Positions 1 to 33,059 of a stretch of 33,059 nt of DNA are shown in pieces. The notes below the pieces were generated by a model that saw only the letters and a program-made list of their open reading frames with translations, had not been told where the DNA came from and did not search any database. Source of the DNA: a virus; the IMG/VR virus record IMGVR_UViG_3300043539_000446, positions 1-33,059 of that record; one strand, written 5' to 3'. The translations under genes were made by a program, and so were the position numbers. The stretch's first letter is position 1; each line of letters starts with the position of its first letter.

Positions 1-174
1 TTCTAACTCATCAATTTTATTTTGTAGTTTATCCAATTCCGCTGGATCTATTTGCTTTCCTTTTCGTGCCTCTTTCAGCTCTGCTAAAAGTTCACCGTTT
101 TTCTTTGCAAGTCCGATTGTTGCTTCATCAACTGCGGCTTTAATTTGCTCTGCAATACTTAATTCTTCTGACAT
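1..174 (-). CDS. Scaffold-like coiled-coil protein, N-terminal part
   Basis: The frame is open from an ATG at 174 to the left edge, so only the first 58 residues are visible. They are charged and helical (MSEELSIAEQIKAAVDEA at the start, then Lys/Glu-rich heptad-like sequence ending in KLQNKIDELE), with no membrane segment. A GAGGG ribosome-binding site lies about 8 nt before the ATG. The position after portal, Mu F-like protein and a small protein, just before where the major capsid protein should be, together with the coiled-coil composition, fits a capsid scaffolding protein. The family cannot be confirmed from this fragment; another small head protein is possible. Confidence 0.6.
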   Translation of the reverse strand, partial: MSEELSIAEQIKAAVDEATIGLAKKNGELLAELKEARKGKQIDPAELDKLQNKIDELE

Positions 175-221
175 ATAACCCTCTGGGTTGTGGTTGACGG
201 CTCTGCCATCGTTAATAAAAT

Positions 222-404
222 CTAAATTGCGTCTTTAATAATTTCAATCGCTGTATCTTGTGGGATTTCACGGATATTTTCAACGTGTTCTGCCGCACCG
301 ATAATGTCACCGTGTGAAATATCATCAACTGCACCTGTTGCTTCATCGACTGCTTTTTTAGCACCGTCTGAAACCTTATGAACAATATTATCAAAAAATG
401 ACAT
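222..404 (-). CDS. Hypothetical 60-residue head-region protein
   Basis: Begins MSFFDNIVHKVSDGAKKAVDEA and ends IIKDAI; amphipathic, with no cysteine and no membrane span. The start at 404 is chosen because AAGGAAA stands about 7 nt upstream; a longer reading from 494 would lack a ribosome-binding site and would be translated through the promoter leader. It sits between the Mu F-like gene and the scaffold-like gene and is the first gene after the promoter at 494-522, so it should be made with the capsid genes. No family recognised. Its early VDEAT segment resembles a VDEAT in the neighbouring scaffold-like protein, probably by chance. Confidence 0.6.
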   Translation of the reverse strand: MSFFDNIVHKVSDGAKKAVDEATGAVDDISHGDIIGAAEHVENIREIPQDTAIEIIKDAI

Positions 405-487
405 AAATATTTCCTTACAAATTAGGGTGTGCCGCTGATGAAATGTGTAACACCAACGACACGAGAGTAAACACATGGCGAGTGTTT
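405..487 (-). promoter_or_regulatory. Structured untranslated leader
   Basis: About 80 nt separate the expected transcription start from the ATG at 404. On the minus strand this leader can fold into AAACAC-7 nt-GTGTTT flanked by CGACA and TGTCG arms (about 455-490), then GTGT/ACAC pairs. There is no terminator-like U-run. It may be an mRNA-stabilising 5' structure for the abundant capsid-block message; no known riboswitch is recognised. Confidence 0.3.
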
Positions 488-493
488 GTCGCA

Positions 494-522
494 TTTATAC
501 AGTATAAACAATAAAAATTCAA
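494..522 (-). promoter_or_regulatory. Sigma70-type promoter with a perfect palindrome, ahead of the capsid block
   Basis: On the minus strand TTGAAT (517-522), a 17-nt spacer and TATAAA (494-499) form a near-consensus promoter. It starts inside the stop codon of the Mu F-like gene and points at the 60-residue and scaffold-like genes. The -10 and spacer contain a perfect 7-1-7 palindrome, TTTATACAGTATAAA (494-508), placed where a bound repressor would block polymerase. The promoter call is from consensus; the operator role is inference. Confidence 0.6.
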
Positions 523-1550
523 TTTTCTTTATTTTTTAATTCATCAAGTGTGTAAGTATGACCGCTTGCATCAACAAACCTATCTAATGGCGTTCCATCA
601 CGAAATAATTGCGCTCGTGCTTTGCCTAGCACTTCATCTTGAAACGCCTCTGGTTTTTTCTTTAGCCACGTTTGATAAGTTTCGGTTTGCGCAACTTGCC
701 CATCCATCGATGCGCGTGTGCGACCATCAGGGTTTTTAATCCCTAACGCTTGCCATGATTTTAAAACGCTGACCATTGCCGATCTGCATCTAAAATGCGC
801 AGGAGGTCTAACGCCACTATCAAGCGGATAGACTTTACCGTCACGCGCTTGGCATATTGAAGTAGTCCGACCATCGAGTGTGCTTACCCACTGCAACCCA
901 CTAAACAAATCATTATTGTTTTGATAAAACTCATCACGCGCGGTATTAGTAGCGTGTGCCATTGCAGTTGATACTAATGCCTGCGTTTGACGTGCGTTTA
1001 ATGCTATTACACCATCAGTGTATTGGAGTGCTTTTGTGCCGGTGATACGTTTAACCACGTCACTGTAAGATTGCCCTTCAACCAAGCCTATGCGCACCGC
1101 GTCTTGAATTCTTGCGTAGCTATCTGCGTCAAGTTTATCAATCCATTCTTTGATAATTTTACCCTGTAGCGGTTTTGATTCAACTGCAGCAAATAGCGTC
1201 ACAGGTGCAACCGCTACCATATCAAGCACAACAGGCGTTGAATCATCAATGGCTTTAATTTGCCATTCTTGCTCATACTCTGCTGCGTCTTTCATGTTAC
1301 TGATTAACTCTTTACCAGCTAAATCATAACCTTCATTTAAAATCGCCCGCACTGATTCTAACCGCGCGTCAATCTGCGGGATTGTCATTTGATTATCAAG
1401 GTCGAGCGTTTTTAATTGTTTTACTAAATCTTTTTCAACAACACGCAACAAGTCCATGACCTTTTTACTTGTTGATGAATAATATCGCTGCAAATAAATT
1501 TCATGTGCAATCGTTTTATCGCGCAGTTGCGTGTTAGCTGATTCTTCCAT
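519..1550 (-). CDS. Minor head protein, Mu F / SPP1 gp7 family
   Basis: A 343-residue protein. The N-terminal half is helical; the C-terminal third carries the family signature around residues 217-260: WVSTLDGRTTSICQARDG, then PPAHFRCRS. This Trp/Asp/Cys/His pattern is typical of the phage head morphogenesis domain of Mu gpF and SPP1 gp7, which associates with the portal and is thought to enter the prohead and help DNA ejection or head assembly. Its ATG overlaps the portal stop codon (TAATG), so the two are translationally coupled, and the order portal then Mu F protein is the usual one. Length is normal for the short form without an added toxin domain. Confidence 0.88.
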   Translation of the reverse strand: MEESANTQLRDKTIAHEIYLQRYYSSTSKKVMDLLRVVEKDLVKQLKTLDLDNQMTIPQIDARLESVRAILNEGYDLAGKELISNMKDAAEYEQEWQIKAIDDSTPVVLDMVAVAPVTLFAAVESKPLQGKIIKEWIDKLDADSYARIQDAVRIGLVEGQSYSDVVKRITGTKALQYTDGVIALNARQTQALVSTAMAHATNTARDEFYQNNNDLFSGLQWVSTLDGRTTSICQARDGKVYPLDSGVRPPAHFRCRSAMVSVLKSWQALGIKNPDGRTRASMDGQVAQTETYQTWLKKKPEAFQDEVLGKARAQLFRDGTPLDRFVDASGHTYTLDELKNKEN

Positions 1551-2938
1551 TACAACATCCCACCAGTTGCAGGCATAACTGCAATGCGCTCCATCTCATC
1601 GTCAAACGATACGTCCTGCATGATAATGTCACCAGCGACAAGATTGTCGAATAAAGTTTGATGCGAGATTGATCCGCTTTGCCAAGCCTTAACCAAACTA
1701 TCCAAGTCCTGAGCTGTCATTGAGTTTGGAATAAAATCACGGTTTAACTCAATTTTAACATCACCATTCACGCCTGACCAATCGCGCAAATACTCCATGA
1801 CGTGCGTTAATCCGATACTGATTGATTGTGAAATTGAAGCAAGTACACTGTTTTCACTTGATCTGTGAATATTAGCCGTTTGTGCTGATTCTGCTGCGCG
1901 TTTTTCAGGTGCTAAGATTCGCGCCCCAAGCGTTGCCATCATTGCCTCTTTTGATCGCAATGCTTCACGCAATTCGCCTAAGCCTTGACCTGTAAATTCA
2001 AGATAAAATGCTTTTGATTGCGGATCCGGCAATAGCCATGCCGTGCCACTACCGATACGCAATGACGCGCTTTTATCGTCTGAATAATAGCCAGTGACTA
2101 CTGGTGTTGGGAGTCCAGTAAAGTGCAAACCGTGTTCATAATCGGCTGTGGTTCTGTAATGCGATAAATTGACATCGACAAGGTCAAGCAATGGTGGTTT
2201 ATCCACGCAGGGTGAATTGTCACGCACGCCAAAAAACTCAAACGGTATTTTGTTTAATGCTTTACCGTTTATTTGTGGGTAAATTTCATCCACTAAAACA
2301 AACTCACCGCGTTTGTCTTTTCTGAAAACACGTTGACGATAAAAGCCTTCAATCAAATCAAGAACGCGCCATTGTGGTTCGCATTTAGATTCAAACTCAT
2401 CAACTGCGATCTCGTTTTCTTCTTCAAGCACAACAAGTGTTAACTGTTCAACGTTGTTAATGCGCCCCGTTTTCCAGTTAATGATTGATTCAGCATCGTA
2501 CATGGTTGCGTAAGGTCTTGCGCCTTGTGCCTGAGCTTGTGCAAGTGTTACCGCGTTAACAATAGGTGGAAAATCGACAAGCACGGCACAACGTCCGATA
2601 GTAATAACTTCTTCAGATATTACCTCAGCAAATTGATGCAACGATAACCCGCCCATTGTCACGTCTGCAATAATATTATCCATTGCTGCAGGTGCTGTGA
2701 TGACTTCGGGTTTTAGGAATAGCATTCCCGTTAAGCCGTCAATCGTTCTAGCACTTGCGTTGTAATATAACGCGCGTTGTTTGTAAGCGTAATATTCTGC
2801 GTCAGTTTGACCGCTTAAACGCGGCAGGTATTTAATACCATATTCGTGGATCTCGTCTTGCCCTTCTGACGCGTGTTCGCATCTATCCCATTGGTTTTTA
2901 TATTCTAAATATTCAGAATGTTTTGTATCGACTGCCAT
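1550..2938 (-). CDS. Portal protein, DUF4055 family
   Basis: A 462-residue protein lying between large terminase and the Mu F-like gene, the portal position. The N-terminal part (residues about 30-80) has KYLPRLSGQTDAEYYAYKQR and then ARTIDGLTGMLFLKP, which match the opening of DUF4055 proteins, a portal-like family of siphoviruses. Portals form the dodecameric ring at one capsid vertex that holds the terminase motor and later the tail. No membrane segment or signal peptide. It begins 2 nt after the terminase stop. The function rests on family pattern and gene order, not on a catalytic motif. Confidence 0.85.
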   Translation of the reverse strand: MAVDTKHSEYLEYKNQWDRCEHASEGQDEIHEYGIKYLPRLSGQTDAEYYAYKQRALYYNASARTIDGLTGMLFLKPEVITAPAAMDNIIADVTMGGLSLHQFAEVISEEVITIGRCAVLVDFPPIVNAVTLAQAQAQGARPYATMYDAESIINWKTGRINNVEQLTLVVLEEENEIAVDEFESKCEPQWRVLDLIEGFYRQRVFRKDKRGEFVLVDEIYPQINGKALNKIPFEFFGVRDNSPCVDKPPLLDLVDVNLSHYRTTADYEHGLHFTGLPTPVVTGYYSDDKSASLRIGSGTAWLLPDPQSKAFYLEFTGQGLGELREALRSKEAMMATLGARILAPEKRAAESAQTANIHRSSENSVLASISQSISIGLTHVMEYLRDWSGVNGDVKIELNRDFIPNSMTAQDLDSLVKAWQSGSISHQTLFDNLVAGDIIMQDVSFDDEMERIAVMPATGGML

Positions 2939-2940
2939 TT

Positions 2941-4179
2941 TTATATTCCTGTAATTGTAGCTAAATTAGGCCTATTGTGCAGTACCGGATATTTGAACGC
3001 AATAAAATATCCACTGCTATCAACCCAATCATCAATGGCTGGGTGAGCTGTAAACTTTTCTGGCTCTAATTTATCATCATAGCCTTGAGTTTCAAGCGCA
3101 TTGGTTAAGTTTGGGCATTTATCTGTGTTAATAAATAACTTATGGTGTGAAAGCAATCCATTATAAGCGTTAATTCTATCCCGTACTGCTGGATTAGCTG
3201 GATTATATTGCAGTTGATAACCTGCTTGTCTAATCATGCCAATATCAGATTGGCTTGAATTTGTTTTTCCTGCTTTGCCGCTTGCGTCAGGATAAACGAT
3301 TATTTTTCTATCACCATAACGCGTTAAATTATTAATAAAGTCTTGCGTATCGTGTGAAACAAACTCGTCAACAGCGATAGGAATATTATTATCAATGACA
3401 AAAGTAACAGCACAACAACCACCAATATTGAAATCAATTGAAACATGAATGAATGTATCGCGTTCATTTAGTTCTCGCTGTGTGTGATGTCGTTTACGAT
3501 CAAAGAAATGATAAACCTTGTTTTTGTTTAGTGATACAAAATCACCAAGCAAATAAAGTTCGGCTAATATTGGGTCGTAGTTAGCTAAAATTTGCTCTGC
3601 ATAATCTTTAGGTAAAAAAGGGTTGCTATAGGTGCTTGCCTTGTATAAAACATAGCCTTTTTGCTGTAGTTTTACCCATTTATGATAAACAAACCCATTG
3701 ATTCCATTATCAGGTGTTGTCACCACGCCAATAGTATTTTTACCGTCAAACTTTTGCCGTGTTCTTTCTGTAATTTTTCGCCATACTAAAGCCGCTTTAT
3801 CCATTGGCAATGTATCAATTTCATCAACTATTGAGTGAGCGACTTCAAAAGATACAATTTTAGATGGATTATCATAACTACGAAAAATAATAAAACCATA
3901 GCCAGCGACATCAATTTTAAATTCTGATTTATTGACATGGAATTTTAAACCCATCATTGCTAAATCTTCTTCAACTCCGGGCATCGCTCTTAATCGTAAT
4001 AAATCATAAGTTGGTAAAAATATACCAACGTTTACGCCTTTATTTTGAAGAAGTAATAACACCGCCCGCATTGTTCCTGCTCGTGTTTTTCCGCTACCCA
4101 ATCCACCAACAATAGCTGGATAAGGTTCTTCTGAAAACACAAATTGTCTTTGCGGTAGCGTTAAAGGTATATCTGGCAT
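2941..4179 (-). CDS. terL: Terminase large subunit (DNA packaging ATPase/nuclease)
   Basis: 412 residues with both expected domains. The ATPase shows Walker A GGLGSGKT (25-32), Walker B SIVDEID (116-122, with catalytic Glu) and a coupling motif VVTTPDN (152-158). The RNase H-like nuclease has acidic positions at VSIDFN (Asp249), VYPDASG (Asp298) and AIDDWVDS (Asp383/384/387). TerL cuts concatemeric phage DNA and pumps it through the portal. The start overlaps the small-terminase stop by one base (TAATG-type coupling). It belongs to the Terminase_6-like group by pattern; packaging mode (cos or headful) cannot be read from the protein alone. Confidence 0.95.
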   Translation of the reverse strand: MPDIPLTLPQRQFVFSEEPYPAIVGGLGSGKTRAGTMRAVLLLLQNKGVNVGIFLPTYDLLRLRAMPGVEEDLAMMGLKFHVNKSEFKIDVAGYGFIIFRSYDNPSKIVSFEVAHSIVDEIDTLPMDKAALVWRKITERTRQKFDGKNTIGVVTTPDNGINGFVYHKWVKLQQKGYVLYKASTYSNPFLPKDYAEQILANYDPILAELYLLGDFVSLNKNKVYHFFDRKRHHTQRELNERDTFIHVSIDFNIGGCCAVTFVIDNNIPIAVDEFVSHDTQDFINNLTRYGDRKIIVYPDASGKAGKTNSSQSDIGMIRQAGYQLQYNPANPAVRDRINAYNGLLSHHKLFINTDKCPNLTNALETQGYDDKLEPEKFTAHPAIDDWVDSSGYFIAFKYPVLHNRPNLATITGI

Positions 4180-4439
4180 TAAAGCTCCATTTCTTCGGCT
4201 TTAATGATGTGAATTTTTATAGGCGTTGTATCTTGCAGATTAGTGTTAACCGTCATTGGCAACACTTTACCAACCAACGTTAAAAATGCCGTTGGGTTTT
4301 CATCAGCTTGCCTTGCTAAATAAGCCTGCCCTCCAACATCATCTAATGCCCCTAGAATCATCTCTTTTAATTCTTTGGTAACTTTGTTAGGCATACCTTT
4401 GGGACGTCCTAGTCCCCTATTTCCTGCCTTTTTTTCCAT
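4179..4439 (-). CDS. terS: Terminase small subunit
   Basis: An 86-residue protein directly upstream of and coupled to large terminase. It contains GRPKGMPNKVTKELKEMI (residues about 11-28), then a helical stretch ending LVGKVLPM, the pattern of short phage small terminases with a GRPKG N-terminus. Small terminases recognise the packaging start site and recruit the large subunit. It is shorter than classical Terminase_2 proteins (about 150-200 residues) and lacks an obvious extended oligomerisation domain, but similarly short forms exist next to DUF4055 portals. Start chosen at the ATG at 4439, with GGGGG in the preceding 8 nt. Confidence 0.8.
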   Translation of the reverse strand: MEKKAGNRGLGRPKGMPNKVTKELKEMILGALDDVGGQAYLARQADENPTAFLTLVGKVLPMTVNTNLQDTTPIKIHIIKAEEMEL

Positions 4440-4447
4440 ATTTCCCC

Positions 4448-5029
4448 CTATTTTACGGGATTTGTTAATTTATCGTTAATTATCATATTCCAAAATTCTA
4501 AAGTTTCGTTATAAATTTGTTTTGCTATGCGTTCATCTTCTTTGCAAATTTCTACCCAGAATTTATTTGGCATTGTTTTTAACCATACATCAATAGGTTT
4601 TAATTTGGAAACATAATGTTTTGCTCTTTCAATACATTTATCTAAATTATGTTGAGAACCATTAGCAATGTTGGTTAATTTATCTTTTAAATTAATAATA
4701 AAATATTTTTCAATTTTTAAAGCATTTATTTCTGTTAAATTGTTTTCAATTATTAACTCACGAATTTTTGAGCCGCGCTTTAATATTTCTTGGATTGCCT
4801 TGTGTTTTGGCACGTTGTCTATTCTTCCATTTTTAGATGCTTTTACATGAGAATAAACTCTATTGCCTTTTCCTTTGCCAATATAAATTATTTCATCAGT
4901 ATCATCTGCAACAAGCGCATAAACATAATACGCTGTTCCTATTTTAGATTCATAGCCATAAGAGTTAAATATTGCTTCGCTTGCGCTTTCGTTTTTTAAA
5001 TATTCTTTTAAAAATAATTGATGTTTCAT
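4448..5029 (-). CDS. GIY-YIG endonuclease, LEM-3-like, probable homing enzyme
   Basis: A 193-residue protein read from the ATG at 5029. Residues 34-130 form a GIY-YIG nuclease: YYVYAL (34-39), IYIGKGKGNR (48-57) with Arg57, His61, the catalytic-type Glu107 in LKIEKYF, and Asn120. The KGKGNR form with spaced HxxAS resembles the LEM-3-like branch. Residues 1-35 (LFLKEYLKNESASEA, GY, TAY) resemble the helix-turn-helix start of Terminase_2 small subunits. An upstream ATG at 5080 lies inside the strong hairpin and has no good ribosome-binding site, whereas AGGTG precedes 5029. It sits 8 nt before the small terminase gene and is more AT-rich than its neighbours, as expected for a free-standing homing gene. 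Confidence 0.8.
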   Translation of the reverse strand: MKHQLFLKEYLKNESASEAIFNSYGYESKIGTAYYVYALVADDTDEIIYIGKGKGNRVYSHVKASKNGRIDNVPKHKAIQEILKRGSKIRELIIENNLTEINALKIEKYFIINLKDKLTNIANGSQHNLDKCIERAKHYVSKLKPIDVWLKTMPNKFWVEICKEDERIAKQIYNETLEFWNMIINDKLTNPVK

Positions 5030-5042
5030 TTTTACACCTAAT

Positions 5043-5113
5043 AAAAAAAAGCCGCTTCTAACATCATCGCAAGTGAGCATATAGATTGGCTCATGATGTA
5101 GGAATTGGCTTTT
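5043..5113 (-). terminator. Long hairpin with U-run, rho-independent terminator or attenuator
   Basis: On the minus strand AAAAGCC (5107-5113) pairs with GGCTTTT (5047-5053); inside this are UUC/GAA, ACATCAT/ATGATGT (7 bp) and GAGC/GCTC (4 bp) round a 10-nt loop, followed by a run of eight T (5043-5050). It lies immediately before the GIY-YIG start codon, so it would end transcripts arriving from upstream or attenuate expression of the endonuclease and perhaps the terminase genes. Confidence 0.7.
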
Positions 5114-5145
5114 GTTTAATCTATACTTTTAATGGCTTGCGACCA
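5043..5145 (-). ncRNA. Candidate small RNA of about 100 nt
   Basis: Bounded by an extended -10 promoter (5152-5160) and a hairpin plus U-run terminator (5043-5113), with no convincing coding sequence inside. The 5' third is unstructured, the rest is the long terminator stem. It could be an independent phage small RNA, or merely a leader/attenuator for the GIY-YIG gene. No known RNA family recognised. Confidence 0.35.
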
Positions 5146-5151
5146 TAAGTA

Positions 5152-5160
5152 ATTATACCA
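5152..5160 (-). promoter_or_regulatory. Extended -10 promoter
   Basis: The minus strand reads TGGTATAAT, a perfect TATAAT preceded by the TGn extension that compensates for a poor -35 (TGCGGA at 17 nt). Initiation would be near 5145, and the terminator hairpin ends about 100 nt further on, so this could define a discrete short transcript (see the ncRNA entry). It overlaps the stop codon of the ParB-like stub. Confidence 0.5.
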
Positions 5161-5203
5161 CATACGGTATTAAATCCGCAGTTTTACGTTGTGTGATTTC
5201 CAT
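5153..5203 (-). pseudogene. Stub of a ParB-like / DNA-methylase-associated gene
   Basis: The minus strand reads ATG then MEITQRKTADLIPYVV and stop. The segment KTADLIPY matches the usual first residues of phage ParB-like (ParBc) proteins, many fused to a DNA methylase, that commonly stand just upstream of small terminase; there the next residues are typically an Asn/Arg-rich stretch with THS. Here the frame stops at TAA after 16 codons, where the promoter/hairpin/GIY-YIG segment begins. AGAG lies about 10 nt upstream. I read this as the remnant of a gene replaced or interrupted by the GIY-YIG segment; so short a match could be coincidental. Confidence 0.45.
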
Positions 5204-5408
5204 TAATATTCTCTGTTAAGTTAACCATCAAGTAATTAAACCATAACCCCGCAGTGCAAAATTATCAGAAATGCTGCGGTAAAACTGCTCCCGTCTTTTT
5301 TTCGTGCGAGAGGACACGCGTTAGGGTTTAATTCTTCATAGTTAAACCAACCAACCCAGTTATTGATAAATCGCCATAAAGTGATTTCTGAGTTAGTTGG
5401 TTAAAAAG

Positions 5409-5414
5409 ATTATA
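5409..5414 (-). promoter_or_regulatory. Possible promoter -10 for the terminase/head operon
   Basis: A perfect minus-strand TATAAT lies upstream of the leftward packaging genes. The -35 candidate TTACTA at 17 nt is weak. Position favours a role in transcribing the packaging operon, but AT-rich DNA makes a chance match likely. Confidence 0.3.
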
Positions 5415-5490
5415 TTCTAAAAAGTAAAAAATAGTAATTTTATTTTTAAAAAATTAAACATACAGTTAAATATACAAGCCACTATACATA

Positions 5491-5518
5491 TATACACCTC
5501 TTTAAAGAGAGGTGTATA
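5491..5518. repeat. Perfect hairpin, 11-bp arms
   Basis: TATACACCTCT (5491-5501) and AGAGGTGTATA (5508-5518) are exact reverse complements round a 6-nt loop. No T-run follows on either strand, so it is a poor terminator; a protein-binding palindrome or origin element is as likely. It lies downstream of the primase-helicase gene. Confidence 0.75.
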
Positions 5519-5586
5519 TGTATGTATACTTTTTGGCCAGACCTATACAATATACAAAAGTATACAAATGTATATGTATGTATACT
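5513..5586. repeat. 18-bp direct repeat, two exact copies
   Basis: TGTATATGTATGTATACT occurs at 5513-5530 and again, identical, at 5569-5586. The start points are 56 bp apart; copy two runs into the primase-helicase stop codon and copy one overlaps the hairpin arm. Between them are more TATAC/GTATAC motifs. The arrangement resembles iterons. Confidence 0.8.
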
Positions 5587-7441
5587 ATATTTTCTCCCAA
5601 TACCATTGCCCATTATTTTCAACAAGACCTTGTTCTATAAGTGTTTTTACTCCTTCCCTAAACCAACCTGCGTGTCGTCCTGTGTTTTTTACAGCATAGC
5701 ATTCAAATGCAAATGGCTTCCATTGTTCAAGCGTCACCACAAAATGATCTTTTTCTTCCAATGTATACTTTTTCCCATCTACTTTTGTTTTTTCAACTGC
5801 CATTTTTAACCCGTCAAGCGTCTTTTTTGTTTTGTCGGATAACTCTTTTTTCTCCTCACCAACGCCAACATATTCCAAATAAACGCCCTCAATCTGTTTT
5901 CCTTCGTCATCGTCATAAAAACAATCGCCCTCAAGATCAACCACTTTTATTCTAAAATCCATATTATTGCCTGCACTAAAATCTTTTGATTTGGTACATG
6001 ACAGCGTGACTTCCATCTTTGATTTCTTTGTCATGCAAAATTCTGCGTCCATGCCTGCTTTAATAGCACTGCTTCCACGCGCCCGACCTTTATCACCATG
6101 ACCGCTGTGATGCACTGGTGAAATAGCTGCATTATATTTCTTAGCCAATAATTCCATGTTAGCCAAGAATATCGCCATATCCTCGCTGCTATTCTCATCA
6201 CCGTGCATATTTCTGTGCATTGTGTCGATAAAAATGGCGCATGGTGGCTCGTCTAAGTCTAACCCATCTAAGATATTGGCTACACGCATTACCGCGTCTG
6301 TATCAAGCAAATTAACGCTTTTTGTGCTAAAATAAATGTTGTCAGGGTTCATATTATATTTTTGTTTGAGTGCTTGCATTCTCATTGCAAGCCCTCGATG
6401 CCCTTCCCCAGCAATAACCACCACCGTGCCTTTTTTAGTTTTGTGACCGTGCCACGGAATCCCATTGCCAATACAAAACGCCCAGTCCATCGCAATCAGC
6501 GATTTACACGCCCCAGATTCACCAAAAAGTAACGTGTTTGAGCCGCGCTCAAGTAGGTTTTTAATTACCCAATCAGCGCGTGTGGTGTTTGCCATCAAAT
6601 CATGGACTGAAACAAACAGGTTTTGCTTTTGCCCAATAATAAAATCCGCAACGGCCGATATGCCTGCGCGTTTTGCCATGTCGTTAAAATCTTCACCAAC
6701 AATAGGCGAGTGGATAACTTCTACCCCGCATTTATTGGCTTTCTCGATACCTACACCGCTTGCGTCATTATCCGCGCATATAATCACCCTGCCTTTGTAC
6801 TGACTGCGCACCATGTCGCACACTGGCTTTAAATTCCCAGCGTTAAACGCAACCACAACACATTGTGCTGTGGCTTCGTGGATTGTCATGGCGGTGGCAA
6901 ATCCTTCGGCAATGATTACCATGTCGGACGGCTCACCAATAGTGAAGTAACCGCCCTGCATTTTACCGCCCGTGTAAAATCGTTTTGTGCCGTCTGTGGA
7001 AATATATTGAAGCGACTGGATTTCACCACCCACGCCATAAACAGGAATAACGAGTTTGCCGTCATAAATGCGCAGTGCTGCGTGTGATTTGACATTTTTG
7101 CGCGTCAAATAATCGTGATCTAAAGCGTGTGGGAGTTTTGCATACAGCTCCTGAGCGTTAAACGCTGCGTTGCTGTAAGCAAAATCCCGTTCTTCTTTGG
7201 CTTTCTCAATAGCTTGTTCGCGTTCGTAATCGTTTTCGCTACTTCTAAAGCCATCAGCAAACCAAACGTGTTGCTCGCCCGATTTCCAGTCACCATAACA
7301 TGCGCCTTTGCCGTCTATAAATAATGATACCCAGCCAGATTTCTCTTTGCCTGTAGTGGCAAAACGCGTAATGCCGTGCTGATTTATATGCGTTGGCGGA
7401 TTTATGCCTGAAGCGCGTATTGCATTTAATAGATCATTCAT
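5585..7441 (-). CDS. Bifunctional primase-helicase (Toprim + RepA-like AAA ATPase)
   Basis: 618 residues. A Toprim primase core spans about 170-265: VIIAEGFATAMTI with Glu179, ICADNDASG (221-229), GEDFNDM (249-255). A RecA/RepA-type hexameric helicase (AAA_25-like) follows from about 290: P-loop FGESGACKSL (306-315), Walker B AIFIDTMHRN (402-411), then a PVHHSGHGDKGRARGSSAI block (about 445-463) conserved in this group. No N-terminal zinc finger is visible. The P-loop has Cys312 where classical Walker A has Gly; relatives of this group often deviate there (GxSGxxKS). The C-terminal 100 residues look like a winged-helix end. It should prime and unwind phage DNA. It starts in an ATGA overlap with the small HTH gene and is transcribed away from the other replication genes. 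Confidence 0.88.
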   Translation of the reverse strand: MNDLLNAIRASGINPPTHINQHGITRFATTGKEKSGWVSLFIDGKGACYGDWKSGEQHVWFADGFRSSENDYEREQAIEKAKEERDFAYSNAAFNAQELYAKLPHALDHDYLTRKNVKSHAALRIYDGKLVIPVYGVGGEIQSLQYISTDGTKRFYTGGKMQGGYFTIGEPSDMVIIAEGFATAMTIHEATAQCVVVAFNAGNLKPVCDMVRSQYKGRVIICADNDASGVGIEKANKCGVEVIHSPIVGEDFNDMAKRAGISAVADFIIGQKQNLFVSVHDLMANTTRADWVIKNLLERGSNTLLFGESGACKSLIAMDWAFCIGNGIPWHGHKTKKGTVVVIAGEGHRGLAMRMQALKQKYNMNPDNIYFSTKSVNLLDTDAVMRVANILDGLDLDEPPCAIFIDTMHRNMHGDENSSEDMAIFLANMELLAKKYNAAISPVHHSGHGDKGRARGSSAIKAGMDAEFCMTKKSKMEVTLSCTKSKDFSAGNNMDFRIKVVDLEGDCFYDDDEGKQIEGVYLEYVGVGEEKKELSDKTKKTLDGLKMAVEKTKVDGKKYTLEEKDHFVVTLEQWKPFAFECYAVKNTGRHAGWFREGVKTLIEQGLVENNGQWYWEKI

Positions 7442-7614
7442 AAATTTTCCAAATATTGCGCTAAGCGTTCAACGGTTTTTTCATAAGGTGTTTTTTCTTT
7501 TTTAAACTGGTCGTGCAAAAATCGATGCAGCATATTGCGCGACACGCCCGATTCCTCCGATACTTTGCTGATATTCATTAAACGGAGTTTTTCTTTGATT
7601 TGTTCTGCTGTCAT
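7438..7614 (-). CDS. Small helix-turn-helix regulator
   Basis: A 58-residue protein. After MTAEQIKEKLR it has MNISKVSEESGVSRNMLHRF (residues 13-32), a clear Cro/CI-type helix-turn-helix, then a basic linker and a final helix KTVERLAQYLENL. AAGGAAAG lies 7 nt before the ATG at 7614, and its TGA overlaps the primase-helicase ATG (ATGA). It is the first gene of the leftward unit and faces a divergent promoter region carrying a palindrome, so it is a good candidate for an autoregulating early-gene repressor or Cro-like protein. Too small to carry a cleavable CI-type C-terminal domain. Confidence 0.75.
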   Translation of the reverse strand: MTAEQIKEKLRLMNISKVSEESGVSRNMLHRFLHDQFKKEKTPYEKTVERLAQYLENL

Positions 7615-7645
7615 TGTGTGCTTTCCTTGTTGTATTTTAAGATTT

Positions 7646-7685
7646 AAAAAAATATGTTTACATTATAAACTATTTTTAGTAATAT
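7646..7685 (+). promoter_or_regulatory. Early promoter P1
   Basis: TTTACA (7657-7662), 17 nt, TAATAT (7680-7685), just upstream of the first plus-strand gene. The preceding box AAAAAAATATGTTTAC (7646-7661) is identical to that in front of the promoter at 14521, including the same 17-nt spacing and the same TAATAT -10. Confidence 0.7.
7656..7670. promoter_or_regulatory. Divergent promoter overlap with palindrome
   Basis: GTTTACATTATAAAC is a 5-5-5 inverted repeat covering the P1 -35 box. On the minus strand the same bases contain TATAAT (7662-7667), a -10 for the HTH/primase unit (its -35, GTACTA, is poor). A protein bound here would affect both directions; the neighbouring HTH protein is the obvious candidate, by inference. 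Confidence 0.45.
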
Positions 7686-7736
7686 AGTACCCGTAGTAAC
7701 AAATTATTTTTTTTAATCCCAATGCGGAGCAACACA

Positions 7737-8012
7737 ATGAAATACTCTCAAGACGTTATTAATTTGGCAACATCAATGGGCGTACACCCAGCCGATGTTT
7801 TAATGTTTGCACAATCAGTTGTAAATTCAATTAGCCAAGACAACATGGTTGATTCTTTTATTGATTCTGACGAAAGCACCCGCACAGAATTATCTTTAGC
7901 TTATGCCCAACACGCAACAAAAAAATTCCAATCATTTACTAACACTTATTTAGTAAATGAAGTTGCACGCTCTTATTTTCAATCTGCTGTTTATGCTGGA
8001 GGTGTAGCATGA
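7737..8012 (+). CDS. Hypothetical early protein, 91 residues
   Basis: Starts MKYSQDVINLATSMGVHP and ends VYAGGVA; mildly acidic, helical, no cysteine, no membrane segment. The ATG at 7737 is preferred to that at 7722 because GGAG stands 8 nt before it. First gene of the plus-strand replication operon and overlapping the Sak4-like ATPase by 4 nt (ATGA), so it is probably an accessory of the recombination/replication set. Family not recognised. Confidence 0.7.
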   Translation: MKYSQDVINLATSMGVHPADVLMFAQSVVNSISQDNMVDSFIDSDESTRTELSLAYAQHATKKFQSFTNTYLVNEVARSYFQSAVYAGGVA

Positions 8013-8758
8013 GCCTTTTAAGCACGATTAGCAAACCCGTTAATAAATACCGATTGTTCACCATTTACGGTGGCGCAGGTATTGGCAAAACCAGCCTAGC
8101 CAGCACATTTCCCGCGCCTATTTTTATCAGAGCTGAAGATGGTTTATCTTCTGTTCCTTCCAGTGCAATGCCTGACGCCTTCCCATTGCTTACAAGCAGC
8201 GACGATATTTATAATCAACTGTTAACTTTAATTAATGAAGATCACCAGTACAAAACATTGGTGATTGATTCAATCAGTAAATTAGATCGTCTGTTTACTG
8301 ACGAAATAACCAAAGGCAACGCCAGCGCAAAAGCCTTAGCACTTGCAATGGGTGGGTATGGTGCTGGTTATCAGGCATTATCATCTATGCACGGTAGAGT
8401 GCGCAAAGCGTGTCAGATTTTAGTGGATAAAAAAGACATGAACATTGTTTTTTTAAGCCACGCAGAATTAAACACAATTGATTTGCCAGACAGTGATGCT
8501 TATCAACAGTATGGCTTAAAAATGGAAAAGAAATCACAAAGCCATTACATTGATGATGCAGATTTTGTAGGTTTTATGCGCCTAGAAACTTTTGTGATGA
8601 AAGATGAGCAAAAGAAATCAAAAGCAAAAAGCACGGGTGAGCGGATTATTCAATGCACAAGTGAAGCGTCAAGCGTTAGTAAAAACCGCATGGGATTAAC
8701 TGACGATATTTTTATCCAACACGGAATCAATCCATTATTAAAATTTTTAGGAGAATAA
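8009..8758 (+). CDS. AAA ATPase, Sak4-like / phage nucleotide-binding protein
   Basis: 249 residues with an N-terminal P-loop, YGGAGIGKTSLA (20-31), and a Walker B strand TLVIDSISKLDRL (about 85-97); a RecA-fold core follows. This is the AAA_24-type phage nucleotide-binding family, whose members include Sak4, a minimal RecA-like single-strand annealing recombinase. It lies directly before an SSB-like gene and a YqaJ-type exonuclease, the usual recombination trio, which supports that role. Only 2 nt separate it from the next gene. DNA annealing activity is inferred from family and context. Confidence 0.8.
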   Translation: MSLLSTISKPVNKYRLFTIYGGAGIGKTSLASTFPAPIFIRAEDGLSSVPSSAMPDAFPLLTSSDDIYNQLLTLINEDHQYKTLVIDSISKLDRLFTDEITKGNASAKALALAMGGYGAGYQALSSMHGRVRKACQILVDKKDMNIVFLSHAELNTIDLPDSDAYQQYGLKMEKKSQSHYIDDADFVGFMRLETFVMKDEQKKSKAKSTGERIIQCTSEASSVSKNRMGLTDDIFIQHGINPLLKFLGE

Positions 8759-8760
8759 TT

Positions 8761-9267
8761 ATGAGTTTTTGGCAAACAAGCGAAGGTAAAAGCGCAACAG
8801 ACACAACGGGTAAATTTGAATCAGGCGGTGGTATCGCGTTGATACCAGAAAACACGACCTGCTTAGCCATGATTACTGAAGCTAACATTGCGGAATATCA
8901 AGGCGATGAATATATTAATTTGGCGTGGACAGTAAACAAACCAGACGCTTATAAAAACCGCAAAGTGTTTCAAAAGGTGCGCATTTTTGATGCAGAAACA
9001 AAGAAACGCGACAAGGCTTTGAATATGTTAGCGGCTATTGATAAAAACGCGGGCGGCAAATTATCCAAGTCTGATTCTGCCCCAACCAATGAAACGCTTT
9101 TACACCTTATGCAAAAACCTATGTTAATTAAAGTCATGATTTGGGAGATAAACGACAAAACAGGCAACTGGGTTGCAGCAGTATCACCTCGCAGTGTTGA
9201 AGAACCTGTGCAAGCAATTAAAGCAACGCCAGAAATTGCTGATGATAATTTCGATGTTCCTTTCTGA
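8761..9267 (+). CDS. SSB-like protein, DUF669-type
   Basis: 168 residues. The central region (residues about 35-85) has the pattern EYINLAWTVNKPDAYKNRKVFQ in short blocks typical of DUF669-type phage proteins that take the place of an SSB beside Sak4. The extreme C-terminus, DDNFDVPF, is an acidic tail ending in a hydrophobic Pro-Phe pair, like the protein-docking tip of bacterial SSB (DDDIPF). It would coat single strands and recruit recombination partners. GGAGAATAATT directly before the ATG is a strong ribosome-binding site. The family assignment is by pattern only. Confidence 0.7.
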   Translation: MSFWQTSEGKSATDTTGKFESGGGIALIPENTTCLAMITEANIAEYQGDEYINLAWTVNKPDAYKNRKVFQKVRIFDAETKKRDKALNMLAAIDKNAGGKLSKSDSAPTNETLLHLMQKPMLIKVMIWEINDKTGNWVAAVSPRSVEEPVQAIKATPEIADDNFDVPF

Positions 9268-9318
9268 TAATTAACTAAACAAACGCACATGGACGTGCAG
9301 CAAATAAAGGTGAGTAAA

Positions 9319-10185
9319 ATGATAGAACAAAGAACACCAGAATGGTTTGCACAACGAAAATATCGCGTTACAGGCTCAAGCGTTGGCGCAATACTTGGAT
9401 TATCCCCATTTATGAAACGTGAAGATGTGATGCGCAACATGGTGCGTGAATATCACAGCGCAGAACGTGAATTTAAAGGCAATCAAGCCACAGAATATGG
9501 CACGTTCCACGAAGATTTGGCAAAGATGGATTACCAGTTAAAAACTGGTGTTATGGTAGAAAAATGTGGATTTTATACTTATGAAAATTGGCTAGGTGCT
9601 TCACCAGATGGATTTGTTGGTTTTGATAAACTAATTGAGATTAAATGCCCATACGGTCAACGTGATAAAAATCCACCTGTGTTTAAATTATTAGCACAGC
9701 AGCCGCATTATTATGCGCAGATTCAAGTGCAATTATTTGTGACGCACATGAGCGCGTGTGATTTTTATCAATGGAGTCCAAATGGCGACCAAATAGAAAC
9801 CATTGATTATGATCGCGAGTGGATAAACAAACACCTGCCAATTCTAAAAAGTTTCCATGACGAGTATTTGATTGAGCGTGATAAACCAGAAAAGTATTTG
9901 CAGGATAAACGCGCCACCAATAACGCAAACTCGACAGCGTACCGCGTGGAGTATTATTTTGAATTGTCTGCGCAGATCGCAGAACTTGAAGCCATTAAAA
10001 AGGGTGTGCTTGAGCATATTGTGAGAGATTGCAACGAACAAGACAGCGATATCAACGGGCATAAATTAACCAAAGTAGTCAAAAAAGGCGCGGTGAGTTA
10101 CGCCAAAGCCGTCAAAGAATTGCTACCTAACGCAGATTTAACGCCATACATGGGTGAAGCTAGCGAGTATTGGAGGTTGTCATGA
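9319..10185 (+). CDS. YqaJ-type viral recombinase / exonuclease
   Basis: 288 residues from the ATG at 9319, which has AAAGGTG 8 nt upstream; the in-frame ATG at 9289 has no such site. It opens with RTPEWFAQRKYRVTGSSVGA, the hallmark of lambda-exonuclease-like YqaJ proteins, and has a PD-(D/E)XK core: GTFHED (Glu65), GASPDG (Asp97), IEIKCP (Glu107, Lys109) and a QIQVQ helix (134-138). Such enzymes resect double-stranded ends to give the single strands that the SSB and Sak4-like annealer use. Its stop overlaps the next ATG (ATGA). Confidence 0.9.
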   Translation: MIEQRTPEWFAQRKYRVTGSSVGAILGLSPFMKREDVMRNMVREYHSAEREFKGNQATEYGTFHEDLAKMDYQLKTGVMVEKCGFYTYENWLGASPDGFVGFDKLIEIKCPYGQRDKNPPVFKLLAQQPHYYAQIQVQLFVTHMSACDFYQWSPNGDQIETIDYDREWINKHLPILKSFHDEYLIERDKPEKYLQDKRATNNANSTAYRVEYYFELSAQIAELEAIKKGVLEHIVRDCNEQDSDINGHKLTKVVKKGAVSYAKAVKELLPNADLTPYMGEASEYWRLS

Positions 10186-12362
10186 AAGATTACAAAGATT
10201 TTTTAAAAAATAAAACAACAAAAAAAATTAATAGCGGTTTTGATATTTGTGAAACAAAACTAAATAGCAATCTTTTCGATTTTCAAAAATTCATTGTTAA
10301 ACGCGCTATTAAAAATGGCAAATATGCCATATTTGCTGATTGCGGACTTGGTAAGACGCTTATGCAATTATCATGGGCGCATGAAATTAGCAAATACGAA
10401 AAAAAACCTGTTTTGATTCTTGCGCCATTAGCTGTTAGCGGTCAGACAATAGCAGAAGGTAAAAAATTTGATATTGATGTTAATAAATATGGCACATCAT
10501 CAAAGATTCAAATTATCAATTATGAAAAATTAGGTGATATTGAAACAGATCAATTTTGTGGTGTTGTTTTAGACGAATCATCAATTTTGAAAAATTTTGA
10601 TGGTAAAACAAAACAATTGATTATTGATAAGTTTAAAGAAACACCATACAAATTGGCTTGTACTGCCACACCATCACCAAATGATCCAATGGAGATAGGA
10701 AACCATGCTGAGTTTTTAGATGTAATGACACGAAACGAAATGCTTGCAATGTATTTTATTCATGATGGCGGTGAAACTGCCAAATGGAGATTAAAAGGAC
10801 ACGCTAATGATATTTTTTATCAGTTTATAGGGTCATTTTCAGTGATGCTATCAAAACCGCATGATATTGGTTTTGATTCTAACGATTACATTTTGCCGGA
10901 TTTAAATTTGATTGAGCATGAAATCGTTACGGAAAAACAACAAAACGGCAGAATTTTTAATGATGATTTAACAAATGCAATGAATTTTAATCAAAATCTG
11001 CGATTAACTATGAATGATAGATTGTCTAAAGTTGCAGATTTAGTTAATTCAAGTGATAAATCGTTTATTGTTTGGATAAAACAAAATGAAGAAGGCGAAG
11101 TATTACGCAAACTAATCAATGACGCTGTAGAAGTGAAAGGCAGTGATTCGCCAGAAAGCAAAGAAAAAAATCTATTGGGATTTGCAAATGGTGATTTTAG
11201 AGTGTTAATCACTAAAACCAAAATAGCGCAGTTCGGTTTGAATTATCAAAATTGCCACAATCAGATATTTGCATCACTTGATTTTAGCTTTGAGGGTTTA
11301 TATCAGTCAATTCGTAGATCATATCGTTTTGGTCAAAAAAACAACGTCAACATTCATTTAATTACTACAGATTCAATGAAAAACGTATCTGATGCAATAA
11401 AAACAAAACAACAACAATTTGAAAAAATGCAAGAGCAGATGAGAATTACAATGACTAATATCGTAAATGATAGCCAAATATCAACGGATTTATTTGATAC
11501 AACCCCAGATAATAACAAATACTATAATATTCAGCGTGGTGATTGTGTTCAATTGATAAAAAATATTGATGATGAATCTGTTGGGTTAACTGTTTTTAGC
11601 CCACCATTTGCCGAGCTTTACACATATTCAAATCATGTCGAGGATATGGGAAATTCAAAAGACTACAAAGAATTTTTAATGCAGTTTTCATTTTTGGTAA
11701 ATGAATTATATCGCGTTATGAAATCTGGCAGGAATGTGGCTGTGCATTGTATGGATTTGCCAATTCAAAAAGGCAAAGAGGGATTTATCGGCTTAAGAGA
11801 TTTTAGCGGCATGATTCTAAAAGTTTTTGAAGAATGCGGTTTTATTTATCATTCTCGAATTACCATATGGAAAGATCCTGTTGTCGAAATGCAAAGAACT
11901 AAGGCTCTTGGATTACTTCATAAACAAGTTAAAAAAGATTCTACCATGTCAAGAGTGGGTATTCCCGATTATGTGATGGTGTTTAGAAAAGATGGTGAAA
12001 GATTTGATCCTGTAGCCAATACCGATATATCTGTTGATATGTGGCAAAAGATAGCATCACCAGTTTGGAACGACATTAACTATGGGAAAACACTACAAGG
12101 ATTTAGAAACGCTAGAGAAGATAATGATGAAAAGCATATTTGTCCACTTCAATTAGAAACCATTGAAAGATTGATTTTACTTTATTCAAACAAAGGCGAT
12201 ACTGTTCTAACGCCTTTCATGGGCATTGGTAGTGAAGTATATCAAGCAGTAAAAATGGAACGATTTGGGATTGGTTTTGAATTAAAAGAGTCATATTTTG
12301 AAATGGCTAAGAAAAATTTAAAATCAGCAATTTCAGAAAAAAGTCAAATAAGTATTTTTTAA
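10182..12362 (+). CDS. SF2 helicase fused to a DNA methyltransferase
   Basis: 726 residues. Residues 30-430 are a SNF2-like SF2 ATPase: Q-tip FDFQ (32-35), Walker A ADCGLGKT (52-59), DESS in place of DEAH (131-134), TATPSPND (161-168), motif VI QSIRRSYRFGQ (375-385). Residues about 445-726 are an amino-methyltransferase in beta-class order: catalytic motif IV SPPF (473-476) first, then AdoMet motif I TPFMGIGS (677-684) and GFELKESYFE. The SPPF tetrad allows m4C or m6A. The start at 10182 has GGAGG upstream. The gene is more AT-rich than its neighbours, suggesting separate acquisition. It may modify phage DNA while translocating, or act in replication; the sequence does not decide. Confidence 0.85.
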   Translation: MKDYKDFLKNKTTKKINSGFDICETKLNSNLFDFQKFIVKRAIKNGKYAIFADCGLGKTLMQLSWAHEISKYEKKPVLILAPLAVSGQTIAEGKKFDIDVNKYGTSSKIQIINYEKLGDIETDQFCGVVLDESSILKNFDGKTKQLIIDKFKETPYKLACTATPSPNDPMEIGNHAEFLDVMTRNEMLAMYFIHDGGETAKWRLKGHANDIFYQFIGSFSVMLSKPHDIGFDSNDYILPDLNLIEHEIVTEKQQNGRIFNDDLTNAMNFNQNLRLTMNDRLSKVADLVNSSDKSFIVWIKQNEEGEVLRKLINDAVEVKGSDSPESKEKNLLGFANGDFRVLITKTKIAQFGLNYQNCHNQIFASLDFSFEGLYQSIRRSYRFGQKNNVNIHLITTDSMKNVSDAIKTKQQQFEKMQEQMRITMTNIVNDSQISTDLFDTTPDNNKYYNIQRGDCVQLIKNIDDESVGLTVFSPPFAELYTYSNHVEDMGNSKDYKEFLMQFSFLVNELYRVMKSGRNVAVHCMDLPIQKGKEGFIGLRDFSGMILKVFEECGFIYHSRITIWKDPVVEMQRTKALGLLHKQVKKDSTMSRVGIPDYVMVFRKDGERFDPVANTDISVDMWQKIASPVWNDINYGKTLQGFRNAREDNDEKHICPLQLETIERLILLYSNKGDTVLTPFMGIGSEVYQAVKMERFGIGFELKESYFEMAKKNLKSAISEKSQISIF

Positions 12363-12364
12363 TT

Positions 12365-14128
12365 ATGAGAATGCGTCCATACCAACAACAGGCGCATGAT
12401 GACTGCATTGCGTGGGTTCGCAAGAATACCGCGCCATGCGTTCTTGAATTGCCCACAGGTGCAGGTAAATCAATCATCGTTGCTGAGATAGCCAACTCTT
12501 TAAACAAAGTAAGCAAAGGCAAACACGTTTTATGTATTGTACCTAGCAAAGAATTGCTGGAGCAAAATGCCGATAAGATTATTGCCACAGGCAATGCGGT
12601 TTCATTGTTTAGTGCAAGCGTTGGTGAAACTTGCCTTGCTAATCCGTTAGTGGTTGGAACGCCTGTCAGCATCAAAAACCAGATTGATCGGTTTGGCAGT
12701 CAATTCTGTGCAGTGATTATTGACGAGTGCCACAAGATAACGCCAACCGTCATTCATATTATTGACCAGCTACAGGTATTTAATGAAAACCTGCGCATTA
12801 TTGGGTTATCAGCTACACCTTACCGCATGTCAACGGGTTACATTTTTAAACACGATTTGCGTGGTGTGGCGTTGCACGAAAGCAAAACACGCGACTCGTA
12901 TTTTGATAGATTGATTTACAAGATCACTGCGCGTGAGTTAATCCAGCAAGGTTATTTGTGCCAACCTATTGTTGGTGCAATCAATAGCCAGCATTATGAA
13001 ACGCTAAACATGCAAACTAATGCAATGGGTAATTTTAGCAAAGATGATATTGACAAGGCGTATCACGGCAAAGGCAGGTTAACTGCTGAGATTGTCGCGG
13101 ATGTTATCGAGCAATCGCGAGATCGTAAAGGCGTGTTATTTTTTGCGGCTACGATTCAGCACGCGGGCGAGATCATGGAATCTTTACCGCCAGAATTATC
13201 GGCTATTGTCACAGGCGGCACACCAGCTCGAGAGCGTGAAATAATCCTGCTTAAATTCAAAGCGCAGATTTTAAAATATTTAGTAAATGTGGCGGTTTTA
13301 ACGACTGGATTTGATGCACCTCATTGTGACGTGGTTGCAATTTTACGCGCTACCGAGTCAGCCGCATTATTACAGCAAATAATTGGGCGTGGATTGCGTC
13401 TAAGCGATGAAAAGCAAGATTGCTTAGTCTTAGATTATGCTGAGAACATCGAGCGACATTGCCCCGATGGTGATGTTTTTAATCCAGACATTAAAACCAG
13501 TAACAGCTTGGAATTTAACGGTGAGTATCTGATTGCGCGTTGTCCTGAGTGCGGTTTATTGAATGAAACCAAACCGCGTGACAATGACGCGGGTTTTGGC
13601 ATTGATGACAATGGCTATTTTGTAGACTTGCAAGGAAATAGAATTGTAACTGAACACGGTTTTTTTCCTGCGCATCATAGCCGTTCATGTCAGTCTGAAT
13701 TATGCAATTACAAATGGAGTTTTAAGCCATGCCACGAGTGCGGGCATGAAAACGATGTTGCAGCGCGTTATTGTGGCGGGTGCAAAGAAGAACTAATTGA
13801 CCCTAACGAAAAATTGGTTAGGCAATACCGCGAGCGAAAATCAGATCCATATCAATCACAGACCGATGAAGTGCTTGATATGAAAGTTAAGCCAACCATT
13901 AGCAAAGCAGGTAACGAGTGTTTGCGAGTTGAATTTACAACAGCGTGGCGAACGTTTACCGTGTTTTTTACGCCAAAAATTCCGCGCGACTACAACAGTT
14001 TTATGACTGTTACGATAAACGGAACAAAACCGCCTGAAACTGTTACTTATCAAAAAGAAGGTGATTTTTACAAGGTTCATAATTACAACATGAGATTTAG
14101 AAACGATGAAATTCCCCCAGTGGCTTAA
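12365..14128 (+). CDS. SF2 DEAD/DEAH-box helicase with zinc-ribbon C-terminus
   Basis: 587 residues. Helicase motifs: RPYQQQA (4-10), LPTGAGKS (29-36), IIDECHK (118-124), LSATPYR near 150, TGFDAP and QIIGRGLRLS near 310-345. The C-terminal region has CPECG, then CQSELC, CHECG and CGGC, spacing typical of one or two zinc ribbons. This is the COG1061-like replication helicase found in many siphoviruses. Two nt separate it from the preceding gene and no clear ribosome-binding site is visible, so translation probably depends on coupling; the second ATG at 12371 is an equal candidate start. Confidence 0.9.
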   Translation: MRMRPYQQQAHDDCIAWVRKNTAPCVLELPTGAGKSIIVAEIANSLNKVSKGKHVLCIVPSKELLEQNADKIIATGNAVSLFSASVGETCLANPLVVGTPVSIKNQIDRFGSQFCAVIIDECHKITPTVIHIIDQLQVFNENLRIIGLSATPYRMSTGYIFKHDLRGVALHESKTRDSYFDRLIYKITARELIQQGYLCQPIVGAINSQHYETLNMQTNAMGNFSKDDIDKAYHGKGRLTAEIVADVIEQSRDRKGVLFFAATIQHAGEIMESLPPELSAIVTGGTPAREREIILLKFKAQILKYLVNVAVLTTGFDAPHCDVVAILRATESAALLQQIIGRGLRLSDEKQDCLVLDYAENIERHCPDGDVFNPDIKTSNSLEFNGEYLIARCPECGLLNETKPRDNDAGFGIDDNGYFVDLQGNRIVTEHGFFPAHHSRSCQSELCNYKWSFKPCHECGHENDVAARYCGGCKEELIDPNEKLVRQYRERKSDPYQSQTDEVLDMKVKPTISKAGNECLRVEFTTAWRTFTVFFTPKIPRDYNSFMTVTINGTKPPETVTYQKEGDFYKVHNYNMRFRNDEIPPVA

Positions 14129-14504
14129 AGTTTATGGCGATGTTGGTTTTCGTGGCGATTGCCCCAGTGAAACACTTGAAGCAGTGACGTTTTTTGCGCG
14201 TATAAGACGCGAATACCCGACGACTTATGGAAAGATTGCCACACATATCAGAAACGAAGGAAAGCGCAACTGGCAACAAGTAGCACGGCAAAAAAGCGAA
14301 GGCATGACGAAAGGTGCGCCCGACATTCTTATTCCAATGGGCAGATCGTTTGTTTGCGAGCTGAAGCGGCAAGATCACACCAAGTCAAAATGGCAGGATG
14401 GGCAGCTTGAGTATTTAAAAGCCGCACATGATGCAGGCGCATTTGTTTGCGTTGCGCTGGGTTATGAAGCGGCTTATCAGGCTTTTTTAGATTCTATTGT
14501 TTAA
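14106..14504 (+). CDS. VRR-NUC nuclease
   Basis: 132 residues with the VRR-NUC (PD-(D/E)XK) signature: GAPDILIP (Asp73), VCELK (Glu85, Lys87), then a helix with QLEYLKAAHDAG. The N-terminal FRGDCPSE and TFFARIRREYP blocks are characteristic of the stand-alone phage form found next to SF2 helicases. VRR-NUC enzymes cut branched DNA such as flaps or junctions, fitting the recombination module. The gene overlaps the helicase gene by 23 nt, and the start is chosen because the conserved FPQWLKVYGD begins there. Confidence 0.85.
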   Translation: MKFPQWLKVYGDVGFRGDCPSETLEAVTFFARIRREYPTTYGKIATHIRNEGKRNWQQVARQKSEGMTKGAPDILIPMGRSFVCELKRQDHTKSKWQDGQLEYLKAAHDAGAFVCVALGYEAAYQAFLDSIV

Positions 14505-14509
14505 AATGT

Positions 14510-14549
14510 AAAAAAATATGTTTACTTTTTAAAATAGAAGGTTTAATAT
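14510..14549 (+). promoter_or_regulatory. Promoter P2
   Basis: TTTACT (14521-14526), 17 nt, TAATAT (14544-14549), preceded by AAAAAAATATGTTTAC (14510-14525), identical to the box at 7646-7661. It lies in the only real gap of the plus-strand block and should drive the genes from 14605 on. The palindrome at P1 is only partly kept here (GTTTACTTTTTAAAA). Confidence 0.7.
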
Positions 14550-14604
14550 ATAACCACGCTTTCAAGAAGGCGAAACAATAATAAAATAATTTAGGAGCTT
14601 AAAA

Positions 14605-14790
14605 ATGAAAAACTACTTTGATACATTAAATCAAGCATTAGAATCTGAAGGATTAGTTGACCAGTGGACTACTGGAACAAACATCAACTACGGTGAAACG
14701 GTACAAGTAAACACAGGCGAGCGTTTAATAAGTGTTTACAGAAACAGTAACGGCAGATATGAACGCCCAGTGCATTATTCGGTAATTTAA
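14605..14790 (+). CDS. Hypothetical 61-residue protein
   Basis: First gene after promoter P2, with AGGAG 9 nt before the ATG. The sequence starts MKNYFDTLNQALESEGLVDQ and ends GRYERPVHYSVI. No cysteine, no membrane segment, no recognised motif. The position suggests an abundant early or middle protein, possibly a host-takeover factor, but nothing in the sequence defines a function. Confidence 0.7.
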   Translation: MKNYFDTLNQALESEGLVDQWTTGTNINYGETVQVNTGERLISVYRNSNGRYERPVHYSVI

Positions 14791-14800
14791 TAACAACAAA

Positions 14801-14818
14801 GCGCGGTGCAAGCCGCGC
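14801..14818 (+). repeat. GC-rich intergenic hairpin
   Basis: GCGCGG (14801-14806), 6-nt loop, CCGCGC (14813-14818). No T-run follows; instead TTAGGAG, the ribosome-binding site of the next gene, starts 2-3 nt after the stem. It may mark an mRNA processing or stability site rather than a terminator. Confidence 0.55.
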
Positions 14819-14832
14819 ATTAGGAGAACGAG

Positions 14833-15024
14833 ATGATTTTACTTAAAGCAAATACAGCAGACGGCATACAAACAGCAGATTTATCGCCTGATGACAAAAA
14901 TACGGTTTATGGTTTTTCTGATTTTTATTCAATGCTTCCGCACATTGTAAGCAATAAAGAAGTTTTTGGTTTTGTTACTGAAGAAGAATTTGAATTGATT
15001 GATAATCAATATGGGGTGAGATAA
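14833..15024 (+). CDS. Hypothetical 63-residue protein
   Basis: Starts MILLKANTADGIQTADLS and ends IDNQYGVR; acidic, soluble, no recognised motif. AGGAGAACG precedes the ATG. Its stop codon overlaps the next ATG (TAATG), so the two are co-translated. Unknown function; small early phage protein. Confidence 0.65.
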   Translation: MILLKANTADGIQTADLSPDDKNTVYGFSDFYSMLPHIVSNKEVFGFVTEEEFELIDNQYGVR

Positions 15025-15347
15025 TGGAAACAATAATTTACTTTGATATTATGACAAACGATGGCTATGAAATAGGCGTTGTGGCTACAGCAATGCTTAG
15101 CGGAAAAAGAATTGAAGCTACTTTTCACCACGACATTGAAGATGATCGTGAGTGTTTAGTTGACGACATTTCATTTACCGATGAAGAAGGCGAAGAAATG
15201 ATTGGTTCAGAAAAATTAAAAGAAATTGTTTATGAACACGTTAACGACAACGACATTAATATTTACAAAGACGCTGAAAAAGGCGTTGATGAAATTTACT
15301 TAAACGATTTTAAAAGCGATCACGATTACGCGGCATTAATGCAATAA
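15024..15347 (+). CDS. Hypothetical acidic 107-residue protein
   Basis: Very acidic: the middle and end are rich in Asp and Glu (for example HHDIEDDREC, HVNDNDINIY). No membrane segment or catalytic motif recognised. Coupled by a one-base overlap to the gene before and followed within 20 nt by a terminator. Highly acidic small phage proteins can be DNA mimics that block host nucleases or regulators; here that is only a possibility suggested by charge. Confidence 0.65.
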   Translation: METIIYFDIMTNDGYEIGVVATAMLSGKRIEATFHHDIEDDRECLVDDISFTDEEGEEMIGSEKLKEIVYEHVNDNDINIYKDAEKGVDEIYLNDFKSDHDYAALMQ

Positions 15348-15365
15348 CAAACAACTCCTACCTCT

Positions 15366-15390
15366 GCCGCTAAGACAAGTGGCTTTTTTT
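15366..15390 (+). terminator. Rho-independent terminator
   Basis: GCCGCT (15366-15371), loop AAGACA, AGTGGC (15378-15383, one G-U pair), then seven T. It ends the small P2 unit of three genes; genes beyond must depend on read-through or an unseen promoter. Confidence 0.75.
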
Positions 15391-15406
15391 AATACAAAGG
15401 TGATTT

Positions 15407-15559
15407 ATGATTGAATTTTTAAAGATGCTAGACGAAACAGGCATTGCTTATGCCGTGTTTATTTTAACCGCTGTTTATTTTTGGACTAAAAGCAATAAAG
15501 CAACAACTGAGCTTTACACAATTAAACGCGAATTATTAAAATTAAAGGCGGTTTTATGA
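15407..15559 (+). CDS. Small single-span membrane protein, 50 residues
   Basis: Reads MIEFLKMLDETGIAYAVFIL and continues TAVYFWTKS into a basic helix ending LLKLKAVL. One membrane span at about residues 13-27, with a positively charged C-terminal tail likely in the cytoplasm. AAAGGTG precedes the ATG and the stop overlaps the next start (ATGA). Function unknown; could be a holin-like or membrane-associated host-modifying peptide. Confidence 0.65.
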   Translation: MIEFLKMLDETGIAYAVFILTAVYFWTKSNKATTELYTIKRELLKLKAVL

Positions 15560-15804
15560 GCGCAACACTAGCATTAACGCTGTCATTTTTGACAGTAGAC
15601 ACAAACATCGACAAGCGCGGCAGAACAACACAGGTTGAGCGCATTGCCTACACAACAACGGCAATACCTTATGACACGCGCCAATCATGCGCTAACGCCA
15701 AAGAAGAATGGAATCTTGCTGTTGGTGCTTACCAGATGTCAAAACGCCCAGCACGGGTGATTATGGCGGTCTGCAATGACAGCGCAACGGGAGTGGTAGA
15801 ATGA
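15556..15804 (+). CDS. Hypothetical 82-residue protein with two cysteines
   Basis: Starts MSATLALTLSFLTVDTN, a short apolar beginning that could be a weak signal peptide, followed by RQSCANAKEEW (Cys45) and MAVCND (Cys73). The pattern of apolar start, SC-x-x-A motif and second Cys 24-28 residues later recurs in the protein at 18087, suggesting related exported or disulfide-bonded small proteins. Overlaps both neighbours by 4 nt. Family not recognised. Confidence 0.65.
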   Translation: MSATLALTLSFLTVDTNIDKRGRTTQVERIAYTTTAIPYDTRQSCANAKEEWNLAVGAYQMSKRPARVIMAVCNDSATGVVE

Positions 15805-16196
15805 GCTTACTAACACAAAAACAACTAGAAGAAATACAAAATTTTCATGATGACATTGGTGAATGTACTGAGCCGCACGAGGAATGTTTTATAAAAAAAT
15901 TGATTGAATGGAACGAAAAACAATCCGCTATGCTTAATCAAGAGGTTTTACCAGTTGGTTATCTATACAAGCAGCAAGATTGTTATGGAGATATTCAAAC
16001 AGCGTTTAGCTTTGATAAGCCCTATATCACATGGCATAACGTTACGGATGTTGCTCCTGTCTACCTAGAACCACCACAACGTGTACCTTTGAGTGATGAA
16101 GAAATAAACGCTATAGATTTGCCTGAAAAACAATGCACTATTATAGAGTTAGTTAGGATTATTGAAAAAACACATGGGATTGGAGTAGTAGAATGA
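15801..16196 (+). CDS. Hypothetical 131-residue phage accessory protein, Ea22-like in layout
   Basis: N-terminal helix MSLLTQKQLEEIQNFHDD, then LPVGYLYKQ and DVAPVYLEPPQRVPLSDEEI (about 85-105). The combination of a PVGYL block and a VAPVYLxPP block followed by LSDEEI is common in accessory proteins of enteric and other phages (Ea22-type and relatives) whose function is not known. No membrane segment. Four-base overlaps at both ends place it in one operon with its neighbours. Confidence 0.65.
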   Translation: MSLLTQKQLEEIQNFHDDIGECTEPHEECFIKKLIEWNEKQSAMLNQEVLPVGYLYKQQDCYGDIQTAFSFDKPYITWHNVTDVAPVYLEPPQRVPLSDEEINAIDLPEKQCTIIELVRIIEKTHGIGVVE

Positions 16197-16393
16197 AAAA
16201 AGATTTAATTTGGGTGGCTATTTGCTCATTTGCAATTGGTGCATTGCTTTGCTTTATTACAATAGCAGCAACACACAGACACTACCATGAAATCATTAAA
16301 ACAAACATCGGTGAGTTTGTTTTAAGAGATGGCAAGATTTTTACTGTTTATGAGATGCAACGCAATGTTGCTGGGGATATGGTAGCGAGATGA
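16193..16393 (+). CDS. Small membrane protein, 66 residues
   Basis: MKKDLIWVAICSFAIGALLC continues into an apolar stretch to about residue 26, a membrane anchor or uncleaved signal, then a soluble tail with two His (THRHYHE) and GEFVLRDGKIFTVYEM. Overlaps both flanking genes. Function unknown; topology suggests an inner-membrane protein with a periplasmic or cytoplasmic domain of 40 residues. Confidence 0.65.
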   Translation: MKKDLIWVAICSFAIGALLCFITIAATHRHYHEIIKTNIGEFVLRDGKIFTVYEMQRNVAGDMVAR

Positions 16394-16548
16394 AACAAAT
16401 AGCACTAGAAGAACATTTGCTTAACCGGCTTAATGAATTAAAAGAAGAACGTAAAAGCCTGAAGCGTCAAAAACTGCGCAGCATCAAAGAAACCATTGAT
16501 ATTCAATTTATATTGGCAAAATTTAGAGAGGAACGTAAACATGGCTGA
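16390..16548 (+). CDS. Hypothetical basic coiled-coil protein, 52 residues
   Basis: Reads MKQIALEEHLLNRLNELKEE, then a Lys/Arg-rich helix, ending FREERKHG. A continuous charged helix of coiled-coil type. Starts in an ATGA overlap with the gene before and overlaps the next by 8 nt. Reminiscent of short basic phage regulators, but no family recognised. Confidence 0.6.
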   Translation: MKQIALEEHLLNRLNELKEERKSLKRQKLRSIKETIDIQFILAKFREERKHG

Positions 16549-16618
16549 ATTAATTTTTTGGACAGGAATTTTTGTTTTGATAGTTTGTTTTATGGTGGAG
16601 TACGCGCGTGGAGATTGA
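16541..16618 (+). CDS. 25-residue membrane peptide
   Basis: ATG at 16541 with GAGAGGAA upstream; MAELIFWTGIFVLIVCFMVE then YARGD. Almost the whole chain is one membrane span. The good ribosome-binding site and overlaps with genes on both sides support translation, but at this length chance cannot be excluded. Confidence 0.45.
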   Translation: MAELIFWTGIFVLIVCFMVEYARGD

Positions 16619-16685
16619 CGACATTGCAGCATTAATATTCTATGTGTTAGCACTCATATTAGCGGGGATATGGCTATGGCATTAA
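16608..16685 (+). CDS. 25-residue membrane peptide, GTG start
   Basis: GTG at 16608 with GGTGGAG about 7 nt before it; reads MEIDDIAALIFYVLALILAG then IWLWH. One membrane span. It overlaps both the previous peptide gene and the next gene. Supported by ribosome-binding site, hydrophobic pattern and packing; no homologue recognised. Confidence 0.4.
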   Translation: MEIDDIAALIFYVLALILAGIWLWH

Positions 16686-16837
16686 TTAAACCAGTTGAGA
16701 ATGTAACACCAACGCCAAGCGCGACCAATTGCCAGCATAAAACATGGCGGCAATATGTAAGCAGAGGAATTAGGGAGTGTGATCGTTGTCATGAAATACG
16801 CCCTATTTTTGATTTAAAAATTGAACATCAAAGGTAA
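16676..16837 (+). CDS. Small zinc-finger-like protein, 53 residues
   Basis: ATG at 16676 with GGGGATA upstream. Contains NCQHKTW early and ECDRCHE late: a Cys-x-His pair and a Cys-x-x-Cys-His pair about 18 residues apart, suited to bind one zinc. Probably a small nucleic-acid- or protein-binding factor. Overlaps the preceding membrane-peptide gene by 10 nt. Confidence 0.6.
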   Translation: MALIKPVENVTPTPSATNCQHKTWRQYVSRGIRECDRCHEIRPIFDLKIEHQR

Positions 16838-16841
16838 TAGC

Positions 16842-17483
16842 ATGGTGCAACCAATAAAAAGAGATTTAAAAGTTTCGCTTAAAGAGTTGGAAAGTATAAA
16901 AGAAAACATTATTTATTGTGGTGGAACAGGAACATTTTACCGAAAAAGAACGCCTGACAAACCGTTGTCTTTTAACTACTCAAATCGGCAAGCCACCATT
17001 TGCGTTAAAAAAGAAAACGGTAAAAAATACTTTACCGCATGGCGCATGGCTGTTTTCTTTTCATATGGTTATTATCCAAGCTTTGAAGATGCTGTTATTT
17101 TTAAAGACGGTGATAATTATAATTTTAGAATTAATAACATCGTTGTTTGCCATCCAAACGAAGATGAACAGACCGTTTTAGACTTTGCTACTGAACATGG
17201 TTTATCGCCACAAACGGTTAATTATCGCATGAGAAATGCAATACGATTTGAGCGCATTGTAAAAAACTGGAGAGTGTTTTTTTATGATAAAAAAGAGTTT
17301 GCAAAATACTGCGGTGATCTGATTGGTAGAAGGTTGGTTGTTGATGATGAAGGAATTGAACACATACAAATTAAGCGCATTAATTTATCAGAAAGCCAGC
17401 GCGGAAATAAAACCGCACGGGAATTTTTAAAAACGTGGATTGGCGACATGCCTACACAATGGGAGATGACATTATGCAGATAA
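16842..17483 (+). CDS. Degenerate HNH-fold protein with C-terminal helix-turn-helix
   Basis: 213 residues from the ATG at 16842 (AAAGG upstream). Residues about 30-105 follow the framework of phage HNH homing nucleases: a GTFYRKR strand, KKYFTAWRMAVFFSYGYYP (usually AHRLAWxxxYGxxP) and FKDGDNYNFRINNI (usually DHIDGDxxNNRxxNL). The catalytic histidines are absent: Thr-Ala-Trp replaces Ala-His and VIF replaces DHI. Residues about 115-140 are a helix-turn-helix (DFATEHGLSPQTVNYRM). I infer a former homing endonuclease kept as a DNA-binding protein. It overlaps the dUTPase gene by 10 nt. Confidence 0.6.
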   Translation: MVQPIKRDLKVSLKELESIKENIIYCGGTGTFYRKRTPDKPLSFNYSNRQATICVKKENGKKYFTAWRMAVFFSYGYYPSFEDAVIFKDGDNYNFRINNIVVCHPNEDEQTVLDFATEHGLSPQTVNYRMRNAIRFERIVKNWRVFFYDKKEFAKYCGDLIGRRLVVDDEGIEHIQIKRINLSESQRGNKTAREFLKTWIGDMPTQWEMTLCR

Positions 17484-17908
17484 AAAAAGCAAGACCAAGC
17501 GCGGTTATTCCGCAATTCCAAACCGAAGGCGCAGCAGCTATTGATTTATGCGCTTGTATTGAAGAAACCATGCTTTTAAAACCAGAAACGCCCGTGCTAA
17601 TTCCTACAGGCATTTCAATCCATATTGCTGATAAGTCTGTTGTTGGCTTAATCGTACCACGCAGTGGGTTAGGTTTTAATTATGGCGTTGGTTTGATGAA
17701 CACGGTTGGCGTAATTGACAGTGATTATCAAGGCGAAATTATGGTTAAGTTGCGCATGACACACGGTGATAGTTATCGAATCCAACCTAACGAACGTATT
17801 GCTCAAATGTTTTTTGTGCCTGTATTGCGTCCGATATTTGAAGAAGTTGAAGAGTTCAACACGGTAACTGAGCGTGGTGCAGGTGGCTTTGGGAGTACAG
17901 GAAAATGA
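17474..17908 (+). CDS. dut: dUTPase
   Basis: 144 residues, the normal length of the trimeric enzyme. All five motifs are visible: AAIDLCA (21-27), PRSGLG (62-67), LMNTVGVIDSDYQGEI (74-89) with the catalytic Asp in VID, RIAQMFF, and the glycine-rich C-terminal arm RGAGGFGSTGK. It hydrolyses dUTP to dUMP and pyrophosphate, keeping uracil out of phage DNA and supplying dTMP synthesis. The start at 17474 has GGGAG upstream; a longer reading from 17435 would lie inside the previous gene. Confidence 0.96.
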   Translation: MQIKKARPSAVIPQFQTEGAAAIDLCACIEETMLLKPETPVLIPTGISIHIADKSVVGLIVPRSGLGFNYGVGLMNTVGVIDSDYQGEIMVKLRMTHGDSYRIQPNERIAQMFFVPVLRPIFEEVEEFNTVTERGAGGFGSTGK

Positions 17909-18090
17909 TTGCCAAAGATAAATTAACAGATCAACAGGTAGTCGATGCTTTATTTGAGATAGATTGGAGTAAAGCTCCCAGCGGTGCAGAAGAAGCTGTT
18001 TTAGAATTGCATTGGCTTGACCGCAACGGTAACAAATTTGCATGGGATTTATTTGGTTATTTTGAACGACATAAAGGAGAAACAAAATGA
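17905..18090 (+). CDS. Hypothetical 61-residue protein
   Basis: Starts MIAKDKLTDQQVVDALFEID and ends YFERHKGETK; acidic first half and a WLDRNGNKFAWDLFGYF segment. No recognised domain. ATGA overlaps with dut before it and with the next gene after it; likely co-translated, function unknown. Confidence 0.65.
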   Translation: MIAKDKLTDQQVVDALFEIDWSKAPSGAEEAVLELHWLDRNGNKFAWDLFGYFERHKGETK

Positions 18091-18287
18091 TTGCAACAAC
18101 AGCTTATATTTTAATTATCGCTGTAACAACTCACGGTGAGCTTACACAATCAACAATTGAATTTGCGGATAAGGCTTCGTGTGAAAGCGCGGCAGTTAAA
18201 CAGGATTTTGCGTTTAAAAATTTGCAATTTGCAGGCAGATGGAATCTAACCTGTCATCCTTACGCACTTAATGAGATAAAAAAATGA
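18087..18287 (+). CDS. Hypothetical exported 66-residue protein with two cysteines
   Basis: Apolar start MIATTAYILIIAVTTHG like a signal or anchor, then KASCESAAV (Cys32) and NLTCHPY (Cys56). The cysteine layout echoes the protein at 15556. Could be a small periplasmic protein with one disulfide. Overlaps its neighbours by 4 nt each. Confidence 0.6.
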   Translation: MIATTAYILIIAVTTHGELTQSTIEFADKASCESAAVKQDFAFKNLQFAGRWNLTCHPYALNEIKK

Positions 18288-18751
18288 TCCAGCAAATTCT
18301 CCAGCGCGGAAACCGTCAAGGCATGACAATGCGCGAAATAACCGAGCTAACAGATTTAAAGCAACATCAAGTGGAATTTAAGGTTCAAAAGTTAATCAAA
18401 GACGGTATTGTGCATAAGTCTGCTGATAGAATAGACAACGCTTATTTGTACACGTTGACAAGCTATGAAGAATTGACGCCACCTGTTGAATGTTCGCCCG
18501 TTAGATTAGATAATGTCATTAAACACCTAAACAAGCAAAAAGAAAACGTAAACTCACCAGCGCACTATAGCAGCGGCACTGTTGAATGTATTGACGCAAT
18601 TGAATCTATGCTAACAAAAGAAGAATTTATCGGATTTTTACGCGGGAACATATTAAAATATCAATGGCGTTATAAGCAAAAAAACGGTGCTGAGGATTTA
18701 AAAAAAGCACAGTGGTATTTTGATAAGTTAAAAGAAAAAGAGGGCGTGTAA
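18284..18751 (+). CDS. Winged-helix-DUF3310 fusion protein
   Basis: 155 residues. The N-terminal 65 residues resemble a winged helix (MTMREITELTDLKQHQVEFK, then KLIKDGIVHKS). The C-terminal 65 residues are a DUF3310 domain: VNSPAHYSSGTVECIDAIES, FLRGNILKYQWRYKQKNGAE, ending KAQWYFDKL. DUF3310 is widespread in phages, often near nucleotide-metabolism genes, and its exact function is not settled; here it stands two genes after dut. The DNA-binding-like extension is less usual and may make it a regulator. Confidence 0.75.
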   Translation: MIQQILQRGNRQGMTMREITELTDLKQHQVEFKVQKLIKDGIVHKSADRIDNAYLYTLTSYEELTPPVECSPVRLDNVIKHLNKQKENVNSPAHYSSGTVECIDAIESMLTKEEFIGFLRGNILKYQWRYKQKNGAEDLKKAQWYFDKLKEKEGV

Positions 18752-18882
18752 TGTATGAATTTAAAAGTGGTAAACCATCAGGCGGCTTGCGTTATCAAGC
18801 CATGCGCGATTATTTGATAAAATTAAAATGGTTTGCAGATAATCCCATGCAACCCGTGTTTATAAGTGAACACAGTGCATGA
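18751..18882 (+). CDS. Hypothetical 43-residue protein
   Basis: ATG at 18751 sharing a base with the previous stop (TAATG). Reads MYEFKSGKPSGGLRYQAMRD, then a helix, ending VFISEHSA. No recognised family. Supported by coupling at both ends (ATGA with the next gene). Confidence 0.5.
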   Translation: MYEFKSGKPSGGLRYQAMRDYLIKLKWFADNPMQPVFISEHSA

Positions 18883-19007
18883 AACCACGACTTAAAAAGA
18901 TAGGTAGAATTTGGTTATGTTACACACAAACAACGGCTGTTTGCTCTGGCTTAACACCTGAAGAAGCCTATCAAAAATGGATGATTAAAAATAAAGCCGC
19001 TGAATAA
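18879..19007 (+). CDS. Small conserved phage protein, 42 residues
   Basis: MKPRLKKIGRIWLCYTQ then a loop and TPEEAYQKWMIKNKAAE. The plan of PRLKxIGRIW, a short variable loop and a PxEAYxxW helix is one I recognise from many unassigned phage mini-proteins. The last gene of the plus-strand block; its stop codon lies inside the loop of the terminator hairpin. Confidence 0.65.
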   Translation: MKPRLKKIGRIWLCYTQTTAVCSGLTPEEAYQKWMIKNKAAE

Positions 19008-19018
19008 GCGGCTTTTTT
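18993..19018. terminator. Strong bidirectional terminator between converging gene blocks
   Basis: AAAGCCGC (18993-19000), loop TGAATAA, GCGGCTTT (19008-19015) with T-run to 19018; on the other strand the same stem is followed by a T-rich stretch. It ends both the plus-strand early block and the minus-strand structural/lysis block, whose last gene stops at 19020. Confidence 0.9.
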
Positions 19019-19019
19019 A

Positions 19020-19466
19020 TTATGGCGTTAAAAACAATTCCGCTTCAGCATTTCGTCTTCGCGTTAATCCAGCAAGCGGTTTTCCACCTGCTTTATCCCA
19101 TCGTAAAAATTGCTTTGCTATTTCTGCCTTGTCGTCACCGGCTTTTAGCATTTTAACAAGTGTAGATTTAAAAAAGTTACCTGCGCCAATGTTGTAGCAT
19201 AAGCAAACCAGTGCATCATATTCATTTTGTGTTAATTCAACGCCTGTTGCATTGACGGCTTTTTCGTATTGCCCAATTGTTGCGGCTAATAAAGCGATTG
19301 CCGCCCCTTCATTAGGCAACGTTCTATTTTTAGTAACTGGTGTGCCATCACCATAATGTGTTGAGCCAATGCCAATAGTCCAAACACCCGCTGGGCATTG
19401 GTACGCTTTGAGCTTGCAACCTTCAAATTCTTTAATTAATTTTAAACCGCGTTCGCCTGTTTTCAT
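19020..19466 (-). CDS. Endolysin, GH24 T4-type lysozyme
   Basis: 148 residues, usual length for phage GH24 lysozymes. The catalytic region reads EFEGCKLKAYQCPAGVWTIG: Glu15 is the general acid, Thr30 matches T4 Thr26, and position 24, Asp20 in T4, is Cys. A Cys at this site is known from natural endolysins and is compatible with activity in T4 lysozyme. Later blocks YDALVCLCYNIGAG and LAGLTRRRNAEAELF are family-typical. No signal-anchor, so release depends on a holin. It would cleave peptidoglycan between MurNAc and GlcNAc. The ATG overlaps the upstream holin-like gene. Confidence 0.92.
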   Translation of the reverse strand: MKTGERGLKLIKEFEGCKLKAYQCPAGVWTIGIGSTHYGDGTPVTKNRTLPNEGAAIALLAATIGQYEKAVNATGVELTQNEYDALVCLCYNIGAGNFFKSTLVKMLKAGDDKAEIAKQFLRWDKAGGKPLAGLTRRRNAEAELFLTP

Positions 19467-19705
19467 TTTCGTGATCTCATAGAAAGTACCGTAATTAATT
19501 TTTGTGTTAAGCGAATCATATCATTATCAAGCAGGCGTATTTGGTCGATTAATTCAATCAGCGCGTCTGTTGTTTCGCTAAGGATTGGCTTAACAATCGA
19601 TGTTGCCCAAAGCCAAACGAAATAGACAATGTAACCCATGCTCCCCGATGCAATAATGGGGAATCCATATTGGTTGATATACTTAGCTAATGCGTCAACA
19701 TCCAT
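19463..19705 (-). CDS. Holin-like protein, 80 residues
   Basis: One membrane span at about residues 14-37 (FPIIASGSMGYIVYFVWLWA) followed by a helical, partly charged tail (LIDQIRLLDNDMIRLTQKL). It is directly upstream of lysozyme with ATGA overlap, and the next gene encodes a protein of the same layout. Probably a holin, antiholin or holin partner that times membrane permeabilisation. Confidence 0.65.
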   Translation of the reverse strand: MDVDALAKYINQYGFPIIASGSMGYIVYFVWLWATSIVKPILSETTDALIELIDQIRLLDNDMIRLTQKLITVLSMRSRK

Positions 19706-19983
19706 TAGTCAATTCTCTTTTCTTGCGGGTTATTGAACCTTGCCACTTTTTCTTTTTCAATTGGCATATCAAGCGTTTCTGTCATTAGCACGTCTATTTT
19801 TACAATATCCTCTGACATAGCGGTAACACGCCTATCAAGTTGCTTGATGATACCGATAAGGCTTTTAATCTTTTCAAGTACGCTATCAAGCAAAAACTTA
19901 ATGGTTAAAAAAACAAAGTACATACCGACACAGGCAGCGGCTATAGGAAAACCTACGTCGGTTGCGAACTGTAGGAATTCCAT
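19705..19983 (-). CDS. Holin-like protein, 92 residues
   Basis: One span at about residues 11-33 (VGFPIAAACVGMYFVFLTIK), then an amphipathic helix with IIKQLDRRVTAMSEDIVKID and a basic/acidic tail. Same architecture as the following gene, including a GFPI motif before the span, so the two look like diverged duplicates. A holin/antiholin pair is a reasonable inference. Coupled to both neighbours by one-base overlaps. Confidence 0.65.
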   Translation of the reverse strand: MEFLQFATDVGFPIAAACVGMYFVFLTIKFLLDSVLEKIKSLIGIIKQLDRRVTAMSEDIVKIDVLMTETLDMPIEKEKVARFNNPQEKRID

Positions 19984-20195
19984 TACTTACTCGTCCACCA
20001 AGCGATAAACGAAAATAATGCTCCAATGGTAAAAACGATACCGCCAATGAAACCTTTATAACGTGTTTGCTCGTTCTTCATTTCTTCAAGGGTGGCAATT
20101 ATGGCGTCGAGTTTTTTACCCCGATCTTCAAATATTTCTTCAAGGTTTTCAATTCGTTGCTCTACTTTAGCAAGGCGGCAGGCTTCGTCAGGCAT
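19983..20195 (-). CDS. Haemolysin XhlA-like membrane protein, 70 residues
   Basis: The first 45 residues are a charged coiled coil (KVEQRIENLEEIF, KLDAIIATLEEMKNEQ), followed by a basic turn and a C-terminal span at about 47-67 (FIGGIVFTIGALFSFIAWW). This coiled-coil-then-span layout is that of XhlA-type lysis accessory proteins and some holins. It heads the lysis group of four genes ending in lysozyme. Confidence 0.65.
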   Translation of the reverse strand: MPDEACRLAKVEQRIENLEEIFEDRGKKLDAIIATLEEMKNEQTRYKGFIGGIVFTIGALFSFIAWWTSK

Positions 20196-20202
20196 TTTAT
20201 TC

Positions 20203-20577
20203 TCACTTATCTATTTTATTTACTTTATCCCAGTACCCATCATCTCTAGCACTGGCTGATTCTGGGTCATGTTGCTCACCGTAAATATCTTCAATTGGCT
20301 CACCGTCCATATTACGCAAAGCATAAACACAGTAATAAACCGTGCCATCTTCAACTGCTGTAATTTTGTGTTGATGCTCTTTGCGAATGACGATAAAAGT
20401 TGGTGCAGTAAATTCTTTAGGCTCATGCCCTTCAATTTCAACTGACACCTTACCAGATACTAATAAAGTCACATGGTCAAACTTATGCTCATGCCCACCG
20501 TGCGTTTCACCAGCAAGCTCTAAGACGTTTTGCTTAACCCAGATATTGCCAAAGTACCCTAATTCAGCAGTTTTCAT
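20203..20577 (-). CDS. Cupin-fold protein
   Basis: 124 residues from the ATG at 20577, which overlaps the upstream stop (ATGA). The cupin motif 1 region is THGGHEHKFDHVTLLVSGKV and motif 2 is FIVIRKEHQHKI, each with paired histidines able to hold a metal. Single-domain cupins of this kind occur next to tail-fibre genes in marine and other phages; a structural or sugar-related role is possible. Enzymatic function cannot be read from the fold. C-terminal 30 residues are acidic and not part of the barrel. Confidence 0.75.
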   Translation of the reverse strand: MKTAELGYFGNIWVKQNVLELAGETHGGHEHKFDHVTLLVSGKVSVEIEGHEPKEFTAPTFIVIRKEHQHKITAVEDGTVYYCVYALRNMDGEPIEDIYGEQHDPESASARDDGYWDKVNKIDK

Positions 20578-20999
20578 GGCAACTGCACCACTGGCGTAAA
20601 TTCTTTCCAAGACACTGTTGGTTCGTCCCAGTAATAGCGTTTATCGTCTTGCGGATAAGGCACAGGCGGCTGCCATGACATAGTGTCGATGTCACCTACC
20701 CATGAAGGGTATGGTTTTCTAGCTTGATGCTCGGCTTCTTTATTTGCATTAAATTCTGCTGGTGTCAGCACTTTTAAAACACCAGTTAATGTTGTGTCGG
20801 CATCGTCATCGCACGTCCCATAAAGCAGCGGTGCTGTGCTAAGTGAACCATCAGGATTTGATGCAATAGGAAAATCAGATTCGTTTTGAAAGACAAATTG
20901 AAAGCCTTTCACGTTTGGAATTGCTGGGCCTGTGCGCATTGGTGCTTGTGTGCAAAGAATACCTGTGTCTGCGTCTATGTTTGTTAGTTGTATGTACAT
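20574..20999 (-). CDS. Tail-fibre-associated protein, 141 residues
   Basis: Opens MYIQLTNIDADTGILCTQAP, beta-rich, then a helix (LTPAEFNANKEAEHQARKP) and the end WQPPVPYPQDDKRYYWDE. The PYPSW...WQPPVPYP...YYWDE arrangement is common in small proteins encoded after phage tail fibres. It may be a fibre tip, adaptor or assembly factor. No signal peptide or membrane span. Overlaps the cupin gene by 4 nt. Confidence 0.6.
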   Translation of the reverse strand: MYIQLTNIDADTGILCTQAPMRTGPAIPNVKGFQFVFQNESDFPIASNPDGSLSTAPLLYGTCDDDADTTLTGVLKVLTPAEFNANKEAEHQARKPYPSWVGDIDTMSWQPPVPYPQDDKRYYWDEPTVSWKEFTPVVQLP

Positions 21000-21016
21000 G
21001 ATTTTATCCTATTTTG

Positions 21017-21670
21017 TTATACGGGGATTCTCCGAACAGCTCTGACGTAGGTACTATTGCCCTTATCGATTGGGCCCTGATATCCACTGGCGAATACCTT
21101 TCCCCGCGCGTTGGGAGCACCGCTCTCAGTAGAAGACCAATAGTAGGCATAGGCAAAAAACGCATCTGTTTCACCAGTTCTAAATCCAATGCCAGCACTT
21201 GTTTGAGCTGGTGAACCACTTGTGTAGTTTGTGCTAATAGGCTCTGGTGATACCGCATGTGCGTTTGAACCCGATGAAGTATTGTTAGCTTCAGTAGTCG
21301 GTTTTAAGAAATAATACAGCACTTCTAACTCATCTTTGGCAGGTAGATACCAATCACTATAACCACCAATCGATAACCCTTCAGCAAATACGGCAGCTTG
21401 ATATGATGCGCCAAGCGCAGCTAATGACGCAGAGTTTGTAGGTCCATTAATGTCAGACGTTATTCCCGTTGTCGTTCCAAAATCGCCCCATGTTCTACCT
21501 GAATTTTCGCCAGATGCTTTAGGTGCAACGATTAAATAATGTGTAGCAACGCCTCCACCACCCACTGCAATTTTTCCAGCATAAAATCCCCCACCAAACG
21601 CTTGTCCAATAGTGGTAGGGCCTGCGGGTTTATAAGTCCCACCAGTTAGCATTTGTTGAATCCCACTCAT
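21017..21670 (-). CDS. Receptor-binding-type tail protein with Lcl/DUF1566 lectin-like domain
   Basis: 217 residues from the ATG at 21670, which overlaps the fibre stop codon (TAATG). Residues about 105-217 show the Lcl C-terminal (DUF1566) pattern: GGYSDWYLPAKDELEVLYYF, then YYWSSTE and a final VRAVRRI. This C-type-lectin-like fold is used for surface recognition. The N-terminal part is Gly-rich with MLTGGTYKPAGPTT, probably the joint to the fibre. Best reading is the host-range tip of the tail fibre. Confidence 0.75.
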   Translation of the reverse strand: MSGIQQMLTGGTYKPAGPTTIGQAFGGGFYAGKIAVGGGGVATHYLIVAPKASGENSGRTWGDFGTTTGITSDINGPTNSASLAALGASYQAAVFAEGLSIGGYSDWYLPAKDELEVLYYFLKPTTEANNTSSGSNAHAVSPEPISTNYTSGSPAQTSAGIGFRTGETDAFFAYAYYWSSTESGAPNARGKVFASGYQGPIDKGNSTYVRAVRRIPV

Positions 21671-22653
21671 TAGGTCAACCCCGCACCAGAAATAATCCAA
21701 GTTGTCGATGTCATTTTAAGTGCTGTCGCTGTGCCGTATTGTGCAAGTGAGCGTGTACCTGTTGTACCTGTGCCGGCTAAATACATCGTGTCTGTTGTGA
21801 TTGCGATACTTACCACTTGAGAAGTCATATTAACAAAAGAAATTGCTGTGCCAATTGGATACGCTACTGAACCGTTAGCAGGGATAGTAAAAGTTCGCGC
21901 ATTAGCGTCAGTTGAAGGGTGGAAGATATGTTTTCCCGCATCAGCCGCAACAAGTGTATAGGCGGCAGATTGACTGTTTTGCGGGATATTGATATACCCA
22001 ACGCCATTTGTACCATCAACCGTACAAGATGACAGCGTACCGCTTGTTGGTGTCCCTAAAATTGGTGCAATTAAAGTTGGTGTATTATTAAATACATTTA
22101 CGCCTGTTCCAGTTTCATCCGTTAACGCAGCAGCTAAATTTGCACTAGATGGCGTAGATAAAAACGTATTAACATTTGTTCCAAATTGCCCAGCCGCAAA
22201 CGTAATCGCACCCGTCATTGTGCCGCCAGCGGTAGGCAGGTAAGCACCAGAAGGGAGATAAGTCGCTACCCATGCACTACCACTATAAACACGCATCTCG
22301 CTACTTGTTGTGTTCCAATAGAGCGCACCGGCAAGTAACGCATTACCATCATTATCCACCGTTGGATTAGACGATTTTGCACCCAAATACCTATCATCAA
22401 ATGAATCATAAGATGCCGCTGCGGCTGATGCGCTTGCTGCGGCTGCGTCTGCGCTTGCTGATGCATCAATAGCATCACTGCTTGCCGCACCACCAACTGA
22501 AACAACGTAAGAAGCAACGTTTACAACCTGCTGCATCATTGGCACAAGTCGAATTAACGCACCACCGTTACCAAGACCTGTTGTGGCATTATCATCATCG
22601 GTAACAGTTGAACCGTCACCGCCTACTGTTGTACTAAAAGTGACTGAACTCAT
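21670..22653 (-). CDS. Tail fibre protein
   Basis: 327 residues of low charge, rich in Ser, Thr, Ala and Gly. It has an Ala/Ser run (about 60-80), then GALYWNTTSSEMRVYSGSAW (110-130), a common fibre module, AGGTMTGAITF, and PTLIAPILGTPTSGTLSS, the stalk-type repeat of many phage fibres. The C-terminal 100 residues resemble a fibre end module (TFTIPANGSVAYPIGTAISF). It lies between hub-type tail proteins and the lectin-like protein and overlaps both by one base. Confidence 0.8.
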   Translation of the reverse strand: MSSVTFSTTVGGDGSTVTDDDNATTGLGNGGALIRLVPMMQQVVNVASYVVSVGGAASSDAIDASASADAAAASASAAAASYDSFDDRYLGAKSSNPTVDNDGNALLAGALYWNTTSSEMRVYSGSAWVATYLPSGAYLPTAGGTMTGAITFAAGQFGTNVNTFLSTPSSANLAAALTDETGTGVNVFNNTPTLIAPILGTPTSGTLSSCTVDGTNGVGYINIPQNSQSAAYTLVAADAGKHIFHPSTDANARTFTIPANGSVAYPIGTAISFVNMTSQVVSIAITTDTMYLAGTGTTGTRSLAQYGTATALKMTSTTWIISGAGLT

Positions 22654-23813
22654 TAAACTATTTCCTCTAATTTTAATGCCGTTTGAAATCCATTAACAAA
22701 TGGGTTTTCAATTGGGCTTAATTCTGAAAAATTACATAAAAATGTGCGGGCGTAAAAATTCTTATCAACCGTCATATTAATACTGCCAATGTAATCTGGT
22801 TTTGAATAACTATAAAGCATTTCACCACTTAACCCTACTTCGCGTTGTGCATCGTAAAATCCGCTAAATGCTTCATCTTGGGTAATGTGTTTTAAAATAC
22901 ACGCTAACGTGCGCATTTTTGGCTTAATATAATAATATTTTGTATTATCAACCGAGCGTTGTATTTCTGTTAAATCAGTGTAGCCTTGCTGAATATCACC
23001 ATAAGCAGGATTCATGCTAGGCTCAATTGTACGACCTAAAAATACACGACCTATTTCAATAAAGTTTTCACCGTTGATTACAGACCACGCGCTGTGCGAA
23101 CCTGTACCGCCATAAGCGGTAGAGTTTAACACTAATGCGCCTGTTGATGGGGCGTAATATTGTACTGTTCCCGCAACAAAAGTTGTTATTGTACCAGTTT
23201 TATAAATGGTTATTTCTTGCCCAGCAATAAAACTTAGGTTAGTGCCTACTGTAAAGGATTTTTCGCCTGTACCTACGGTTACGCTGGTTGTGCTAATTGC
23301 TGAAACGGATGGGGTATCATCAATAATAATTTTTACTGAGCGCACCATTGCGTTATCGTCAGGATAATACGTTCCCATTGATGTGTAACTTTTGCGCTGA
23401 TCTTCTTCAATTGAACCTAGCCACCAGTTGCGCGATTCCCAAGGGTATTTTGTGCCGGCTGTATTCTCGCTATAAATTGGATAGAGAATTGTCCAAGCGC
23501 GAAAATCAGCACCACTATCAAACCGCACGTCTCCCGTAAAATTTAAACCACTATAGCCAATGTATCTGATCTTTGCATTAGTGGTTAAATTATGATTAAT
23601 TAACGATACTACGCCAATACTGCGCGGCTCATAAGGAAGGTTAACTTTAAGCGTTGATGTTCTATCGCCAATGGTTGATCGTGCAACACGCTTTATAACA
23701 GGGTTTTGAATGTTGCTAAGTGGTAGCAATGCGTTCCACGTGGTTGCAGTAGTTTCTGTAATTGTGCATTCGTCTATCCGGTTTGGATAACTTAAAGAAA
23801 TATTACTTGTCAT
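22653..23813 (-). CDS. Tail protein (distal tail/hub region)
   Basis: 386 residues from the ATG at 23813, which overlaps the upstream gene. Early segment NRIDECTITETTATTWNALLP and LINHNLTTNAKIRYIGY is typical of phage tail proteins lying between hub and fibre. An inserted beta module of about 70 residues (residues 171-244: TSVTVGTGEKSFTVG to WSVI) also occurs in the next protein upstream. The C-terminal part (MRTLACILKHITQDEAFSGF) looks conserved. Probably part of the tail tip; precise role not assignable. Confidence 0.7.
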   Translation of the reverse strand: MTSNISLSYPNRIDECTITETTATTWNALLPLSNIQNPVIKRVARSTIGDRTSTLKVNLPYEPRSIGVVSLINHNLTTNAKIRYIGYSGLNFTGDVRFDSGADFRAWTILYPIYSENTAGTKYPWESRNWWLGSIEEDQRKSYTSMGTYYPDDNAMVRSVKIIIDDTPSVSAISTTSVTVGTGEKSFTVGTNLSFIAGQEITIYKTGTITTFVAGTVQYYAPSTGALVLNSTAYGGTGSHSAWSVINGENFIEIGRVFLGRTIEPSMNPAYGDIQQGYTDLTEIQRSVDNTKYYYIKPKMRTLACILKHITQDEAFSGFYDAQREVGLSGEMLYSYSKPDYIGSINMTVDKNFYARTFLCNFSELSPIENPFVNGFQTALKLEEIV

Positions 23814-25510
23814 CCAATGCACTCCAAAACAATTTCTTTTCTTTTTGCATCAATTTGAAATCCAATGATCGTCAATAATTTACCGTAATCATAACTTAAC
23901 TTATCTGAAAATACCATGACGCCATCGCCTAATTGCAGTGAGGGTATCTCATCAACCACCGCTGTAATGTTTACGGTATCAACACGCACTTTTGATAAGT
24001 TTAATAGCGTAGTGGCTACAGTTGTTGCGTTAGCCTCAAGGCGAAGACAACTATCAATTTTAATTGCAGGCGCAAGTGGGTGTCGTGTTTTTACTGCTGC
24101 GTCATTAATAAATTTACTTCGATACTGGTTTGACAACACTGCTTTACGCGCAGTGGTTACAGATCCTGCCAAATCGGTTTCTTTTTGCACGGTTTCAATA
24201 TGATCGTAATTAAAAGAAATTGATTCAACTGGCAATCCATTCTCACCCAAGCCTGTATTTACAATGTCAATGGTGATTAACTCACTATTGGTTAGGCTAA
24301 GTGTTGATGTAGTAGCAAGCGCAAGTAATTTTGCATAAACGGTATTTTGCAAAAAATACCAATACGCGCCACATGATTGCGCTATCTGATTAAGTAATTG
24401 CGTAGTGGTTGTTTCACCAGTAACGTAAATTCCTACTGCACCAATTGCATTTAACGTGGTTTTTGCAGCACCGTTTAATGTTAATGATTCCTCAGTTAAA
24501 ATTGCTTCAAAAACGTCACCTGCTAAACAACTTGATATAACCCAATCAGCAAACGTACCAGAACCACCAACCGATGTGATATTCATAACCAACGACGTTG
24601 TAGCGTAAGAAGCCACTGTGCCAGTCATAAAATTGGATTGATTTGCGGCTGAGTAAATAATTAACGTATTACCGGCAGAAAAAACTTTTCCTGCTTGTGT
24701 GGCAAACGTTTTTGAGCCTACTCCAACGGTAAAAGATGTGTTAGATGTAGCAATTAAAATAGCGTCAGAGCAATCACCCGTTACCGTTCCTGCTGGTGTT
24801 GTGCCTAACTTTACATATCCAGCACAAATTATATATTTACCACTTGCAATGCTTGTATGAGCCATAAACGATGCAAAGTTAGCCCATGTGTAAGATTGAT
24901 GCAATGTTAGCGCAACACCTTTATCATAAATTGCGCTAATGGTTGCTGTCGTTCTGTCAGAAAACTGATAAATTAATTGTGAAGTATTGACAAGCACAGG
25001 CGTTGCATTAAGAACACTACCAAACACGCGAGGTTTAACGTTGCCTTTGATGTCATCAGCAACACCTTCAACACCATTAGGCAACGCATTATTGCCTAAA
25101 AATTTATTATTAACGTGGTTGCGTGTTAATACTTCCGACATTGATCGCACGGTTAAATAAACAGCATCGCCACTAAATCGCATTGATTCAATTTTGCCTG
25201 TTAAATAATCGTTTTTTGTGCCATTATCAACAACAAGCGATAATGAAATACTGCCATTGTCTAACGCATAATCCATTAAATAATTCAAACCACCGTCTTT
25301 ATTGATTAGCTGAATCTCACCGATTGAAGGCGTTGAAAATATTTTAAATGTTCCGCCATCGTCAGGGCTAACTTTTATCAATGCCGGTTGCAACATTCGG
25401 TTTTCAAAATAATTACCATCATTATCAATATACGATACGTCACTAAAATATAGCGTTTTTGGCGTGTTTGAGCCGTCTAACGCGCCAATCGTTGCAATCC
25501 ATATAGACAT
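23810..25510 (-). CDS. Tail hub / central tail tip protein
   Basis: 566 residues encoded right after the tape measure, the usual place of hub proteins. Conserved-looking blocks are SIGEIQLINKDGGLNYLMDY, the SVLNATPVLVNTSQLIYQFS region, and a C-terminal section with RLEANATTVATTLLNLSKVR and LQLGDGVMVFSDKLSYDYGK. An inserted beta module (about 252-323: TSFTVGVGSKTFA to FADWVIS) is shared with the following tail protein. No peptidase motif seen. It likely closes the tail tube and links it to the fibre. Confidence 0.75.
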   Translation of the reverse strand: MSIWIATIGALDGSNTPKTLYFSDVSYIDNDGNYFENRMLQPALIKVSPDDGGTFKIFSTPSIGEIQLINKDGGLNYLMDYALDNGSISLSLVVDNGTKNDYLTGKIESMRFSGDAVYLTVRSMSEVLTRNHVNNKFLGNNALPNGVEGVADDIKGNVKPRVFGSVLNATPVLVNTSQLIYQFSDRTTATISAIYDKGVALTLHQSYTWANFASFMAHTSIASGKYIICAGYVKLGTTPAGTVTGDCSDAILIATSNTSFTVGVGSKTFATQAGKVFSAGNTLIIYSAANQSNFMTGTVASYATTSLVMNITSVGGSGTFADWVISSCLAGDVFEAILTEESLTLNGAAKTTLNAIGAVGIYVTGETTTTQLLNQIAQSCGAYWYFLQNTVYAKLLALATTSTLSLTNSELITIDIVNTGLGENGLPVESISFNYDHIETVQKETDLAGSVTTARKAVLSNQYRSKFINDAAVKTRHPLAPAIKIDSCLRLEANATTVATTLLNLSKVRVDTVNITAVVDEIPSLQLGDGVMVFSDKLSYDYGKLLTIIGFQIDAKRKEIVLECIG

Positions 25511-25512
25511 AA

Positions 25513-28500
25513 TTAACCCCTTGCCGCTAATCGTGTATCTGATCGTAATCCGTTCATTGCGTCAATTAGCTCCTGTGTTTTTTCGCGTTCTGCTTTTGAT
25601 GTTGCCATTAAAGTATTAACAAGCACTTCAAGTTTGTTATTTTGCGCTTTGAGTTCTGCAATGGTTTCTTCACTGCTAACACTTGAATCATTTGCTGAAT
25701 TATATAACGTGACAGGAATTGATCGCCCATCAGGCAATGGTACAGCCGCCTCTGCGCCTGCTTCACCAAAGATTGACGGTGTGTTTGCAATGCCGCCTTT
25801 TGCATATGCGTTCATCCATGAGCTTGACTGACCAGAATATTCATTTAATTGAAATTCGTCAAAAGAAGTTAAACTTTTTGTTCCGTTTGTTTTACTGGTG
25901 GCGGAGTTTAATGCACGCAATCTGGTTAATTCATTAAAAGTAATTTCGCCAGAATCTATGTCTGCGCTTGTCCACTTAGTACCTAATAACTCTGCGTCTG
26001 TTTTTGATTTAGCCGCGTTTGCTGCTACATTATTAGTTGCTGCCGCTGCTGCTGCTGCGTTATTAGCTGCTATTGCCGCATTTGCGCTTGCCGTAGCATT
26101 GTTATTTTCAACAGCCATTGCTGATAGTGTAGCAATGGCAGTTGTTGCCGCGCTTGTAATGCCAGCTATTTTTTCAATAACAATTGTTGTATCAATATCA
26201 ATTACAGGCACAAGCTCTGCTGCTGCTGTAAATTCTCCTGATAATAATATTGAATCAGTTAGTTTTTGATTTGCTGTATCTGTATTAATATTTAATTCTT
26301 TATCAGCAATAATACCACCTTCAATGTTAGCCGTTAAATGTCGAACTTCAAGCATATTATCTATTGCAGTATTTGCGCTAACGTTTAATGCTTTTTCAGT
26401 TTTTACATTTTCTGCTAATTTAGATGCTAATAAAATTAAATCATTAATTTTAGATTTTGCATCATCATTTAATACGGCCAATGAGTTATCTTTAGTTATT
26501 AAACTATTTAACTCTTTAGATAACTTATCAATTTCTAATATTTTAGATTTAGCGTCATCATTAAGAATTGTAACGCCATTTTTTGTCGTGATTAACTCAT
26601 TTAACTCTTTTGATAGTTGATCAATTTCAACAATCTTATTAACAGCTTCATCATTCGTTACATTTAATTTTAACTCGCCCCAACTTGCCAAAACATTTTC
26701 TTTTGCCGCATCAATAGCTGCCTGCACGTCAAACTCAAAATTAGTTAGCGTTAATCTATTTTCGTTAAAAGACGACAATACGTTAGCAATGATCTGTTCT
26801 TTTTTAGCTGCTTCAAAATCCACATTATCAATAATTAATTCAATTCCTGCCTGAAGTCCAGATTCACCCGCAACGCTTGAGATTAACGCATCAAGGAAAG
26901 TCGCATCAGCACCTTGTTGCGCAGATTTATCAATCAATAAAACAATTTTAGCAAGAGCGTTATAATTTAATAAATTATCAGTTGTTGGGTCTTTTAACGC
27001 TGTAACGCCTGCCGCTTTTGTAGAATTAATTAGTTCTTGAAATAACAACGCATTAGCTTCACTAATACCTTTTGGAACTTCAATAGTGCCAAAATCAATA
27101 GCATCTTTAATATCTTGCAATGCGCCAAGCTGTAATTCTTGCACGTCTACTGACTGCCCTAATCCGCTAACTTGCGACATAATATCTTCGATTGCTTTTT
27201 GACCATTTTCGCTTGTTGCGTAATAAGATTTAATCGCGTTCATGTAAGTATCAGCATAGCCGGTAATTCCGCTCAATGCTGAGCGTTTTTCTTCTGCTGT
27301 TGCGCCAAACTTAGCTAGTTTTAGTTGCTCCTCAAAATTAGCTTTAGCCATGCCTAGTTGATTCACAGGCGAACCTGTTGTTGCGCGAACATTCTTAATC
27401 CATGCCGATATAGATTTTGAAAAGTCAGTGACGTATTTTCCTGCTTCGGCTAATTTTTCTTGTGAATAAATAACATTTAAAGTTGATTTAGTTAAGCCTT
27501 CAAAAGTTGAAACTTGTAGTGCTGCCTTGTCTGATAATGCAGTTAGTTCTTCAGAAAGTTTTGCCGCTTCTTCAGTTGTTGTTGGCATTGCTTTGTCTAA
27601 ATCTGTTAGGCTTTTCTCTAATTCTTTATTTGCTCTAATTGTTTTTAGATTTTGGTTAGATGCTAAAAAATTTGCGTTTTCTGTAGCGTATTTTATTAAA
27701 GGGTCATATCTTTTTGATATTGCTAATCCATCTTCACCGCTAATTGAGAATTTAGATAATTTTACCGCTTCAGAAATAATATCTTTTGTAATATTTTCAA
27801 AGCCTGTATTTTTTAGCATTGTTTTTGTTGCTTTGTTTACGCCAGGATCATCCACTAATTTATTAAACAAACCTTTTGCTGTCGTTGAATCTGGTTTTAC
27901 ATTACTCGCTAACCCGACCTTTTCAGCTACACCCGCTATGCCTGTCTGTGTTTTAAACAAATAATCGCGAACTTTAGCAGCATCTGCTGTGCTTGTTATT
28001 TCAGCTGGCAATTTAGCACTAGCAGGCGCTTTTAATTTTGTTAAAAAATCGGCTACTTGTTTTTTAGAATCAATTAATTTTTGCGGGTCACTTGTAAATG
28101 CTTCATATAAGCTGTCAATGCCTGCCTTAAATTCTTTTAACCCACCAAATGCACGAGTCAATGAATCAGAGAACGTAATCAGCCCTAAGCCTGTCAAATT
28201 AGTTTTCATGCCCAACTTTTCCATTCCGCCACTAGCCACAGCAGCTTGCGCTGAAAGTCTAATTGTAGTTTCGTACAATCCCTCGCCCATTTGCTGGAAT
28301 GCGGATAAGTAACGCCCAAACGCTTGACTTGCAATGTCGTCACTTGCTTTGTTGATTGCATCCTCAATTTTCTTTTGATTTTCTGCGTTGTTTTTTTCGC
28401 CAGATTTTAAAGATAATTTAATTCGCGGTAGTGTTAAATCAGTATTTAAAAGCGACGTATCTTTGAATGAATCTGTAGCAGCTTGCAATAATGTTGTGCC

Positions 28501-31500
28501 TACATTACTAAAAACCTGTTGAAATAATTTAGTTAACTGGCTATTAGCCCCTGTTATCACGTCAAAGTAAGTGACATCATTGCTAAACCAACCGGTGACG
28601 GTTTTCTTTATTTTTGTATAGTCCATGACTTCAATTTGCTTTTCCATCCCATCAAGCATTAGCTTTTGAGCTTTGCTGACAATACCACCGCCTACTGCTT
28701 CAAATTTAACTTTGCCAACTCCTAGTAAAACTGCCCCTAAAATCCCAACAACACCCGCGACCAAATACCCAGTAACCATTGCCATTGCAGATACGCCTGA
28801 ACCTTTAAATTGATCTGCTGAATAATTAAAAGAGCCCCTATCTCTAAGTGCTAACGCTAATGATGTTGTTGTTAATTTAGTTAAATTTTGAAAGTTACTA
28901 TTGATTCCTTGCAGCTCAACATATTCACTTGCATGAATTGAATTAAGTGTGTCAACAATGTTTTTGATTGATGCTGAGGCACCGTCTGAGCCTAACACGC
29001 TCCCAGTGGTTGATGTTTCAGGTGTTGTTAAATCTGTGACTTTATCGCCACCACCGGCCATAGCAAAACCAAGTCCGCCCATAATAGCCGCCATTGCCGC
29101 AACACCAGCAAACCCAGCAAACCCACCTTGCGCAAACATACGAGCCGCCCCAGCGGCAACATCAACAATCATTTTCTTTGCTGCCATTGCCATTTCAATA
29201 ACCGACATACCCATTTCAATTGCGTGAAATGCTTTGCGTGCGGCTGATTTTTCGCCAAACAATTTTGCAGTAGCTCCCGCAATTTGACGCGCTCCGCTTA
29301 TTTCTGCCGAAAATGCCTGAGCATCTAATTTTATTTTATCTGCTGCAAATTTCTTTGTGGCATCTGCTTTTTCTGATTCTGTTACACCTACTGATTTAAT
29401 TACTGCGTCATATTTTTCTTGTGATGCCTGTTGTTTGTCGCTGATTTTTATTATTTCAGTAGCAAATGATGAAGCCGCACCTGCTACCGCGCTAATGCCG
29501 CCAAGTATTCCATCAAACGCCATTGAGCCGCTGTTGCCTAATTTATCAAACGCCTTTGATGTATTATCCATTTCATCGTTAAATGCTTTTAAAGCCTCTT
29601 TTCCTTGTTCTGCTGGCGTTTTAAAATCAACACCCTGCTGCTGAGTTAAATAATCAGCGTTTAGCTTATCCTGCCCTGCTGAGTATTCAGTATCGGACAT
29701 ATAAGGTTTTTGCGTCATTAATTCACTATAGCCTTTTTCAAACTTTCCGCGAGCTGTTCTTTCTAGTGCTTGCTGTTGTTCTTTAAGCGCAGTAGTGTGA
29801 TCTTTTATATATTGCGTAGAATCTAATAATTTTTTATTAGCTTCATCAATACCTGTTGAATAAGTTGCTCTAAATGCTTCACCGCCACGTTTTAAACCTT
29901 CGGTTAACTTATCAATAGTTGCGTTATATTCGCCATAAGGCGTAGATTCAATTAGGCGTTGATATTCTGATTGTTCTTTATTAGCTTTTTTTTGTTCTTC
30001 TGTTAATTTTTTAGTTTTATCGCTTTTTTCTTCTAATGTTGCTACATTAATTTTTTCCGATTTAGCATGTTCTTGAGTTTTTGCCGTTGCATCAATAGTT
30101 GCTTTTGTTGCCGCAAGTTGTTCTTCTTTAAATTGTTTTAACGCAGTTAATTTTGTGCGTTCTTTTTCAGTATCAAAGCCAATAGCGGTACCAATTAAAT
30201 TAGGCACGCCATATTTTTCCATTGCAGCAATGCGTTTTTCTGCTGTTTCAATTTGTTTATCAATGGTGCTTTGATTGTCTGCAATCTTTGCAAATGCCGC
30301 TCCTGTGGCTGCCGCTACAACTGTTGCGCCCATAATTAAAGGATTAGCACGGGTTGCAACATTAAAAGCTAACATAGCCGCGTTAGCAGCCCATATTACG
30401 CCAGTTAATGCTGCAATACCGCCAGCAGCACCTGCAACAATTTTTAATTCGTCTGCTACGCTTTTTAAATTATCGTAGTGTTCTTTTGTGTAGTTATTTG
30501 ATTCTGCAAATTTATCGCCCATCCCTTCGTAAATGGCAATAACGCCTGTTGCTTGTTGTATCACATCGGTCAATGCGCCTTTTAAGCCAGAATCGCCTAA
30601 TTGCAATGCTGCTTCACTAAGTGTGCCTTTTAACGCGTCAAACGCTTTTGCTAAACCTTGATTTAATGTATCAGTTATTTTTTTAGCTGAACCGTCTGCA
30701 TTTTCTAATTTTTTTGCATATTCATCTATTTTTGTAGAGTTTGCAGCTAAAATATTTCCTGCCGCTGCTGCATCGCTCCCAAATATTTTTAATGATTCTG
30801 CGCCTGTTAAATGTGCGTCTTGCAAAGTTTTCATTACTTTTGCTAAACCATAAACTTCAACATTTAATTGCTTATAAGTTACACCATGTTTTTTTAATAT
30901 TTCTACGTTATCTTTTGTGTCATTACTCAATGCAACAAGCATTGTTTTTAAGTTGTTACCCGCTTCACTTCCTTTAATCTGATTATCTGCCAAAATCCCC
31001 AGCGATGCTGTCAATGTTTCAAGATTAATTCCAAAAGTTTTCGCTACTGGCGCAATGTTTTTCATTGCATCGCCAATTTGCTCAACGTTTGTACTGGAAT
31101 CTGCTGCTGTTTTTGCAAAAACATCATTAATGCGCCCAAGATCGCCAAGTTGCAATCCTAAAGCTTTCATTGTACCTGTTGATATTTCAGCAGCTTTAGC
31201 TAAATCTAAACTACCGGCAGCCGCTAGTTGTAAAACTTTAGGCGTTGCCGTCAATATCTCATTTGTTTTCAAACCTGCTGACGCTAAAACACCTTGCGCC
31301 TCTGCTGCTTGCTGTGCTGAAAAAGCTGTGGTTGCGCCAAGTTCACGCGCTTGCTTTTCCATTGCTTTCATTTGTTGAGTGGTGGCATCAGTCAAAGACT
31401 TAAGCTTAATCATTTGAGTCTCAAACGATGCCATTTCACTAATTACAGTTTTAAAGCCAATGCCAAGTAACGCAGCACTAGCCGCTTTTGCCATGTTACC

Positions 31501-31623
31501 TAAACTAAGCAAAGCACGTTCACTGCGTCCAGTAGCTTGCTCCATTGCAGATAGATTGCGTGATGCTGTTACTGCACTGGTCGAATCAACTGCGACTTGA
31601 ATAGAATAGGTATCGGTGGTCAT
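25513..31623 (-). CDS. Tail tape measure protein, TP901 family
   Basis: 2036 residues. N-terminal TP901 core (about 50-260): KLKSLTDATTQQMKAMEKQA, LGATTAFSAQQAAEAQGVLA, GSEAGNNLKTMLVALS. Membrane-active stretches lie near 395-440 (AAGGIAALTGVIWAANAAML), about 830-870 and about 945-975. Long charged coiled coils fill the middle. Residues 1657-1811 are five tandem 31-residue repeats. The end has AYAKGGIANTPSIFGEAGAE, a conserved late motif of the family. The protein sets tail length and is ejected with DNA; at about 1.5 angstrom per residue the tail would be near 300 nm. The ATG overlaps the chaperone stop (ATGA). It is the largest gene here. Confidence 0.95.
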   Translation of the reverse strand: MTTDTYSIQVAVDSTSAVTASRNLSAMEQATGRSERALLSLGNMAKAASAALLGIGFKTVISEMASFETQMIKLKSLTDATTQQMKAMEKQARELGATTAFSAQQAAEAQGVLASAGLKTNEILTATPKVLQLAAAGSLDLAKAAEISTGTMKALGLQLGDLGRINDVFAKTAADSSTNVEQIGDAMKNIAPVAKTFGINLETLTASLGILADNQIKGSEAGNNLKTMLVALSNDTKDNVEILKKHGVTYKQLNVEVYGLAKVMKTLQDAHLTGAESLKIFGSDAAAAGNILAANSTKIDEYAKKLENADGSAKKITDTLNQGLAKAFDALKGTLSEAALQLGDSGLKGALTDVIQQATGVIAIYEGMGDKFAESNNYTKEHYDNLKSVADELKIVAGAAGGIAALTGVIWAANAAMLAFNVATRANPLIMGATVVAAATGAAFAKIADNQSTIDKQIETAEKRIAAMEKYGVPNLIGTAIGFDTEKERTKLTALKQFKEEQLAATKATIDATAKTQEHAKSEKINVATLEEKSDKTKKLTEEQKKANKEQSEYQRLIESTPYGEYNATIDKLTEGLKRGGEAFRATYSTGIDEANKKLLDSTQYIKDHTTALKEQQQALERTARGKFEKGYSELMTQKPYMSDTEYSAGQDKLNADYLTQQQGVDFKTPAEQGKEALKAFNDEMDNTSKAFDKLGNSGSMAFDGILGGISAVAGAASSFATEIIKISDKQQASQEKYDAVIKSVGVTESEKADATKKFAADKIKLDAQAFSAEISGARQIAGATAKLFGEKSAARKAFHAIEMGMSVIEMAMAAKKMIVDVAAGAARMFAQGGFAGFAGVAAMAAIMGGLGFAMAGGGDKVTDLTTPETSTTGSVLGSDGASASIKNIVDTLNSIHASEYVELQGINSNFQNLTKLTTTSLALALRDRGSFNYSADQFKGSGVSAMAMVTGYLVAGVVGILGAVLLGVGKVKFEAVGGGIVSKAQKLMLDGMEKQIEVMDYTKIKKTVTGWFSNDVTYFDVITGANSQLTKLFQQVFSNVGTTLLQAATDSFKDTSLLNTDLTLPRIKLSLKSGEKNNAENQKKIEDAINKASDDIASQAFGRYLSAFQQMGEGLYETTIRLSAQAAVASGGMEKLGMKTNLTGLGLITFSDSLTRAFGGLKEFKAGIDSLYEAFTSDPQKLIDSKKQVADFLTKLKAPASAKLPAEITSTADAAKVRDYLFKTQTGIAGVAEKVGLASNVKPDSTTAKGLFNKLVDDPGVNKATKTMLKNTGFENITKDIISEAVKLSKFSISGEDGLAISKRYDPLIKYATENANFLASNQNLKTIRANKELEKSLTDLDKAMPTTTEEAAKLSEELTALSDKAALQVSTFEGLTKSTLNVIYSQEKLAEAGKYVTDFSKSISAWIKNVRATTGSPVNQLGMAKANFEEQLKLAKFGATAEEKRSALSGITGYADTYMNAIKSYYATSENGQKAIEDIMSQVSGLGQSVDVQELQLGALQDIKDAIDFGTIEVPKGISEANALLFQELINSTKAAGVTALKDPTTDNLLNYNALAKIVLLIDKSAQQGADATFLDALISSVAGESGLQAGIELIIDNVDFEAAKKEQIIANVLSSFNENRLTLTNFEFDVQAAIDAAKENVLASWGELKLNVTNDEAVNKIVEIDQLSKELNELITTKNGVTILNDDAKSKILEIDKLSKELNSLITKDNSLAVLNDDAKSKINDLILLASKLAENVKTEKALNVSANTAIDNMLEVRHLTANIEGGIIADKELNINTDTANQKLTDSILLSGEFTAAAELVPVIDIDTTIVIEKIAGITSAATTAIATLSAMAVENNNATASANAAIAANNAAAAAAATNNVAANAAKSKTDAELLGTKWTSADIDSGEITFNELTRLRALNSATSKTNGTKSLTSFDEFQLNEYSGQSSSWMNAYAKGGIANTPSIFGEAGAEAAVPLPDGRSIPVTLYNSANDSSVSSEETIAELKAQNNKLEVLVNTLMATSKAEREKTQELIDAMNGLRSDTRLAARG
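26191..26655 (-). repeat. Five tandem 93-bp repeats in the tape measure gene
   Basis: Five consecutive units of exactly 31 codons, protein residues 1657-1811. The first two are close (NDEAVNKIVEIDQLSKEL and NDDAKSKILEIDKLSKEL); the third shares NDDAKSKI; the fourth and fifth keep the register with a small polar start, hydrophobic core and a -LNxx/-DID end. Unequal exchange of such units would change tail length in steps. Confidence 0.85.
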
Positions 31624-32006
31624 TTTGTTTTGCTCCGTTTTGCAATTTGCTCTGCTTGAATATTTAAATAAGCACTATCGAGCCGCATGATAGCACTTAC
31701 TTCTAATGGCGTTAATTCTATGTTGGTCAATCTTGACCATGCGTCAATTTCCGCGTAACTAATTGGATTTTGACCAAACCCATTGCTTGAGCGTGTTCGG
31801 CTTAATTCGCCAAACCACGCCCAGCAATGGGCGTAATTTTCTGGCATGGGCAATGATTTATAATCATCAGATATCTCATGCCCCATTGCAATAATCGCTT
31901 GAGCTTCATCGCGTAAACTGCTTCCATTGTCGTTTGTTTTGCTGAGTTCAAATTCTCGTGTGCCAAAATCGACAATGTCATTGATTAGGCTTTGGTGAAG
32001 TTTCCC
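31620..32006 (-). CDS. Tail assembly chaperone, -1 frameshift extension (GT-type)
   Basis: In the -1 frame the sequence is open from the slippery site to the stop at 31620, with no start codon at its beginning. It includes DIVDFGTREFELSKTNDNGS, then PENYAHCWAWFGELSRTR and ISYAEIDAWSRLTNIELTP, the latter typical of the C-terminal half of phage tail chaperones (DUF1799-like). It would be translated as the tail of a 257-residue fusion with the upstream chaperone, as in lambda G-T. An internal ATG at 31886 could give an 88-residue protein alone, but it lies well within conserved-looking sequence. The GT-type part normally binds the tape measure and brings tail tube subunits to it. Confidence 0.8.
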   Translation of the reverse strand, partial: GKLHQSLINDIVDFGTREFELSKTNDNGSSLRDEAQAIIAMGHEISDDYKSLPMPENYAHCWAWFGELSRTRSSNGFGQNPISYAEIDAWSRLTNIELTPLEVSAIMRLDSAYLNIQAEQIAKRSKTK

Positions 32007-32392
32007 AAGTTATTACTTGCCTCAAATACTTGTTCACGGATTTCGCTGTTGCGTTCCATTAACTTTGTGGCGTTCTCTGGTGAATATTCAAAGTTAGTAA
32101 TTCCACGCCATCCGACAACACGAATTGCTGCTGCGTCAATGCCAAATTGTTCATCATCTTCGATTGTGCGCTCAATTTCTTTTCCGCGTTTAGCCGCCAT
32201 CTTATCCTGAGTGCTGCGCTTGTTAAGCGCTTTGCGAACCCAGTCTTGTACTTTTGGTGCGTCTTTACCTAAAACCGTAATAAATATGCCCGTATCTGCG
32301 CCATCGGCTCTTAAATATTCAAACTCATAAGCGTTTTCTGATGCGCTAACTAAATCTAAATCATCAAATGATAAACCTGTTTTTTTGCTCAT
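31985..32392 (-). CDS. Tail assembly chaperone (G-type)
   Basis: 135 residues from the ATG at 32392, with AGGAAC 9 nt upstream; a longer reading from 32446 would begin inside the terminator. Starts MSKKTGLSFDDLDLVSASEN, followed by the beta-rich GADTGIFITVLGKDAPKVQD and WRGITNFEYSPENATKLMER. This is the layout of phage tail assembly chaperones that sit between tail tube and tape measure. Near its end the codons TTG GGA AAC give the slippery heptamer G GGA AAC, 13 nt before the stop. Confidence 0.8.
   Translation of the reverse strand: MSKKTGLSFDDLDLVSASENAYEFEYLRADGADTGIFITVLGKDAPKVQDWVRKALNKRSTQDKMAAKRGKEIERTIEDDEQFGIDAAAIRVVGWRGITNFEYSPENATKLMERNSEIREQVFEASNNLGNFTKA
32000..32006 (-). other. 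Programmed -1 frameshift slippery site
   Basis: The minus strand reads GGGAAAC in phase as G GGA AAC, an X-XXY-YYZ heptamer; the lambda G-T site is GGGAAAG. It is followed 13 nt on by the zero-frame stop, and the -1 frame is open through the tape-measure start. A weak stem (CCAA/TTGG and AATC/GATT) could form downstream. Confidence 0.8.
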
Positions 32393-32416
32393 GTTCGTAT
32401 GTTCCTGTTGATTTAT

Positions 32417-32455
32417 AAAAAAATACCCACGCCCGCATGATTGCAAGCGTGGGTA
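32417..32455 (-). terminator. Terminator after the tail tube gene
   Basis: Minus-strand stem TACCCACGC (32447-32455) / GCGTGGGTA (32424-32432), 9 bp perfect, with a 14-nt loop and a T7 run (32417-32423). It separates the abundant tail tube message from the chaperone and tape measure genes, reducing their expression; partial read-through would feed those genes. Confidence 0.9.
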
Positions 32456-32470
32456 ATTGTAGCACTATTT

Positions 32471-33059
32471 TTAAGCGAGTGAATCTTGAACCATGATTGT
32501 TGTCGCTAAATTAGCCACAGCACTACCACCCGCTGTATTTTTAAGCGCGGTAAATGGGAATGTGCGAGTTAAACCAGACGCGCCATCAGTTACATCAGCA
32601 CCGCCAATTTTAACGCGTGACATAGTAAACGATACAAAATCAGCCGTTGCAGTGCTATCTGTTGTTAATGCCACAATGATAGACACTTCGGTTTCATTGA
32701 TAAAATAATCGCGGAATGTTGCGTCAGTGAAATAAGCACTAAATGTGCCTGTTGCGCCTACAACGCCTTGAAATACGTCTGGGCGTGTTAATGAACCAAC
32801 AACTGCATCAGCTACTGCAATATTGCCGTTGATGTCAAAGTCAATTGAAGTAACAATAGCAACGGGTGTGCCTGCAACAAGCAACAAACCATTTACACCA
32901 GCAGTTACGCCACCAGTAGTGATCGCAGTTGGCGAAGTTAAAACTTGTGATGTGCCAGTGGTAACGTTTAAGCCGACCAATGGAAAATCAATGGTCGCCA
33001 TGCCGTTTGCAGGGATTTTTACCTGTGCGTTGGTTTGCATAATGTCAGTATAAACCTCT
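32471..33059 (-). CDS. Major tail tube protein, C-terminal part
   Basis: The frame is open to the right edge; at least 195 residues are visible. Beta-rich and Thr/Ala/Gly/Val-rich, with blocks VKIPANGMATIDFPLVGLN, TRPDVFQGVVGATGTFSAYF, FVSFTMSRVKIGG and the end IMVQDSLA. The VKIPANGM block resembles the mid-chain of siphovirus tail tube proteins of about 300 residues. An ATG at 33040 has its nearest AGAGG 14 nt away, too far, so I think the true start lies beyond the window. Order tail tube, chaperone, tape measure is standard. Confidence 0.8.
   Translation of the reverse strand, partial: EVYTDIMQTNAQVKIPANGMATIDFPLVGLNVTTGTSQVLTSPTAITTGGVTAGVNGLLLVAGTPVAIVTSIDFDINGNIAVADAVVGSLTRPDVFQGVVGATGTFSAYFTDATFRDYFINETEVSIIVALTTDSTATADFVSFTMSRVKIGGADVTDGASGLTRTFPFTALKNTAGGSAVANLATTIMVQDSLA

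What the first reader, a model, noticed from the sequence alone, without database searches (positions are those of the whole stretch)
5043..5160. Self-contained promoter-terminator unit upstream of the endonuclease
An extended -10 (TGGTATAAT) and a long stem-loop with U8 are about 100 nt apart with nothing convincing coded between. This is the signature of a small RNA, or of a leader that attenuates the GIY-YIG and terminase genes. The stem has four paired blocks (7, 3, 7 and 4 bp), longer than a simple terminator needs. A structured RNA travelling with a homing gene would be notable.
Basis: partly seen in the sequence, partly recalled or inferred. Interest (0 to 1): 0.6.

Follow-up and report, generated by a model that had tools for sequence, protein, structure and literature searches.

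The report
Pseudoknotted RNA leading phage accessory genes
Between a phage's replication genes and its terminase genes lies a small transcription unit for an intricately folded RNA of about 104 letters; relatives with quite different letters but the same fold sit in front of at least seven unrelated phage genes, so this is a new family of mobile phage RNA leaders whose biological role has still to be tested.

Summary
On the minus strand, a TGGTATAAT promoter element (5160-5152) and a terminator ending in U8 (5043) bracket a 104-nt RNA (5146-5043).

I found 13 distinct copies in six sequence types among related IMG/VR phage contigs. They share six helices: 97.5% of cells paired, 30 of 39 pairs changed on both sides, 0/500 shuffles. 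For the two pseudoknot helices alone, 97.1% of cells pair against at most 45% when slid. All copies have TATAAT 5-8 nt before the 5' hairpin and end in U8. All but one complete unit have a start codon 13-19 nt further on, opening at least seven unrelated genes. Some contigs carry two different copies. Neither Rfam 15 nor GenBank phages hold the family.

The best reading is a mobile promoter-RNA-terminator leader of moron cassettes that limits the gene behind it to read-through and releases a compact small RNA. Fold and family are well supported. Transcription, termination and role are inferred.

The parts
5152..5160 (-). Extended -10 TGGTATAAT; its TG is the end of codon 15 (GTG) of a truncated ParB-methyltransferase ORF
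   Evidence: Sequence; only TGnTATAAT in the window; TATAAT 5-8 nt before the 5' hairpin in all 13 distinct copies, including copies found without requiring it
5043..5146 (-). Structured RNA, about 104 nt, 5' hairpin to U8
   Evidence: Fold z -2.5 / -3.5; slowest-evolving segment; covariation over 13 copies; CM match E 1.3e-9 (the window copy is part of the model)
5132..5146 (-). 5' hairpin H1: AUGG (5146-5143), loop a UCGCAAG (5142-5136), CCAU (5135-5132)
   Evidence: H1: 100% of cells paired, 3 of 4 pairs changed on both sides
5118..5126 (-). Strand b GUAUAGAUU, pairs with b'
   Evidence: b-b': 94.7% of cells paired, 6 of 9 pairs changed on both sides
5107..5117 (-). Conserved linker AAAC and 5' strand AAAAGCC of the outer terminator stem
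   Evidence: Linker/outer-stem motif kept with few changes in every copy
5089..5099 (-). 5' strands of middle stem ACAUCA and inner stem (U)GAGC
   Evidence: Middle stem: 8 of 8 pairs changed on both sides; inner stem: 4 of 4
5079..5088 (-). 10-nt apical loop with b' AAUCUAUAU
   Evidence: Complementary to b in every type
5067..5073 (-). a' CUUGCGA, 7-nt bulge on the 3' side of the terminator hairpin
   Evidence: a-a': 100% of cells paired, 7 of 7 pairs changed on both sides
5043..5053 (-). 3' strand GGCUUUU of the terminator stem and U-run (U8 = 5050-5043)
   Evidence: U8 in all 13 copies
4448..5029 (-). Downstream ORF: LEM-3-type GIY-YIG nuclease, start 13 nt after the U-run; N-terminus resembles a terminase small-subunit HTH
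   Evidence: PF22945 E 5.9e-11; relatives carry PF03592 at the N-terminus
5153..5203 (-). Remnant of a ParB-methyltransferase gene: MEITQRKTADLIPYV then V-stop; left junction of the cassette
   Evidence: Intact genes start MEITQRKTADLIPYVNNARTHS; all 7 changes against L005 in the 15 codons are synonymous

Best explanation
This is a leader RNA of a moron-type cassette. Host RNA polymerase starts at or just before the 5' hairpin. The RNA folds as it is made: the 5' hairpin and strand b form first, then dock by two pseudoknot helices onto the apical loop and the 3' bulge of the growing terminator hairpin. The closed fold ends in the U8 terminator. Most transcripts stop there and leave a compact RNA of about 104 nt. 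The gene beyond it, here the GIY-YIG nuclease, is translated only from read-through transcripts, from a weak ribosome-binding site just after the U-run. The RNA is a reusable module: in related phages it heads different accessory genes at different sites. Shown: sequence, fold, covariation, association with ORFs. Inferred: transcription, termination, read-through, cis role.
For: Six helices supported by covariation in 13 copies, 30 of 39 pairs changed on both sides, 0/500 shuffles. a' and b' lie in the bulge and apical loop and never in the terminator strands, in all types, so the helices can coexist and need not exclude the terminator. The growing chain pairs a-a' and b-b' before the terminator 3' strand exists (window sequence). 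TATAAT precedes and U8 follows every copy. An ORF start lies 13-19 nt after U8 in all distinct units whose downstream sequence is held, except L051, where it is lost. At least seven unrelated ORFs follow. The type-2 cassette is an insertion on the opposite strand between portal and head genes, and that site is empty in the window.
Against: No transcript, terminator or read-through data. The fold is more elaborate than an attenuator needs, which may point to a role in trans. No sensor, ligand or alternative antiterminator overlapping the terminator strands was found. The early a-a'/b-b' fold is less clear for L005, where the growing chain mixes other pairings. Whether both pseudoknots fit sterically with all stems at once (up to 9 bp to a 10-nt loop) was not modelled.
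Confidence: 0.55

Rival explanations
1. A trans-acting small RNA is the selected product, and the gene behind it merely shares the promoter or hitch-hikes. The compact fold protects the RNA and presents it to a host or phage target.
For: 5' hairpin at the presumed start and terminator at the 3' end; RNA more conserved than the adjacent gene; L051 keeps the RNA without an ORF; different ORFs behind near-identical RNAs.
Against: The constant 13-19 nt spacing to a start codon behind unrelated genes fits a leader better; hardly any unpaired sequence is conserved beyond the AAAC linker; no strong antisense target in the window.
Confidence: 0.25
2. Both at once, as for Gifsy-1 IsrK: a short RNA stops at the terminator, and the read-through RNA is an mRNA that the short form controls through a/a' or b/b' pairing in trans. 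Copy-specific loops would keep co-resident units apart.
For: Same layout as IsrK (PMC4825925); the a-loop does not pair fully with a' of other a-classes; co-resident copies differ at a in three of three contigs.
Against: a' and b' are not near the ribosome-binding site; the region after the U-run shows no strong sequestration; three contigs are few.
Confidence: 0.1
3. A single-stranded DNA structure used to move or exchange cassettes, comparable in logic to integron attC sites (structure conserved, sequence free).
For: Structure conserved with free sequence; cassettes with exchangeable genes.
Against: Fixed TATAAT spacing, U8 and ribosome-binding site mark a transcription unit; the element lies 5' of the gene; no recombinase was found next to it among the genes looked at.
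Confidence: 0.05
4. An ordinary terminator or chance hairpin behind a spurious -10.
For: The -10 alone is expected by chance.
Against: Covariation of all six helices in other copies.
Confidence: 0.02

Closest known systems
Gifsy-1 IsrK RNA (PMC4825925)
   Same: Phage-borne promoter, small RNA, terminator, then read-through into accessory ORFs
   Different: No double pseudoknot described in the abstract read; single locus rather than a family heading different genes
c4 antisense RNA of P1/P7-type phages (Rfam RF01695; listed in PMC2864571)
   Same: Small phage RNA ahead of a phage gene whose short blocks pair elsewhere (details from own knowledge)
   Different: No Rfam match; here the blocks pair within the same RNA
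Phage morons
   Same: Inserted gene with its own promoter and terminator, absent at the same site in relatives
   Different: A conserved structured RNA with its own terminator stands between promoter and gene
manA and wcaG motifs of cyanophages (PMC2864571)
   Same: Structured RNA domains carried by phages, at least manA in potential 5' UTRs
   Different: Those are riboswitch candidates; here few unpaired bases are conserved; no Rfam match

Membership tests
Any Rfam 15 family | Match at the gathering score | tested here: not met
   No match in the window; below threshold, only chance-level hits over the window unit; no match over the RNA in types 1-6
Twister ribozyme (type P1) | Covariance model match | tested here: not met
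   17.6 bits against gathering 67.2, E 0.56, covering only part of the RNA
Phage moron cassette | Insert absent from relatives at the same site | tested here: met
   Type-2 cassette in L007 against an empty portal/head junction in the window. The window unit lies instead in an exchange hotspot
Phage moron cassette | Own promoter and terminator | tested here: met
   By sequence only: TATAAT, and a GCCCGT-type terminator after two of the type-2 ORFs
IsrK-type dual sRNA/mRNA | Short RNA acts in trans on the read-through mRNA | not testable with these tools
   Layout only
Riboswitch | Conserved ligand core and a mutually exclusive antiterminator | tested here: inconclusive
   Few conserved unpaired bases; a' and b' do not overlap the terminator strands
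Type III toxin-antitoxin | Repeated RNA antitoxin with one cognate toxin | tested here: not met
   Single copy per unit; unrelated ORFs behind the same RNA type
HEARO / omega RNA of IscB-type nucleases | Rfam match and an HNH/RuvC nuclease behind the RNA | tested here: not met
   No Rfam match; the nuclease here is LEM-3-type GIY-YIG

The most novel reading that the evidence does not exclude
The RNA is a self-recognising module: a/a' and b/b' pairing acts between molecules and gives each cassette its own specificity, a small RNA-based immunity or exclusion system that co-resident cassettes must keep distinct.
Probability: 0.1. Interest if true: 0.88.

Novelty: new variant of a known kind. Interest (0 to 1): 0.68.

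Why it matters
It adds a structured RNA family, absent from Rfam 15, whose sequence is almost free while a double-pseudoknot fold is kept, and which is exchanged between unrelated phage accessory genes. It suggests how phages may hold cargo genes at low expression, or a small-RNA function shared by many cassettes, and both can be tested with one cloned unit.

Tried and rejected
DNA similarity in GenBank phages: no match for the locus, only chance pieces for the RNAs. RNA upstream of more distant GIY-YIG relatives: nothing similar seen. Rfam. Self-splicing intron: no Rfam match, and the ParB gene does not resume directly after the nuclease. Coding in the RNA: changes fit the fold, not a reading frame. 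Antisense targets in the window: nothing strong. CM search of 369 genomes of one bacterial class: nothing at E <= 0.001, but with strict filters and no positive control. Two GenBank relatives of the phage by TerL: no credible match. Mutually exclusive switch: set back because a' and b' avoid the terminator strands in all types. The truncated RNA alone is not unusually stable (z about -0.9).

Full report
Observation. The element lies on the minus strand. TGGTATAAT is at 5160-5152 and the terminator ends in U8 at 5043. The promoter alone is not significant: 2.75 TGnTATAAT are expected in the window and one is present. The 104-nt RNA (5146-5043) folds with z -2.5, and its relative in L005 with z -3.5.

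What was missed. The RNA begins with a hairpin AUGG-UCGCAAG-CCAU. Its loop (a) is complementary to the bulge CUUGCGA (a'), and a following strand GUAUAGAUU (b) is complementary to the apical loop AAUCUAUAU (b'). Both matches together occur in 0.025% of shuffles of the 5' part. This test was designed after seeing the sequence, so I looked for independent copies.

Same locus elsewhere. Four IMG/VR contigs carry the same RNA and nuclease. Against the most distant, the RNA differs at 4 of 104 positions, the 13-nt spacer at 7, and third codon positions of the nuclease at 34 of 194. Two of the four RNA changes keep a pair and one adds one. Upstream lies a 15-codon remnant of a ParB-methyltransferase gene with only synonymous changes. 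Intact versions start MEITQRKTADLIPYVNNARTHS. Related phages have an HNH gene, a methyltransferase or other genes at this place, so it is an exchange hotspot.

A family. A weak 13-nt similarity to L007 led to a second RNA of different sequence and the same architecture. A pattern scan of viral contigs (capped at 80), a motif search in 50 related records and a covariance model brought 13 distinct sequences in six types. The copies L338, L351 and L356 were found by the linker motif and L051 by the linker motif plus a terminator stem, without requiring a promoter or a pseudoknot; L382 was found by a model without the pseudoknots. All have TATAAT 5-8 nt before the 5' hairpin and U8.

Covariation. 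On a hand-made, N-padded alignment, 97.5% of cells pair over six helices, 30 of 39 pairs change on both sides and the covariation score is 0.711 against 0.197 in shuffles; sliding the partners gives at most 43% paired. The pseudoknot helices alone give 97.1%, 13 of 16 pairs changed on both sides, and at most 45% when slid. The alignment was built with the structure in mind, and the sequences are related within types. The a-loop pairs 7 of 7 with its own a' in every representative, and 1-6 of 7 with a' of another a-class.

Context. In all units whose downstream sequence is held, except L051, a start codon follows 13-19 nt after the U-run, usually with a weak ribosome-binding site. The genes differ: GIY-YIG nuclease, an HTPAPW protein (phrog_1273), four small proteins without a clear family, and a 158-160-aa protein; an eighth, 41 aa, is doubtful. 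The type-2 cassette is an insertion on the opposite strand between portal and head genes, with four different genes, and this site is empty in the window. Three contigs hold two different copies.

Mechanism. a' and b' are always in the bulge and apical loop and never in the terminator strands, so the pseudoknots can coexist with the terminator. For the window RNA, the growing chain forms a-a' and b-b' before the terminator closes; for L005 this is less clear. I therefore favour a co-transcriptionally docked terminator that yields a small RNA and leaves the gene to read-through. A role in trans is the main rival, with IsrK (PMC4825925) as a precedent for both at once.

Novelty and limits. No Rfam 15 family matches, GenBank phages show no copy by sequence, and two paper searches found no description. 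The host is unknown. Transcription, termination and function have not been tested. Both covariance models had one or two pairs of the middle stem misplaced by a slip in the structure string, which lowers their sensitivity; the pair counts do not depend on them.

Noticed in passing
window 4448-5029 (-); L093-L100: The nuclease subfamily joins the N-terminal HTH of terminase small subunits (PF03592, E 1e-9 to 8e-12 in L094, L097, L098, L099) to a LEM-3 GIY-YIG domain; the window's N-terminus looks like a decayed version.
   Followed up: partly
window 4440-5585 (-): Exchange hotspot between primase-helicase and TerS: ParB-methyltransferases with different C-termini, HNH nuclease, Dcm-like methyltransferase or GIY-YIG in related contigs.
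   Followed up: partly
window 5342-5405 (-): Conserved long inverted repeat AACCAACYAACYCAG...CTGGGTTGGTTGGTT just after a TATAAT, downstream of the helicase in many related records; perhaps a second small RNA unit.
   Followed up: no
window 5485-5600: GTATAC/GTAC-rich inverted repeats after the helicase; relatives keep the layout with other letters (CGTACGTACGCGTACATT).
   Followed up: no
L360 1716-1792: tRNA-like sequence with an odd four-base anticodon call and an apparently extended acceptor stem behind an RNA copy that lacks an ORF.
   Followed up: no
L007 about 3750-4250: Moron insertion on the opposite strand between portal and head genes; window 1550 shows the empty site with TAATG overlap.
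   Followed up: yes
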